Source of the DNA: Rhodanobacter sp. C06
GTDB lineage: Bacteria; Pseudomonadota; Gammaproteobacteria; Xanthomonadales; Rhodanobacteraceae
Reading direction: 5' to 3'
DNA: 64,000 bases
Assembly: GCF_002001105.1 (NCBI RefSeq)
Contig: NZ_MUNP01000036.1
Coordinates: forward strand, 62,001 to 126,000
Part shown: positions 1-64,000 of the stretch, in pieces
Layout: every line of letters begins with the position of its first letter
Position numbering within the stretch: position 1 is the first letter of the stretch
Position numbers and translations under genes: made by a program
Notes under the pieces: generated by a model
The model's input: the letters and a program-made list of their open reading frames with translations, nothing else
Told to the model about the DNA's origin: nothing
The model's database searches: none

Positions 1-878
1 CACTGCCTGCCGGCGTGGGCGCAAAAGACCTGATCCTGCACATCATCGGCACCATCGGCGTGGACGGCGGCACCGGTCACGTGATCGAGTACCGCGGCGC
101 GGCCATCGAAAAGCTGTCGATGGAAGAGCGCATGACGGTGTGCAACATGTCGATCGAAGCCGGCGCCCGCGCGGGCTTGATCGCACCGGACGAAACCACG
201 TTCGCTTGGCTGCAGGGTCGCCCGCGCGTGCCGCAGGGCGACGCATGGGGCCGCGCGGTGGCGCAGTGGCGCACGCTGAAGACCGACGACGGCGCGCAGT
301 ACGACCGCGAAGTGCGCATCGATGCCGGCACGGTGAAACCCACCGTCACCTACGGCACCCACCCCGGCATGGCGATCGCGATGGACGCGCCGGTGCCCGC
401 CGCGCGCAATGCGATGGAACAGCGCGCGCTGGACTACATGCAGAGCCGCGCCGGCCAGCCCATGCAGGGCTCCAAGGTGGACGTGGTGTTCGTCGGCAGC
501 TGCACCAACTCGCGCCTGTCCGACCTGCGTGAAGCGGCCGGTGTGCTGCGCGGCCACCGCGTCGCCGAAGGCGTGCGCATGCTGGTGGTGCCCGGCTCCG
601 AGGCGGTGCGCCGCGATGCCGAGGCGGAAGGCCTGCACGAGGTATTCCGCGCCGCCGGTGCCGAGTGGCGCGTGCCCGGCTGCTCGATGTGCATCGCGAT
701 GAACGGCGACCTGGCGCAGCCGGGACAACTCGTGGTCTCCACCTCCAACCGCAACTTCGAGGGTCGCCAGGGCAAGGGCGCACGCACCGTGCTGGCCAGC
801 CCGGCCACCGCCGCGGCTTCCGCCGTCGCCGGCGTCATTGCCGATCCGCGCGAATACCTGGTGGAGGTAGCGGCATGA
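1..878 (+). CDS. leuC: 3-isopropylmalate dehydratase large subunit, 3' part (5' truncated by window)
   Basis: Partial gene whose reading frame enters the window at base 3; 291 residues are visible against about 470 for the family, so roughly the first 180 residues lie upstream. LeuC with LeuD isomerises 2-isopropylmalate to 3-isopropylmalate in leucine synthesis. The aconitase-type [4Fe-4S] ligands are present: Cys in GSCTNSR (about base 500) and the pair in PGCSMC (about base 680), and the C-terminal NRNFEGRQG substrate loop follows. The GTG at 15 is internal, not the start. leuD follows after a 178-bp repeat-bearing gap. Confidence 0.95.
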
Positions 879-888
879 GCGCTCGCGT

Positions 889-1035
889 TTTTCTCCCTCT
901 CCCCTTTGGGGAGAGGGCTGGGGTGAGGGGTCGCTCTTGCAACGCCCTCGCATCGGAGCGCGCTTCGATGCACATCACCGCGAGCACCCGCCCCTCACCT
1001 CAATCCTCTCCCCAAAGGGGAGAGGAGGCGAACGC
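889..1035. repeat. Paired CCCC/GGGG palindromic repeats between leuC and leuD
   Basis: Left copy 889-930 carries CTCTCCCCTTTGGGGAGAG followed by a GGGGTGAGGGG tail. The right copy, 991-1035, is in inverted orientation, with CCCCTCACC before TCTCCCCAAAGGGGAGA. Each copy can fold alone and the two can also pair with each other. The same family recurs at 23597-23803, 25511-25552 and, degenerately, 42020-42156. This is a dispersed intergenic element; in an operon it could affect RNA stability or leuC:leuD stoichiometry, which is inference. Confidence 0.8.
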
Positions 1036-1056
1036 AACCAGCGAGGAATTTCATTA

Positions 1057-1638
1057 ATGCGCCCCGTCACCCGCCTCCATTCGCGCACCGCCGTGCTGCC
1101 GGACGAGAACATCGACACCGACCGCATCATCCCGGCGCGCTTCCTCACCACCACCACGCGCACGGGCCTGGGCAAGCTGTGCTTCCACGACTGGCGCTAT
1201 TTGCCCGACGGCAGCGACAACCCCGCCTTCCCGCTGAACCGGCCGGAAGCGAAGGGCTGCGCCATCGTGGTGGCGGGGCGCAACTTCGGCTGCGGTTCCT
1301 CGCGCGAGCACGCGCCGTGGGCGCTGCTGGACTACGGCATCCACGCGGTGCTGTGCAGCGAGATCGCGGACATCTTCCGCAACAACGCGTTGAAAAACGG
1401 CCTGCTCGCGATCGTGGTTTCCGCCGCCGAGCACCAGTGGCTGCTGGCGAACCCGGGCATCGAGCTGAGCATCGACGTGCAAGGACAGTACGTCGTCCTG
1501 CCCGACGGCGGCCGCATCGGCTTCGAACTGGAGCCGTTCGCGCGCCATTGCCTGCTGGAAGGCGTCGACCAGCTCGGCTTCCTGCAGCAGCACGCGGATG
1601 CGATCACTCATTACGAACAACAGGAGAAGGCTGCATGA
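1057..1638 (+). CDS. leuD: 3-isopropylmalate dehydratase small subunit
   Basis: 193 residues, close to the usual length for the proteobacterial small subunit. It supplies the swivelling domain of the LeuCD isomerase. The N-terminal segment with [15 protein letters not shown] and the [17 protein letters not shown] motif (about residues 66-83) are diagnostic. ATG at 1057 is chosen because it begins exactly at the conserved [18 protein letters not shown] and follows a GAGG Shine-Dalgarno-like run at 1042-1046. The upstream open frame back to 937 runs through repeat DNA and is not coding. The TGA stop overlaps the leuB ATG (ATGA), indicating translational coupling. Confidence 0.96.
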
Positions 1639-2843
1639 AGGCACGCATCGTCACCCTGCCCGGCGACGGCGTCGGCCCGGAAGTCACCGCCGCCGCGGTC
1701 GCCGTGCTGGAAGCGGTTGCCACGCACTTCGACCATGAGTTCGCGTTCGACGAGCAGCTGGTCGGCGGTGCCGCGATCGACGCCACCGGCGAGCCGCTGC
1801 CCGCCGCCACGCTGGCCGCCTGCCAGGCCGCTGACGCGGTGCTGCTGGGCGCGGTGGGCGGGCCGAAGTGGTCCGATCCGAATGCGAAGGTGCGCCCGGA
1901 ACAAGGCCTGCTCGGCCTGCGCGCCGCGCTGGGCGTGTACGCGAACCTGCGCCCGCTCACCGTGCATCCCGCGCTGGCCGCGCTGTCGCCGCTGAAGGAC
2001 GAGAAGCTGAAGGACGTCGACGTGCTGTTCGTGCGCGAACTGACTGGCGGCGCCTACTTCGGCGCGAAGACCAGGACCGCCGACACCGCCACCGACGAGT
2101 GCAAGTACACCGTCGCCGAAGTCGAACGTGTCGCCCGCCGCGCCTTCGAGCTGGCGCGCGGCCGGCGCCGCCACGTCACCTCGGTGGACAAGGCGAACGT
2201 GCTGGAGACCTCGCGGCTGTGGCGGCGCACCGTCAACCGCGTGGCCGCCGACTACCCCGACGTGACGCTGGAGCACCAGCTGGTCGACTCGATGGCGATG
2301 CTGCTGCTGACCCGGCCGGCCAGCTACGACGTGGTGGTCACCGAGAACCTGTTCGGCGACATCCTCACCGACGAGGCCGCCGCGATCGCCGGTTCGCTGG
2401 GCCTGCTGCCGTCGGCCTCGCTGGGCGAAGGCACCCCCTCATCCGACCCTTCGGGCCACCCCCGTTCGGAAGCGCTTCGAGGGCAGGCTCTTCCCCCGCC
2501 AGCGGGAGAAGGAAATCCGGTGCGGCCTGCGGCCGCCACTACCTGTATGGGCCTGTACGAACCAATCCACGGCTCCGCACCCGACATCGCGGGCAAGGGT
2601 GTGGCGAATCCCGTCGGCGCGATGCTGTCGGCCGCCCTGCTGCTGCGCCACTCGCTGCAGCTGGAAGCCGAAGCGCAAGCGGTGGAAGCCGCCGTCGACC
2701 ACGTGCTGCAGCACGGCCCGCGCACTCGCGACATCGGCGGCCACGCCGGCACGCTCGAGGTGCGCGATGCCGTGTTGGCGGCACTGGAAGAGCACGTCAG
2801 CAACGAGCACGCCTTCTTCAGCGGAGCACGCTCATGCGGCTGA
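1635..2843 (+). CDS. leuB: 3-isopropylmalate dehydrogenase with a 38-residue in-frame insertion
   Basis: 402 residues; the family is normally about 355-365. LeuB oxidatively decarboxylates 3-isopropylmalate with NAD+ in leucine synthesis. Family signatures are intact: GDGVGPEV at the N-terminus, [17 protein letters not shown], the metal-binding [12 protein letters not shown] and the NAD-binding [10 protein letters not shown]. Between LPSASLGEG and [10 protein letters not shown], residues about 267-304 (bases 2433-2546) have no counterpart in the family. They are encoded by DNA resembling the intergenic palindromes of this genome. The insertion is a multiple of three with no stop, so the gene looks translatable. 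It lies in a loop next to the active-site domain; whether activity is kept cannot be judged from sequence. Starts by ATGA overlap with leuD. Confidence 0.93.
2433..2546 (+). repeat. Repeat-derived insertion inside leuB
   Basis: 114 bp, exactly 38 codons, inserted between two conserved LeuB blocks. It contains CCCTTCGGGCC-type and TTCCCCCGCCAGCGGGAGAA palindromic segments, like the GC-rich intergenic repeats seen elsewhere in this window, and it reads as a low-complexity Pro/Ser/Gly/Ala peptide. The boundaries come from where LeuB family conservation stops and restarts, so they could be off by a few codons. Confidence 0.75.
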
Positions 2844-2895
2844 GCATGCATCCGCCCCGTCACGGCGGAGGCCATCGCGCCTTCGCCACCCTTGC

Positions 2896-2999
2896 CCTCC
2901 CCTGCGCGCCGTTCGCGGCGCCATTGGCGACGAACGCCCACTCCCCGGCGTGCTTTCGTCGCTGCCCCCTGTCCGACGCCACGGCGCGCGCAGGGGAGG
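2896..2999. repeat. 14-bp inverted repeat in the leuB-ilvC gap
   Basis: The 235-bp gap between leuB and ilvC holds no gene. CCTCCCCTGCGCGC at 2896-2909 is matched by its exact reverse complement at 2986-2999, separated by 76 bp. The arms look like the two ends of the CCCCTGC/GCAGGGG element found complete at 34966-35048. No promoter or terminator could be assigned with confidence. Confidence 0.6.
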
Positions 3000-3078
3000 C
3001 AATCCACTTCCGTTCCGCCAAGCCACGCAGCAACCCACCCGCACGCACTCGCGTCACCGTCAATCGAGGAGTCACCGC

Positions 3079-4089
3079 ATGAGCAGCAACCCCACCCTCT
3101 CCGCATCCCGCATCGCCGTCCTGGGCTACGGCAGCCAGGGCCGCGCCCACGCCCTCAACCTGCGCGACTCCGGCCTCGACGTCGTGGTCGGCCTGCGCAA
3201 GGGCGGCCCCTCGTGGGAGAAGGCCAAGGCCGAAGGCTTCGCCGTGGCCGAGCCGGGCGAGGCGGTGAAGGGCGCCGACCTGGTCGCCGTGCTGACGCCC
3301 GACATGGTGCAGCCGAAGCTGTACACGGACGCGATCGAACCGAACATCAAGCCCGGTGCGGCGCTGCTGTTCGCGCACGGCTTCAACGTGCACTTCAAGC
3401 AGATCGATCCGCGCAAGGACATCGACGTGATCCTGGTGGCGCCGAAAGGCCCCGGCGCGCTGGTGCGCAGCGAATACGAGCGCGGTCGCGGCGTACCCTG
3501 CATCTGGGCCGTGCAGCAAGACGTCAGCGGCCACGCCGAGGCGAAAGCCAAGGCCTATGCCGACGGCATCGGCGGCACCCGCGCGATGCTCATCAAGACC
3601 GACTTCAAGGAAGAGACCGAGACGGATCTGTTCGGCGAACAGGCCGTGCTGTGCGGCGGCGCCAGCTCGCTGGTGCAGGCCGGCTTCGAAACCCTGGTGG
3701 AAGCCGGCTACCAGCCGGAGATCGCCTACTACGAGGTGCTGCACGAACTGAAGCTGATCGTCGACCTGTTCTACGAGGGCGGCATCACCCGGATGCTGGA
3801 GTTCGTCTCCGAGACCGCACAGTACGGCGACTACGTCAGCGGCCCGCGCGTGATCGACGCCGGCGTGAAGGCTCGCATGAAGGACGTGCTGACGGACATC
3901 CAGGACGGCACCTTCGCGAAGAACTGGATCGCCGAATACAACGCCGGCCTGCCGAACTACAAGAAGTACAAGCAGGCCGACCTCGACCATCCGGTCGAGC
4001 AGGTGGGCAAGCAGCTGCGTGCGCGCATGGCGTGGCTGCAGGCCGGCGCCGCGAAGGCGGCCGGCGAGCCGCTGAAGAAGGTCGGCTGA
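3079..4089 (+). CDS. ilvC: Ketol-acid reductoisomerase (class I)
   Basis: 336 residues, typical of short class I KARI. It converts acetolactate and acetohydroxybutyrate to the dihydroxy-acids using NAD(P)H and Mg2+. The Rossmann loop [17 protein letters not shown] is at about residues 16-32. The catalytic HGFNVHF (about 94-100), the [13 protein letters not shown] metal site (about 177-189) and the [19 protein letters not shown] helix are all intact. ATG 3079 has a GAGGAG Shine-Dalgarno at 3066-3071. It follows leuB at 235 bp and precedes a VOC gene and ilvG, consistent with a combined leu-ilv unit. Confidence 0.96.
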
Positions 4090-4164
4090 CGCACACCGGG
4101 TCGCGCGTGCAGCACGCCGCGCGGCCCATTCCACTGACGCAACGAGAGCAGAACGAGGTTCGCC

Positions 4165-4506
4165 ATGAAACGCTTCCATATCGCCCTGGCCGTCGCCGAC
4201 CTGGACGCCTCCATCGCCGACTACAGCAAGCGCCTGGGCCAGCCGCCGCAGGCCTTGGTCTACGGCATCTACGCGATGTGGCGCACCGACAGCCTCAACT
4301 TCTCGATCCGCCAGCAACCCGAAAAGGCCGGCCGGATCTGCCAGCTCGGCTTCGAGGACGACGACGCGCAAGGCTTCAGCAGCGCCACCGACGTCAACGG
4401 CATTGCGTGGGAGCGCTTCTCCACGCTGGAGCAGGACTTGCAGATCATCGCCACCTTCGGTGTGCCGGTGCATCCGGCCGTCGAGCGCGACCTGATCCGC
4501 AATTGA
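4165..4506 (+). CDS. Small VOC/glyoxalase-fold protein in the ilv operon
   Basis: 113 residues. The N-terminus MKRFHIALAVADLDASIADYSKRLGQPP is a classic beta-alpha-beta start of a vicinal-oxygen-chelate module. His5 could be a metal ligand, and a Glu lies in the middle (WERFSTLEQ). A full glyoxalase has two modules, so this would act as a homodimer. GAGG upstream supports the ATG at 4165. It sits 75 bp after ilvC and about 90 bp before ilvG, so it is probably co-transcribed. The substrate is unknown; a role in handling a 2-keto-acid by-product is only speculation from context. Confidence 0.8.
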   Translation: MKRFHIALAVADLDASIADYSKRLGQPPQALVYGIYAMWRTDSLNFSIRQQPEKAGRICQLGFEDDDAQGFSSATDVNGIAWERFSTLEQDLQIIATFGVPVHPAVERDLIRN

Positions 4507-4517
4507 CGAACGCGGTT

Positions 4518-4545
4518 CGTCATCCCGGCGAAAGCCGGAATGACG
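4518..4545. repeat. GAAA-tetraloop palindrome (CGTCAT-type)
   Basis: Arms 4518-4529 (CGTCATCCCGGC) and 4534-4545 (GCCGGAATGACG) pair with one mismatch and close a GAAA loop. The same element occurs at 21601-21628 and a longer version at 10411-10522. It lies between the VOC gene and ilvG, where it may form an RNA hairpin. No T-run follows, so it is not an obvious intrinsic terminator. Confidence 0.75.
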
Positions 4546-4595
4546 ACAAGGGAAAACCGGATGCCATCGCACACCCCATCCACCAGGAACCCCAC

Positions 4596-6497
4596 GTGAC
4601 GATTTCAGCGCAGACGGCACAGCCTGCCACCGCGATCGAACCGCACCCGCTCGCCGGCCTCGCCATGACTGGCGCGGAGGCGATCGTGCAGGTACTGGCC
4701 GACGAGGGCACGGGCGTGCTGTTCGGCTATTCCGGCGGCGCGATCCTGCCGGTGTACGACGCGGTGTTCCGCCATAACGCCGACCACGCCACGGCCGATG
4801 GCCGCGGTGCCGGTTCCGGCACCGGAATAAATCAGCGTGATCCCATGCCGCTGATCGTGCCCGCGAACGAGCAGGGCGCGGGCTTCATGGCCGCCGGCTA
4901 CGCGCGCGCCTCCGGCAAGGTGGGCGTGGCCATCGTCACCTCCGGCCCCGGCGCCACCAACATGGTCACGCCGGTGCGCGACGCGATGGCCGACTCGATC
5001 CCGCTGGTAGTGATCTGCGGCCAGGTACCCACCACCGCGCTGGGCAGCGACGCGTTCCAGGAAGCGCCGGTGAGCAACATCATGGGCGCCTGCGCCAAGC
5101 ACGTGTTCCTGGTCACCGACCCGGAACAGCTGGAAGCCACCGTGCGCACCGCGTTCGAGATCGCGCGCAGCGGCCGCCCGGGCCCGGTGGTGGTGGACGT
5201 GCCGAAGAACGTGCAGAACGCCACGCTGCGTTTCGACGGCGCCAGCCGCCTCGCCATCCCCGGCTACCGCGCGCGTTTGCGTGCGGTGGAAAGCGCGCGG
5301 CTGGACGACGAGGCCTGCGCCGCGTTCTTCGCTGCGCTGATGCAGGCGCGGCGCCCGCTGATCTACGCCGGTGGCGGTGTGGTCGCGGCGGAGGCGGCGG
5401 TGGCGCTGCGCGTGTTCGCCGACGCGTTCGGCCTGCCGGTCACCACCACCTTGATGGGCCTGGGCGCGTTCGACAGCACCGAACCGTTGGCGCTGCACAT
5501 GCTGGGCATGCACGGCACCGCCTATGCGAACTACGCGGTGGAGGACTGCGACTTCGTGCTCGCGCTGGGCGCGCGCTTCGACGACCGTGTCGCCGGCGTG
5601 CCCGACAAGTTCGCGCCGCAGGCGAAGTTCATCGCGCAGGTCGACATCGACCCCGCCGAGATCGGCAAGGTGAAGGCGGTGGACTGGCAGCACGTGGGCC
5701 CGCTCGCCGCCGCGCTGGAACGCCTGACGGCATATGGCCGCGCGCGCGACCTGCAGCCGCAGCTGGCCGACTGGCAGGCCCACGTCGCCGCGCTGAAGTG
5801 CACGCATGCGATGGACTGGGACCGCGCCAGTCCCCTGATCCAGCCGCAGGCGGTGCTCGCCGCGATCAACCGCCACACCAAGGGCCGCGCCGTGGTCAGC
5901 ACCGGCGTGGGCCAGCACCAGATGTGGGCGGCGCAGTACTTCGACTTCCGCGCGCCGCGGCAATGGCTCACCTCCGGCTCGATGGGCACGATGGGCTTCG
6001 GCCTGCCCGCGGCGATCGGCGCGCAGTTCGCGCGGCCCGACGCGCTGGTGCTCGACATCGACGGCGACGCCAGCATCCGCATGAACGTGGGCGAGCTGGA
6101 GACCGTCACCACCTACGGCCTGCCGCTGAAGGTCGTCGTGCTGAACAACAGCGGCGACGGCATGGTGCGGCAGTGGCAGAAGCTGTACTTCGGCCACCGC
6201 TTCGCCGCCTCGGACAAGAGCCTGCACAAGAAGGATTTCGTACTCGCCGCACAAGCCGACGGCTTCGGCTGGGCGCGCCGGCTGGACGACCCGGCACAAC
6301 TTGAAGCCACCATCGCCGACTTCCTTGCCTGCGACGGGCCGGCCTTCCTCGAAGTGGTGATCGACCCCGACGCCGGCGTGTACCCGATGGTGGGGCCGGG
6401 CGCCAGCTACGCGCAGATGATCACGGGCAAGTTCATCGCTTCGCGCCATGCGGCACCAGCTGAGGCAAACGAGGTCCCATCCACGTCGATGTTCTGA
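4596..6497 (+). CDS. ilvG: Acetolactate synthase, catalytic (large) subunit
   Basis: 633 residues from GTG 4596 (AGGA at 4584-4587), or 610 from ATG 4665. This ThDP/FAD enzyme condenses pyruvate with pyruvate or 2-oxobutyrate, the first common step to valine and isoleucine. It shows GYSGGAILPVYDA, the catalytic Glu92 in NEQGAGFMAAGYARASGK, TSGPGATN, the central FAD domain, and the C-terminal ThDP motif GDASIRMN...VVVLNNSGDGM. A segment before the catalytic Glu (about residues 66-84) is longer than in E. coli ALS. It includes an 8-bp-arm palindrome at 4806-4823 coding Gly/Ser-rich residues. A short ACT-domain subunit follows after a 142-bp repeat-bearing gap. Confidence 0.93.
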   Translation: MTISAQTAQPATAIEPHPLAGLAMTGAEAIVQVLADEGTGVLFGYSGGAILPVYDAVFRHNADHATADGRGAGSGTGINQRDPMPLIVPANEQGAGFMAAGYARASGKVGVAIVTSGPGATNMVTPVRDAMADSIPLVVICGQVPTTALGSDAFQEAPVSNIMGACAKHVFLVTDPEQLEATVRTAFEIARSGRPGPVVVDVPKNVQNATLRFDGASRLAIPGYRARLRAVESARLDDEACAAFFAALMQARRPLIYAGGGVVAAEAAVALRVFADAFGLPVTTTLMGLGAFDSTEPLALHMLGMHGTAYANYAVEDCDFVLALGARFDDRVAGVPDKFAPQAKFIAQVDIDPAEIGKVKAVDWQHVGPLAAALERLTAYGRARDLQPQLADWQAHVAALKCTHAMDWDRASPLIQPQAVLAAINRHTKGRAVVSTGVGQHQMWAAQYFDFRAPRQWLTSGSMGTMGFGLPAAIGAQFARPDALVLDIDGDASIRMNVGELETVTTYGLPLKVVVLNNSGDGMVRQWQKLYFGHRFAASDKSLHKKDFVLAAQADGFGWARRLDDPAQLEATIADFLACDGPAFLEVVIDPDAGVYPMVGPGASYAQMITGKFIASRHAAPAEANEVPSTSMF

Positions 6498-6502
6498 AAA
6501 CA

Positions 6503-6603
6503 CCGTTCGCGCTGAGCGAAGCTTGCGCCAGCAAGCGCAGTCGAAGCGCCCTCGCGACAGCCCTTCGACTTCGGCCCTGCGGGCCTACGCTCAGGACGAA
6601 CGG
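6503..6603. repeat. CCGTTCG...CGAACGG inverted repeat
   Basis: The outer arms 6503-6518 (CCGTTCGCGCTGAGCG) and 6588-6603 (CGCTCAGGACGAACGG) are reverse complements with two mismatches. Inner shorter complementary stretches include CTTCGACTTCG. This is a common type of dispersed repeat ending in CTGAGC/GCTCAG in proteobacterial genomes. It fills the ilvG-to-small-subunit gap and carries no gene. Confidence 0.75.
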
Positions 6604-6639
6604 TTGGTTGCACCCATGAAAGGTTTGCGGAGCAACGCC

Positions 6640-6918
6640 ATGAAACACACCCTGTCCATCCTGCTGCAGAACGAATCCGGTGCGCTGGTGCGCGTGGCGG
6701 GGCTGTTCGCCGCGCGCCACGTCAACATCGACGCGCTCACCGTGGCGGCCACGCACGATCCCGCGGTCTCGCAGCTCACCCTGGTGCTGCATGGCGACGA
6801 CGGCACGCTGCAGCAGATCCTGCGCCAGCTACGCAAGCTGGTGGACGTGCTGGACGCGAACAGCCTGTCGCTGGTGGGCGGCCGCGACGGCAGCCGGTTG
6901 GCCGCCACCCCGGCATGA
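6640..6918 (+). CDS. ilvM: Acetolactate synthase small (ACT-domain) regulatory subunit
   Basis: 92 residues with a single ACT domain: KHTLSILLQNESGALVRVAGLFAARHVNIDAL covers the ligand-binding loop. This matches short IlvM/IlvN-type subunits rather than the roughly 160-residue IlvH. It would confer valine feedback or stability on IlvG. ATG 6640 is preferred because GGAG at 6629-6632 is well spaced; the in-frame ATG at 6616 has no ribosome site. Its TGA stop overlaps the ilvA ATG (ATGA at 6915). Calling it ilvM rather than ilvN rests on length alone. Confidence 0.85.
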   Translation: MKHTLSILLQNESGALVRVAGLFAARHVNIDALTVAATHDPAVSQLTLVLHGDDGTLQQILRQLRKLVDVLDANSLSLVGGRDGSRLAATPA

Positions 6919-8483
6919 ACGCCCGGCTCGCTCCGCGCGCGCAGACCGGCGCCGCACCGTCCGACCTGGACCTGCTGCGCCGCACGCTGGCCGCACGGGT
7001 CTACGAGGTCGCGCGCGAGACGCCGCTGGAGCCGGCCGAGCAGTTGTCCGCGCGCCTGGCCAACCGCGTGCTGCTGAAGCGCGAGGACTTGCAGCCGGTG
7101 TTCTCGTTCAAGCTGCGCGGCGCCTACAACAAGATGGCCGCGCTCGGCGCCGCCGAGCGCGCGCGCGGCGTGATCGCCGCCTCGGCCGGCAACCACGCGC
7201 AAGGCGTGGCGCTGGCGGCAGCGAAGCTCGGCATCCGCGCGGTGATCGTGATGCCGGTGACCGCGCCGCAGGTGAAGGTGGACGCGGTGCGCCGCTTCGG
7301 CGGCGACTTCGTGGAGGTCGTGCTGGTGGGCGACTCCTACAGCGACGCCCAGGCCGCCGCCGCGCGCATCGAGGCCGAGCGCGGCCTGGTGTTCGTGCAT
7401 CCCTTCGACGACCTGGCCGTGATCGCCGGCCAGGCCACCGTGGGCATGGAACTGCTGCGCCAGTCATCCACGCCACTGGACGCCGTGTTCGTGCCGGTCG
7501 GCGGCGGCGGCCTGCTCGCCGGCGTGGCCTGCTGCATCAAGACGCTGTCGCCGCAGACGAAGGTGATCGGCGTACAGGCCGATGATTCCGACGCGATGGC
7601 GCGCTCGCTGGAAAGCGGCGCGCGCGTGACCCTGCCCGAGGTGGGCCTGTTCGCCGACGGTACCGCGGTGAAGCAGGTGGGCGCGCTCACCTTCGAACTC
7701 TGCCGTCGCCATGTCGACGCGATGCTGCGCGTCGACGGCGACGCGCTGTGTGCCGCGATCCGCGACATCTACCAGGAAACCCGCAGCGTGCCCGAGCCCT
7801 CCGGCGCGCTGGCGCTGGCGGGACTGAAGCAGTACGCCGCCACCCACCGATTGCAGGGCGCCACGCTCGCCGCGATCGTCTCCGGCGCGAACATGAACTT
7901 CGAACGGCTGCGCTTCGTGGCCGAGCGCGCCGAGGCCGGCGAGCAGCGCGAGGCGCTGTTCGCGGTGACGATTCCCGAGGAGCGCGGCAGCTTCCGCCGC
8001 TTCTGCGCCGCACTGGGCCGGCACAACATCACCGAGTTCAACTACCGCATCGGCGACGCGCGCCAGGCGCACATCTTCGTGGGCGTGCAGACTGCCAGCC
8101 GCGACGAACGCGCGGCGCTGGCTGCCGCGTTCCGCGCACAGGGCTTCGCCGTGCTCGACCTGGCCGACGACGAGCTGGCCAAGCTGCACCTGCGCCACAT
8201 GGTCGGCGGCCGCTCGCCGCTGGCGCAGGACGAACGCCTGTACCGCTTCGACTTCCCCGAGCGCCCCGGCGCGCTGCCCGACTTCCTCGCCCGCCTGCAC
8301 CCGGACTGGAACATCAGCCTGTTCCACTACCGCAACCACGGCGCCGACCACGGCCGCATCCTGGTCGGCATCCAGGCGCCGGCCGACGAGCAGGCCGCGC
8401 TGCGCCGCTTCCTCGAAACACTCGGCTACCCGCACTGCGACGAGAGCGACAACGCCGCCTATCGCCTGCTGCTGCGCAGCTGA
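6915..8483 (+). CDS. ilvA: Threonine ammonia-lyase, biosynthetic
   Basis: 522 residues, like E. coli IlvA (514). This PLP enzyme deaminates threonine to 2-oxobutyrate, the committed isoleucine step. PLP Lys lies in [12 protein letters not shown] (about residue 59), [10 protein letters not shown] and the phosphate-binding GGGGLLAG (about 196-203) follow. The long C-terminus holds two ACT-like repeats (about 335-410 and 430-505) that mark the feedback-regulated form. It overlaps the ALS small subunit by four bases and is followed by ilvD 41 bp downstream. A second, probably catabolic paralogue is cut by the right end of the window. Confidence 0.95.
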
Positions 8484-8524
8484 CCCCACCCGCCAAACAC
8501 ATCGTCCCCGGAGTACGAACACCC

Positions 8525-10399
8525 ATGCCTGCCTACCGATCCCGCACCAGTACCCACGGCCGCAACATGGCCGGCGCCCGCAGCCTGTGGCGCGCCACGG
8601 GCATGAAGGACGGCGATTTCGGCAAGCCCATCATCGCGGTGGCGAACAGCTTCACCCAGTTCGTGCCCGGCCACGTGCATTTGAAGGACCTCGGCCAACT
8701 GGTGGCGCGCGAGATCGAAGCCGCCGGCGGCGTGGCCAAGGAGTTCAACACCATCGCGGTGGACGACGGCATCGCCATGGGCCACGGCGGCATGCTGTAT
8801 TCGCTGCCCTCGCGCGAACTGATCGCCGACAGCGTGGAGTACATGGCCAACGCGCACTGCGCCGACGCGCTGGTGTGCATCTCCAACTGCGACAAGATCA
8901 CCCCCGGCATGCTGATGGCGGCGATGCGGCTGAACATCCCCGCGGTGTTCGTCTCCGGTGGCCCGATGGAATCGGGCAAGACGCAGATGAAGGGCGTGGA
9001 GCGCTCGCTGGACCTGATCGACGCGATGGTGGCCGCCGCCGATGACAGCTACAGCGACGCCGAAGTGGCGACGCTGGAGCGCTCGGCCTGCCCCACCTGC
9101 GGCTCCTGCTCGGGCATGTTCACCGCCAACTCGATGAACTGCCTCACCGAGGCGCTGGGCTTGGCGCTGCCCGGCAACGGCTCGGTGCTGGCCACGCATT
9201 CGGATCGCGAGCAGTTGTTCCGCCGCGCCGGTCGCGTGGTAGTGGATCTCGCCCGCCGCTGGTACGAGCAGGACGACGCCAGTGCGCTGCCGCGCAGCAT
9301 CGCGAACCGCGCCGCGTTCGAGAACGCGATGAGCCTGGACATCGCGATGGGCGGCTCCACCAACACCGTGCTGCACCTGCTGGCCGCGGCGCGCGAAGGC
9401 GGCGTGGACTTCGGCATGGCCGACATCGACCGGCTCTCGCGCCGCGTGCCCTGCCTGTGCAAGGTGGCGCCCGCGAAGAGCGACGTGCACATGGAGGACG
9501 TGCACCGCGCCGGCGGCATCATGGCGATCCTGGGCGAGCTGGACCGTGCCGGCCTGCTCGACACCAGCCGCCCCACCGTGCACGCACCCACGCTGGGCGA
9601 CGCGCTGGCGCAATGGGACATCCGCCGCAGCAACGACGAAGCGGTGCATACCTTCTACCGCGCCGCACCCGGCGGCGTGCCCACCCAGGTCGCCTTCAGC
9701 CAGTCCTCGCGCTTCACGAGCCTGGACACCGACCGCGAGCACGGCGTGATCCGCTCGGCCGAAACACCTTTCAGCCGCGACGGCGGCCTCGCTGTGCTGT
9801 TCGGCAACCTCGCGCCGGAAGGCTGCATCGTGAAGACCGCCGGCGTGGACGATTCCATCCTGGTCTTCCATGGCACCGCCAAGGTCTACGAAAGCCAGGA
9901 AGCGGCGGTGAGCGGCATCCTCGGCAACAAGGTGAAGGCCGGCGACGTGGTGGTGATCCGCTACGAGGGCCCGCGCGGCGGCCCGGGCATGCAGGAGATG
10001 CTCTACCCCACCAGCTACCTGAAATCGAAGGGCCTGGGCAAGGCCTGCGCGCTGATCACCGACGGCCGCTTCTCCGGCGGCACCTCCGGCCTGTCCATCG
10101 GCCACGTCTCCCCCGAGGCGGCCGAAGGCGGCCTGATCGCCCTGGTCGAGGACGGCGACCCGATCGCCATCGACATCCCGAACCGCGGCATCCGCCTCGA
10201 TCTGCCCGAGGAAACCCTCGCCGCCCGCCGCGTCGCGATGCAGGCGCGTGGTCGCGAGGCGTGGAAGCCGGTCAATCGCACACGCTCCGTCTCGGTCGCA
10301 CTACAGGCCTATGCAGCGCTGGCATCGAATGCCGCGAATGGAGCAGTGCGGGATCTCGGCAGGTTGGGTGCTGGGTATACGGACGGCGCAACAACCTGA
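8525..10399 (+). CDS. ilvD: Dihydroxy-acid dehydratase
   Basis: 624 residues, slightly longer than the usual 612-616. It dehydrates the dihydroxy-acids to the 2-keto precursors of valine and isoleucine. Cluster and metal motifs are intact: [32 protein letters not shown], the [11 protein letters not shown] block, and the C-terminal [26 protein letters not shown] 8525 has GGAG at 8510-8513. It ends the visible branched-chain run; a long inverted repeat follows and the next genes are on the other strand, so this is probably the operon end. Only the first gene's promoter, outside the window, is expected to drive the unit. Confidence 0.96.
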
Positions 10400-10410
10400 C
10401 GCTCTTTTGC

Positions 10411-10522
10411 CGTCATTCCAGCGAAGGCTGGAATCCAGTGCCGTTACTCTCAACGACACCAAGTCGCTGGATCCCAGCTTGACTAGCTTTCGGCTGTTGA
10501 AAAGCGCCTCGCTGGGATGATG
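10411..10522. repeat. Long CGTCATTCCAGC...GCTGGGATGATG inverted repeat after ilvD
   Basis: The left half begins CGTCATTCCAGCGAAGGCTGGAATCCAG (two pieces: 10411-10428, 10429-10438) and can fold on itself. The right part has GCTGGATCCCAGC-like and CGCTGGGATGATG segments (10465-10478, 10510-10522) complementary to it. It occupies the convergent gap between ilvD and the next minus-strand gene and could act as a bidirectional transcript end. That role is inference, since no U-tract is present. Confidence 0.7.
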
Positions 10523-10527
10523 AGCCA

Positions 10528-10878
10528 TCAGATACGCACGCCGAGGCGCCCCAGCGCCCACACCAGCCCGAAATACGCCCCGACCGTGGCGAGGCAGGCA
10601 AGGCCCAGCGCCGGCCAGAATGCGACTCCGTGCCGGAGCAGGGCCGGCAGTATCAGGAACAGCGGCAGTGAGGCGAGCACCAGCCAGAAGATGCCCGTCG
10701 AAAGCGCGGCGACGGCCGCCACGTTGCCGGTGTCGCGGTAGATCCAGATGAACGCCAGCAGGGACGTCAACGGCAGCGATGCGAGCAGCGCGCCCCACAG
10801 CGAGCTGCGCTTGCCCAGCTCCGCGACAGCCACTACGACGATGGCCGAAACCAGCACCTTCAACGCGTATTGCAGCAT
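10528..10878 (-). CDS. Small membrane protein, DUF3147-like
   Basis: 116 residues with four predicted membrane helices (about 4-20, 26-45, 54-76, 84-108). The LGKRSSLWGALLASLPLTSLLAFIWIYRDTG segment resembles DUF3147 proteins of unknown function. The start at 10878 is the Met directly before the hydrophobic first helix; the open frame continues upstream but with non-membrane composition. The upstream region has no clear ribosome site. Convergent with ilvD. No function can be proposed. Confidence 0.75.
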   Translation of the reverse strand: MLQYALKVLVSAIVVVAVAELGKRSSLWGALLASLPLTSLLAFIWIYRDTGNVAAVAALSTGIFWLVLASLPLFLILPALLRHGVAFWPALGLACLATVGAYFGLVWALGRLGVRI

Positions 10879-10948
10879 GGGCGTGGGATCCGTCGTTTCG
10901 ATGGAAACGCATCGTAGAACGGTATCGGCATGAATGCCGCGACATCGC

Positions 10949-11317
10949 TCAAGCCTGCAGCTCCTGCCCGAACATGATCCGATGGCCATCCACCGTGCGG
11001 ACGCCGAACTCGCGCATGCCCCAGGGCTTGTCCGCCAGCGGCTGGGTGAACTCGGCGCCTGCCGCCCGGTACTCGGCATACAGCGCCGTGGCGTCCGAGA
11101 CCGTCACGTAGCCGTACCACGAATGATCGCCCAGCTCGGCTGGCGGGATGGCGTCCGTGCACTCGCCCAGCATCACGCGAAAGCTGCCCCGCGCCAGGAA
11201 CGTCCAGCCCGGCGCCGTGAACTCGATGCCCAGCCCGAGCACCGACGTGTAGTAGTCCGTGGACCGGGCCAGGTTCGGCACGGCGAGTACGAATCGCACC
11301 TTGGTGAAATCGGACAT
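10949..11317 (-). CDS. VOC family protein (glyoxalase/bleomycin-resistance fold)
   Basis: 122 residues. The pattern VRFVLAVPNLARSTDYYTSVLGLGIEF, then a strand-turn region, then DHSWYGYVTVSDATALYAEYRAAGAEFTQPLADKPWGMREFGVRTVDGHRIMFGQEL is typical of single-chain VOC proteins with two beta-alpha-beta-beta-beta modules. The terminal DGHRIMFGQ matches the family's usual D-P-D-G-N-x-I-x-F/L motif. Start 11317 is preferred over 11323 because AGGAG then lies seven bases upstream. It is 70 bp downstream of nothing coding and 70 bp before the DUF3147-like gene, probably co-transcribed. Substrate unknown. Confidence 0.85.
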   Translation of the reverse strand: MSDFTKVRFVLAVPNLARSTDYYTSVLGLGIEFTAPGWTFLARGSFRVMLGECTDAIPPAELGDHSWYGYVTVSDATALYAEYRAAGAEFTQPLADKPWGMREFGVRTVDGHRIMFGQELQA

Positions 11318-11539
11318 GCGCATGCTCCTGTCGGCTGGTGCCTGACGAGCGCGCCGGATGCCGCCGGCCCGGGTGGCCGGAAACCGCGGCCCCGTGCCGC
11401 TCCCCAAGCTTTCCACGCGATTTCCTCGCGATGGCCCAAGCCCGTCCTCAAGCTTCCGGGCGGCGCCGGGGGCAGGCTGGACGGGCGGCAAGGCCTGCCG
11501 CCAAGCATTCCATCATTGTCGAGTTGATCGGAGGGGATC

Positions 11540-12112
11540 ATGTCACGTCACGCACTCTTTATCGCCATGTCCATGCTGGCGCTGGCACCCGCATACGCCC
11601 TGGGGGCGCCAGCGGGCGATCCGTCGTCCATGGACATGCAAGGCGTCAGCAGCCATTCGCCACTGGTGCAGGAAATCCGCATCGCAACCGCGAAGTACCA
11701 GGACATCAACGTGGCCCTGCACAAGGAAACCGGCTGGGTGGTCGCCACGCCATGCGTGAGCGGGCCGGATACCGGCGCCATGGGCGTCCATCTGGTAAAC
11801 CCGTCGCGCATCGCGGACGGCGTGCTCGACCCGAGCGCGCCGGAGGCGCTGATCTATGAACCGATGGCGGACGGCTCGATGCGCCTGGTGGGCGTGGAGT
11901 TCATCGAGGTCGCCGCCGACTGGGCGGCGCGTCACCCGGGCGGCCCACCGCCCGAGGTGGCCGGCAACCTGATGAACCTGCTGCAGGTGCCGAACCGCTT
12001 CGGCCTGCCGGAGGCCTACTACCTGCACGTATGGGCCTGGCAGGACAACCCCAAAGGCACCTTCGCCGACTGGAACACAAAGGTGACCTGCGCGAAGCAG
12101 CCCTTGTCCTAG
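11540..12112 (+). CDS. Exported hypothetical protein
   Basis: 190 residues with a Sec signal peptide (MSRHALFIAMSMLALAPAYALGA, cleavage near residue 23) and a strong GGAGGGG ribosome site at 11530-11536. The mature part is soluble and has conserved-looking blocks such as VQEIRIATAKYQDINVALHKETGW, MGVHLVNPSRIADGVLDPSAPEALIYEP and FGLPEAYYLHVWAWQDNPKGTFADWNTKVTC. This resembles a family of short periplasmic proteins annotated only as hypothetical. Two Cys in the mature part may form a disulfide. Function unknown; it stands alone between minus-strand genes. Confidence 0.8.
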   Translation: MSRHALFIAMSMLALAPAYALGAPAGDPSSMDMQGVSSHSPLVQEIRIATAKYQDINVALHKETGWVVATPCVSGPDTGAMGVHLVNPSRIADGVLDPSAPEALIYEPMADGSMRLVGVEFIEVAADWAARHPGGPPPEVAGNLMNLLQVPNRFGLPEAYYLHVWAWQDNPKGTFADWNTKVTCAKQPLS

Positions 12113-12301
12113 GCGCCGCTCGGACTGCGGGGGTTTGCGATCTTCCGACTCTCGACCCGCCCACGGATGGCCGGCCATGGACGGCGATCGCGCATCGGTC
12201 ACCCCAACGGCTGATCCGCAAGCTCCGGCAGCTTCCTGGGCGCAACGCATCCGCGCCGACCTCCCTGCCTGCAGCCGAAGCCGGGACGAAACGCTTCGCG
12301 A

Positions 12302-14311
12302 TCAGTCGCAGCGCGCGCCGTCGCCATCGGGCTTGCACTGCGGCGGCCAGCCGTTCGCGTTCCAGTAGGCCAGCATCTTCGTGCGGCGCAGGAAGTCGGA
12401 GAACGCCGGGCCTTGCCGGATCGCCGCGTATTCGGGCACCCACAGCAACCTGCCGTAGAAAAACCAGGGCTTTTCGAAAAAACGCAGTGCCATCGTTTCG
12501 TCGGGTTGCGGCACCTGCAGCTGCAGCAAGAGCGGCGTATCGCTGGCCTGCTGCGCCGCGCGCAGTTTCGCCAGCGCCTGCGGCCACCGCGCAGGGTCGG
12601 CCAGCGCCGCACTGAAGGCGACGTACAGCGGCTTGCGCGCAAAATCGTCGGGCATGTTCGCGGCAATGTCGCGCGCATCGGCCAGGTCCTTGCGCCAGAC
12701 GGCGTTGCGCCAGCGCAGCTCGTCGGTCACGACGTTGGGCTTGCCGGCCAGGCCCGGCAAGGCATCGAGATAGCGCTGCGCCTCCGTGTGGCGACCCAGC
12801 GCGTCGAGTTGGGCGCCGAGATTGGCGACCGCCCAGTAGCTGAGCGGATCGATCGCGTAACCGACCTGGGCCAGGCGCAGCGCCTCCTCGCCATAGCCCA
12901 GCCCCGCCAGGCGCATGCCCACCAGGTTGTTCATGACCGGATCGGTCGGATTGCGCGCCAGCGTCGCGCGCAGCTCCTTCATGCAGTCGTTCCACTCGTC
13001 GCGCTGGCAGGCCAGTTCGCCCAACACGGCATGCGCGTACACGTTGTCGGGATCAAGCCGCAGCGCGCGGGTGGCTTCCGGCAGCGCCTCCAGTTCGCGC
13101 CCCGGCTCGAGGTGCGTGGCGAGGTTGAGCGCGAGCAAGCCGTGCACCGGCGCGTAGTCGGGCGCTCGCGCGGCCAGCGCATTCAGCGCGACCTCGGCCT
13201 TGTCGTAGTCCGCGTCGTCGGGCCGCGTCATGAAGATGTGGCGCAGCCGCAGGTATTCGCGGAATACCGCCAGGTCGGGCGGCTTCACCGCGACGCGATC
13301 CAGCGGCAGGTGCAGTGCCAGCGCCGACGCCACGGCCTGCGCGATCTCCTGCTGCACGCCGAAGACATCCTTCGTCTGCCGATCGTAGCTTTGCGCCCAC
13401 ACCGTGCGCCCCGATGGCGTTTCGATCAGGCGCAAGTCGATGCGCAGCGCATCGCCGGATTCGCGCAAGCTGCCCTCGATCGCATAGTTGACGTGCAGGC
13501 GCTCGGCCAGTTGCGCCGCGTCGAACCCCAGCTCGCGCGCCCGCGCGGCCGAGACGCTGGCGATCAGGCGCAGGCCGTCGACGCGAGCGAGTTCCGTGGT
13601 CAACTCCTCGCTCAAGCCGTCCGCGAAGATGGCCTCGTTCTTGTCGTTGCCGATCGCCCGCAGCGGCAGCACCACCAGGGTCGGCGGCGGCGCGGCCGCC
13701 GGTTTCGCGGGACTTGTCCGCCGCCAGAGCAAGATTCCGATGGCGACGACCACCAGGCTCGCCGCAAGCAGCCAAAGCCCGGATGACGCCGACCAGTGGC
13801 GCGGCTTCGCCGACACGTCAGATGCGGCGGCTGTCGGAGCATCCCTCGCCTGCTCCTCGGCGCCGGCTGCGTCTGGCAACACCACCGACGGATCGTCCGG
13901 CTCCGATGCCGACGACGACGGTGTGGCCGATGCGATGCTGGCGGCCGCAGCGAGGCCTTCCGGCGGCTCGGCGCGTTGTGCGAAACACCGCACGACGCCA
14001 TCGAAGCGGTAACCGACGCCATGCAAGGTGTGGATGTAGCGCGTGCTGCCCGCATTCTCGCCCAGCGCGTGGCGAACCAGGGTGACGACGCGATTGAGCA
14101 CGCCGGGCGTGACATGGCGATGGCCCCAGACCGCGTCGAGGATATCGTCGCGCGAGAATGCCTTGCCCGGCGCCTGCACCAGCAGCGAGAGCACGTCGAA
14201 CGCCTTGGGCTCCAGCGCCACGTCGCGGCCGCCCACGCGCAGGCGTCGGCCGTCGAGGTCGAGCTCGACCGCGTCGAACGCGATGTACCGAAGCCTCCCC
14301 TCGCCTTCCAC
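12302..14311 (-). CDS. CadC-like membrane transcriptional regulator with TolB-like and TPR domains
   Basis: 669 residues from GTG 14311, which has AGGAG five bases upstream; an ATG at 14374 would add 21 residues. An OmpR/PhoB-type winged helix lies at about residues 9-104 (ending in TRYIHTLHGVGYRF). A Pro/Ala/Ser-rich linker, one membrane helix (about 176-196), a TolB-like N-terminal domain beginning TLVVLPLRAIGNDKNEAIFADGLSEELTTELARV, and about six degenerate TPR units to the end follow. The architecture is that of membrane-anchored one-component regulators that sense an envelope signal and bind DNA directly. Target genes are not apparent; neighbours are unrelated. Confidence 0.88.
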   Translation of the reverse strand: MEGEGRLRYIAFDAVELDLDGRRLRVGGRDVALEPKAFDVLSLLVQAPGKAFSRDDILDAVWGHRHVTPGVLNRVVTLVRHALGENAGSTRYIHTLHGVGYRFDGVVRCFAQRAEPPEGLAAAASIASATPSSSASEPDDPSVVLPDAAGAEEQARDAPTAAASDVSAKPRHWSASSGLWLLAASLVVVAIGILLWRRTSPAKPAAAPPPTLVVLPLRAIGNDKNEAIFADGLSEELTTELARVDGLRLIASVSAARARELGFDAAQLAERLHVNYAIEGSLRESGDALRIDLRLIETPSGRTVWAQSYDRQTKDVFGVQQEIAQAVASALALHLPLDRVAVKPPDLAVFREYLRLRHIFMTRPDDADYDKAEVALNALAARAPDYAPVHGLLALNLATHLEPGRELEALPEATRALRLDPDNVYAHAVLGELACQRDEWNDCMKELRATLARNPTDPVMNNLVGMRLAGLGYGEEALRLAQVGYAIDPLSYWAVANLGAQLDALGRHTEAQRYLDALPGLAGKPNVVTDELRWRNAVWRKDLADARDIAANMPDDFARKPLYVAFSAALADPARWPQALAKLRAAQQASDTPLLLQLQVPQPDETMALRFFEKPWFFYGRLLWVPEYAAIRQGPAFSDFLRRTKMLAYWNANGWPPQCKPDGDGARCD

Positions 14312-14404
14312 GTCGGCTCCTGCCGGAACGATGAAGCAGATGACGCCGCGACGAACCGCGTCATGGTACGGCAAGCCGCCGCGCGGCCGCCAATGGTGGG
14401 ACGA

Positions 14405-14749
14405 CTACCTGGCCCGCTTGCCCGCAGCCACAGGTTTCCTCGGCTTCGGCACCGGCATCAGCGCCGCCGTTTCGACGAACAGGCGGCGGATCGCGTCCGA
14501 ATCGTCCAGCAGCTCGTCGGCCACCGGATAGTCCTTCGCGCCGGGATACGGCGGGCGCTGCGGCAGCCCCGGCGCGAGCGTTGCCGCCGCGGTGGAGGGT
14601 TTCACGAACACGCTGTTGTCGCAGGCGAAGGCGACCACCTTGCCGTCGATGTACAGCGCGTACTCGCCGAACATCTTCTTGTGGGTGAGCCGCTCGCCCA
14701 GCGCGACCTGCTCGGTCACGTAGTCCAGAAAATCGCGATCGGTGGCCAT
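14405..14749 (-). CDS. TfoX/Sxy N-terminal domain protein
   Basis: 114 residues. DFLDYVTEQVALGERLTHKKMFGEYALYIDGKVVAFACDNSVFVKP is the hallmark of the TfoX N-terminal domain (KKMFGEYA...YxDGKxVxxxxDxxLYxK). The C-terminal TfoX domain is missing and replaced by a basic tail, as in many stand-alone proteins of this family. In Haemophilus and E. coli the full protein activates competence genes; stand-alone N-domain proteins have no fixed role. It is followed at 94 bp by the membrane regulator on the same strand. Confidence 0.85.
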   Translation of the reverse strand: MATDRDFLDYVTEQVALGERLTHKKMFGEYALYIDGKVVAFACDNSVFVKPSTAAATLAPGLPQRPPYPGAKDYPVADELLDDSDAIRRLFVETAALMPVPKPRKPVAAGKRAR

Positions 14750-14871
14750 GTGGGTGCGACCTCAAGTGGGAATCAAGCCGCGCCACGAGGCGACGTCGGT
14801 TCGAGTTGCCGGAGAATCGTTCTCCGAACTTGGTCTTCTTGCGTGCTGCGCCGGAAAACGGGCCCACCCCG

Positions 14872-15387
14872 TCACCGGGACAGGCCCAAGCCGCGAAGCC
14901 GGTCTTCAAGCTCGGCCATTGAGCTCCAGGCCAGGATGGGCGAGTTCTGCCTTTCATCGGGCGGATTCGATGGAAGCTCGCTGGACCAGCCCTCGCATCC
15001 AACGAGCGGAAGCAGTGGCCGCTTGTGCAGCCACGCCAGGCAGACTTCCGAGATCGTGCCGGCCCGCCCGCCGATGACAATGCATGCATCTCCCGCGAGT
15101 GCCATCAGCAGGTTGCGCGCATCACCCATTCCGCACGGGATGACAACAGTGGCGGGCCAGTCTGCCGGAGGCATCCGATCCGGCGGAACGATGCTGACTA
15201 CCAATCCACCATCACCAATGGCTCGCTCGGCCGCGGCCCTGGTTGCCGGACTTCCGCAGCCGCTGATCAACGTGATCCCCAGTCTTGCGAGAAGCGCCCC
15301 GGCCTCACCGGCCAACTCGTATGCGGCGGAGCCCGGGTCTGCACTGCCCAAGACGCATACCTGGGGACGACGTATGGATTTGGTCAT
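14872..15387 (-). CDS. TIGR00725 family (LOG/SLOG Rossmann-like) protein
   Basis: 171 residues. Motifs are VCVLGSADPGSAAYELAGEAGALLARLGITLISGCGSPATRAAAERA, the middle MGDARNLLMALAGDACIVIGGRAGTISEVCLAWLHKRPLLPL, and a C-terminal helix. This pattern fits TIGR00725 and related proteins of the SLOG nucleotide-binding clan; GGRAGTISE is the counterpart of the LOG PGGxGTxxE motif. AAGGA upstream of ATG 15387 fixes the start. The family has no confirmed general function; nucleotide or cytokinin-like ligand processing is suggested by the fold only. Confidence 0.82.
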   Translation of the reverse strand: MTKSIRRPQVCVLGSADPGSAAYELAGEAGALLARLGITLISGCGSPATRAAAERAIGDGGLVVSIVPPDRMPPADWPATVVIPCGMGDARNLLMALAGDACIVIGGRAGTISEVCLAWLHKRPLLPLVGCEGWSSELPSNPPDERQNSPILAWSSMAELEDRLRGLGLSR

Positions 15388-15671
15388 GCCGATCCTTCTC
15401 TCGCAGCCCGACTCGAAGGTGGTTTCAAATGGCAATGCGATCGTGCCGCGCACGCGGGTGATGCGGCTCAATCCCACAACACTTGATGGCACTGGAGACA
15501 ACCAAGGCATCGTTTCACGGGGCGAAACATGGGACAAGTGACGCGCCCGAGCAGCCAGCGAAGTGCCTCGCGAGCCAATGCTCCTCGAAATCGTGCCGAG
15601 CGAACGACATCCTGCCATTCCCTGCACTGCGTCACGCCGCCCCATGCACCCCCGCACGCTAAACTTCCCCG

Positions 15672-16688
15672 ATGGCTTCCCCACCGCGCAAGCGCCAGCG
15701 GCGCAAACCTGCTCCCTCGGCGGCGCCACGCACCGCGAAGGCACCGCCCGTGGTGACCGTGCGCCCGGCGGACAGCTCGGCGCGCGCCAGCGGCGTGCTG
15801 GACTGGTTGCTGGGTCGCTTGCCGCCACGATACCGCGAGAAGGCGCGCGACTACCTCGTGCTCACCCGCATGGACCGCCCGATCGGCGCGCTGCTGCTGC
15901 TGTGGCCGACCTGGTGGGCGCTATGGCTGGCAGCGGGTGACTGGCCGCCGTTCAAGCCGCTGGCGATCTTCACGCTGGGCGTGTTCGCGATGCGCGCGGC
16001 GGGCTGCGCGATCAACGATTACGCCGACCGCAAGCTGGACCCGCTGGTGGAACGCACCGCAGGGCGGCCGATCGCCAGTGGGCGGGTGACGCCGCGCGAG
16101 GCGCTGGTCGTGTTCGGCACACTGCTCGCCTTCGCCTTCGTGCTGGTGCTGTTCACCAATGCGCTGACGATCAAGCTGTCGTTCGCCGGCGCCGCGTTGG
16201 CGGCCATTTATCCGTTCACCAAGCGCTGGACCTACCTGCCGCAGGTGGTGCTGGGCGCGGCGTTCGGCTGGGCCATCCCGATGGCGTTCGCCGCGGTGGC
16301 GGGCAACGTGCCGCCGCTGGGCTGGCTGCTGTTCATCGCCAACATCCTGTGGTCGGTGGTGTACGACACCGAGTACGCGATGGTGGACCGCGAGGACGAC
16401 CTCAAGGCCGGCGCGAAATCCACCGCGATCCTGTTCGGCGACGCCGACCTGCCTATCCTCGGCGTGCTGATGGCCTCGCTGCTGCTGGCGATGGTGTTCG
16501 TGGGCCAGCGCGCGCAGTTGGGCTGGCCGTACTGGCTGGCGCTTCTGGTCGCCACCGGCCTGTTCGCGTACCAGCTGTGGCTGATCCGCACGCGCGAACG
16601 CGGCCCTTGCCTCGCTGCCTTCCGCCACAACAACTGGTGGGGGCTCACGATGTGGGTCGGCATCGTGCTGGCGCTGGCGGTGCGGTGA
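15672..16688 (+). CDS. ubiA: 4-hydroxybenzoate polyprenyltransferase
   Basis: 338 residues with a basic Ala/Pro-rich N-terminal extension of about 45 residues before the usual start ([31 protein letters not shown]). The two Asp-rich prenyl-diphosphate/Mg2+ motifs are present, NDYADRKLD (about 115-123) and [13 protein letters not shown] (about 234-246), along with eight or nine membrane helices. The enzyme attaches the polyprenyl tail to 4-hydroxybenzoate in ubiquinone synthesis at the inner membrane. It stands as a single gene; the 284-bp stretch upstream (15388-15671) shows no gene. Confidence 0.95.
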
Positions 16689-16727
16689 GCGTTGCGGGTG
16701 CCGCACCCGCAACGCTCGCGCGACATG

Positions 16728-17324
16728 TCAGGCGGGACTGCCGTCCGCCCTGATCGGCAGTTGGGTGAATTCACCGAAGCGCAGACGGTTGCCGAACGGG
16801 TCAATCACCTCCATCACGCGCAGCCGCGGCGGCATCGGCTCGATCCCGGGATGCATGTTGGGGTATTTCCTGGCCGCCAATTCGGCGTGGAATGCATCAA
16901 GACCTTTCATGGTGATCCAGTGGGCGCCACCAGGGCTGCCATCACCGTGGTGCTCGGACAGATGGATCACCAGCCTGTCGCGCGAGATCTGCGTATACAG
17001 TGGCGCCGGGCCGATACCGGCAGTGAGCGGCGCATCGCCCCAGTCCAGGTGGAAGCCGAGATAGTCCAAATAGAACTCGCGCGCCTTGTCGCGCGAGAAA
17101 ATGCGCAAAATCGGCGTCGCCGACCTGAAACGAATGCCGGTCGCGGCATCGTCGCCGCGTCGTTTCGCCAGTGCGATGCGCGCCGCCAGTGTGTTCCAGT
17201 CGGCGTAACCCAATTGGTTCGCGACCAGTTCCAGGCATTCACCGTGGCCGAGCTCAATCGATTTCTCCGCCAGCCGCTGCCGCAGCTGTTTCGCCATGAG
17301 TTTGGCGTCGAGATGGTCTCGCAT
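16728..17324 (-). CDS. Glyoxalase-superfamily protein with N-terminal helical domain
   Basis: 198 residues. The first about 70 residues (LDAKLMAKQLRQRLAEKSIELGHGECLELVANQLGYADWNTLAARI) form the helical domain often found in proteins annotated 'glyoxalase superfamily protein'. The rest is a VOC-type module: ATPILRIFSRDKAREFYLDYLGFHLDWG ... VIHLSEHHGDGSPGGAHWITM ... RVMEVIDPFGNRLRFGE. GGAGGA lies seven bases before ATG 17324. It is similar in layout to bleomycin-resistance-like proteins. Substrate unknown. It is convergent with ubiA. Confidence 0.88.
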   Translation of the reverse strand: MRDHLDAKLMAKQLRQRLAEKSIELGHGECLELVANQLGYADWNTLAARIALAKRRGDDAATGIRFRSATPILRIFSRDKAREFYLDYLGFHLDWGDAPLTAGIGPAPLYTQISRDRLVIHLSEHHGDGSPGGAHWITMKGLDAFHAELAARKYPNMHPGIEPMPPRLRVMEVIDPFGNRLRFGEFTQLPIRADGSPA

Positions 17325-17500
17325 GTTGAATCCTCCGTTTCCTGGCGAACGAAGTGGATGCATCGGTGCCTGCGTTGCCGATCCGTTCGCCATGACGAAG
17401 GGTTCGTTGCGTACCACAGATACATTCACCGTTCCCGAAGCGGGTGCAGGCGGCAGGCTGTATCGGCCGGTTGCCAGCATAACACCGGCCAGAGCGGCCT

Positions 17501-18241
17501 TCAGGGCACCGGAACTGGACCTCGCCCCTGCGGCGCCGGCGCCCGCGCCAGCGCCCACGCGTCGACCCGCGCCACGCCAGCACGCTTCAGCACGCGGGCG
17601 CATTCGGCGAGGGTGGCGCCAGTGGTCATCACGTCGTCGAGGATCGCCACGTGCGCTGGCAATGCAATGCCGGCACGTACGGTGAAGGCGCCACGCACGT
17701 TGCGGCGACGGGCCACGGCGTCGAGTTCGGTCTGCGCTTCGGTGCCGCGCATGCGTTGCAGCACATCGTGGCGCAGCGGCAGGCCGAAGTGGCGCGTCAG
17801 CGGCTTCGCCAGCTCCATTGCCTGGTTGTAGCCGCGCTGGCGCAGGCGTGCCCTGTGCAACGGCACCGGCAGCAGCAGTTCGGGCTTCGGCAACGACATC
17901 GGCTCGCGCTGCCACAGCGTCGCCAGCGCGCGCCCAGCGGCGAGGTCGCGGCCGAACTTGAAGCGCGACTCCAGCCGGTCCAGCGGCCAGCCGTAGCGGA
18001 ACGGCGCCCACGCCGCATCCCAGGGCGGCGCATGGCGCTGGCACTCGCCGCACTGCGCGGCGGGCACGGCCAGCGGCAGGGCGCAGCGCGCGCAGCAGCT
18101 GCGGTTGCGCGGCAGTTCGGCGGCGCAGGCCGCGCACAAGTCCACGTCATCCGCACCCGGCGCGCCGCACAGCAGGCAGCGCAGTGGCAGCAACCAGCGC
18201 GACAGCACATGCCAGGGTTGCAGCAGGCTTGCCTTGTCCAT
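17501..18241 (-). CDS. comF: ComF family phosphoribosyltransferase-like protein
   Basis: 246 residues. An N-terminal double zinc-finger-like part has CLLCGAPGADDVDLCAAC then CCARCALPL and CGECQ. The C-terminal half is a type I phosphoribosyltransferase fold, with the PRPP loop VAILDDVMTTGATLAEC (about 203-219). GGAGG five to seven bases before ATG 18241 supports that start over 18265. In competent bacteria ComF/GntX aids DNA uptake or processing and is often found near bio genes in gammaproteobacteria, as here. It is divergent from nirK with 151 bp between the two starts. Confidence 0.9.
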   Translation of the reverse strand: MDKASLLQPWHVLSRWLLPLRCLLCGAPGADDVDLCAACAAELPRNRSCCARCALPLAVPAAQCGECQRHAPPWDAAWAPFRYGWPLDRLESRFKFGRDLAAGRALATLWQREPMSLPKPELLLPVPLHRARLRQRGYNQAMELAKPLTRHFGLPLRHDVLQRMRGTEAQTELDAVARRRNVRGAFTVRAGIALPAHVAILDDVMTTGATLAECARVLKRAGVARVDAWALARAPAPQGRGPVPVP

Positions 18242-18280
18242 GCGCCCTCCCGTTTCTGTGGCCATGGTAGCGGCACGCAC

Positions 18281-18294
18281 TTGACGCACGTCAC
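18281..18294 (+). promoter_or_regulatory. FNR/DNR-type binding site in front of nirK
   Basis: TTGACGCACGTCAC reads as TTGAC-N4-GTCAC, one base from the perfect CRP/FNR-family palindrome TTGAC-N4-GTCAA used by FNR, DNR and NnrR regulators. A -10-like TACACT is at 18316-18321. This puts the site centre at about -41, the class II activator position. The site is seen directly; the regulator is inferred. Confidence 0.6.
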
Positions 18295-18392
18295 TGCGCA
18301 TCGACGGCATGGACGTACACTCTGCCCGTCGGTGGCAGTCGCGTCGATGCCGCACTCGTCGGCAACCGCTCATCCGTTCCAGGAGATTTCGC

Positions 18393-20375
18393 ATGACCGT
18401 GCACGACGACGACCACCCCGCCCCTTCGAACTGGCCGGCCCTGACCGGCACCGCGCTGCGCGTGGCCTTTGGCATCATCTGGGTGGTCAGCGCCGCGCTG
18501 ACCTTCTCGCCGGACTTCGCCAGCCACTACGTGGGTTACCTGCACAACGCCGCCACCGGGCAGCCAGCATGGTCGGCCTGGTGGTTCCAGCTGTGGATCG
18601 GCCTGGTCACGCCGCACGCGGGCTTGTTCGTGTGGGCCACGCGCATCGCCGAATCGCTGCTGGCGCTGGCGCTGCTGCTGGGCTTCGCGCGCAAGATCAC
18701 TTACATCGTCGGCCTGCTGTTCAGCCTGCTGATCTGGAGTACGGCCGAGGGTTTCGGCGGGCCATATTCGGTGGGTGCGAACAACATCGGCGCGGCGCTC
18801 AGCTACGTGCTGATCTTCGCGGCGCTGATCGTCATCAACCAGCGCTCCGGCCCCAGCCCGTACAGCCTGGACTACCTGATCGAGTCGAAGTGGCCGGGCT
18901 GGCGCAGGTTCTCCGCGTGGAACACCGCGATCCGGCCGACCGAGGTGAAGCACCTGTCGTGGCGCGTGCAGGGCCCGGCGTTGGCCGGCGTGCTGGTGCT
19001 GGTGGCGTTGCTGCTGGCCGGCCTGCACAGCGCGCTGCACGTGCAGTCGCCCTCGCCGACGGCCGCCGCCGCCGCGGTGACGCCGCTGTCGCTGGCTTCC
19101 AGCCAGCCGATCGACAAGGCGCGCGATGCACGCCTGCCGCCGCTCACGCCGGGCGACAGCGTGGAAGTGGACATAGCCGTCAGCGACCAGACCGTGGAGA
19201 TCGCCAGCGGCGTGCAATACCAGGCCTGGACCTTCGGCAAGAGCGTGCCGGGCCCGGTCATCCACGTGCGCCAGGGGCAGACGGTGAACGTGACGCTCAC
19301 CAACCACGGCAGCATGCAGCACTCGATCGACTTCCATGCCGCGATCACGCCGCCCAGCCTGCATTACGTGGACATCATGCCGGGCGAGTCGATCAAGTTC
19401 TCGTTCGTGGCGAAGGTGCCCGGTGCGTTCCTGTACCACTGCGGCACGCCGCCGGTGCTGCTGCACATCGCCAACGGCATGTACGGCGCGATCATCGTCG
19501 ATCCGGCCACGGCGCTGCCGTCCGCCGCCGAGAGCTACGTGCTGGTGCAGGGCGAGTGGTACACCCAGCAGGTGGCCGGCCAGCTGATGGCCGGCGACTA
19601 CGGGAAGATGCAGGCGATGCGCCCCGACGAGGTGGTGTTCAACGGCGCCGCGTTCCAGTACCGCGACCATCCGCTCACCGCCAAGCCGGGCGATCTGGTG
19701 CGCCTCTACGTGGTCAACGCCGGCCCCAGCCTGTGGAGCGCGTTCCACGTGATCGGCGCGATCTTCGACAAGGTGTATCCGGGCGGCAACCCGGCGCAGG
19801 CGATCGACGGCGTGTCCACCTACAGCGTGGGGCCTGGCGAGGGCGCGGTGTTCGACCTGAAACTGGACGAGCCGGGCAAGTACCCGTTCGTGGACCACGC
19901 GATGGCGCACGCCGTGCTGGGCGCGATAGGCGTGCTCGAGATCACCGCGGCGGCCGGCGCGCCCGCCGCCGCCCCGCCGATCAGCAAGGCACCCGCCACT
20001 GCGGCACCCGCACCGCCACCGGCCGCCCCGGCCGGCCCGTACAAGTTCGACGCCGCACGCGGCGCTTCGCTCTATGCCACCAATTGCGCGGCCTGCCACC
20101 AGGCCACCGGCATGGGCCTGCCCGGCGCCTTCCCGCCGCTCAAGGACAACCCCGCGGTGCTCAACGACGACCCCGCCAAGCAGATCGCCACGATCCTCAA
20201 CGGCCTGCACGGCGAGCCCATCAACGGCACCAGCTACCCCAGCGCGATGCCGCCGTTCGCCGCCACGTTGAACGATGCCGACATCGCCGACATCGCAAAC
20301 CACGAGCGCACGTCGTGGGGCAACCAGGCCAGGACCATCAGCGCCGACCAGGTGAAGGCGGCGCGTGGCAAGTAG
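18393..20375 (+). CDS. nirK: Copper nitrite reductase fused to DoxX-like membrane domain and cytochrome c
   Basis: 660 residues; a plain NirK is about 340-390. Residues about 21-150 hold four membrane helices resembling DoxX/DoxD proteins, and a fifth helix is at 196-214. Residues about 250-518 form the two-cupredoxin NirK core of the AniA-like class. Type-1 copper ligands are His310, Cys350, His358 and Met363. Type-2 copper ligands are His315, His349 and His502. Catalytic Asp313 and His452 ([10 protein letters not shown]) are present. After an Ala/Pro linker, a class I cytochrome c has CAACH (565-569) and a likely axial Met619. AGGAG at 18381-18385 sets the start. It would reduce nitrite to NO at the membrane, with electrons passing through its own haem domain. 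The DoxX-like domain might receive electrons from quinol, but that is inference. Confidence 0.92.
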
Positions 20376-20385
20376 CGGCGAACAT

Positions 20386-20416
20386 GTGAAGAGGAGTGAG
20401 TGGAGAGGAGTGAGAG
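20386..20416. repeat. GAAGAGGAGTGAG repeat (copy 1)
   Basis: TGAAGAGGAGTGAGT followed by a second GAGAGGAGTGAGAG, directly before the nirK terminator. The reverse complement of the same motif lies at 62259-62285 and a forward copy at 62210-62220. Purpose unknown. Confidence 0.5.
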
Positions 20417-20444
20417 GGCGGCCCGCGGGCCGCCTTCCTTTTTT
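20417..20444 (+). terminator. Intrinsic terminator after nirK
   Basis: Arms GGCGGCCC (20417-20424) and GGGCCGCC (20427-20434) with a GC loop are followed by TTCCTTTTTT (20435-20444), 42 bp after the nirK stop. It separates nirK from bioB. Confidence 0.9.
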
Positions 20445-20535
20445 CGACCTCCCGTCAACCGATATCGCCACGACAGAAGTTGACGGAGCTTGCGACGCCA
20501 CCCACACTTCACGGCCTCTGCCACGGAGCCTCCCC

Positions 20536-21579
20536 ATGCCCGAAGCCGTCATCCGCCACGACTGGACGCGCGAGGAAGTCGCCGCGCTGTTCGCGCTGCC
20601 GTTCAACGAACTGCTGCACCGCGCCCACACCGTGCACCGCGCGCACCACGACCCGAACGCGGTGCAGGTGTCGACGCTGCTGTCGATCAAGACCGGCGGC
20701 TGCCCCGAGGACTGCGCCTACTGCCCGCAGGCGGCGCGCTACGACACCGGCGTGGCGGCGCAGAAGCTGATGGAAGTCGACGACGTGCTGGCCCGCGCGA
20801 AGGCCGCCAAGGCCGCCGGCGCCAGCCGCTTCTGCATGGGCGCGGCGTGGCGCGGGCCGAAGGACCGCGACATCCCCAAGGTCGCCGAGATCGTGCGCGC
20901 CGTGAAGGATCTCGGCCTGGAAACCTGCGCCACCCTGGGCCTGCTCGGCGAGGGCCATGCGCAGCAGCTCAAGGACGCCGGCCTCGACTACTACAACCAC
21001 AACATCGACACCGCGCCGGAGTTCTACGGCGAGATCATCCACACCCGCGAATACCAGGACCGCCTGCAGACGCTGGAACAGGTGCGCGACGCGGGCCTCA
21101 AGACCTGCTGCGGCGGCATCGTCGGCATGGGCGAGACGCGTGCGCAGCGCGCCGGCCTGCTGCAGGCGCTGGCCAACCTGCCCGAGCACCCGCACTCGGT
21201 GCCGATCAACCAGTTGGTGCCGGTGCCGGGCACGCCGCTGGGCGATGCCGAGCCGCTCGACCCGTTCGAATTCGTGCGCAGCATCGCGGTGGCGCGCATC
21301 CTGATGCCGCTGTCCATCGTGCGCCTCTCGGCCGGCCGCCAGCAGATGGACGACGCGGTGCAGGCGTTGTGCTTCCACGCCGGCGCCGGCTCGATCTTCT
21401 ACGGCGAGAAACTGCTCACCACCGGCAACCCCGACACCGAGCACGACCGCGCGCTGTTCCGCCGGCTCGACCTGCACGCCATGGAAGTGGTGGAGGAAGC
21501 GGGCACGGTGCACGCCGACATCATGGAGAGCGCTGACGCGGGTTGCGGGCATGGGTGCGGGTGCACTGCGGCGGCCTAG
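20536..21579 (+). CDS. bioB: Biotin synthase
   Basis: 347 residues. This radical-SAM enzyme inserts sulfur into dethiobiotin. The CxxxCxxC cluster site is in [12 protein letters not shown] (about residues 54-65). Auxiliary [2Fe-2S] ligands are expected at the later Cys in FCMGAA, ETCATLG and GLKTCCGGI, and the conserved Arg in IVRLSAGR is present. ATG 20536 has GGAG at 20525-20528. The protein ends in an unusual GCGHGCGC tail that typical BioB proteins lack. It starts the bioB-bioF-trhO-bioH-bioC run; bioA and bioD are not in the window. Confidence 0.97.
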
Positions 21580-21600
21580 CCGCCATCAACCATTCAATCC

Positions 21601-21628
21601 CGTCATTCCAGCGAAAGCCGGAATGACG
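21601..21628. repeat. GAAA-tetraloop palindrome between bioB and bioF
   Basis: CGTCATTCCAGC (21601-21612), GAAA loop, GCCGGAATGACG (21617-21628). Same element as at 4518-4545, here within the 73-bp bioB-bioF gap. Confidence 0.8.
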
Positions 21629-21652
21629 GGCCAAGAGCAAAGAGCTTCGTTC

Positions 21653-22846
21653 ATGGCCCGCATCGACCTTCTGCACCGCCTGGCGATCCAGACGGCCGAA
21701 CGCGAACACGCCAACCTGCGCCGTCGCCTGCGCGTGGTCGAGCATGCCGAAGGCCCGTGGCTGGAAAGCAACGGCCGGCGCCTGCTCGGTTTCTGCGGCA
21801 ACGATTACCTGGGCCTTGCGCAACACCCGCAGCTGATCGCCGCATTCAAACGCGTGGCCGACGACGAAGGCGTGGGCAGCACCTCGGCGCACCTGATCTG
21901 CGGCCATCGCCGCGAGCACGCGATGCTGGAGGACGCGCTGGCCGAATGGACGGGGCGCGAGCGTGCGCTGCTGTTCTCCACCGGCTACATGGCCAACCTT
22001 GGCGTGATGCAGGCGCTGCTGGCACGCGGCGACCTGTGCATGCAGGACAAGCTCAACCACGCCTGCCTGCTGGACGGTGCGCGACTGGCCGACGCCGAAC
22101 TCAAGCGCTATCCGCACGCCGATGTCGACGCGGCCGCGCGCCAGCTGGCAAGCCGCCCCGGTGTCGCCACCCTGCTCGCCACCGACGGTGTGTTCAGCAT
22201 GGATGGCGACGTGGCGCCGCTCGGCCGACTCGCCGCGCTGTGCGCGCGCGAACACGCCACGCTGATGGTGGACGACGCGCACGGCCTGGGCGTGCTGGGC
22301 GCGGATGGCGCCGGCAGCGTGGCGGCCGCCGGACTGGGCCAGCGCGAAGTGCCGGTGCTGATGGCCACGCTGGGCAAGGCGCTGGGCTGCAGCGGGGCGT
22401 TCGTCGCCGGCTCGGCCGCATTGATCGATGGCCTCGTGCAATTCGCGCGACCCTACGTCTACACCACCGCGATGCCGCCCGCGTTGGCGGCGGCCGCCTG
22501 TGCCGCCGTGGGGCTGGCACGTCGCGACGGTTGGCGCCGCGAAAAACTCCAATCGCTGATCGCCCGCTTCCGCGCCGGGGCCGCGCAGCTCGGCCTGCCG
22601 CTGATGAACTCGCCCAGCGCGATCCAGCCGCTGCTGCTCGGCGACGCGCAAGCCGCGCTGGATGCCGCGCAGGCGCTGGAACAGCGCGGCCTCCTGGTCA
22701 CCGCGATCCGTCCGCCCACGGTGCCGTCGGGGCAGGCGCGGCTGCGCATCACGCTCAGCGCGGCGCACGAGGAGGAATACGTTGACCAACTGCTGGATGC
22801 ACTGGCCGGGCTGCCGAAACCGGCCCCCGCGGGCAGCCTCGTATAA
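21653..22846 (+). CDS. bioF: 8-amino-7-oxononanoate synthase
   Basis: 397 residues. This PLP enzyme condenses pimeloyl-ACP with alanine in biotin synthesis. It shows the FCGNDYLGLAQHP start block, STGYMANLG, the PLP ring-stacking region ATDGVFSMDGDVAPL, DDAHGLGVLG with the ring-N Asp, and the Schiff-base Lys in LMATLGKALGCSGAF (about residue 246). ATG 21653 begins the conserved MARIDLLHRL; only a weak AGAG precedes it. A palindrome fills the gap after bioB. trhO follows 28 bp downstream. Confidence 0.95.
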   Translation: MARIDLLHRLAIQTAEREHANLRRRLRVVEHAEGPWLESNGRRLLGFCGNDYLGLAQHPQLIAAFKRVADDEGVGSTSAHLICGHRREHAMLEDALAEWTGRERALLFSTGYMANLGVMQALLARGDLCMQDKLNHACLLDGARLADAELKRYPHADVDAAARQLASRPGVATLLATDGVFSMDGDVAPLGRLAALCAREHATLMVDDAHGLGVLGADGAGSVAAAGLGQREVPVLMATLGKALGCSGAFVAGSAALIDGLVQFARPYVYTTAMPPALAAAACAAVGLARRDGWRREKLQSLIARFRAGAAQLGLPLMNSPSAIQPLLLGDAQAALDAAQALEQRGLLVTAIRPPTVPSGQARLRITLSAAHEEEYVDQLLDALAGLPKPAPAGSLV

Positions 22847-22874
22847 TGGCCGGTCGTTTCGCCGCCTTTCCCCC

Positions 22875-23840
22875 ATGAACATCGTCAACCTCGCCGCCTA
22901 CCGCTTCGTCGCACTGGACGACCTGCCCGCGCTGCGCGAACGCGTGCTCGAACGCGCCACCGCGCTGGCATTGAAGGGCACCGTGCTGTTTGCACCGGAA
23001 GGCATCAACCTGTTCCTCGCCGGTCCGCGCGCGGCGGTCGACGCCTTCATGGCGTGGCTGCACGGAGACCCGCGCTTCGCCGGGATGAAGGCGAAGGAGT
23101 CGCTCTCCGACGACGCGCCGTTCGGCCGCCTGCGCGTGCGCCTGAAAAAGGAAATCATCACCATGCACCGGCCGGCGATCCGCCCCGAAGGCGGTCGCGC
23201 ACCGGCGGTGGATGCACCCACGCTGCAGCGCTGGCTGGATCAGGGCCATGACGACGCCGGCCGCGAGGTGCTGATGCTGGACACCCGCAACGACTACGAG
23301 ATCGACGTGGGCCGTTTCGTGCAGGCGGTGGACTACCGCCTCGCCAGCTTCACCGGCTTCCCCGCCGCCGTGGCCGCCGACCGCGCGCGTTTCGCGGACA
23401 AGACCGTGGTGTCGTACTGCACCGGCGGCATCCGCTGCGAGAAGGCCGCGCTGCACATGCAGGACATCGGCATCGAACGCGTGCACCAGCTCGAAGGCGG
23501 GATACTCAAGTACCTCGAACTCACCGACGGCGCGCACTGGCAAGGCGATTGCTTCGTGTTCGACGGGCGCGGGGCCATAGACAAACAGCTTCTACCTTCG
23601 CCTCCTCTCCCCTTTGGGGAGAGGATTGAGGTGAGGGGACAATCTTGCGCCGAGGTTGACGCGAAGCCCGCAATGCTCCCTCTCCCCGCCGGGGTGAGGG
23701 GCCACGCTGGCGAGAAACTGCTGCCGGAGCGTGCTCTGGGCAACTCTCCCGCAAGCCTCGGCCCCTCACCTCAATCCTCTCCCCGGAGGGGAGAGGAGGC
23801 GAATGCAAAAAGCGCGGCGCTTCATTGGGGCGGGGCGTGA
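22875..23840 (+). CDS. trhO: tRNA uridine(34) hydroxylase (rhodanese family) with repeat-encoded C-terminus
   Basis: 321 residues. TrhO (YceA) hydroxylates U34 of some tRNAs. The N-terminal acylphosphatase-like part (KGTVLFAPEGINLFLAG) and the rhodanese domain with VLMLDTRNDYEIDVGRF and active Cys in VVSYCTGGIRCEKA are intact, ending near residue 239 (GDCFVFDGRGAID). The last about 80 residues are encoded by a 42-bp inverted repeat pair and its spacer, giving peptides such as [16 protein letters not shown] and PSPQSSPRRGEEA. An ancestral stop was probably lost or displaced by the insertion. The stop overlaps the bioH GTG start (GTGA). Lies between bioF and bioH without an obvious biotin role. 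Confidence 0.9.
   Translation: MNIVNLAAYRFVALDDLPALRERVLERATALALKGTVLFAPEGINLFLAGPRAAVDAFMAWLHGDPRFAGMKAKESLSDDAPFGRLRVRLKKEIITMHRPAIRPEGGRAPAVDAPTLQRWLDQGHDDAGREVLMLDTRNDYEIDVGRFVQAVDYRLASFTGFPAAVAADRARFADKTVVSYCTGGIRCEKAALHMQDIGIERVHQLEGGILKYLELTDGAHWQGDCFVFDGRGAIDKQLLPSPPLPFGERIEVRGQSCAEVDAKPAMLPLPAGVRGHAGEKLLPERALGNSPASLGPSPQSSPRRGEEANAKSAALHWGGA
23597..23803. repeat. 42-bp inverted repeat pair inside the 3' end of trhO
   Basis: Left arm 23597-23638 and right arm 23762-23803 are reverse complements over 42 bp with about two mismatches, and each contains its own CCCC/GGGG palindrome. A third, partial CCCTCTCCCCGCCGGGGTGAGGGG copy sits between them near 23686-23702. Same family as 889-1035. 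The whole element is open in the trhO frame. Confidence 0.88.
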
Positions 23841-24610
23841 AGCTCTTCATCGAACAAGCTGGCCACGGCCCCGTCCCGCTGGTGCTGCTGCACGGCTGGG
23901 CGATGCACGGCGGCGTGCTGGCGCCGCTGGTCGAGGCGCTGGCGGATCGCTGCACGCTGCACGTGGTCGACCTACCCGGCCACGGGTACTCACGCGACTG
24001 CGGCTTGGCACTGGAGCCTTCCGCCTGCGCCGCGGCAATCGCGGCGGCCACGCCGCCGGCGCTCTGGCTGGGCTGGTCGCTGGGCGGGCTGATCGCGCTC
24101 ACCGCGGCGCTGGAACAGCCGCAGCAGGTGCGTGGCCTCGCCATGTTGTGCGCCACGCCGAAGTTCGTGCGCGACGACAGTTGGCCCTGGGGCAGCGACG
24201 CGGCGATGGTGCACCAGCTCGCGCTGGATCTCGAAACCGATTACCACGCCACCATCGACCGCTTCCTGTCGCTGGAGGCGATGGGCAGCGCCGACCAGCG
24301 CGCCGCGCTGCGCCATCTGCGCGAGATCGCGTTCGCCCGCGGCGAGCCCGAGCTGCGCGTGCTGCAGGAAGGCATCCGCATCCTGGAAACCCGCGACCTG
24401 CGCGCGCAGCTGCCGTCGCTGCGGCAACCGAGTGCGTGGATCGCCGGCCGCCGCGACCGCCTGGTGCATCCGCAGGCGATGGAGTGGTCGGCGCAGCAGG
24501 CGCACGGCCGCTACGCGCAGATCGAACACGCCGGCCACGCGCCGTTCTTCGCCCACGCCGACGAGGTCGCGCTGGCGCTGCAGCCTTTGCTGGACAGTTT
24601 TCATGAATGA
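23837..24610 (+). CDS. bioH: Pimeloyl-ACP methyl ester carboxylesterase
   Basis: 257 residues, as in E. coli BioH (256). An alpha/beta hydrolase that frees pimeloyl-ACP from its methyl ester to end the BioC-BioH pimelate route. Catalytic Ser81 in GWSLGG, Asp near 206 in AGRRDRLVHP and His near 234 in EHAGHAPF are all in the expected places. GTG 23837 is preferred because it overlaps the trhO stop (GTGA) and begins at the conserved KLFIEQAGHGP; a TTG at 23825 is an alternative. bioC overlaps its 3' end by eight bases. Confidence 0.94.
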   Translation: MKLFIEQAGHGPVPLVLLHGWAMHGGVLAPLVEALADRCTLHVVDLPGHGYSRDCGLALEPSACAAAIAAATPPALWLGWSLGGLIALTAALEQPQQVRGLAMLCATPKFVRDDSWPWGSDAAMVHQLALDLETDYHATIDRFLSLEAMGSADQRAALRHLREIAFARGEPELRVLQEGIRILETRDLRAQLPSLRQPSAWIAGRRDRLVHPQAMEWSAQQAHGRYAQIEHAGHAPFFAHADEVALALQPLLDSFHE

Positions 24611-25505
24611 GTTCCACCTCGACCGCACCCAGGTGCGCCGCAACTTCGGCCGCGCCGCGCGCAGCTACGAACAGCACGATGCCTTGCAGCGCGAAGTGCA
24701 GGGCCTGTTGCTCGACCGGCTCACCTTCTACGATGAATCCCCGGATCACAAAGGCCTGCTCCCCGAGCGCGTGCTCGACGTGGGCGCAGGCACCGGCCGC
24801 GGCACCGCGCAGCTGAAGCAGCGTTACCCGAAGGCCGAGGTGGTCGCGGTCGACCTCGCGCTGCCGATGCTGCGCGCGGCAAAGGCGCACAGCGGCTGGC
24901 TGAAACCGTTCCGCCGCGTCTGCGCCGAGGCTACCGCCCTGCCCTTCCCGGACCACAGCGTGGACGTGCTGCACTCCAACCTGTGTTTCCAGTGGATCGA
25001 CGACCTCGCCGCGCTGTTCGGCGAATGCGCGCGCGTGCTGAAACCCGGCGGCCTGCTCGCGTTCACCACCTTCGGCCCCGACACGCTGAAGGAACTGCGC
25101 GCGGCCTGGGCCGCGGTGGACGGCCACTCCCACGTCAGCCGCTTCCTCGACATGCACGACATCGGCGACGCGATGCTCAACGCCGGCCTGCGCGACCCGG
25201 TGCTGGACGTGGAACGCTACACGCTCACCTACAGCGAACCGCGCAAGCTGCTGGAGGAACTGCGCGGTCTGGGCGCCACCCACGCCGACGCCGCGCGCGA
25301 ACGCCACCTCACCGGCAAGTCGCACTACCGCGCCATGCTCGCCGCCTACGAGGCGATGCGCGTGGACGGCCGCATCCCTGCCACTTGGGAAGTGGTGACC
25401 GCGCACGCGTGGGGCCCGCCGCCGGGACAGTCGCGGCGCTTGCCTGGCGGCGGCGAGGTGGCCAGCTTCTCGCTCGGCAGCCTGAAGGGGTCACGGCGGC
25501 GCTGA
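24603..25505 (+). CDS. bioC: Malonyl-ACP O-methyltransferase
   Basis: 300 residues. SAM-dependent methyltransferase that masks malonyl-ACP to start pimelate synthesis. It has the BioC signature VRRNFGRAARSYEQHDALQREV at the N-terminus, SAM motif I VLDVGAGTGRGT (about residues 57-68), motif II VVAVDLALPML, and the NLCFQWIDDL and LKPGGLLAFTTFGPDTLKELRAAW blocks. The ATG lies inside the last codons of bioH, so the two are translationally coupled. It ends the bio run; a palindromic repeat and a convergent gene follow. Confidence 0.94.
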   Translation: MNEFHLDRTQVRRNFGRAARSYEQHDALQREVQGLLLDRLTFYDESPDHKGLLPERVLDVGAGTGRGTAQLKQRYPKAEVVAVDLALPMLRAAKAHSGWLKPFRRVCAEATALPFPDHSVDVLHSNLCFQWIDDLAALFGECARVLKPGGLLAFTTFGPDTLKELRAAWAAVDGHSHVSRFLDMHDIGDAMLNAGLRDPVLDVERYTLTYSEPRKLLEELRGLGATHADAARERHLTGKSHYRAMLAAYEAMRVDGRIPATWEVVTAHAWGPPPGQSRRLPGGGEVASFSLGSLKGSRRR

Positions 25506-25510
25506 CGCAC

Positions 25511-25552
25511 TTTTCTCCCTCTCCCCTTTTGGGGAGAGGGCTGGGTGAGGGG
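25511..25552. repeat. CCCC/GGGG palindrome between convergent bioC and rhtA
   Basis: CTCTCCCCTTTTGGGGAGAG with a GGGTGAGGGG tail, the single-copy form of the family at 889-930. It fills most of the 59-bp convergent gap and may serve as a bidirectional hairpin. Confidence 0.75.
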
Positions 25553-25564
25553 CGGGTGCTCGCG

Positions 25565-26503
25565 TCAATTCACCAGCGGTTCCGCCATCGGCTTGCGCAC
25601 GCTGAGCGCGGTGCCCGCCGCGGCCACGATGATCGCCGCGATCGCCAACCACTGCAGCAGGCTCAAGTGCTCGCCAAGCAAGGCCACGCCAGCCACCGCA
25701 GCGATCGCCGGTTCCAGGCTCAGCAAGGTGCCGAAGCTGCGGGTGGGCAGGCGGGTCAGCGCCACCATCTCCAGCGAGTACGGCAGGGCGGAACTGAGCA
25801 CGGCCACGCCCAGCGCGAACGGCAGCAGCGCGGGGTCGAACAGCGCGCTGCCGGCATGCACCACGCCGACCGGGATCGCCACCAGCGCCGCGATCGAGGT
25901 GCCCCAGGTCACCGCGTCGCCGCCGTGCGCGCTGCCCGCGCGCTGGCCCAGCACGATGTAGCAGGCCCAGCCCACGCCCGCGGTCAGCGCGTACAGCACG
26001 CCGACCGGATCGAGCGCATGCGCCTGCCCGCGCAGCGGCAACAGCAGGAGCAGGCCCGCAATCACCAGCGCGATCCAGATGAAATCCTGCAGCCGGCGCG
26101 AGCCGAACAGCGCCAGCGCCAGCGGCCCGGTGAACTCCAGCGCCACCGCGATGCCGAGCGGGATCGTGCGCAGCGACAGGTAGAACACCAGGTTCATCAC
26201 GCCGATCGACAGGCCGTAACCCCACAGCGCGCGCAGGTCGCGGCCGCGCTGCCAGGTACGCCACGGCCGCCGCACCAGCAGCAGGATCAGCGCGCCCAGA
26301 CCCAGCCGGCAGGCGGTGGCGCCCTGTGCGCCGATCGCGGGAAACAGCTGCTTGGCCAGTGCGGCACCGAACTGGTACGAGCTCATGCTGACCAGCAGCA
26401 TGCCGACCGCGAAAAGCACTGAAGCACGGGAGGAGCGCGCAGACACGGGGGCGATCGAGGGGGACGGGCCGTCATGATGCCTGCGTCTGCGCGTGATGCC
26501 CAT
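25565..26503 (-). CDS. rhtA: RhtA-like threonine/homoserine exporter (EamA family)
   Basis: 312 residues with ten predicted membrane helices. Close match in motif to E. coli RhtA across its length: QFGAALAKQLFPAIGAQGATACRLGLGALIL, FYLSLRTIPLGIAVALEFTGPLALALF, YIVLGQRAG and SSALPYSLEMVALTRLPTRSFGTLLSLEPAIAAVAG. It exports threonine, homoserine and related compounds. The start is uncertain: ATG 26503 has no clear ribosome site and the first about 30 residues are not membrane-like; GTG 26446 is an alternative. Same direction as the upstream GH13 gene, from which a 100-bp palindromic repeat separates it. Confidence 0.87.
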   Translation of the reverse strand: MGITRRRRHHDGPSPSIAPVSARSSRASVLFAVGMLLVSMSSYQFGAALAKQLFPAIGAQGATACRLGLGALILLLVRRPWRTWQRGRDLRALWGYGLSIGVMNLVFYLSLRTIPLGIAVALEFTGPLALALFGSRRLQDFIWIALVIAGLLLLLPLRGQAHALDPVGVLYALTAGVGWACYIVLGQRAGSAHGGDAVTWGTSIAALVAIPVGVVHAGSALFDPALLPFALGVAVLSSALPYSLEMVALTRLPTRSFGTLLSLEPAIAAVAGVALLGEHLSLLQWLAIAAIIVAAAGTALSVRKPMAEPLVN

Positions 26504-26553
26504 CCCGGCCACGGGCAAAGGCGCATCGACACCCTCGCCCTCGCAACAGACCC

Positions 26554-26653
26554 GTAGGAGCGCACGCTGTGCGCGATTGCTTTTGCTCCGATCGACGGCG
26601 GAGCCATCGCGCGCAGAGCCCGCCCCGGACTTGATCCGGGGGTGCGCTCCTAC
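26554..26653. repeat. GTAGGAGCGCA...TGCGCTCCTAC inverted repeat
   Basis: Exact 11-bp outer arms at 26554-26564 and 26643-26653, with an inner CCCGGACTTGATCCGGG palindrome near 26623. It begins three bases after the GH13 stop codon. The GTAGGAGCGC type is a frequent dispersed repeat in Xanthomonadales and Pseudomonas. May shield or end the GH13 transcript. Confidence 0.8.
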
Positions 26654-26655
26654 AG

Positions 26656-28284
26656 TCAGGTCATCCGCGCGAACAGGCTGCCGTTGGCCGGCAGGCGCAG
26701 TCGCTCGCCGGTCAGCGTGCCGGCCAACAGGCCGTGGCCTTCGAGCGGTCGCAGCTCCCCGGGCAGCGGCAGCGCGAATTCCACCGGCGCAGCGGAGAGG
26801 TTGAACACGACCAGCACGCGCTCTTCGCCCAGCTCGCGCACGAACGCCAGCACCGGCTCGGGCGTGTCGAGGAAACGCATCGTGCCGTGGCGCAATGCGG
26901 GCTGGGTGCGGCGCCAGTGCATGAAACGGCGGTAGCCGTTGAGTGCGGAGGCGGGATCGGCCTGCTGGCGCGCCACGTTCAGCGCGCGATGCTCGGGCGG
27001 CACCGGCAGCCACGGCATGGCGCCACTGAAGCCGGCATGCTCGCCGTCGCCCCACGGCATCGGCGTGCGGCAGCCGTCACGCCCCTTGAACTCGGGCCAG
27101 AACGCGATGCCGTAGGGATCGCGCAGCGCCTCGTAGGGCAGCTCGGCCTCGGTCAAGCCCAGCTCCTCGCCCTGGTACACGCAGACCGAGCCGCGCAGCG
27201 AGCAGACCAGCGCGGTGAGCTGGTTCGCCATCGCGGCCGAGCCGTGCCCGTTGCCCCAGCGACTGAGTACGCGCTCCACGTCGTGGTTGGAGATCGCCCA
27301 GCACGGCCAACCCTCCGTCATCTTCGCTTCCAGCGCACGCACGGTGTCGCGAATGTAGGCGGCGCTGAAGTCGTCGGTGAGCAGTTCGAAGCTGTAGCCC
27401 ATGTGCAGGCGATGGCCGCTGGTGTACTCGGCCATCGTCGCCAGCGAATCCTCCGAGGAGATCTCGCCCAGCGTGGCACTGCCGGGGTAGCGGTCCATCA
27501 GCGCGCGCAGCTCCTCCAGGAACGCAAGGTTCTCCGGTCGCGTGTTGTTGTAGTAGTGGTACTGGAACGCGTAGGGATTGTCGGGGCTGAAGCCGCGCCC
27601 GGTGCGCTCGGCCTTGGGCTTGGGCGGGTTGTCGCGCAGCGCGGCGTCGTGGAAGCAGAAGTTGATCGCGTCCAGGCGCAGGCCGTCCACACCCTTCTCC
27701 AGCCAGAAGCGCACGTTGTCCAGCACCGCGGCGCGCACGTCCGGGTGGTGGAAGTTGAGGTCCGGTTGCGAGGTAAGGAAGTTGTGCAGGTAGTACTGGC
27801 CGCGGCGCGGCTCCCACTGCCATGCCGAGCCGCCGAACAGCGACAGCCAGTTGTTCGGCGGGCCGCCGTCCTCGCGCGCGTCGGCCCACACGTACCAGTC
27901 GGCCTTAGTGTTGTCGCGACCCTGCCGGCTTTCGCGGAACCACGCGTGCTCGGCCGAGGTGTGGCTGAGCACCTGGTCGATCATCACCTTCAGTCCCAGC
28001 GCGTGCGCCTTTGCCAGCAACGCATCGAAGTCGGCCAGCGTGCCGAACAGCGGGTCGATGTCGCGGTAGTCGGCGATGTCGTAGCCGAAGTCCGCCATCG
28101 GCGAACGGAAGAACGGCGCGATCCAGATCGCGTCCACGCCCAGTCCGGCCACGTAATCGAGCCGCTCGATGATGCCGGGCAGGTCGCCCACGCCGTCCCC
28201 GTCGGTGTCGAGGAAGCTGCGCGGGTAGATCTGGTAGATGACGGCTCCGCGCCACCACGGTGTGTCGGTCATTGCTTGCCCCAT
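26656..28284 (-). CDS. Cytoplasmic GH13 alpha-glucosidase (oligo-1,6-/maltodextrin glucosidase type)
   Basis: 542 residues without a signal peptide. The catalytic triad of GH13 is present: Asp205 in GLRLDAINF, Glu274 in TLGEISSED and Asp335 in ISNHDVER. The Ca-binding-like DTDGDGVGDLPG loop (26-37) and QVLSHTS are typical of GH13 subfamilies 17/23/31. It should release glucose from imported maltose or maltodextrins. ATG 28284 or 28272 could start; 28272 follows GGGG too closely. Its promoter region holds one copy of the shared 14-bp operator at 28369-28382. Divergent from the TonB receptor. Confidence 0.94.
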   Translation of the reverse strand: MGQAMTDTPWWRGAVIYQIYPRSFLDTDGDGVGDLPGIIERLDYVAGLGVDAIWIAPFFRSPMADFGYDIADYRDIDPLFGTLADFDALLAKAHALGLKVMIDQVLSHTSAEHAWFRESRQGRDNTKADWYVWADAREDGGPPNNWLSLFGGSAWQWEPRRGQYYLHNFLTSQPDLNFHHPDVRAAVLDNVRFWLEKGVDGLRLDAINFCFHDAALRDNPPKPKAERTGRGFSPDNPYAFQYHYYNNTRPENLAFLEELRALMDRYPGSATLGEISSEDSLATMAEYTSGHRLHMGYSFELLTDDFSAAYIRDTVRALEAKMTEGWPCWAISNHDVERVLSRWGNGHGSAAMANQLTALVCSLRGSVCVYQGEELGLTEAELPYEALRDPYGIAFWPEFKGRDGCRTPMPWGDGEHAGFSGAMPWLPVPPEHRALNVARQQADPASALNGYRRFMHWRRTQPALRHGTMRFLDTPEPVLAFVRELGEERVLVVFNLSAAPVEFALPLPGELRPLEGHGLLAGTLTGERLRLPANGSLFARMT

Positions 28285-28292
28285 GACGTGAA

Positions 28293-28317
28293 ACAGACGG
28301 CGCTGCGGGCCGTCTGT
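28293..28317 (-). promoter_or_regulatory. Stem-loop just upstream of the GH13 start
   Basis: Perfect 9-bp arms ACAGACGGC (28293-28301) and GCCGTCTGT (28309-28317) around a 7-base loop, ending nine bases before ATG 28284 on the minus-strand transcript. It could affect translation start. No known riboswitch fold was recognised. Confidence 0.45.
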
Positions 28318-28368
28318 CGTCGAACGGCGCCCAGCTTAGTGGCAGGGCATGGCGATACCGCACAGTGC

Positions 28369-28382
28369 TGCATACGTATTCA
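28369..28382 (-). promoter_or_regulatory. LacI-type operator copy 1 (GH13 side)
   Basis: TGCATACGTATTCA, the exact reverse complement of the 14-mer at 28561-28574 and 50262-50275. It is a near-palindrome about C|G with one mismatched pair, as expected for LacI-family dimers. It lies 85 bp before the GH13 start. The 445-bp divergent gap 28285-28729 holds no gene; apart from the two operators, a hairpin and a possible -10 it shows nothing recognisable. Confidence 0.75.
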
Positions 28383-28560
28383 TGGATGCTGCAGGCGCGT
28401 CATGCGTTTGCAACAAATGGACGTCCAAACGATTTCAATCCAGCGCTGCCGCCACGCGCCGATGCAGGCGTACCGCGGCTTCGCGCGCCGCGCGACGGGT
28501 CATGCCGAGTCGCGCCGCCACGTGTTGTTGCGCCGCAACGAAAGTGAAGGCATTGCGTCA

Positions 28561-28574
28561 TGAATACGTATGCA
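28561..28574 (+). promoter_or_regulatory. LacI-type operator copy 2 (TonB receptor side)
   Basis: TGAATACGTATGCA, 155 bp before the TonB-receptor start. A -10-like TAACAT at 28603-28608 would place the operator centre near -47, compatible with repression of that promoter. The -10 call is weak. Confidence 0.75.
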
Positions 28575-28729
28575 CGAATCGTTCGCGCCGAAAACGCCGG
28601 CCTAACATGCGAGGCACGCGACGGGATGCGCAGACGCAAGCCGACTGCCGACGAAGCCGTCGATGGAATCGCCTGACGGTTCACGCCGCGACAACGACAG
28701 ACACCGACCATTTCGTGGGGAGACGAGAC

Positions 28730-31666
28730 ATGTTGATGAAACACAAGCTGCTGGCCATGGCGATCGCGTCGGCCTGCTTCGGCACCTGTGCCGTGGCCAG
28801 CGCCGCCACCGCGCCGGCGCCCGCCGCGCAGCAGCAGGACAGCCAGCAGAGCACCACCAGCAACGATCAGTCCACCGACACGACCAAGTCCGCGCGCGAC
28901 AAGAAGGACAAGGCCAAGCAGATGCAAGCCGTGCAGGTGAACGGCTTCGTCAGCAGCATCGAGAACGCCACCGCGCTGAAGAAGAACGCCAGCACCATCG
29001 TCGAGGCGATTTCGGCCGAGCAGGTCGGCAAGCTGCCGGGCGTCTCCATCGCCGACTCGCTGGGTCGCCTGCCCGGTCTCGCGGTGCAGACCGTGGACGG
29101 TCGCCCGCAGGTGCTGACCATCCACGGCCTGGGCCCCGATTTCTCCACCGCACTGGTCAACGGCGGCCAGCAGGTCTCCACCTCGAACAACCGCGACGTG
29201 CAGTTCGACCAGTACCCGTCAAGCTGGTTCGACAACGTGGTGGTGCACATGAGCCCCGAGGCCGACCTGATCGGCCAGGGCCTGTCCGGCACGGTGGACA
29301 TGCACACCATCCGCCCGCTGGAGAAGAGCGGCCCCGAGGCGGCGGTGAATGCCAAGTACATCTGGAACGACATGTCCCAGCTGGCCAATGGCAAGGGCGT
29401 CAGCAACACCGGGCGCAACCTCAACGGCGTGTGGGTGGACCAGTTCGCCAACCATACCGTGGGCGTGACCCTGGGCGTGGACCTGGAAGACAACCCCTCG
29501 CAGATCGAGCACCAGGCACCGTGGGGTTACGCCACCGATGCGAACGGCAACGCCGTGATCGGCGGTTCGAAGAACTACGGCATCACCGACTCCCTGAAGC
29601 GCAACGGCCTGCTCGCCACCGTGCAGTGGCAGCCGAACGAGTTCTACACCGGCACCGTCGACGTCACCTACGACAACTACAAGGAAACCCAGCAGGCGAA
29701 GGGCATGGAGTTCCCGCTGTTCTACAGCTCCGCGCAGCTGCAGCCCGGCGGCGTGGTGATACCGGACCCCCACATCAACGGGGGCGGCTTCGTGCAGAGC
29801 GGCACCTATGGCAACGTCAAACCGGTGATCCGCAACGACTACAACAGCACCAGCGCGCGGGTCTACAACTTCAACTGGGACAACAAGTTCACCATCAACG
29901 AAAACTGGTCGGTGGACGCCGACATGAACTATTCGCGCGCCACCCGCCATGACGTCGACCTCGAGAGCTATTCCGGCACCGGCTACGGCGCCAGCGGCGG
30001 CGCACTCGACACGGTGGGCTTCAACGAAGCCAACAACGGCCTGCTCTACCTCAGCCCGTCACTGGACTACACCCAGGGCGTGATGCTGACCGATCCGCAG
30101 GGCTGGGGTGCCGGCAGCGATGTGGTACAGGCCGGCTTCATCAACGCGCCGCGCACGGTCGACTACCTCGCCAACGCGCGCATCGCGGTCGAACGCAGCT
30201 TCGCCAGCGGCCCGTTCTCCAGCCTGGAGTTCGGCGTGAGCAACAGCCGTCGCAACAAGTCCTACAACATCGACCAGGCCTTCCTGACGCTTGGCGGCGG
30301 CACCCTCAGCGGCGGCAACGCGGTCAAGACCGCAGCGATCCAGGGTGGCAGCAGCTGCGATCCGCTGTCGTTCATGGGCATCGGCCCGGAGCTCTGCTAC
30401 AACCCGTTCGCCCTGATCGACAACGGCAGCCTGGTCAACGTGCCGACGTTTGGTTCCAACACCGGCACGCCGCCGAACTGGACGACGCACGAGAACGTCT
30501 TCACGCCGTACTTCCAGTTCAACATCGACACCCAGCTGGGCGGCATCAGCCTGCGCGGCAACTTCGGCATGCAGATGCAGCACACCGCGCAGCGTGCGAC
30601 CGGCGAGCGCGTGGCGCCGGGCAGCGCCACCACCGGCAACGCGATCGAGCTGATCCCGGTGGCCGGCAGCACCAGCTACACCCGCTACCTGCCCAGCGCG
30701 AACCTGATCTTCGGCTTCACCGACAACGACGACCTGCGCGTCAGCGCCGCCCGCACCCTGTCCCGTCCGCGCATGGACCAGATGAATGCAGGCCTGGGCG
30801 TGACCGGCAACATCAACCTCCTGCAGAGCACCAACCCGAACCAGGCCTACTTCAGCGCCTCGGGCGGCAACCCGAAGCTCACGCCCACCATGGCCGACAA
30901 CTACAACGTCAGCTACGAGCATTACTTCTCGGGTCCGATCACGGGCGGCTACCAGTGCAACTCCACCGACCAGAAGAACTCGGACCTGTGCCGCAGCGGC
31001 GGCGGTGGCGGCTACTTCTCGGTGTCGGGCTACTTCATCGACCTGCACGACTACATCAACCCGAACGCGTCCTTCCTGTACGACTTCAGTTCCTTCCTGC
31101 CGTTCACCCTGAGCCCGGCGCAGGTGAGCCAGCTGGGCACTCCCTACGGCATCGTCAGCGGTCCGACCAATGACGGTCGCGGCTACGTGAAGGGCATCCA
31201 GGGCACGCTGAACCTGCCGTTCAACCTGCTCACCCCGGTGCTCGACGGCTTCGGCACCATCCTCACCGGCAACCGCACCAAGAGCTCGCTGGTCTATGCC
31301 GGCAACTCCTCGCCGATCACCGTGCCGGGCCTGTCGAAGTGGGTCGCGAACGGCACGATCTACTACCAGCACAACGGCTTCGAGGCGCGCATCAGCGACA
31401 GCTACCGCTCGAACTTCCTGGGCGAGGTGTCGGGCATCAGCGCCACACGCATCGAGCAGACGCTGAAGGGCGGCAGCACCTACGACGCCCAGGTGAGCTA
31501 CACGTTCGACAGCGGCCGCTTCAAGGGCCTGACCCTGATCGCGACGGGCTCGAACCTCTCGAACAAGATCTTCACCACGTTCCAGAACAACGACCCCCGC
31601 CAGGTACAGACCTGGGAACGCTACGGCCGCACCTACTCGATCGGCGCCTCGTACAAGTTCCAGTAA
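28730..31666 (+). CDS. TonB-dependent receptor, probable maltodextrin uptake
   Basis: 978 residues. Sec signal peptide (about 1-26, AMAIASACFGTCAVASAA), a Gln/Ser/Thr-rich stretch with KDKAKQMQAVQVNGF before the plug, a plug domain (SIENATALKKNASTIVEAISAEQVGKLPGVSIADSLGRLPGL) and a long beta-barrel ending in the outer-membrane signal YSIGASYKFQ with terminal aromatic-x pattern. GGGGAG at 28717-28722 fixes ATG 28730. It is the first gene of the plus-strand glycosidase cluster and carries an operator upstream and a strong terminator downstream. In Xanthomonas and Caulobacter, related receptors import maltose or maltodextrins; substrate here is inferred from neighbours. Confidence 0.93.
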   Translation: MLMKHKLLAMAIASACFGTCAVASAATAPAPAAQQQDSQQSTTSNDQSTDTTKSARDKKDKAKQMQAVQVNGFVSSIENATALKKNASTIVEAISAEQVGKLPGVSIADSLGRLPGLAVQTVDGRPQVLTIHGLGPDFSTALVNGGQQVSTSNNRDVQFDQYPSSWFDNVVVHMSPEADLIGQGLSGTVDMHTIRPLEKSGPEAAVNAKYIWNDMSQLANGKGVSNTGRNLNGVWVDQFANHTVGVTLGVDLEDNPSQIEHQAPWGYATDANGNAVIGGSKNYGITDSLKRNGLLATVQWQPNEFYTGTVDVTYDNYKETQQAKGMEFPLFYSSAQLQPGGVVIPDPHINGGGFVQSGTYGNVKPVIRNDYNSTSARVYNFNWDNKFTINENWSVDADMNYSRATRHDVDLESYSGTGYGASGGALDTVGFNEANNGLLYLSPSLDYTQGVMLTDPQGWGAGSDVVQAGFINAPRTVDYLANARIAVERSFASGPFSSLEFGVSNSRRNKSYNIDQAFLTLGGGTLSGGNAVKTAAIQGGSSCDPLSFMGIGPELCYNPFALIDNGSLVNVPTFGSNTGTPPNWTTHENVFTPYFQFNIDTQLGGISLRGNFGMQMQHTAQRATGERVAPGSATTGNAIELIPVAGSTSYTRYLPSANLIFGFTDNDDLRVSAARTLSRPRMDQMNAGLGVTGNINLLQSTNPNQAYFSASGGNPKLTPTMADNYNVSYEHYFSGPITGGYQCNSTDQKNSDLCRSGGGGGYFSVSGYFIDLHDYINPNASFLYDFSSFLPFTLSPAQVSQLGTPYGIVSGPTNDGRGYVKGIQGTLNLPFNLLTPVLDGFGTILTGNRTKSSLVYAGNSSPITVPGLSKWVANGTIYYQHNGFEARISDSYRSNFLGEVSGISATRIEQTLKGGSTYDAQVSYTFDSGRFKGLTLIATGSNLSNKIFTTFQNNDPRQVQTWERYGRTYSIGASYKFQ

Positions 31667-31700
31667 GCGGCTGCACCGAAGTTTTTGCGTACTCCCCGTG

Positions 31701-31734
31701 CCCCGCTGCGTGCAAACCAGCGGGGACTTTTTTT
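31701..31734 (+). terminator. Intrinsic terminator after the TonB receptor
   Basis: CCCCGCTG (31701-31708), a nine-base loop, CAGCGGGG (31718-31725), then a T-run 31728-31734. It lies between receptor and halogenase, so the receptor is likely made in excess over downstream enzymes through partial read-through. Confidence 0.88.
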
Positions 31735-31764
31735 CGACGTGGCCGATACGTGCAAGGGAGTCCC

Positions 31765-33402
31765 ATGGACGGCGACGGTATCGGCCAGGGTGACGACATG
31801 AACGACGCACGCATACGACGGCTGGTGATCGTGGGCGGTGGCACCGCCGGCTGGCTGACCGCCGCCCTTCTCGCCCGCGCACTGGGCTCGCAACTCAAGA
31901 TCCTGCTGGTGGAATCGGCCGAGATCGGCACCGTCGGCGTGGGCGAGGCGACGATTCCGCAGATCCTGCACGTCAACCGCTTCCTCGGCCTCGACGAGGA
32001 CGACATGCTGCGTGCCGTGCACGGCACGTTCAAGCTCGGCGTACAGCTCAACGATTTCACCCGCGTGGGCGAGTCCTACCTCCACGCCTTCGGCGACCTC
32101 GGCCTGCCGCTGGGGCTGACGCCGTTCCACCACTACTGGCTGCGCGCCGTGCAGGGACGCCCCAGTGCCGCGGGCGCAGGAGGCGCAGAAGCGCCCAGCC
32201 GCGGCCGCCCCGGCGCGCAGAGCCTGTGGGCGCATTCGCTGAACGCCGCTGCCGCCGCCCAGAACCGCTTCGCGCGGATGGACAAGGTGCCGAACAGTCC
32301 GCTGGGCGGCATCCGCTACGCCTACCATTTCGACGCCTCGCTGTACGGCCAGTACCTGCGCCAGCACATCGCGCCCGGCATCGTCGAGCGCATCGAGGGC
32401 AAGATCGTCGACGTGCGCCTGCACGCCGAAGACGGCCACATCGAATCGCTGCTGCTGGACAACGGCAGCACGGTCGAGGGCGACTTCTTCATCGACTGCT
32501 CCGGCTTCCGCGGCCTGCTGATCGAGGGCACGTTGAAGACCGGCTACGAGAACTGGCAGCACTGGCTGCCCTGCGACCGCGCGTTGGCGGTGGGCAGTGC
32601 GCCGGGTGGCCCGATGCGGCCGTACACCCAGGCCAGCGCGCGCACCGCCGGCTGGCAATGGCGCATCCCGCTGCAGACCCGCACCGGCAACGGCCACGTG
32701 TACTGCAGCCGCTTCATCAGCGACGACGAGGCCGCCGCCCAGCTGCTGGCGAACCTGGAAACCGAGGCGCTGGGCGACCCGCGCCCGCTGCGCTTCGTCA
32801 CCGGCATGCGCAAGCTGGCATGGAGCCGCAACTGCCTCGCGCTGGGCCTTGCCGCCGGCTTCATGGAGCCGCTGGAATCGACCAGCATCCACCTGGTGCA
32901 GTCGGGCGTGAATCGCCTGCTGGCGATGTTCCCCGACCGCCACTGCGACCCGAAACTGATCGACGAGTACAACCGCCAGACCCGTTTCGAGTACGAACGC
33001 GTGCGCGACTTCCTGATCCTGCACTACAAGGCCACCGAGCGCAGCGACACACCGTTCTGGCGCCAGTGCGGCGCGATGGACATTCCGCCCGAACTGGCGC
33101 GGCGCATCGAACTGTTCCGCCGCAGCGGCATGATCTTCCGCGAAGGCGAGGAGCTGTTCACCGAGACCGGCTGGCTGCAGGTGCTGCTGGGCCAGGGCAT
33201 AGCGCCGGCACGCCACCATCCGCTGGCCGACGAGCTCAGCGACCAGCAACTCGACCACTTCCTCGCCGACGTGCGCACCCTGGTCGGCCGCGCGGTGGCC
33301 ACGCTGCCGCCGCACCACGAATTCGTGGCGCGCCATTGCGGCATGCCCGCGGCCGCCGCGGCCCGAGCCACGCCGACGACTGCATCAACGGAGACTCCAT
33401 GA
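31765..33402 (+). CDS. Tryptophan halogenase family flavoprotein in a sugar locus
   Basis: 545 residues from ATG 31765 (GGGAG at 31756-31760); ATG 31798 is a good alternative. FAD-binding GGGTAGW lies at about residues 24-30, the catalytic Lys90 in GTFKLGVQL matches the halogenase lysine, and the flavin-halogenase GWQWRIP signature is at 296-302. The mid-region has a low-complexity Ala/Gly insertion (about 132-155). A halogenase needs reduced FAD; no flavin reductase is in the window. Family members are often found next to TonB receptors for carbohydrates in Xanthomonadales and Caulobacterales, but their substrate is unknown. Its stop overlaps the GH13 ATG (ATGA). Confidence 0.9.
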   Translation: MDGDGIGQGDDMNDARIRRLVIVGGGTAGWLTAALLARALGSQLKILLVESAEIGTVGVGEATIPQILHVNRFLGLDEDDMLRAVHGTFKLGVQLNDFTRVGESYLHAFGDLGLPLGLTPFHHYWLRAVQGRPSAAGAGGAEAPSRGRPGAQSLWAHSLNAAAAAQNRFARMDKVPNSPLGGIRYAYHFDASLYGQYLRQHIAPGIVERIEGKIVDVRLHAEDGHIESLLLDNGSTVEGDFFIDCSGFRGLLIEGTLKTGYENWQHWLPCDRALAVGSAPGGPMRPYTQASARTAGWQWRIPLQTRTGNGHVYCSRFISDDEAAAQLLANLETEALGDPRPLRFVTGMRKLAWSRNCLALGLAAGFMEPLESTSIHLVQSGVNRLLAMFPDRHCDPKLIDEYNRQTRFEYERVRDFLILHYKATERSDTPFWRQCGAMDIPPELARRIELFRRSGMIFREGEELFTETGWLQVLLGQGIAPARHHPLADELSDQQLDHFLADVRTLVGRAVATLPPHHEFVARHCGMPAAAAARATPTTASTETP

Positions 33403-34955
33403 AAACCCCGCTCCATCTCGCGCTCATGCTCTCCGCCGCCATGCTGCTGCCGGCCGCGCCCGCTCCGGCCGCCACGCCTCCTGCCGCCGCCACGGCGCAG
33501 GCGCCCTCCGACGTGTACTACGAGATCTTCGTGCGCAGCTGGTACGACAGCGACGGCGACGGCACCGGCGACCTCAACGGCGTCACCGCGAAGCTCGACT
33601 ACCTGAAGTCGCTGGGCGTGGACGGCATCTGGCTGATGCCGATCAACCCCTCGCCCAGCTACCACGGTTACGACATCACCGACTACGAGGCGATCAACCC
33701 GCAATACGGCACGATGGCCGACTTCGAACGCCTGCTGCGCGAGGCGCACCGGCGCGGCATCAAGGTGGTGATGGATCTCGTCATCAACCACACCAGCGAC
33801 GAGTCGCCGTGGTTCAAGGCCGCGCAGGACCCGCACAGTCCTTATCGCCATTGGTATGAATGGGCCACGCCCGCCACCGACCTCAAGGCGATCAGCGCCA
33901 CCGGCGGCCCACTGTGGCATGCCTTGCCGGATGGCGATCATTACCTGGGCGTATTCGTGGCGCAGATGCCCGATCTCGACTACGACACCCCGGCCGTGCG
34001 CGCCGAGATGATCAAGGTGGGCCGCTACTGGCTGGACAAGGGCGTGGACGGCTTCCGCCTCGACGCCGCCCAGCACGTCTACGACGACCGCGAAACCGAC
34101 GCGGACAACCCGGTCGCGCTGCAGAAGAACCTCGCGTGGTGGCGTGAATTCCACCAGGGCATCGACGTCTCCAACCCGCATGCCTGGCTGGTCGGCGAGG
34201 TGGCTCGGCAGAACCCGGACGACCTCACACCGTGGATGGGCGCGCTGGATGCGGTGTTCAACTTCCCGCTTGCCACCCGGCTGGTCGACAGCGCGAAGGA
34301 GGAGCGCGACCGCGACATCGGCGCCACGCTGGAGCGCATGGACGCCGCCTACCGCGCCGCCGCGCACGGCCGCTTCGACGACGCGCCGTTCCTGTCGAAC
34401 CACGACCAGGAACGGGTGATGAGCCAGCTGGACGGCAACTCCGAACACATGCGCACCGCCGCCGCGATGCTGCTCACCCTGCCAGGTCATCCCTTCATCT
34501 ACTACGGCGAGGAGCTGGGCATGGGCGGCGAGAAGCCCGATCCGCAGCTGCGCGAACCGATGCGCTGGTACCGCGCCGGCAAGGGCCCGGGCGAGACCAC
34601 GTGGGAAGGCTGGAGCGCGGGCGACGGCCCCGCGGTGACGGTCGAGGCCCAGCAGGCCGACCCTGCCTCGCTGCTCAACTGGTACCGCATGCTGATCCAG
34701 TGGCGCAGGGACATCCCCGCGCTGCGCGACGGCATGCTGCGCAACTGGCGCGATGCCGACCTGCAGGTGGCCGCGTGGGAGCTGGACGACCCGCACGGCG
34801 ACGTGCTGGTGCTGCACAACCTCTCCGGCAAACCGCAGACGGTGAAGCTGCCCGCGCAACGCTTCCGCAAGCTGCTGAAGCACAGCCGGCCCGACACCAT
34901 CGTCGCGAACGGCCAGCTGGCATTGCCCGCCTACGGCAGCGCGATCCTGCAATGA
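33399..34955 (+). CDS. Exported GH13 alpha-amylase/glucosidase
   Basis: 518 residues with a Sec signal peptide (about 1-25) so it acts in the periplasm or outside. GH13 catalytic residues are Asp222 in GFRLDAAQ, Glu267 in LVGEVA and Asp336 in LSNHDQER, with the SDGDGTGDLNG loop at 51-61. It lacks extra binding domains. It is translationally coupled to the halogenase (ATGA overlap; GGAG at 33390-33393). Expected to shorten maltodextrins or starch fragments for import. A palindromic repeat separates it from GH31. Confidence 0.93.
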   Translation: MKTPLHLALMLSAAMLLPAAPAPAATPPAAATAQAPSDVYYEIFVRSWYDSDGDGTGDLNGVTAKLDYLKSLGVDGIWLMPINPSPSYHGYDITDYEAINPQYGTMADFERLLREAHRRGIKVVMDLVINHTSDESPWFKAAQDPHSPYRHWYEWATPATDLKAISATGGPLWHALPDGDHYLGVFVAQMPDLDYDTPAVRAEMIKVGRYWLDKGVDGFRLDAAQHVYDDRETDADNPVALQKNLAWWREFHQGIDVSNPHAWLVGEVARQNPDDLTPWMGALDAVFNFPLATRLVDSAKEERDRDIGATLERMDAAYRAAAHGRFDDAPFLSNHDQERVMSQLDGNSEHMRTAAAMLLTLPGHPFIYYGEELGMGGEKPDPQLREPMRWYRAGKGPGETTWEGWSAGDGPAVTVEAQQADPASLLNWYRMLIQWRRDIPALRDGMLRNWRDADLQVAAWELDDPHGDVLVLHNLSGKPQTVKLPAQRFRKLLKHSRPDTIVANGQLALPAYGSAILQ

Positions 34956-34965
34956 ACGACACTCC

Positions 34966-35048
34966 CCTCCCCTGCTTGCAGGGGAGGGCCGGGGTGCTCC
35001 CGACGCCCAAGCACCGCCTCCCGGCCTCCCCCTGCACGCAGGGGGAGG
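34966..35048. repeat. Double CCCCTGC/GCAGGGG palindromes
   Basis: Two near-perfect palindromes: arms CCTCCCCTGC/GCAGGGGAGG at 34966-34987 with a TT loop, and CCTCCCCCTGC/GCAGGGGGAGG at 35025-35048 with an AC loop. They can also pair with each other. Related arms occur at 2896-2999 and 61221-61256. The element fills the GH13-GH31 gap. Confidence 0.82.
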
Positions 35049-35076
35049 AGAAAACCAGACCATCCGGAGCCGCACG

Positions 35077-39623
<4,547 letters not shown>

Positions 39624-39625
39624 CC

Positions 39626-39650
39626 ACCCTTCCAACCGTGGCGGAAGGGT
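39626..39650 (+). terminator. Possible hairpin after the neopullulanase-like gene
   Basis: ACCCTTCC (39626-39633) and GGAAGGGT (39643-39650) form an 8-bp stem three bases after the stop codon. No T-run follows, so termination is doubtful; it may stabilise the upstream message. Confidence 0.35.
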
Positions 39651-39806
39651 TCCCGACACAGGCACGGGCACATCTGCGTACACTGGCCCCGGACTCCACC
39701 GCGCGATGGCACACGCGGCGGTCCGGCCACGGGGGGCCGCTGACGTACAGGCGGCGGGCAAGCGCATGACGCCGCTGCCCGCCGGCCGGATCGAGGGAAC
39801 ATCGAG

Positions 39807-41996
39807 ATGATGAGCATCTTCAGCAGCCTGATGCTGGCACTGACCGCCGGCGCACACGGCCCGCTCTGGCACGACAGCCTGCACTGGCGCGGCCAGAACG
39901 CCAGCATGCAGGTGCAGCCGGGCGGCGGCTTCCTGCTGCGGGCGGCGCACGCCAAGCGCACGATCCCGACACCGCCGTACGCAGTGCAGACCGCGAGCCC
40001 GCTGTTCGACGGCCTGTACGCGATGGCGCAGGACGACCTGCGCCAGGATTCGGTCACGGCTATCCACGACGCCGCCTACGATCACGACCGGCCGATCCCC
40101 TGCACCTGCTTCGAAACCGGCGACAAGTGGCATTACGTGTGGACGCGCGACCTGTCCTACGCGGTGGACCTGGGCCTGTGGCGCTTCGATGCCGCGCGCG
40201 CGCGCAACGGGCTGCGCTTCAAGCTGTCGGACTCGCGCGTGCCCGGCACGCCGAAAGGCCCGTTCGTGGTACAGGACACCGGCTCGGGCGGCAGCTGGCC
40301 GGTGAGCACCGACCGCGTGGCATGGTTCCTCGCCGCGCGTCATCTGCTGGACGATGCCGCCTTCGCCGACACCACCTGGCAGGCGCTGACCGCCACGCTG
40401 GCGCAGGATCGCCAGTACGCGTTCGACGCCGGCATGGGCCTGTACCGCGGCGAGACCTCCTTCCTCGACTGGCGCGAGCAGACCTACCCCGCCTGGATGG
40501 CGGACGACGTGGTGCCGATCGCGCAGTCCTACGCGCTGTCCACCAACGTGCTGCACTACCAGGCGCTGGAACTCGCCGCGCAAATGGCGGAACAGCGCCA
40601 CGACGCGCGCGCGGCGGACTACCGGGCGCAGGCCGCGGCGCTGAAGGCCGCGATCAACGCGCGTTTCTGGCGCGAAGACCGCGGCATGTACATGAGCTAC
40701 CTCGGCGGCGACGGCGCGCCCTACGACACGTACGATCTGCTCGGCCTGGCGCTGGCGATCACCAGCGGCGTGGCCGACGACGCGCGCGCGCGGCAATCGC
40801 TGGCGAACTACCCGGTGTGGCCCGCCGGCAGCCCGGTGATCTGGCCCGAGCGCACCGACCAGCCGATCTACCACAACCGCGCGATCTGGCCGTTCGTCAG
40901 CGCCTACGCGCTGCGTGCCGCGCGCCAGCTCGACGACCCCGCGCACATCGCGTTCGAGATCACCTCGATCATGCGCGGCGCCGCGCTGGCCGGCTCCAAC
41001 ATGGAGAACTACGAGCTCACCACCGAGGCCACCCACGTGGACGACGGCAAGCTCAGCGGCCCGGTGGTGGATTCGCCGCGCCAGCTGTGGTCCGTGGCCG
41101 GCTACCTCGCGATGGTGGGCGAAGGTGTGTTCGGCCTGGAAGCCGACGGCCGCATCGCGCCGAAACTGCCGGTCGTGCTGGTGCCGATGCTGTTCGGCAA
41201 CCGGGACACGATCAGCCTGCAACTGCCGGGTCGGCGCATCACCTTGCAGCGGCCGAAGAAGCTGACCGGCAACCTGCTGGTGGCAGGCGACATCACGCAG
41301 CACGGCAACGACAGCGTGGTGCAGCTGAAGGGCATCAAGGCAGCCGAGCTGTCGCTGCGCAGCACGGTGCCGCCGTTCGCGCCATCGGCGCCGGCCGCGC
41401 CGCAAGTGATGCGCAACGGCGCGGACTGGCAGGTGCGTGCCACTGCGCCCGGCGTGCTCTACCTCAACGGCCAGCGCGTGGGCGCGATCGCCGGCACGCT
41501 CGCGGTGCCGGTGGCGAACGCGCTGCAATGCTTCAGCCTCACGCAGACCGGCGCCGCCGGGCTCGAATCGCTGCAAAGCCCGCCACAGTGCGAAGGCCCG
41601 GTCGCCAGCGTCGAAGGCGCGTGGCCGCGCACGTGGACCGCTCCCGCCGCCGGCCGCTACCAGGTCGCGCTGAGCTATCGCAACGATCACGGCCCGGTCA
41701 ACACCGGCATCACTGCCGCGGTGAAGATGCTGGCGATACGCTGCGCGGGCAGCCCCGAACAGCGCGTGCCGGTGGTGATGCCGCACAGCACCGGCGAGCA
41801 GCTGTCCACCACCGCGCAGTTCAGCGCGGGCGCGGGCGCGCACTGCAGCTTCGCGCTGGAGCAGGGCTTCAACATGAGCTACCTAGCCGGCAACGCGCAT
41901 TACACCGGCGAGGCGGGCGGCATCGGCGGGCCGCTGAACGAGGCCGACGTGGGCGCGCTGCGCGTTGTGCCACTGGTGGCGGAGAGCCATCCATGA
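39807..41996 (+). CDS. Six-hairpin glycosidase-like exported protein
   Basis: 729 residues; the first about 18 (MMSIFSSLMLALTAGAHG) look like a short signal peptide. HYVWTRDLSYAVDLGL (about residues 108-123), FLDWREQTYPAWM, and NRAIWPFVSAYALRAAR place it among (alpha/alpha)6-barrel glycosidases such as GH15/GH63-like enzymes. The C-terminal 200 residues are beta-rich and may bind carbohydrate. Acidic residues in DWREQ and ENYELTTEATHVDDG are candidate catalytic groups. It fits alpha-glucan breakdown by context, but no characterised subfamily could be named. GAGGG at 39793-39797 precedes the start. Confidence 0.8.
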   Translation: MMSIFSSLMLALTAGAHGPLWHDSLHWRGQNASMQVQPGGGFLLRAAHAKRTIPTPPYAVQTASPLFDGLYAMAQDDLRQDSVTAIHDAAYDHDRPIPCTCFETGDKWHYVWTRDLSYAVDLGLWRFDAARARNGLRFKLSDSRVPGTPKGPFVVQDTGSGGSWPVSTDRVAWFLAARHLLDDAAFADTTWQALTATLAQDRQYAFDAGMGLYRGETSFLDWREQTYPAWMADDVVPIAQSYALSTNVLHYQALELAAQMAEQRHDARAADYRAQAAALKAAINARFWREDRGMYMSYLGGDGAPYDTYDLLGLALAITSGVADDARARQSLANYPVWPAGSPVIWPERTDQPIYHNRAIWPFVSAYALRAARQLDDPAHIAFEITSIMRGAALAGSNMENYELTTEATHVDDGKLSGPVVDSPRQLWSVAGYLAMVGEGVFGLEADGRIAPKLPVVLVPMLFGNRDTISLQLPGRRITLQRPKKLTGNLLVAGDITQHGNDSVVQLKGIKAAELSLRSTVPPFAPSAPAAPQVMRNGADWQVRATAPGVLYLNGQRVGAIAGTLAVPVANALQCFSLTQTGAAGLESLQSPPQCEGPVASVEGAWPRTWTAPAAGRYQVALSYRNDHGPVNTGITAAVKMLAIRCAGSPEQRVPVVMPHSTGEQLSTTAQFSAGAGAHCSFALEQGFNMSYLAGNAHYTGEAGGIGGPLNEADVGALRVVPLVAESHP

Positions 41997-42019
41997 CGCA
42001 TTCCGCGTCGTAGCAAAAA

Positions 42020-42156
42020 CCCCCTCTCCCCCAACCGTTTCATTGTTGGGGGAGAGGGTTGGGGAGAGGGGGAGGCTCTTGACCCTGGTCTTCAAGACCA
42101 GCGCAAAGCCCCCTCACCCAACCCTCACCCCTGAGCCTTGCTCGGGGGGAGAGGGC
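42020..42156. repeat. Composite CCCTCTCCCCCAAC/GTTGGGGGAGAGGG repeat
   Basis: CCCCTCTCCCCCAAC and GTTGGGGGAGAGGG (42021-42058) form one strong hairpin with a CGTTTCATT-like loop. A CCCTCACCC...GGGGGAGAGGGC pair (to 42156) forms a second. It fills the 206-bp gap before the MFS gene; no coding signal was seen. Confidence 0.7.
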
Positions 42157-42202
42157 TTCATGCGTTTCATCGCGAGCATTCGGCTTAGCCAGGAATCACC
42201 CC

Positions 42203-43693
42203 ATGACCCGCAAACCCGAGCTGTCGTTCTGGCAGATCTGGAACATGTGCTTCGGCTTCCTCGGCATCCAGTTCGGTTTCGCGCTGCAGAACGCGAACGT
42301 CAGCCGGATCTTCCAGACGCTGGGCGCGAACGTGGACCAGATCCCGGTGCTGTGGATCGCCGCACCGTTCACCGGGCTGATCGTGCAGCCGATCATCGGC
42401 TACTGCTCCGACCGCACCTGGAACCGCTTCGGCCGCCGCCGCCCGTATTTCTTCGCTGGCGCCGTGCTGGCCACGCTGGCCCTGCTGGCGATGCCGAACT
42501 CGCCCGCGTTGTGGATCGCCGCGGGCCTGCTGTGGATCATGGATGCCTCGTTCAACGTCTCGATGGAACCGTTCCGCGCCTTCGTGGGCGACCAGCTGCC
42601 GCCGCGCCAGCGCCCGCTGGGCTACGCGATGCAGAGCGTATTCATCGGCGTGGGCGCGGTGGTGGCCTCGTTCCTGCCCTGGCTGCTCACCCATTTCGGC
42701 GTGGCCAACACCGCGCCGGCCGGCACGGTGCCGCACTCGGTGATGTATTCGTTCTACGCGGGCGCGGCGGTGCTGCTTGGCGCGATGCTGTGGACGATCT
42801 GCACCACGCGCGAATATCCGCCGGAGCAACTGGAAGCCTTCGCCGACAGCCACGTGGCGGCAGAGCCGGCGGACGTGGCCGGCGCATGGCGGCCGGGGGC
42901 GCTGTTCCTGCTGCTGGGCGCAGCATTGCTCGTGCTGATCCACCACTACGCGCTGCGCGCGGAGTTGTATCTCCTCGCCGGCGGCCTGGTCGGCGCCGGC
43001 GCGCTGTTCCTGTGGCTGGCGCGCACGCGTCGCGTCGGCGCGCTGCGCCAGATCATGGGCGACCTGTACGGCATGCCGCGCGAGATGCGCCGGCTGAACT
43101 GGGTGCAGTTCTTCTCCTGGTTCGCGATGTTCGCGATGTGGATCAACACCACGCCCGCCGTGGCCGGGCACTTCTACGGCAGTACCGACACCACCTCCGC
43201 CGCCTACAACGAAGGCGCGAACTGGGCCGGCGTGCTGATGGGCACCTACAACGGCGTGGGCGTGCTGGCCGCGATCGTGATCCCGCTGCTGGTGCGCGCC
43301 TGCGGCCTGCGCATGAGCCACCTGATCAACCTGTGGCTGGGCGGGCTGGGCCTGCTGTCGTTCCTCGTGATCCGCGATCCGCACTGGCTGGTCGTCTCGA
43401 TGATCGGCGTGGGCTTCGCCTGGGCCTCGATCCTGTCGCTGCCCTACGCGATGCTGTCGGACAACCTGCCCGCGGCGAAGATGGGCATCTACATGGGCAT
43501 CTTCAATTTCTTCATCGTGATCCCGCAGCTGCTCGCCGCCAGCGTGCTGGGCGTGCTGCTGAAGTGGTTCTTCCACGACCAGCCGATCTGGGCGCTGGCG
43601 CTGGGCGGCGCCAGCCTGATCGTGGCGGGGCTGTGCACGCTGCGCGTGCACGAGCCGCGCGAGATGACCGTGACTGCAGGCGAGGCCGCATGA
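42203..43693 (+). CDS. MFS/GPH sugar importer (MalA/SLC45-like)
   Basis: 496 residues with twelve predicted membrane helices. The GPH/SLC45-type signature is in SDRTWNRFGRRRPYFFAGAVLA (about 65-86), and the Trp-rich start LSFWQIWNMCFGFLGIQFGFALQNANVSRIFQTLGA is shared with bacterial maltose/sucrose importers of TonB-receptor loci (for example Caulobacter MalA). It would carry maltose or maltodextrin across the inner membrane by proton symport. Its stop overlaps the esterase ATG (ATGA). Substrate is inferred from the cluster. Confidence 0.9.
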   Translation: MTRKPELSFWQIWNMCFGFLGIQFGFALQNANVSRIFQTLGANVDQIPVLWIAAPFTGLIVQPIIGYCSDRTWNRFGRRRPYFFAGAVLATLALLAMPNSPALWIAAGLLWIMDASFNVSMEPFRAFVGDQLPPRQRPLGYAMQSVFIGVGAVVASFLPWLLTHFGVANTAPAGTVPHSVMYSFYAGAAVLLGAMLWTICTTREYPPEQLEAFADSHVAAEPADVAGAWRPGALFLLLGAALLVLIHHYALRAELYLLAGGLVGAGALFLWLARTRRVGALRQIMGDLYGMPREMRRLNWVQFFSWFAMFAMWINTTPAVAGHFYGSTDTTSAAYNEGANWAGVLMGTYNGVGVLAAIVIPLLVRACGLRMSHLINLWLGGLGLLSFLVIRDPHWLVVSMIGVGFAWASILSLPYAMLSDNLPAAKMGIYMGIFNFFIVIPQLLAASVLGVLLKWFFHDQPIWALALGGASLIVAGLCTLRVHEPREMTVTAGEAA

Positions 43694-44676
43694 AGCGCCG
43701 CTCGCGCGGCGCCCTGTTCGCGCTGCTGCTTGCGCCGCTGCTCTTTGGCTGGCCGCTGCACGCGCTCGCGCACGACGACTGCACGCCCACCCAGCGCACG
43801 CTGCAGCTCGACGCCCCCGCGTTCGCGCCCGAACGCGTCACCGTGGACGTCTACCTGCCCGGCGACTACGCCGGTTCCAGCCAGCGCTACCGCACGATCT
43901 ACGCCGACGACGGCCAGGACATGCCCGCGGTCGGGCTGGCGCCCACGCTCGCCGCGCTGTGCCGCGCGCACGCGATCCGCGTGCCTATCGTGGTGGCGGT
44001 GCACATGCTGCGCGACCGCATGGGCATCTACGGCCTGTCCGACCGCGCCAGCGGGCGCAGCCTGTCCGCCGACACCAAATACGGCCCGGTCGGTCGGCGC
44101 GCCCACGACTACTCGCACTGGCTCGCCACGCAGCTGGTGCCGTACATCGACGCGCATTACCGCACCCGCCGCGATGCCGCCGCGCGCAGCATGCTGGGCT
44201 GGTCGCTGGGCGGACTGAACGCGTTCAACCTGGGCTGGCAGTACCCGGAGGTGTTCGGCCGCGTGGGGGCGTTCTCGCCCTCGTTCTGGCTCGCCGCCGA
44301 CCGCACGAGCGACGCCACGGTGGAACGCACGCGGCTGGCGCAACGCATGGTCGACCGCGGCCCGAAACGGCCCGGCCTGCGCTTCTGGTTCGCCGCAGGC
44401 ACCACCGAGGAAACGAACGACCGCGACCACGACGGCGTGATCGACGTGATCGGCGACATCCGCGACCTCGTGGACGGCTACCGTTCGTCCGACGGATTCC
44501 GCCTGCGCGGCCTGCGCCAGCTCGGCTACACGGTGAATCCGAACTATGCCGCCCATCCCGGCCGCCGTGCCGACGTCGCCGTCTACCTGCTGCCGGGCGG
44601 CAAGCATCAGCAGGCTTCATGGGCGAAGATGCTGCCGCTGTTCCTGCGTTGGGACGATGGCCGCGCGGGGCGCTGA
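43690..44676 (+). CDS. Exported esterase-D/IroE-like alpha/beta hydrolase
   Basis: 328 residues with a signal peptide (about 1-27, ending ALA-H). Fold markers are VTVDVYLPGDYAGSSQRYRTIYADDGQDM, the nucleophile Ser in MLGWSLGGLNAFNLG (about residue 177), and GGKHQQASW near the C-terminus for the His. This resembles enterochelin-esterase/putative esterase family proteins. In a glucan locus it might remove acyl groups from the polysaccharide, but this is inference. Translationally coupled to the importer and last gene of the plus-strand run. Confidence 0.85.
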   Translation: MKRRSRGALFALLLAPLLFGWPLHALAHDDCTPTQRTLQLDAPAFAPERVTVDVYLPGDYAGSSQRYRTIYADDGQDMPAVGLAPTLAALCRAHAIRVPIVVAVHMLRDRMGIYGLSDRASGRSLSADTKYGPVGRRAHDYSHWLATQLVPYIDAHYRTRRDAAARSMLGWSLGGLNAFNLGWQYPEVFGRVGAFSPSFWLAADRTSDATVERTRLAQRMVDRGPKRPGLRFWFAAGTTEETNDRDHDGVIDVIGDIRDLVDGYRSSDGFRLRGLRQLGYTVNPNYAAHPGRRADVAVYLLPGGKHQQASWAKMLPLFLRWDDGRAGR

Positions 44677-44681
44677 CGCCG

Positions 44682-47576
44682 CTACGCCGAGAACGCGCCG
44701 CGCGCCGCGGCGAAGAAGCGTTCGGCATCGATCGCCGGCAATGCCGCACCCAGGCCGTTGCCCTGCAGCTCGTCGCAGCCCAGGCCGGCGAGGAAGACGG
44801 CCTGGGCCGTGGTCTCCACGCCTTCGGCCGCGACCAGCATGCGCAGCTGGTGGCCCAGCTCGATGATGGTCTGCGCGATCGCGCCGTCGCCGGCATTGTC
44901 GGGCAGCTCGCGCACGAAACTCTGGTCGATCTTCAGCTTGTCGATCGGGAACTGCTTCAGGTAGGCGAGGCTGGAATAGCCGGTACCGAAATCGTCCAGC
45001 GCCAGCTGCACGCCGAGCGACTTCAGGCCAGCCAGGGTGGCGCGGATGCGCGCCACGTTCTCCATCAGCGCGCTCTCGGTCATCTCGATCTCCAGCATCG
45101 CCGGCGGCACGGCGTGGCGCTGCAGCGCGGCGGCCAGCTGCTCGACCAGGTGCGGGTACAACAGCTGCTGCGCGGAGACGTTCACCCCCAGCGTGAAGCC
45201 GCGGTGGCCGCGATCCAGCCATTCGCGCAACTGCCGCGCCGCCTGCGCGAACACCCAGCCGCCGATCTCGGGCATCAGGCCCAGCGCCTCGGCGACGGGG
45301 ATGAAGCGCACGGGCATCACCCGTCCCAGTTCGCCGCAGTTCCAGCGCAGCAAAGCCTCGAAGCCGGTGAGTGCGTGGTCGAGCGCGCTGTACTGCGGCT
45401 GGTAGTACAGCTCCAGCTCGTTGTCGCGCACCGCGTCGCGCAGGCGGCTGCCCAGCAGCACACGCTCCTCCAGCGCCCGCCTCTGCGCCACGCTGAACTC
45501 GCCTACGCGGTCGCGGCCATCGCGCTTGGCCTGGATCATCGCCGCCTCGGCGCCGCGCAGCAGCGCCGCCGGCGTGTCGCCGTGCTCGGGCGAGTGGCTG
45601 ATGCCGACGCTGGCGGTGAGCAGCAAGCGGTAGTCCTGTCCCTCGATTGGTCGCGCCACCACGCTGCGCAGGCGCTCGGCCAGCTCCAGCGCCGCCTCCC
45701 GGCCGAGGCCGCCCGCCGCGACCGCGAACTTGTCGCCGACGATGCGGGCGATCTGCCATCGCGTGTCCAGCGCCGCGCGCAGGCGGCCGGCCACGCGCCG
45801 CAGCACGTCGTCGCCGATCACGTGGCCCACCGATTCGTTGACCACTTGGAAACGATCCAGGCCCACCATCAGCACCCACACCGGCGCCTCGCCACCCTGC
45901 AACAACCCGGCGAGCGAGCGTTCCAGCTGCAGTCGGCGCGGCAAGTCGGTGATCGCGTCATGGCTGGCCGCGTGCCGCAGGTCCTGCTCGGCGCGACGGC
46001 GGGCAGTGATGTCGTGCGCCACCGCATAGAGCAAGCCGTCGGGCGACGCGAACACGGTCCATTCCAGCAAGCATTCGCTGCCGTCCCTGGCCACGCAACG
46101 GGTCACCGCCTCGCGCGCCTGCGCGCCGACGCCAGTGGGTTCCAGCACCGACGCGACCGGATCCTCGCCGGGCAGCGGCAACAGGAACTCGCGGTAGTCG
46201 CGCGCGCGCAACTCGTCGGCGCTGCATCCGGTGAGGCGCTGCAGGAAGGCGTTGAACTGCACCAGCCGCCCGGTGCGCGGATCGAGGATGCAGAACACTT
46301 CCTGCGCCATCTCGAAGAAGCGGTTGCGTTCGCGCAGGCGAGCAAGCAGGTGCTCGCTCTCGATGGCGATGCTGGCGATCGGCAGCATGCGATCGATGTC
46401 GGCCAGCTCGGCCGGACACGGCTCGCGCGGACTGCGGTAGTACACCGCGAAAGTGCCCAGCACCTCGCCATGGCTGCCGTGCACCGGCGTCGACCAGCAC
46501 GCCCGCAACCCGTGCGCCAGCGCCAGCTCGCGATAGCACGTCCAGTACGGGTGGGTGGCGATGTCGCCCACCATCACCCGCTCGCCGCGCGACGCGGCGG
46601 TGCCGCAGGAGCCGCGGCCCTCGCCGATCTCCTGGCCGTGGATGCCGCGATTGTAGGTTTCGGGCAGGCTGGGCGCGGCGCCGTGCAGCACGTGCCGGCG
46701 ATCGGCATCGAGCAGCAGCAGCGAGCACAGCGCGCCCTGATTCAACGATTCGTGCAGCAGGGCAATGCGCCGCAGGCTTTCCGCCAGCGGCTGCTGCGCG
46801 GCAATGCCGAGCAGGATCTCGTGCTGGCCGGCGGCCATGCGCTCCTCGCGCTTGCGCGCGGTGATGTCCTGGCAGACACCCTGCATGCGTACGGCGCGAC
46901 CATCCGCACCGGTTTCCGCCAGGCCCCGGCTGTACAGCACGCGCACGTCGCCGTCGGGACGGCAGATGCGCTCCTCGAACTCGAACGCGCCGCCTTCGTG
47001 CAGCGCGCGTTCGATGGTGTGGCGCACGCGCGCCCGGTCATCCGGATGCACGCAGGCGAGATAGGCCTCGAAGGTGGCCGCGTGACTGGCCGGATCGATG
47101 CCGTAGATGCGATACAGCTCGTCCGACCAGTTGACCCGGTTGGCGACGACCTCCCAGCTCCAGCTGCCGACCCGCGCCAGCCGCTGCGCTTGCTCCATCA
47201 GGCGTTGCTGCGCCTGCAGGCGCTCCTCTTCGCGCTTGCGCTCGTCGATGTCCTGGAAAAAGATCGTGAGCCCGTCCGGCGCGGGGTACACGCAGCTCTC
47301 GAACCAGCGGCCCAGCGGCACGAACAAGGCCTCGACGGTACGCGGCCGCTGCTCGGCCATCGCCTGTTCGTACGCTACGCGGAACGGCCGGTTGGCATCT
47401 TCCGGGAATTCGGTCCAGATGTGCCTGCCGAGCAGCTCCTCGGCACGTCGTCCGAGGAAGGCGCAGGCGGCCGCGTTGACGTAGGTGTAGCGCCAGTCCG
47501 CGTCCAGCGCCACGTACGCCTCGCTGATGCGTTCGAAGGCTTGCTCGGCCGCCGATCTGGACTGGCTACGCTCCAT
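44682..47576 (-). CDS. PAS-PAS-GAF-PAS-GGDEF-EAL signalling protein
   Basis: 964 residues, no membrane helix. Two N-terminal PAS domains (about 10-120 and 128-245), a GAF domain (about 250-400), a third PAS (about 408-530), a GGDEF-like domain and an EAL domain (about 710-950). The cyclase motif is RIVGDKFAVAA, so GGDEF is degenerate (VGDKF) and synthesis of c-di-GMP is unlikely. The EAL domain keeps FEALLRW, NVSAQQL, EMTESAL, DDFGTGYSSL and AEGVET, so it is probably an active phosphodiesterase. It follows the LacI gene by 87 bp on the same strand, which may tie c-di-GMP level to sugar availability. Confidence 0.92.
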   Translation of the reverse strand: MERSQSRSAAEQAFERISEAYVALDADWRYTYVNAAACAFLGRRAEELLGRHIWTEFPEDANRPFRVAYEQAMAEQRPRTVEALFVPLGRWFESCVYPAPDGLTIFFQDIDERKREEERLQAQQRLMEQAQRLARVGSWSWEVVANRVNWSDELYRIYGIDPASHAATFEAYLACVHPDDRARVRHTIERALHEGGAFEFEERICRPDGDVRVLYSRGLAETGADGRAVRMQGVCQDITARKREERMAAGQHEILLGIAAQQPLAESLRRIALLHESLNQGALCSLLLLDADRRHVLHGAAPSLPETYNRGIHGQEIGEGRGSCGTAASRGERVMVGDIATHPYWTCYRELALAHGLRACWSTPVHGSHGEVLGTFAVYYRSPREPCPAELADIDRMLPIASIAIESEHLLARLRERNRFFEMAQEVFCILDPRTGRLVQFNAFLQRLTGCSADELRARDYREFLLPLPGEDPVASVLEPTGVGAQAREAVTRCVARDGSECLLEWTVFASPDGLLYAVAHDITARRRAEQDLRHAASHDAITDLPRRLQLERSLAGLLQGGEAPVWVLMVGLDRFQVVNESVGHVIGDDVLRRVAGRLRAALDTRWQIARIVGDKFAVAAGGLGREAALELAERLRSVVARPIEGQDYRLLLTASVGISHSPEHGDTPAALLRGAEAAMIQAKRDGRDRVGEFSVAQRRALEERVLLGSRLRDAVRDNELELYYQPQYSALDHALTGFEALLRWNCGELGRVMPVRFIPVAEALGLMPEIGGWVFAQAARQLREWLDRGHRGFTLGVNVSAQQLLYPHLVEQLAAALQRHAVPPAMLEIEMTESALMENVARIRATLAGLKSLGVQLALDDFGTGYSSLAYLKQFPIDKLKIDQSFVRELPDNAGDGAIAQTIIELGHQLRMLVAAEGVETTAQAVFLAGLGCDELQGNGLGAALPAIDAERFFAAARGAFSA

Positions 47577-47663
47577 GGGAACACGCCATGTGCTGTATTG
47601 GTGGGCAGGTTATGCCAGAGGTCGGGGGTTAACAATGTGAAGCACGGGCGGCGCCGGGATCGG

Positions 47664-48689
47664 TTACTGCCGCAGGCTCGAACGCCGCACCTTCAGCTCC
47701 GCCGGCAGCATCGCGCTCTCGCCGCCTTCGCCCCGGATCAGCCGCAGCAGCTCGTCGACCAGCACCTCGCCAGCCTTGCCGGTGTCCTGCCGCACGGTGG
47801 TGAGCGCGGGGTTGACGAAGCTGGCCATGGGGATGTCGTCGAAGCCGGCCAAGGCCACCTCCTGCGGCACCGCGAGGCCGCGCTCCGCCAGGGCGCGCAG
47901 CGCGCCGATCGCGATCAGGTCGCTGGCGGCGAACACGGCGTCGAACTTCACGTCGCGCTCCAGCAGCAGTTCGGCCGCCTCGTAGCCGGCGCGCTCGGTG
48001 GTCTCGGCGTCGGCCTGCAGCGCCTCGTCCACCGCCAGGCCGGCTTCGCGCAGCGCGGCGGCGTAGCCGCGGTAGCGCTCGTGGAATTCCGGGTAGTGCG
48101 GCGTGGCATCGCCCAGAAAGGCGATGCGCCGGCAACCCTGTTCGAGCAGGTGCGCGGTGGCCGCGCGGCCGCCCTCGAAGTTGTCGCAGCCGATCGACAC
48201 GCCGGGCTGGCCGGGCAGCACCGCACCCCAGCGCACGAAGCGGGTGCCCTGCGCCACCAGCTTCTCCAGCTTGTCGCGGTGCGACTGGTAGTCGCCGTAG
48301 CCGAGCAGGATCAGGCCGTCGGCCTTCTGGCAGCCGGCGAAGTCGGCGTGCCAGTCGCGCGAGAACTGCTGGAACGAGATCAGCAGGTCGTAGCCCTGCT
48401 GCGCGCTGGCGCGGGTGATCGAGCCCAGCATGGACAGGAAGAACGGATTGATGTGCGAGTCGTCGGCCGTGGGGTCCTCGAACAGCAGCAGCGCCAGCGT
48501 GCCGGTGTGCTGGCGGCGCAGGTTGGAGGCGTTCTTGTCCACCTTGTAGTTCAGCGTGTCGGCGGCCGACTGGATGCGCCGGCGGGTCTCCTCGCTGACC
48601 AGCGGGCTGCCGCGCAGCGCGCGCGACACCGTGGACTGGGAGACCCCGGCCAGATGGGCGATGTCGAACGATGTGGCCTTACCCTTCAT
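47664..48689 (-). CDS. LacI family regulator of the maltodextrin locus
   Basis: 341 residues. N-terminal helix-turn-helix and hinge (TSFDIAHLAGVSQSTVSRALRGSPLVSEETRRRIQSAADTLNYKVDKNA) followed by a periplasmic-binding-like effector domain (TGTLALLLFED...VALAGFDDIPMASFVNPALTTVRQD). The presumed targets are the three identical 14-bp sites at 28369, 28561 and 50262, the last upstream of the MFS gene that precedes it by 76 bp on the same strand, so it is probably autoregulated. The effector is likely maltose, maltodextrin or a derivative. Only a weak ribosome site precedes ATG 48689. Confidence 0.93.
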   Translation of the reverse strand: MKGKATSFDIAHLAGVSQSTVSRALRGSPLVSEETRRRIQSAADTLNYKVDKNASNLRRQHTGTLALLLFEDPTADDSHINPFFLSMLGSITRASAQQGYDLLISFQQFSRDWHADFAGCQKADGLILLGYGDYQSHRDKLEKLVAQGTRFVRWGAVLPGQPGVSIGCDNFEGGRAATAHLLEQGCRRIAFLGDATPHYPEFHERYRGYAAALREAGLAVDEALQADAETTERAGYEAAELLLERDVKFDAVFAASDLIAIGALRALAERGLAVPQEVALAGFDDIPMASFVNPALTTVRQDTGKAGEVLVDELLRLIRGEGGESAMLPAELKVRRSSLRQ

Positions 48690-48765
48690 CCGCGACCCGA
48701 TGCGTGGCGCGGGCGGCGCCGTGCCGCCCGTTCCCGCATCGTACCGTGTCGCGGATCGCAAGTTC

Positions 48766-50190
48766 CTATCCGCGCATTTCTTCCAGTTCCATGCCGCGCG
48801 TCTCGCGCACGGCATGCAGCACGAACAGCAGCGACAGCAGCGCGAAGGCGGCATACAAGCCGTAGGCGAACGGCAGGCCCAGCTCGGCCAGCGCGGGGAA
48901 GCTGCTGGTGATCGCGAAGTTCGCCAGCCACTGCGCCGCCGCGGCCACCGCCAGCGCGATCGCGCGGATGGAGTTCGGGAACATTTCGCCCAAGAGCACC
49001 CACACCACCGGCCCCCAGCTCACGCCGAAGCACACCACGTAGGCATTCGCCGCCACCAGCGCCAGCATGCCCACGCCGTGCGGCAGCACCAGCGCAGCGC
49101 CGCTGCCGCTGGCCTGCGAGAAGCACCACGCCATCAGCGCCAAGGTGATTGTCATGCCCGCCGAGCCGATCACCAGCAGCGGCTTGCGGCCGATGCGGTC
49201 CACCAGCGCGATCGCCACCAGGGTGATCAGCACGTTCACGATGGAGGTGACCACGGTGATGCTGAAGGAATCGGCCTCGCTGAAGCCCACCGAATGCCAC
49301 AGCGTGGACGAGTAGTAGAAGATCACGTTGATGCCCACGAACTGCTGGAACACCGACAGCGCGATGCCGACCCACACCACCGGCAGTAGGCCCGCGCACT
49401 TGCCGCGCAGGTCGGCGAGGCGCGGGCGGTATTCGATGCGCAGGCTGTGGCCGATGTCGGCGAGCTTGGCCTCCAGCGCCAGCTCGTCGTCCATGCCCAG
49501 CACCTGGCGCAGCACCGCCTTCGCCTCGTCCAGCCGACCGCGCGCCACCAGGTAGCGCGGCGACTCCGGCACGCCCAGCACCAGCGTGCCGTAGACCAGC
49601 GCGGGCACCACCGCGGCGAGGAACATCCAGCGCCAGGCCTCGAGTCCGAACCACAAGGTTTTCTCCGCGCCACCCGCCGCGCCGGCCAGCCAGGCGTCGC
49701 TGAGCAGGGCGGCGAAGATGCCCAGCACGATCGCCAGCTGCTGCATCGAACCCAGTCGGCCGCGGATCGCCGCCGGCGACACCTCGGCGATGTAGGCGGG
49801 CGCGATCACCGAGGCCATGCCCACGCCGGTACCGCCGACCAGCCGCCACAGCACCAGGTCCCACACGCCATGCACCAGGCCCGAGCCCAGCGCACTCACC
49901 GCCAGCAGCGTCGCCGCCACCTGCATGGTGCGCACGCGACCCCAGCGGTCCGCCAGCGTGCCCGCGTACCAGGCGCCCACGGCCGAGCCCAGCAACGCGC
50001 AGGACACCGCGAAACCGATCTGCCCCGCGCCCAGGCCGAACCCGGCGCGCACCGCGTCGACGGCGCCGTTGATCACCGCCGTGTCCATGCCGAACAGGAA
50101 ACCGCCCAGCGCCGCCGCCGCCGCGATCAGCACCACCCGCGCGGTCGCGCGCTGCCCGCCCCTCTCTTCCACACTGCCCGTTGCGCTCAT
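48766..50190 (-). CDS. Sugar-porter MFS transporter (glucose/XylE-like)
   Basis: 474 residues with twelve helices. Sugar-porter hallmarks: FGMDTAVINGA in helix 1, DRWGRVRTM, PAYIAEVSPAAIRGRLGSMQQ, PESPRYLVARGR, QQFVGINVIFYYS, DRIGRKPLL and PNSIRAIALA. It imports a monosaccharide, probably glucose, with protons. GGGAGG lies about six bases before ATG 50190 and an operator copy lies 72 bp upstream. First gene of the minus-strand unit with the LacI regulator. Confidence 0.93.
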   Translation of the reverse strand: MSATGSVEERGGQRATARVVLIAAAAALGGFLFGMDTAVINGAVDAVRAGFGLGAGQIGFAVSCALLGSAVGAWYAGTLADRWGRVRTMQVAATLLAVSALGSGLVHGVWDLVLWRLVGGTGVGMASVIAPAYIAEVSPAAIRGRLGSMQQLAIVLGIFAALLSDAWLAGAAGGAEKTLWFGLEAWRWMFLAAVVPALVYGTLVLGVPESPRYLVARGRLDEAKAVLRQVLGMDDELALEAKLADIGHSLRIEYRPRLADLRGKCAGLLPVVWVGIALSVFQQFVGINVIFYYSSTLWHSVGFSEADSFSITVVTSIVNVLITLVAIALVDRIGRKPLLVIGSAGMTITLALMAWCFSQASGSGAALVLPHGVGMLALVAANAYVVCFGVSWGPVVWVLLGEMFPNSIRAIALAVAAAAQWLANFAITSSFPALAELGLPFAYGLYAAFALLSLLFVLHAVRETRGMELEEMRG

Positions 50191-50261
50191 CGCGACCCTC
50201 CCCGTGGCGTGCCCACCGACAAGGCTACGATTCTTGCCGCGCCATCGCCGCGCCGTCGCCT

Positions 50262-50275
50262 TGAATACGTATGCA
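50262..50275 (-). promoter_or_regulatory. LacI-type operator copy 3 (MFS-lacI unit)
   Basis: TGAATACGTATGCA, identical to 28561-28574, 72 bp before the sugar-porter start. The 224-bp gap 50191-50414 otherwise shows no gene or repeat. Confidence 0.78.
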
Positions 50276-50414
50276 GGCGGCGGCGCTCAGGCCGGGGTGC
50301 CGACCATGCGCAGAGCTCCCTCGCGAATGCGACGAGCACACAGCGGCGCGTCATCCTGGAGGCCCGGGAAGTAGCCGACGGGGGGATGGCGCGACGGCCG
50401 GTGCGCCACGGCCA

Positions 50415-51311
50415 TCACGGTGCCTGGTGGCGCACGGCCTCGACCAGCAGCGCGAATGCCGGCGAGGCCTGGCGGCGGCTGGGGTAATACAGGTGGTAGC
50501 CCGGGAAGGGCGGGCACCAGTCGTGCAGCACGCGCTCGAGGCGCCCGTCGTCGAGGTACGGCATGGCGACGTCCTCCAGCACATAGGCCAGCCCAACGCC
50601 CGCCAACGCCGCCTTGAGCATGGCGCCGGGCTGGTTGAAGACCAACTGGCCTTCGACGTGCACGTTCAACTTGCGCCGGCCCTTCTGGAACTCCCACGCA
50701 TACAGGCCGCCGCGCGTGGGCAGGCGCAGGTTGATGCAGTTGTGCGCGGTCAGGTCCTGCGGCTGCTTCGGCCGCGGCCGCGTGGCGAAATAGGCGGGCG
50801 CGCCGACCACGGCCATGCGCAGGTCCGGGCCGATGCGCACCGCGATCATGTCCTTCGCCACCTGCTCGCCCTCGCGCACGCCCGCATCGAAACGCTCGGC
50901 GACGATGTCCACCAGCCGGTCGTCGATGCTGATCTCGACCTTGAGGTCGGGGTAGCGCGGCAGCAACCCCGCGAGCCGGGGCAAGAGGAGCGCATGGGCC
51001 GCGTAGTCGCTGGCCGAGATGCGGATCGTGCCCGCCGGTTTCGCGCGCAATTCGCCCAGTGCCTCAAGCTCCGCCTCGACCTCCTCGAGGCGTGGGCCGA
51101 CCGCGCGGCAGAGGCGTTCGCCTGCTTCCGTGGGTGCCACGCTGCGGGTGGTGCGGTTGAGCAGACGCACGCCCAGTCGTTCTTCCAGCGCGCGCAGCGT
51201 ATGGCTCAGGGCGGACGGCGAGACGCCCAGCCTGGCCGCGGCCTGGGTGAAGCTGCGCTCCCGCACCACCGCCAGGAAGGCCGAAAGATCATTCAGGTTT
51301 GCGCGCGGCAT
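50415..51311 (-). CDS. LysR family transcriptional regulator
   Basis: 298 residues. N-terminal winged helix (NDLSAFLAVVRERSFTQAAARLGVSPSALSHTLRALEERLGVRLLNRTTRSVAPTEAGERL) and C-terminal effector domain (GTIRISASDYAAHALLLPRLAG...YHLYYPSRRQASPAFALLVEAVR), of the subgroup often found beside aldo/keto reductase genes. Divergent from the redox cluster, with 106 bp between starts, so it probably controls that cluster. Reacts to an unknown electrophile or quinone; inference from context. Confidence 0.94.
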   Translation of the reverse strand: MPRANLNDLSAFLAVVRERSFTQAAARLGVSPSALSHTLRALEERLGVRLLNRTTRSVAPTEAGERLCRAVGPRLEEVEAELEALGELRAKPAGTIRISASDYAAHALLLPRLAGLLPRYPDLKVEISIDDRLVDIVAERFDAGVREGEQVAKDMIAVRIGPDLRMAVVGAPAYFATRPRPKQPQDLTAHNCINLRLPTRGGLYAWEFQKGRRKLNVHVEGQLVFNQPGAMLKAALAGVGLAYVLEDVAMPYLDDGRLERVLHDWCPPFPGYHLYYPSRRQASPAFALLVEAVRHQAP

Positions 51312-51312
51312 T

Positions 51313-51325
51313 GCTGAGATCTGCT
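51313..51325. promoter_or_regulatory. LysR-type T-N11-A box
   Basis: TGAGATCTGCTCA has the T-N11-A form with imperfect dyad symmetry (TGAG/CTCA) and abuts the LysR start codon in the divergent promoter region 51312-51417. It would suit autoregulation. The motif is short, so chance is possible. Confidence 0.4.
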
Positions 51326-51417
51326 CAAAAGTACATGCGGACTTTACCAGCTTATCGAAGGGCGGCAGCGGCGATAGATTGACGGTTCACCCCACCCCAA
51401 CGCGCGCCGTGAACATC

Positions 51418-53182
<1,765 letters not shown>

Positions 53183-53202
53183 TCCAAGACGGAAGAAACA
53201 CC

Positions 53203-54096
53203 ATGAATGAGCCCATCGTCCCGCATTTCACCCTCGACAACGGCGTGGAGATCCCGGCCATCGGGCTGGGCGTGTTCCAGACGCCGCCGGCGGAAACCAC
53301 TGCCGCCGTGCTCGCGGCGCTCGAGACCGGCTACCGGCACATCGACACCGCGGCGGCCTACGGCAACGAGCGCGAGGTCGGTGAGGCCATCCGCCGCTCC
53401 GGCATCGCCCGTGCCGAGGTCATCATCGAGACCAAGCTGTGGGTCACCGACTACGGCTACGACGCGGCGCTGCACGCCTTCGACAAGTCGGCCGGCAAGC
53501 TCGGTGTCGACGTCATCGACCTGCTGCTCCTGCACCAGCCGCGGGTCGAGGACTTCGCGCTCACGGTCGCGGCCTACCGGGCACTGGAGCAACTGCTCGC
53601 CGATGGCCGGGTGCGCGCGATCGGCATCAGCAACTTCACGCCCGCGATCCTGGCGCGCTTCCTGCCCGAGGTCGCGGTCGTCCCGGCCGTGAACCAGATC
53701 GAGCTCCACCCCTACTTCACCCAGGTCGCCAACCTGGCGGCCAATACCGCCGCCGGCATCCTCACCCAGGCGTGGTCGCCCATTGGCGGAATCACCCACT
53801 ACTACGGCGCGGAGGCGACCAGCACGTTCACCGACCAAACGCTCGTGAGCATCGGTCAGCGGCATGGCAAGACGCCGGCCCAGGTCATGTTGCGCTGGCA
53901 CATCCAGCAGGGCCGCCAAGTCATCCCCAAATCGACGCGCAAGGCGCGGATCGCCGAGAACTTCGACATCTTCGATTTCTCGCTCACCGACGACGAGCTC
54001 GTGTCCATCGATGCGCTCGACAAGGGAGTGCGCGGCGGTCCCGATCCCGAGCAGCCCCAGCCCGGGTTCCTGAAGCGACCGATTCCCGAGGCATGA
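53203..54096 (+). CDS. Aldo/keto reductase 2 (2,5-diketo-D-gluconate reductase type)
   Basis: 297 residues. VEIPAIGLGVFQTPP, tetrad Asp/Tyr in HIDTAAAYGNEREVG, Lys in ETKLWVTDYGYD, His in LLLHQP, then GISNF, VNQIELHPYF and the cofactor motif IPKSTRKARIAENFDIFDF. This layout matches DkgA/YvgN-type reductases acting on methylglyoxal and other ketones with NADPH. Twenty bases after the previous gene. Confidence 0.93.
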   Translation: MNEPIVPHFTLDNGVEIPAIGLGVFQTPPAETTAAVLAALETGYRHIDTAAAYGNEREVGEAIRRSGIARAEVIIETKLWVTDYGYDAALHAFDKSAGKLGVDVIDLLLLHQPRVEDFALTVAAYRALEQLLADGRVRAIGISNFTPAILARFLPEVAVVPAVNQIELHPYFTQVANLAANTAAGILTQAWSPIGGITHYYGAEATSTFTDQTLVSIGQRHGKTPAQVMLRWHIQQGRQVIPKSTRKARIAENFDIFDFSLTDDELVSIDALDKGVRGGPDPEQPQPGFLKRPIPEA

Positions 54097-54135
54097 GGGC
54101 CGGAGCACTCACACATCACTTAGGCAGAGAACAAC

Positions 54136-55128
54136 ATGAAATACATCAAACTCGGAAACACGGGCGTCGACGTTTCGAAGATCGGTCTCGGGATGATGAG
54201 TTTCGGCAAGCCCGGCAGTGAAAACGGCCTGTTCCCCTGGGCCCGGGACTTCGAGGATGCCAAGCCGATTTTCAAGAAGGCGATCGAGCTGGGCATCAAC
54301 TACTTCGACACGGCCAACGTGTACCAACTGGGTACCAGTGAGGAGGTGACTGGCAAACTCATCAAGGAATTCAAGCTCGACCGCGACGACATCGTCGTCG
54401 CCTCCAAGGTGCGCATGGAGATGCGCCCCGGCAAGCCGAACGGCGGCGGCCTGTCGCGCAAGGCCATCCTCAGCGAAATCGACAAGAGCCTGAAGCGGCT
54501 GGGTCTCGACTACGTTGACCTCTACACCATCCATCGGCTGGACCCGCTGACCCCCATGGAAGAAATCATGGAGGCGCTGCACGATGTCGTGAAAAGCGGC
54601 AAGGCTCGGTACATCGGCGCCTCGACCATGTATGCGTGGGAGTTCGAGCGGTTGCAGAACATCGCCGAGACGAACGGCTGGACCAAGTTTGTCGCCATGC
54701 AGAACCACTACAACCTCATCTACCGCGAAGAAGAGCGCGAGATGATTCCGCTATGCCGGGATCGCAAGGTTGCGCTGACGCCGTGGAGCCCGCTGGCCGG
54801 TGGCCGTCTGGCACATCCATGGGGAACGGTGACGCCGCGCGTGAAGATCGACCAGGTCTCCAAGTGGGTCTGGGATGGCACCAACGACCTGGACAAGGTG
54901 GTCATCGACAACATGCAGTCCCTGGCCAAGGCACGTGGCATTTCGATGGCCCAGATGTCCCTGGCGTGGATGCTCAGCAAGCCCTACATCACCGCGCCCA
55001 TTGTCGGGACGACGGCGATCAAACACGTGGAAGAGGCCGTCGCAGCGCTGGACATCAAGCTTTCCGATGAAGAGATCCAGGCGCTCGAAAAACCCTACGT
55101 CACGCATCCAGTGCTGGGCATGATGTGA
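54136..55128 (+). CDS. Aldo/keto reductase 3
   Basis: 330 residues, another AKR of the YghZ/YakC-like branch: VSKIGLGMMSFGKPG, Asp/Tyr in YFDTANVYQLGTSEE, Lys in VASKVRMEM, His in YTIHRLD, and C-terminal IVGTTAIKHVEEAVAAL. Base use is a little less GC-rich at third positions in parts, which could hint at a different history. A stem-loop (55146-55179) follows. Confidence 0.92.
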   Translation: MKYIKLGNTGVDVSKIGLGMMSFGKPGSENGLFPWARDFEDAKPIFKKAIELGINYFDTANVYQLGTSEEVTGKLIKEFKLDRDDIVVASKVRMEMRPGKPNGGGLSRKAILSEIDKSLKRLGLDYVDLYTIHRLDPLTPMEEIMEALHDVVKSGKARYIGASTMYAWEFERLQNIAETNGWTKFVAMQNHYNLIYREEEREMIPLCRDRKVALTPWSPLAGGRLAHPWGTVTPRVKIDQVSKWVWDGTNDLDKVVIDNMQSLAKARGISMAQMSLAWMLSKPYITAPIVGTTAIKHVEEAVAALDIKLSDEEIQALEKPYVTHPVLGMM

Positions 55129-55145
55129 GGACGCACGACGACTCG

Positions 55146-55179
55146 TCCCGCACAGTCATTGTCCTATGGCTGTGCGGGA
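55146..55179 (+). other. 10-bp perfect stem-loop between AKR3 and the NAD(P)-binding gene
   Basis: TCCCGCACAG (55146-55155) and CTGTGCGGGA (55170-55179) around a 14-base loop, 18 bases after the AKR3 stop. No T-run follows. It might be a partial terminator or a processing site in the operon. Confidence 0.5.
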
Positions 55180-55205
55180 ACCAATGATTCTAGGAGGAAC
55201 AAGCC

Positions 55206-56015
55206 ATGACTCGGGGAAGGCTGACCGTGCTATGCGTCGGCGCGACCGGCAGCGTCGGTCGTCACGTCGTCGAGGAAGCGCTGCGTCGCGGCCATGCGGT
55301 ACGCGCGTTGGTGCGCAGCCGTGGCAAGGCGGCCGGCTTGCCTGCGCAGGCGGAGATCGTGGTCGGCGAACTGACGCAGCCGGACACGCTGGCGCAAGCG
55401 GTCGCCGGCGTGGACGCCATCGTCTTCACGCACGGCTCCAACGGCGGCAAGGCCGACACGCGCGCCATCGACTACGGCGGCGTGCGCAACGTCCTGTTCG
55501 CGCTCGGCGGGCGCAAGCTGCGCATCGCGCTGATGACCGCCATCGGCGTCACCGACCGCGCCGGTTCCTACAATCGCAAGACCGAGGCGCACGACTGGAA
55601 GCGCCGTTCCGAACGACTGCTGCGCGCCAGTGGCAACGTCTACACCATCGTGCGGCCGGGCTGGTTCGACTACAACGATGTCGACCAGCACAGGCTGGTG
55701 CTGCTCCAGGGTGACACACGGCACGCCGGCACGCCCGCCGACGGCGTGATCGCTCGCCGCCAGATCGCCGAGGTGCTGGTGGCCAGCCTCACGCTGGAGG
55801 AGGCCAGCAACAAGACCTTCGAGCTGGTCGCCGAGGCTGGTCCCGAACAGCAGAACCTGGCGCCGCTCTTCGCCGCAGTAAAGGCTGATGACGCCGGCGC
55901 ACCCGATGGCGTCGGCGATGCCGCGAACATGCCGCTGGACCAGGAGCCGCAGGAAATCCGCGACGACCTGCGGCAACTTGAGAACCGCCAGGCGCCAACA
56001 TCCGACACCCACTGA
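55206..56015 (+). CDS. NAD(P)-binding atypical SDR-like protein
   Basis: 269 residues. N-terminal VLCVGATGSVGRHVVEEALRRGHAVRALVRS is the atypical-SDR nucleotide site (GATGxxG). Later MTAIGVTDRAGSY and YTIVRPGWFDYND fit NmrA/YwnB-type proteins. Excellent GGAGG ribosome site at 55192-55196. The last about 45 residues are polar and may be disordered. Probably a reductase or redox sensor of the cluster. Confidence 0.9.
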   Translation: MTRGRLTVLCVGATGSVGRHVVEEALRRGHAVRALVRSRGKAAGLPAQAEIVVGELTQPDTLAQAVAGVDAIVFTHGSNGGKADTRAIDYGGVRNVLFALGGRKLRIALMTAIGVTDRAGSYNRKTEAHDWKRRSERLLRASGNVYTIVRPGWFDYNDVDQHRLVLLQGDTRHAGTPADGVIARRQIAEVLVASLTLEEASNKTFELVAEAGPEQQNLAPLFAAVKADDAGAPDGVGDAANMPLDQEPQEIRDDLRQLENRQAPTSDTH

Positions 56016-56038
56016 TCAAGCGACACAGGAGACAACCC

Positions 56039-57061
56039 ATGTACGCAACCGTCATGCACGGCCCGGGCGATGTCCGCTACGAGCAGGTTTCCGATCCGCG
56101 GATCGAAAAGCCGACCGACGCCATCATCAAACTGTCCGCCACCTGCATCTGCGGTTCCGACTTGTGGCCATACCGCGGCCTGTCGGAGCGCAACGGCCCG
56201 GCCCACATGGGCCACGAATATTGCGGCGTGGTGGTCGAGGTCGGTTCCGAAGTGAAGACGGTGAAGCCCGGCCAGTTCGTCGTCGGCTCCTTCTGCCTGT
56301 CCGACAACACCTGCCCGCACTGCGCGTTCGGCTTCCACTCCTCCTGCCAGCAGGGCGAGTTCATGACCGGCGCGCAGGCGCCCTACGCGCGCGTGCCTCT
56401 GGCCGATGGCACGCTGGTCGCGACCGTGGAGATGCCGGACGCGGACATGATCCCGCACATGCTGGCGGTGTCCGACGTGCTCGGCAGCGGCTGGTACGCG
56501 GCCGATGCCGCGCAGGTGCGCAAGGGCGGCACCGTCGTGGTGGTGGGCGACGGCGCGGTCGGGCTGATGGGCGTGCTTGCCGCCAACCAGATGGGGGCCG
56601 AACGCATCATCGCGATGAGCCGCCACGCCACGCGCCAGCAACTGGCGCGCGAGTTCGGCGCCACCGACATCGTCGCCGAACGCGGCGCCGACGGCATCGC
56701 CCGCATCATGGACCTGACCGACGGCGTCGGCGCGGAATCGGTGCTCGAATGCGTCGGCATGGGCGAGTCGATGGACCAGGCCATGGGCGTCTGCCGCCCC
56801 GGCGGCACCATCGGTTACGTCGGCGTTCCGCATGGCGTCAGCTTCGACGGCCAGAAGCTGTTCTTCTCGCAGCGCCGCATGCTGGGCGGCCCGGCGCCGG
56901 TGCGCCGTTTCCTGCCCGACCTGATGGATCGCGTGCTCAAGGGCGCGATCCGGCCGGGCAAGGTCTTCGATCTGGTCCTGCCGATCGCGCAGGTGGCCGA
57001 GGGCTACCGGGCGATGGACGAACGCCGCGCCATCAAGACCCTGCTGCGCGTGGATGCGTGA
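56039..57061 (+). CDS. Zinc-dependent alcohol dehydrogenase family protein
   Basis: 340 residues, MDR superfamily. Catalytic zinc site in CICGSDLW and GHEYCGVVVEVG, and structural-zinc Cys in CLSDNTCPHCAFGFHSSCQQG. Rossmann motif VVVVGDGAVGLMGVLAANQMGA (about 166-187). The C-terminus FDLVLPIAQVAEGYRAMDERRAIKTLLRV is usual for the group. AGGAG precedes ATG 56039. Likely reduces or oxidises an aldehyde/alcohol with NAD(P). Confidence 0.94.
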   Translation: MYATVMHGPGDVRYEQVSDPRIEKPTDAIIKLSATCICGSDLWPYRGLSERNGPAHMGHEYCGVVVEVGSEVKTVKPGQFVVGSFCLSDNTCPHCAFGFHSSCQQGEFMTGAQAPYARVPLADGTLVATVEMPDADMIPHMLAVSDVLGSGWYAADAAQVRKGGTVVVVGDGAVGLMGVLAANQMGAERIIAMSRHATRQQLAREFGATDIVAERGADGIARIMDLTDGVGAESVLECVGMGESMDQAMGVCRPGGTIGYVGVPHGVSFDGQKLFFSQRRMLGGPAPVRRFLPDLMDRVLKGAIRPGKVFDLVLPIAQVAEGYRAMDERRAIKTLLRVDA

Positions 57062-57091
57062 TCCACCCATGACTTCGAAAGGGGTACCGAA

Positions 57092-57916
57092 ATGAAAGAC
57101 GTCACCGTCGTCATCGGCGCGGGCGGCATTGGCCAGGCGATCGCCCGCCGCATCAGCAGCGGCCGCCATGTCCTGCTGGCCGATTACCGCCAGGAAGCCG
57201 CCGGCGCGGCCGCGAGGCTGCTCGAACAGGCCGGATTCGAAGCCACCGCCATGCAGGCCGATGTCTCGGATCGCAGCACGATCCAGGCCGTGGTCGGCAA
57301 GGCCCGAGAACTCGGGCCGATCAAGGCGCTGGTGCAGGCGGCAGGCGTGTCGCCGTCGCAGGCGCCCATCGAGGCGATCCTCAAGGTCGATCTTTACGGC
57401 ACCGCGATGCTGCTCGAAGAATTCGGCAAGGTGATGGCCGAAGGCGGCTCGGGCGTGGTGATCTCCTCGCAGTCCGGCTATCGCATGCCCGCGCTGACTG
57501 CCGCACAGGATGCACTCCTCGCCACCGCGCCAGCGGAAGACTTGCTGGCGCTCGATTTCGTCAGGAACGTCAAGGACACGCTGCACGCCTACCAGATGTC
57601 GAAGCGCTGCAACTCACTCCGGGTGCGCGGCGAGGCCATCCACTGGGCGAAGCGCGGCGCGCGGATCAACGCGATCAGCCCCGGCATCATCGTGACGCCG
57701 CTGGCCCACGACGAGCTGCATGGCGAACGCGCCGATTTCTATCAGGCGATGCTGAAGAAGATGCCGGCAGGCCGCGCGGGCACCCCCGACGAGATCGCGG
57801 CGCTGGCGGCGCTGATCATGGGACCGGATGGCGGCTTCATCACCGGCAGCGACTTCCTGATCGATGGCGGGGCGACGGCCAACTTCTACTACGGCCCCGA
57901 CGCGGGAAAATCCTGA
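57092..57916 (+). CDS. Short-chain dehydrogenase/reductase
   Basis: 274 residues. Classical SDR: nucleotide-binding VVIGAGGIGQAIARRI (about 5-20), VQAAGVSPSQAP, catalytic Ser in VVISSQSGYRMPA, Tyr and Lys in AYQMSKRCNSLRV, and INAISPGIIVTPLA. The variant GAGGIGQ in place of GxxxGxG is common in this SDR subgroup. GGGG lies upstream of ATG 57092. Last gene of the redox cluster. Confidence 0.94.
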   Translation: MKDVTVVIGAGGIGQAIARRISSGRHVLLADYRQEAAGAAARLLEQAGFEATAMQADVSDRSTIQAVVGKARELGPIKALVQAAGVSPSQAPIEAILKVDLYGTAMLLEEFGKVMAEGGSGVVISSQSGYRMPALTAAQDALLATAPAEDLLALDFVRNVKDTLHAYQMSKRCNSLRVRGEAIHWAKRGARINAISPGIIVTPLAHDELHGERADFYQAMLKKMPAGRAGTPDEIAALAALIMGPDGGFITGSDFLIDGGATANFYYGPDAGKS

Positions 57917-57986
57917 CGACCCAAGCATGGCGGAGGGTGAATTCCATTCCGGACTGCACCGGGACGGCGGCCACCACTGCAGGCAA

Positions 57987-58018
57987 AAGAAGCGGCACGA
58001 ATCGGCTTCTTCTCTCGT
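57987..58018. terminator. Possible bidirectional terminator
   Basis: AAGAAGC (57987-57993) and GCTTCTT (58005-58011) form a stem; the following bases CTCTC and the A-rich 5' flank (CAAAA) give weak U-tracts on both strands. It lies between convergent SDR and LytTR genes. Confidence 0.45.
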
Positions 58019-58055
58019 CATGCTGCCTTGATGGCGCAGGCAGGCGACCCGGTGC

Positions 58056-58805
58056 TCAAGCCGGGGTGCCGACCGCCAGCAACGCCGCGCGCAGCGCGTC
58101 CACATAGGTGCGGCTGGCACGCAACGGCGTGCCGTCGTGCAGGCGCAGCAGGCTGTCGCGGTTGGACAGCGCCTGCAGTTCGGCCACCCGGTCCAGCCGC
58201 ACGATGGCCGAGCGATGGATGCGCGCGAACTGCGCCGGATCCAGCCGCGCGACGAGGCGGTGCAGCGGTTCGCGCAGCAGGTGCAGTTGCCCGTCCGTGT
58301 GCAGGCCGGCGTAGTCGCCCTGCGCTTCGATCCAATCGATCTGCGCCGCGTCCACAAGCCGCACGCGCTGGCCCAGCCGCACCTCGAAGCGGTTGGCCCA
58401 GGCCGGTGTCGCAACAGGCGTGGCCGGGTCGCACCGACGCAACGCCAGCGCCTGCCGTGCACGGTCGAGCGCGTCGGCAAAGCGTTCATCATCGATCGGC
58501 TTGAGCAGATAATCGAGCGCATGCACGGCGAAGGCGCGCAGCGCGAACTGCGCATGCGCGGTGAGCAGGATCGCCAGCGGGCGCTCCGGCGGCGACAGGC
58601 GTTCCAGCGCATCCAGACCGTTGAGTCCCGGCATCTGCACGTCGATGAACACCAGGTCGGGGCGCTGCGCGCGCATCGCCGCCAGTGCCGCCTCCCCGTC
58701 GGCGCATTCGCCGATCACCTGTACGTCCGGCTGCGTGGCCAACCGCGCGTGCACGCCGCCGCGCGCCAGCGGCTCGTCGTCCACCACCAGCACGCGCAAG
58801 GTCAC
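58056..58805 (-). CDS. LytTR response regulator
   Basis: 249 residues from GTG 58805, which overlaps the kinase stop (GTGA). Receiver domain with VLVVDDEPLARGG and phospho-acceptor Asp55 in LVFIDVQMPG, then a LytTR DNA-binding domain (about 140-245: FEVRLGQRVRLVDAAQIDWIEAQGDYAGLHTDG...RIHRSAIVRLDRVAEL). Forms a two-component pair with the kinase just upstream. In Xanthomonadales such AlgR/LytR-type regulators control surface or virulence traits; targets here are unknown. Confidence 0.93.
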   Translation of the reverse strand: MTLRVLVVDDEPLARGGVHARLATQPDVQVIGECADGEAALAAMRAQRPDLVFIDVQMPGLNGLDALERLSPPERPLAILLTAHAQFALRAFAVHALDYLLKPIDDERFADALDRARQALALRRCDPATPVATPAWANRFEVRLGQRVRLVDAAQIDWIEAQGDYAGLHTDGQLHLLREPLHRLVARLDPAQFARIHRSAIVRLDRVAELQALSNRDSLLRLHDGTPLRASRTYVDALRAALLAVGTPA

Positions 58806-59896
58806 GCCGGCTCCGGCACGGATGCCGCAAGGTTGCGGCAAGGCAACGCGATGTCGATCGCGCAACCGCCGTCGTCGGCCAGCGCGAACTCGAAACGCTG
58901 CGCCTCGCCGTACAACCGCGCCAACCGTTCGCGCACGTTGCGCAGGCCGATCGCGGCGGGACGCACCTCGTCGCCCGTCGCATCGGGCGCGGCCGGCACG
59001 CCGTCGTTGCGCAGCGACAGCCGCAGCATCGCGCCGTCACGCGCAACCACCAACGCCACGCGGCCGGGCGCGAGGCGCGGCGCGATGCCATGGCGGATCG
59101 CGTTCTCCAGCAGCGGCTGCAGCAGCAAGGGCGGCACCGCCGCCTGCAGCACCTCGGGGCCGATGCGCAGGTCCAATCGCAAGCGTTCGCCCAGACGCAC
59201 CTTCTCGATGTCGAGGTAATGCCCGGCCAGCGCGAGCTCCTCGGCCAAGGTCACCTCGTGCGCCTCGCCGCTGTCCAGCGTGGCGCGCAGCAAGTCGCCG
59301 AGCCGGGCCAGCATGCGGTTCGCCTCATCGTTGTGATGCTTGGCCACCAGGGTGGAAATCGCGTTGAGCGTGTTGAACAGGAAATGCGGCTGCAGCTGGT
59401 AGCGCAGCGCGCGCAGCTCGGCGTCGCGCGCCTGCGCGGCGATCTCGCGCACGCGTTCGCGTTCGGCCTGCAGCGCCGAGTAGTGGTCCACCACGGCATG
59501 CACGGCGGCGAACGCGATCAGCGCCAGCCAGCAACTGTCCAGCTGCTGGAACAGGAACTTCCACTCGAAGCGCGGCAGCGCGCCGAGCCGGATCGCCAGC
59601 AGCTCGCCCAGCGCGTTGTTGGCCAACGACATGGCATAGCTCAGCGCCAGCAGCGCGGGGATCGCCAGCCACCACGACACGCCGCGCCGCCGCAGCCCGC
59701 GCTGCGCCGCCGCCATCGGCACGATCCACACGAGATAGGTGAGCGCGTACAGCGCACGGAAATCCACCGCGCGGCCACGTCCCAGTTCGGGCAGCGCCAT
59801 CACCGCCATGCACAGCACCAGCGGCAGGCCGGCCAGCAGCGGCAGCCAGAACGGGACATCGGCGCCGCGGCGGACGGCGGGTGCGGCAAGGCTCAT
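58802..59896 (-). CDS. LytS/AlgZ-type sensor histidine kinase
   Basis: 364 residues. Four or five membrane helices in the first about 135 residues, then His_kinase domain with phospho-acceptor His171 in QLQPHFLFNTLNAIS, followed by HATPase with N-box LLLQPLLENAIRHGI and GIGLRNVRERL-like GLRNVRERL. No periplasmic sensing domain of note, so the signal may be sensed in the membrane. Partner of the LytTR regulator by four-base overlap. Confidence 0.93.
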   Translation of the reverse strand: MSLAAPAVRRGADVPFWLPLLAGLPLVLCMAVMALPELGRGRAVDFRALYALTYLVWIVPMAAAQRGLRRRGVSWWLAIPALLALSYAMSLANNALGELLAIRLGALPRFEWKFLFQQLDSCWLALIAFAAVHAVVDHYSALQAERERVREIAAQARDAELRALRYQLQPHFLFNTLNAISTLVAKHHNDEANRMLARLGDLLRATLDSGEAHEVTLAEELALAGHYLDIEKVRLGERLRLDLRIGPEVLQAAVPPLLLQPLLENAIRHGIAPRLAPGRVALVVARDGAMLRLSLRNDGVPAAPDATGDEVRPAAIGLRNVRERLARLYGEAQRFEFALADDGGCAIDIALPCRNLAASVPEPA

Positions 59897-59949
59897 GCGC
59901 AGGGGCTTCCGGCAGCGACGGCAGACAGGTCGCCTGCCGTCGCTTCACT

Positions 59950-60450
59950 CTAGCGCAGCTGCGTCGGCTCGCTGGAATACGCCATCGCGCTGATCTTCCA
60001 GCTGTTGCCGGTGTTCACCAGCTGCCAGGCCTCGTGGCCGCGGTTGTTGACCTTGCCATCCGCGAGGAACACGAAGTCGAAATACACGGAGGCGATCGCG
60101 CCGTCCGTCGCGATGCGCACGTTGGAGAACTGCTCCTCCATGCGGCCCTTGCTGCCGACCACGAAGTCGATGAAATGCCGGTAGTTGTCGGCATGGAAGC
60201 GCGGCATCTGCGGATGCTTCGCGCTGAGCTGGCGATATGCATCGTCGCCCAGCACCTCGAACCAGGCACCGCCTTCGGGCATGAACAGGTTTTCCAGTGC
60301 GGCCTTGTCCTTGGCGATCAGCGCTGTCTGGAACGTCACGATCACCTGCTGGATCTGCGTCTGCGCATCCGGCGGCGACGGGGTGGCCGCCTGCGCCGCG
60401 ACGGTGAATGCAACCAGCAGCGGCAAGGCAAACCATCGGCTCTTCTTCAT
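59950..60450 (-). CDS. Exported NTF2-like (SnoaL-type) protein
   Basis: 166 residues with a signal peptide (about 1-21, VAFTVAAQA-A). The mature part (QIQQVIVTFQTALIAKDKAALENLFMPEGGAWFEVLG...KVNNRGHEAWQLVNTGNSWKISAMAYSS) is an NTF2-like cone-fold domain. GGAG precedes ATG 60450. Same strand and 53 bp before the kinase gene, so it may share its transcript; ligand unknown. Confidence 0.87.
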   Translation of the reverse strand: MKKSRWFALPLLVAFTVAAQAATPSPPDAQTQIQQVIVTFQTALIAKDKAALENLFMPEGGAWFEVLGDDAYRQLSAKHPQMPRFHADNYRHFIDFVVGSKGRMEEQFSNVRIATDGAIASVYFDFVFLADGKVNNRGHEAWQLVNTGNSWKISAMAYSSEPTQLR

Positions 60451-60601
60451 GGGAACTCCGTGGGCAGTGGGTGGGCAAACCCATTGCACACGTCGCCACG
60501 ACCGGCGCGCCAGCACGCTGCGGCGAGCCGTGCCTGCGCTGCGCCAAGGCGCCGATGCCTGCTGTCGATTCGGTCCATCTGCAGCGAAATAGACACGCAC
60601 C

Positions 60602-61174
60602 TCAAGCCAGGGCGGCGCACTCCCGGTGCCGGAAACAGCCGACCAGGTGATCGTTGATCATGCCGGTGGCCTGCAGCAGCGAGTAGCAGATGGTGGTACC
60701 GACGAAGCGGAAACCGCGCTTCTTCAGCTCCTTGCTCATGCGGTCGGACAGCGGCGTGCTCGCGGGCACCTCGCTGCGGTCCTTCCAGCGATGGCGCAGC
60801 GGCTTGCCGTCCACGAAGGACCACAGGTAGACATCCAGGCTGCCGCATTCGGCGATGACCTGCTGTGCGGCGATCGCGTTGTCGCGTGCCGCGGTCACCT
60901 TGAGGCGGTTGCGGATGATGCCGGGGTCGAGCAGCAGTTTCTCCAGCTCGCGCTCCTTCATCGCCGCCACGCGGGCGATGTCGAAACCATGGAAGGCCTT
61001 GCGGTAGTTGTCGCGCTTGGCCAGCACGGTGCGCCAGGACAGGCCCGCCTGCGCACCTTCCAGACACAGGAACTCGAACAACGCGTGGTCGTCGTGCAGC
61101 GGCACGCCCCATTCGGTGTCGTGGTAGGCGCACATCAGCGCATCGTCGGCGCTGGCCCAGTGGCAACGGTGCAT
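60602..61174 (-). CDS. tag: DNA-3-methyladenine glycosylase I
   Basis: 190 residues, typical for TagI (about 187). Excises 3-methyladenine from alkylated DNA. Zinc ligands: Cys4 (MHRCHW), His18 (AYHDTEWG), and His and Cys in NDHLVGCFRH near the C-terminus. The LEGAQAGLSWRTVLAKRDNYRKAF and GFRFVGTTICYSLLQATGMINDH blocks are diagnostic. Start 61174 begins at the conserved MHRCHW. Confidence 0.95.
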   Translation of the reverse strand: MHRCHWASADDALMCAYHDTEWGVPLHDDHALFEFLCLEGAQAGLSWRTVLAKRDNYRKAFHGFDIARVAAMKERELEKLLLDPGIIRNRLKVTAARDNAIAAQQVIAECGSLDVYLWSFVDGKPLRHRWKDRSEVPASTPLSDRMSKELKKRGFRFVGTTICYSLLQATGMINDHLVGCFRHRECAALA

Positions 61175-61220
61175 GCGGAGATCCCGATACGGCGCGCTGC
61201 GCGCGAAGGGCGGTAGTGAA

Positions 61221-61256
61221 CCCCCTCCCGGCCTCCCGCTGCAAGCGGGTGAGGGA
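61221..61256. repeat. CCTCCCG...CGGGTGAGGG palindrome
   Basis: CTCCCGCT-GCA-AGCGGGTGAG type hairpin with flanking CCCCCTCCCGG, related to the GC-rich family at 34966-35048. Lies between divergent tag and the EamA gene. Confidence 0.6.
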
Positions 61257-61298
61257 GCGCAGCGGCTACACTCGCGCCTTTCCACTTGCTCGCCATCG

Positions 61299-62180
61299 AT
61301 GACCGCATCGTCCAACTCCCAACGCGGCGCCGTGCTGGCGCTGCTCGCCACGATAGTCCTGTGGGCCTACAGCTGGGTGGTGATGAAGCAGGTGCTGGCC
61401 TATGCGGGGCCGTTCGATTTCGCGGCGCTGCGCTACCTGCTGGGCGCGGCGGTGCTGTTCGCGGCGCTGCTGCTGGCGCGGCAGTCGCTGAAGCCGCCGC
61501 CGCTGCTGCCCACCATCCTGATCGGCCTGTGCCAGACCGCGGCATTCCAGGGGCTGGAACAGTGGGCACTGGTCAGTGGCGGCGCGGGCCACGTGGCGCT
61601 GCTGGCGTACACGATGCCGTTCTGGGCGGTGCTGCTGGCCTGGCTGATCCTGCGCGAACGGCCCACGGGCCGGCACTGGCTGGGCATCGCATTCGCCGCC
61701 ATCGGCTTGATCTGCATCATCGAACCGTGGCGCGGACTGGGCAACGCGACGAGCACGGTGCTGGCGATCGCAGGCGGCGTGGCCTGGGCCGGCGGCACGG
61801 TGCTGAGCAAGCGGCTGTTCCGTCGGCACGCGGTGTCCGCGCTGGGCCTCACCGCGTGGCAGATGCTGGCCGGCGGCGTGGCGCTGGGCATCGTGGCGCT
61901 GGCGGTGCCGCAGCGGGGCATCGCGTGGAGCGGCGCCTTCATCGCGGGGCTGGCTTACAGCGTACTGATGGCGTCCAGCCTTGCCTGGTGGCTGTGGTCG
62001 ATCGTGCTGCGACGGCTGCCCACCACGCTGGCCAGCGTGGGCAGCCTGGGCGTGCCCATCGTGGGCGTGTTGCTGGCGTGGGCGATCCTCGACGAGCAAC
62101 CGCGCACGATGGAGTGGATCGGCATCGGCTTCGTGCTGCTCGGCCTGTGCGCGGTGAGCGGCGTGCGGCTGCGGCGGTAG
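61299..62180 (+). CDS. EamA family (drug/metabolite) transporter
   Basis: 293 residues with ten predicted helices in two EamA repeats (LLATIVLWAYSWVVMKQVL at the start; AGGVAWAGGTVLSKRLFRR beginning the second half). Typical DMT exporter layout with IIEPWRGLG between repeats. No clear ribosome site at ATG 61299, whose first codons MTASSNSQRG suit a start. Substrate unknown. Confidence 0.9.
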   Translation: MTASSNSQRGAVLALLATIVLWAYSWVVMKQVLAYAGPFDFAALRYLLGAAVLFAALLLARQSLKPPPLLPTILIGLCQTAAFQGLEQWALVSGGAGHVALLAYTMPFWAVLLAWLILRERPTGRHWLGIAFAAIGLICIIEPWRGLGNATSTVLAIAGGVAWAGGTVLSKRLFRRHAVSALGLTAWQMLAGGVALGIVALAVPQRGIAWSGAFIAGLAYSVLMASSLAWWLWSIVLRRLPTTLASVGSLGVPIVGVLLAWAILDEQPRTMEWIGIGFVLLGLCAVSGVRLRR

Positions 62181-62202
62181 CAGTGCCGTGCGCGATGGCG
62201 AC

Positions 62203-62290
62203 AAGTGAGTGAAGAGGAGTCAGTAGATAGAGAAAGCATGGGAGGCGGCGCGCCCTGCTCCTCTCTCACTTCTCACTCCTCTTCAAGCAC
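62203..62290. repeat. GAAGAGGAGT...ACTCCTCTTC inverted repeat (copy 2)
   Basis: TGAAGAGGAGT (62210-62220) and ACTCCTCTTCA (62275-62285) are exact reverse complements; the right part CTCCTCTCTCACTTCTCACTCC also matches, inverted, the repeat at 20386-20416. It fills the gap after the EamA gene. Role unknown; may act as an RNA hairpin. Confidence 0.6.
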
Positions 62291-62352
62291 TCCTTTCCAC
62301 CGCAAGTTCACGCGCCGCGCATTCAGCGCGACGCCGAAACCGTGGCGGTATC

Positions 62353-63510
62353 ATGCGCACTGCCGTTCCCCCCGCGAATTTGCCGATGTTCTCGCCACTC
62401 CAACTCTGGTCCCACCTCGTCGACTGGCTGAGCAGCCACGCCGTGGCGCCCGTGCTCGACCTGCTGCACCTGGGCAAGCTCTCCGGCGACCCGCGCGATA
62501 TCGCCGCCTCGCTGCTGATCGCGGCGCTGCAGATCGGCATCATCGGTTTCCTGTTCCGCCCGCTGGAAACCTTCTTCCCCGCGGAAAAGTGGACCGACCG
62601 CAAGCTCACCCTGGTGGACCGCAACTACACGGTGATGATGCTGATGGGCATCTTCCCGCTGTTCACCTACCTGATCCTGATGCCGTTCAGCCACCTGTTC
62701 GGCGGCGCCGACGCGGCCACGTCAAGCACCGGCTCGCCGCTTGCGCTGACGGCCCTGGTGCCGTGGTTCAACGGCCACCCCTGGCTGCTGTTCGGCACGT
62801 ACTACGTGCTGTACGACTTCACGTACTACTGGATGCACCGCACCCAGCACGCGCTGCCGTGGTGGTGGGCGTTGCACAGCATGCACCACAGCACGCGGCA
62901 GATGAGTTGCTGGACCAACGACCGCGGCAACCTGATCGACGGCTTCATCCAGTCGATGATCCTCGCCGTGGTGGGCCTGGTGATGGGCGTGGATCCCGAC
63001 GAGTTCGCCTGGCTGATGCTGCTGGGCGAACTGGTGCAGAACCTCTCGCACGCCAACACCCGGCTGGGCTTCGGCCGGCTGTTCGAGCGCGTCTTCGTGG
63101 ATCCGAAGTTCCACCGCCTGCACCACATGCTGGTGGACCCGGAGCGGCCGAAGCTGCACAACTGCAACTACGGCCAGGTGTTCTCGATCTGGGACGTGCT
63201 GTTTGGCACCGCGCTGTACGGCGAGCCGCCGCGCCCCACCGGCGTGGGCGACCCGGTGGTGGACGCGGACAACAACCACGGCCTGATCGGCCTGCACTGG
63301 GCTTCGACGAAGCGCTTCCTGTGCACGGTATTCCGGCCGGAAGGCTGGAAACCCGGCGAGGTGGCGTTCGATCCGGTGACTTTGCGCCCGGTTCCGGTAG
63401 CCCAGCTCGACCTGCACGCGCTGGCGCATCATCAGCCGGGCAACGTAGGCACCGCGCCGGCGGATGTGGCGGCGGACGCCACGACCGTCGAGGAATCCGC
63501 GACGGCTTGA
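62353..63510 (+). CDS. Sterol desaturase/fatty-acid hydroxylase family membrane protein
   Basis: 385 residues from ATG 62353; ATG 62386 (MFSPLQLW) may be the true start because the first codons overlap a TATCAT-like -10 and no ribosome site is seen. At least four helices and the di-iron His clusters HRTQH, HSMHH and HRLHH (about residues 160, 176 and 257) mark the family. Such proteins hydroxylate or desaturate lipids; the bacterial substrate is not known. Convergent with the dehydratase gene, seven bases between the stops. Confidence 0.9.
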   Translation: MRTAVPPANLPMFSPLQLWSHLVDWLSSHAVAPVLDLLHLGKLSGDPRDIAASLLIAALQIGIIGFLFRPLETFFPAEKWTDRKLTLVDRNYTVMMLMGIFPLFTYLILMPFSHLFGGADAATSSTGSPLALTALVPWFNGHPWLLFGTYYVLYDFTYYWMHRTQHALPWWWALHSMHHSTRQMSCWTNDRGNLIDGFIQSMILAVVGLVMGVDPDEFAWLMLLGELVQNLSHANTRLGFGRLFERVFVDPKFHRLHHMLVDPERPKLHNCNYGQVFSIWDVLFGTALYGEPPRPTGVGDPVVDADNNHGLIGLHWASTKRFLCTVFRPEGWKPGEVAFDPVTLRPVPVAQLDLHALAHHQPGNVGTAPADVAADATTVEESATA

Positions 63511-63517
63511 GCGGCTC

Positions 63518-64000
63518 TCACCAGGGCAACGCGTCGAGATCGACGTTGCCGCCGGTGAGCACCACGCCCACGCGCCTGCCGGCGAAACGCCGCGGCTGCT
63601 TGAGGATCGCCGCCAGCACGGTGGCGCTGGACACTTCCACCACCTGCTTCAGCTCGCTCCACAGCAGGCGCATCGCGGCAACGGTCCCCGCGTCGCTCAC
63701 CGTGACGACCTCGACGCGTTGCGCGCGCAAGGCATCGAGGTTGGGCTCGCCCACCAGCGCGCGCAGACCATCGCACAGCGTGTCCGGCACCACGCTGATC
63801 ACACGCTCACCCGCCGCCAGCGAGCGCGCCGCATCGTCGGCGCCGGCCGGCTCGGCGCCGAACAGCGCGAGTTCCGGCTTGAGCGCATGCGCGGCGATGG
63901 CCACACCCGCGGCCAGGCCGCCGCCGCCGACGGGCGTGATCAGCGCATCCAGCGCCGGCACCTGGCGCAGCAGCTCCAGCGCGATCGTGCCCTGCCCCGC
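63518..64000 (-). CDS. Threonine/serine dehydratase, 3' part (5' truncated by window)
   Basis: 161 residues visible; the family is about 310-330, so the N-terminal half with the PLP lysine lies beyond base 64000. The frame is open at the edge (codons start at 64000). PLP phosphate loop TPVGGGGLAAGVAIA, GAEPAGADDAARSL, and the C-terminal VSSATVLAAILKQPRRFAGRRVGVVLTGGNVDLD match short catabolic threonine dehydratases or serine racemases without ACT domains. It is a paralogue of the biosynthetic ilvA at 6915. Confidence 0.92.
   Translation of the reverse strand, partial: AGQGTIALELLRQVPALDALITPVGGGGLAAGVAIAAHALKPELALFGAEPAGADDAARSLAAGERVISVVPDTLCDGLRALVGEPNLDALRAQRVEVVTVSDAGTVAAMRLLWSELKQVVEVSSATVLAAILKQPRRFAGRRVGVVLTGGNVDLDALPW

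Follow-up and report, generated by a model that had tools for sequence, protein, structure and literature searches.

Copper-containing nitrite reductases (CuNiRs) of the NirK type are generally viewed as soluble or lipid-anchored enzymes of the periplasm, with cytochrome c or cupredoxins as their electron donors. The three-domain CuNiRs, represented in the PDB by 6qpv and 3ziy (RpNiR) and by 2zoo (PhNiR), carry a cytochrome c behind the CuNiR core in the same chain and obtain electrons from the bc1 complex via soluble cytochromes, cupredoxins or the fused haem. A membrane domain placed N-terminally to NirK is described for Propionibacterium acnes, whose enzyme combines a cupredoxin with a transmembrane domain of about 400 aa (Decleyre et al. 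2016, PMC4770552), and NirS fusions are reported from Chloroflexi (PMC8756737). In a different context, thiosulfate:quinone oxidoreductase (TQO, DoxDA) is described as linking a reaction in the periplasm to quinone through a DoxX-like membrane module (PMC6335251).

The gene analysed here, from Rhodanobacter sp. C06, lies in a stretch of 64,000 nucleotides (contig NZ_MUNP01000036.1, positions 62,001 to 126,000; hereafter the window) and joins a DoxX-like module, a NirK core and a cytochrome c. It shares the order of core and cytochrome with the RpNiR/PhNiR type, which, however, is devoid of DoxX and matches the fusion protein only from residue 256 onwards. With the P. acnes enzyme, compared by description only, it shares a membrane domain in front of NirK, but that of P. 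acnes is larger, has no function assigned in the passage describing it and is accompanied by a cupredoxin (PMC4770552). The likeness to TQO concerns a DoxX-like membrane module, a periplasmic redox reaction and quinone, while the partner protein and the substrate are different and electrons would flow in the reverse direction (PMC6335251). Our search of the literature, with subscription papers mostly outside its scope, covered DoxX together with NirK as well as membrane- or quinol-linked CuNiRs and found no description of this fusion.

The anatomy of the fusion, comprising DoxX, a fifth transmembrane helix (TM5), the NirK core and cytochrome c (table 1), can be regarded as nearly certain. The protein scores above the Pfam cut-offs for Cu-oxidase, Cu-oxidase_2, Cu-oxidase_3, Cytochrom_C and Cytochrome_CBB3. 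A sequence-only reading of the region had proposed that all three parts reside on one polypeptide, and they are indeed encoded by a single ORF that recurs in other genomes. A separately translated doxX gene is ruled out, as the same uninterrupted ORF is present in four congeners and in 51 of 80 loci collected with the N-terminal module (three of the 51 being on the same contigs as three of the four congener ORFs). The suspicion that assembly or annotation fused two genes by mistake is refuted by this recurrence, in isolates and metagenome-assembled genomes (MAGs) alike and also in a record titled as a complete genome (HdN1, FP929140), and we consider it practically negligible. The architecture is real, recurrent and conserved, and constitutes an unusual variant of copper nitrite reductase, as the sequence-only reading had suspected.

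Table 1. Features of the doxX-nirK-cyt c locus and its surroundings (positions in the window).
Feature	Position	Strand	Basis or remark
doxX-nirK-cyt c fusion gene	18393..20375	+	660 aa plus stop, continuous ORF
Ribosome-binding-like AGGAG	18381..18385	+	7 nt before ATG; read by eye
DoxX-like four-helix module, residues 14-165	18432..18887	+	family profiles, AlphaFold2 helices
Motif residues 115-125, end of TM3, predicted periplasmic side	18735..18767	+	alignment, 38 rows
K/R-rich predicted cytoplasmic loop, residues 152-189	18846..18959	+	
TM5, residues 190-215, links DoxX with the periplasmic enzyme	18960..19037	+	predicted
Copper nitrite reductase core, residues 256-520	19158..19952	+	Pfam, NCBIfam, PDB phmmer
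C-terminal cytochrome c, residues 549-660	20037..20372	+	Pfam; alignment
Haem motif CAACH of the C-terminal cytochrome c	20085-20099	+	likely axial ligand M619
comF-like gene, divergent upstream neighbour	17501..18241	-	named by eye
bioB-like gene, downstream	20536..21579	+	Radical_SAM + BATS
FNR/Dnr-like box TTGACGCACGTCAC	18281..18294	+	one mismatch to TTGAYN4RTCAA

The N-terminal module reveals its identity at the level of the family rather than of the single sequence. The search of residues 1-233 of the window protein in Pfam and of its N-terminal domain in NCBIfam gave no match, and the DoxX profile PF07681, which does match three other places in the same genome, reaches only E 2.2 on residues 1-171 (9.4 bits, below the cut-off of 23.6). 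Among 38 N-terminal domains (the window, L021 and 36 of the 80 loci), PF07681 is matched by 18 (best E 2.4e-5), MauE by nine and DoxD by three (best E 0.037). A comparison by hhalign of the family with an alignment of nine DoxX proteins, drawn from 26 loci, gave 91.6%, with E 8.1e-7, for residues 20-168, covering the four-helix core and the G...S.D segment after TM4; the controls UbiA (13 rows), CcoN (six rows) and PgsA (a single sequence) stayed at or below 0.6%, with E 0.089 or worse, against either alignment. The DoxX fold proposed for the N-terminus thus holds for the family, although the window sequence fails on its own, and of the three kinds of profile suggested for a domain search only the Cu-oxidase and cytochrome c ones score above cut-off directly. 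Among solved structures, Foldseek with the N-terminal model found nothing better than E 0.98, and the sequence search found no relative of the module in any PDB chain, Geobacillus-type NirK included, at E up to 5.

The predicted topology agrees with the idea, likewise raised before, that the enzyme is tethered to the membrane, namely by four DoxX helices and TM5. AlphaFold2 places helices in the N-terminal part at residues 14-37, 40-54 (predicted periplasmic), 59-96, 100-119, 132-151 and 190-215 (mean pLDDT 79, but under 50 for residues 122-132); the model of the full-length protein is poor (pLDDT 64, pTM 0.44). In the window protein, lysine and arginine are missing from both loops predicted to be periplasmic (38-58 and 120-131), as opposed to two such residues in the predicted cytoplasmic loop 97-101 and six in 152-192, and the means over 28 aligned rows are 0.25 and 0.0 for the periplasmic loops against 1.93 and 5.46 for the cytoplasmic ones. 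The charges at the two ends do not help the prediction: the presumed cytoplasmic N-tail has no K/R and three acidic residues, and the stretch 216-255 following TM5 has three K/R. With the N-terminus inside and five membrane-spanning helices, the core and the haem tail would be periplasmic, as a CuNiR requires, and the invariant WSTxxGxGGPYxxG segment would consequently lie at the outer face of the membrane, on the side of the enzyme.

The catalytic core appears fully equipped. The residues that family knowledge leads us to regard as ligands of the T1 copper (H310, C350, H358, M363) and the T2 copper (H315, H349, H502) and as the catalytic pair (D313, H452) are all present at the positions given by the sequence-only reading, and none of the nine varies among the 28 aligned proteins, which are the window's own and those from 27 of the 62 NirK-bearing loci. 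In searches of the PDB with phmmer, the whole protein retrieves three-domain CuNiRs first (E about 1e-75, residues 256-659). The core alone is closer to other NirKs than to the RpNiR/PhNiR type: its best match, with the ligands aligned, is 3wkq/3x1e (223 bits), Geobacillus NirK, with chains of 287-352 aa and no cytochrome part in the match, followed by 2dv6 (208 bits), 1kbv (202 bits; AniA), 2zoo (192 bits), 6qpt/6qpv (182-183 bits) and class-I NirKs (about 85 bits). The earlier designation of the core as "AniA-type" is therefore a loose label. The core matches the NCBIfam family Cu_nitrite_red (TIGR02376) over residues 256-519 with E 1e-58, yet its 199 bits fall under the cut-off of 296. This might suggest a multicopper oxidase-like protein with a different substrate rather than a nitrite reductase, but the invariance of the CuNiR ligands and of the catalytic Asp/His pair, the nitrite reductases at the top of the PDB matches and the genomic company described below make such a reading very improbable. 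Reduction of nitrite by the fusion protein is, judging from these features, very likely.

The same genome encodes a NorB as a single chain of 768 aa, for which NCBIfam named no family and whose best PDB match (E 1.6e-153) is the quinol-dependent nitric oxide reductase 3ayf, and a NosZ (1015 bits); the search found no narG and no NirS (cytochrome cd1). Other matches of the fusion protein in its own genome, with 19 of 24 candidates scored, comprise a cytochrome c, at residues 532-652, and an oxidase-like protein that matches weakly (E 2e-11). With neither NirS nor another NirK-like match, the fusion is the only recognised NO-forming nitrite reductase of a genome that possesses NorB and NosZ, and by gene content the organism would be a denitrifier acting from nitrite to N2. 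The NorB and NosZ genes are about 9 kb apart on one contig (C22; L206, L207). Across the genus, a NorB-like match at E <= 1e-60 occurs in all five genomes with the fusion (with only 36% identity in G014) and in three of the ten without it, three of these ten genomes being less than 90% complete. Three of the carriers (G005, G010, G014) also have a DoxX-less NirK-cyt c, and an extra nirK copy has been counted in Rhodanobacter FW510-R12 (PMC8809349).

Does the DoxX module do anything beyond holding the enzyme at the membrane? Eight residues at the end of TM3 (W115, S116, T117, G120, G122, G123, P124 and Y125) are invariant in all 38 N-terminal domains. Compared with the four congeners, the window protein is 88/94/82/74% identical in DoxX, 93/85/87/75% in the core, 91/84/78/68% in the cytochrome, 96/96/75/58% in TM5 and 44/60/36/40% in the loop part 166-190, which is the most variable stretch apart from the N-terminal tail; dN/dS against the congeners is 0.11-0.27 for DoxX and 0.22-0.40 for the core. 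The mean p-distances among 24 three-domain proteins are 0.278 for DoxX, 0.299 for NirK, 0.342 for cytochrome c and 0.459 for TM5, with the conservation of DoxX inflated by the choice of these proteins on N-terminal motifs, a bias from which the congeners, found with the whole protein, are freer. Co-variation does not set the module apart, as the distances of TM5 track those of NirK as well as the distances of DoxX do (Mantel r 0.674 and 0.645, respectively). DoxX is thus conserved like the catalytic core and unlike the anchor helix TM5, which suggests a working part, and on this sequence evidence we think it probable that the module is more than an anchor. The module may contain a site for a small molecule, with aromatic and small polar residues as its lining. 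Among the 28 aligned rows the module contains no invariant His, Met or Cys (H45 is present in 22 of the 28, H51 in 22 and H75 in 17), so that no haem or copper relay is indicated in the membrane part.

The lack of redox ligands in DoxX speaks for a rival explanation, in which the module serves solely as an anchor and assembly platform and electrons arrive from the bc1 complex via soluble c-type cytochromes, cupredoxins or the haem tail, much as in the other three-domain CuNiRs. The tail itself could be read in the same sense. The C-terminal cytochrome c, predicted already by the sequence-only reading, is confirmed by Pfam and by intact haem residues, with C565, C568, H569 and M619 identical in all 24 tail-bearing proteins among the 28, and the nearest of the few other cytochromes examined are CcoO-type haem domains (57 and 53% identity). 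CcoO-type proteins receive electrons from cytochrome c or the bc1 complex. Against the anchor explanation, the conservation of DoxX exceeds what an anchor needs while TM5 drifts far more, and DoxX is retained in nine two-domain homologues that lack the haem altogether. We therefore regard a purely anchoring role as somewhat unlikely.

The origin of the tail was addressed with a tree of cytochromes (50 rows, 113 columns, only five of them other cytochromes). The tails of 22 DoxX-less NirK-cyt c proteins stand apart from all DoxX-type tails (SH-aLRT 100) in this tree, where DoxX-NirK-cyt c proteins were thinned to 22 rows and L070 stands mislabelled NC. The CcoO-type C-terminal haem domains (L166, L167 and the FixO of L063) fall among the DoxX-type tails, and CcoO-type proteins could have been receivers of the haem domain. 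The comparison of the tail with the Ralstonia-type enzyme, made earlier, stands for the arrangement of domains; the sequence of the tail is separate from that of the DoxX-less NirK-cyt c tails (RpNiR and PhNiR are absent from the tree). Because the tails belong to another lineage, the DoxX-NirKs probably gained theirs separately, although a tree with five other cytochromes is no proof of it. Two cytochromes fused to NirS group with the 22 DoxX-less tails; these are extra N-terminal domains of two ORFs of about 730 aa (L169, L170), recognized as NirS-like by eye.

The taxonomic survey of the architecture showed it to be spread over several phyla. The full fusion is present in five of 15 genus genomes, the source genome included, and absent among the matches listed in 46 genomes outside the genus. 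A scan of named genomes with the N-terminal module gave 211 relatives, and the 80 kept comprise 51 loci with DoxX-NirK-cyt c, nine with DoxX-NirK, 15 with standalone DoxX and five cut by contig ends (two DoxX-NirK, three DoxX). According to record titles, which may be wrong in the case of MAGs, the three-domain carriers include Rhodanobacter, Frateuria, Thermomonas, Dokdonella, Castellaniella, Comamonas, HdN1, Beijerinckiaceae and Gemmatimonadetes; eight of the nine whole two-domain proteins come from Verrucomicrobiota records and one from an unassigned bacterium, and the standalone records are labelled Actinobacteria, Actinomycetota, Actinomycetes, Acidimicrobiaceae, Bacillota or bacterium. 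The fusion type as such thus extends over Pseudomonadota, Gemmatimonadota and Verrucomicrobiota, and its nine haem-less members indicate that DoxX pairs with NirK independently of the cytochrome. It is nevertheless a minority type: NirK was found at E <= 1e-30 in 34 of 398 genomes sampled evenly from the phylum, and among 30 of these matches drawn as loci (two of which, L007 and L018, had already been examined and lack the motif) only the window's own has the DoxX motif. An even sample of the class yielded matches to the N-terminal alignment in eight of 369 genomes at E <= 1e-5, namely two fusions (the source genome and the contig-cut G318) and six genomes with frames of 321-427 aa, five of which have two copies of the DoxX-like module. 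Proteins of about 330 aa from other Gammaproteobacteria (L112-L119, e.g. L113:952-1941, minus strand), with the two modules in tandem in five of six genomes, gave no match in Pfam or NCBIfam for the one checked.

The standalone relatives bear on another rival explanation, which by analogy with DoxX proteins of copper-peptide and thiol systems would assign the module to maturation or redox protection of the enzyme (copper loading, thiol redox). Weak matches to the NCBIfam family HvfX ("Cu-binding RiPP maturation protein") in eight of the 38 N-terminal members (best E 0.006) point in this direction, as do two of the 15 standalone loci, the ones with such neighbours scanned in Pfam, both from actinobacterial MAGs: in one, a redoxin (L096:4752-5633) lies 2.7 kb from the DoxX-like gene, and in the other an adjoining gene (L103:6619-6999) matches DsbD_TM below threshold (17.6 bits against 27.1). 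Yet the module has no invariant Cys, His or Met, and no neighbour gene beside the fusion is common to several lineages, so a role in maturation appears unlikely.

Both comF and bioB flank the fusion in 12 of 72 loci, corresponding to ten distinct genomes, nine titled Rhodanobacter plus G010, and the congener G009 lacks this context. A dedicated partner operon was looked for and rejected: apart from the fusion itself and overlapping frames, the most frequent family reaches no more than 11 of 61 loci, and such recurrence is almost entirely Rhodanobacter synteny, which is what a self-contained enzyme would predict. In one locus (L063:79-5037) the doxX-nirK gene is accompanied by a hemerythrin-like gene, a regulator of the CRP/FNR type and genes for a divergent CcoN (250 bits against a cut-off of 583) and for a FixO protein that carries a cytochrome c tail; in another, a bacterial globin gene (L084:5493-5915, plus strand) is located immediately 5' of a verrucomicrobial DoxX-NirK. 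The FNR/Dnr-like box upstream of the window gene is not significant by itself, with four matches of its class in the window and as many in eight of 100 shuffles, and the counterparts in the four congeners have two to four mismatches. Boxes with at most one mismatch are, however, found in nine of 60 upstream regions of fusion genes (ending at the match start, in some loci a few codons within the gene) versus one of 60 regions inside genes, and 59 permuted palindromes average 0.83 in the upstream regions with a maximum of five.

In a tree of NirK cores (105 rows), all 58 DoxX-fused proteins lie on one side of a single branch, with SH-aLRT 93, under the threshold of 95 for a star, and the nine two-domain proteins form a starred group. 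A single origin, i.e. one change, suffices for the DoxX-fused proteins. The tree omits 17 loci as repeats, and with them the DoxX-NirKs of G005, G009, G010 and G014, as well as matches under 200 model positions (the contig-cut L045 and L069), and L070 was relabelled in it by hand from NC to DNC. The closest cores to that of the window, at up to 90% identity, come from two MAGs with the label Paraburkholderia, and Gemmatimonadota are interspersed with Proteobacteria, a mixture suggestive of either transfer or misbinned contigs. The divergence of the fusion had also been put forward as the reason why standard nirK primers fail in this clade, and this did not withstand comparison: the conventional primers have five mismatches (F1aCu) and five mismatches (R3Cu) to the fusion gene, and 4-5 and 6-7, respectively, to three NirK genes without DoxX from this genus. 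Given these comparable values, and since the conventional primers are described as amplifying nirK Cluster I only (PMC7104279), the failure is not due to the fusion. For most forest soils the same source reports that Rhodanobacter-like nirK dominates Cluster II, to which Chthoniobacter-like sequences belong as well (PMC7104279). As the fusion occurs in records of Rhodanobacter and also of Chthoniobacterales, the Cluster II amplicons from forest soils may include the DoxX type.

Taken together, these data lead us to propose, as a reading we place close to an even chance, that the protein is a membrane-bound NO-forming CuNiR in which DoxX is a working part, most likely binding quinol. The chain would start in the cytoplasm and be threaded through the membrane by the four DoxX helices and TM5, exposing the core, presumably a trimer as in its relatives, and the haem tail on the periplasmic face. 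The DoxX module would bind quinol at that face, in the region of the invariant residues 115-125, and pass electrons to the T1 copper, either directly or via the fused cytochrome c; the T2 copper would then use them to reduce nitrite, with NO as the product expected from the families. Such electron transfer would run in reverse of the sense of DoxD in TQO. Quinol is the natural candidate for the DoxX site in view of the TQO precedent (PMC6335251), although its role as the direct donor is a conjecture by analogy that we rate somewhat below even. A published model of Rhodanobacter R12 counts against a quinol-fed DoxX-NirK, but it does so as an assumption, its NirK (of the DoxX type or other) being taken as azurin-fed (PMC12146267).

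The most specific version of the proposal, a quinol:nitrite oxidoreductase ("qNIR") in which a cofactor-free DoxX takes electrons from quinol and nitrite is converted to NO in a single chain, is put forward only tentatively. Should it be true, the relation of qNIR to NirK would mirror that of qNOR to cNOR, and together with a quinol-fed NorB it would allow a cell to proceed from nitrite to N2O independently of bc1. Nitrite reduction fed by quinol would be uncoupled from bc1 and its energy yield would be lower. The budgeting of electrons in denitrification would change with a NirK clade whose members have a conserved polytopic module, and the fusion of DoxX to an easily assayed enzyme makes the function of such modules testable.
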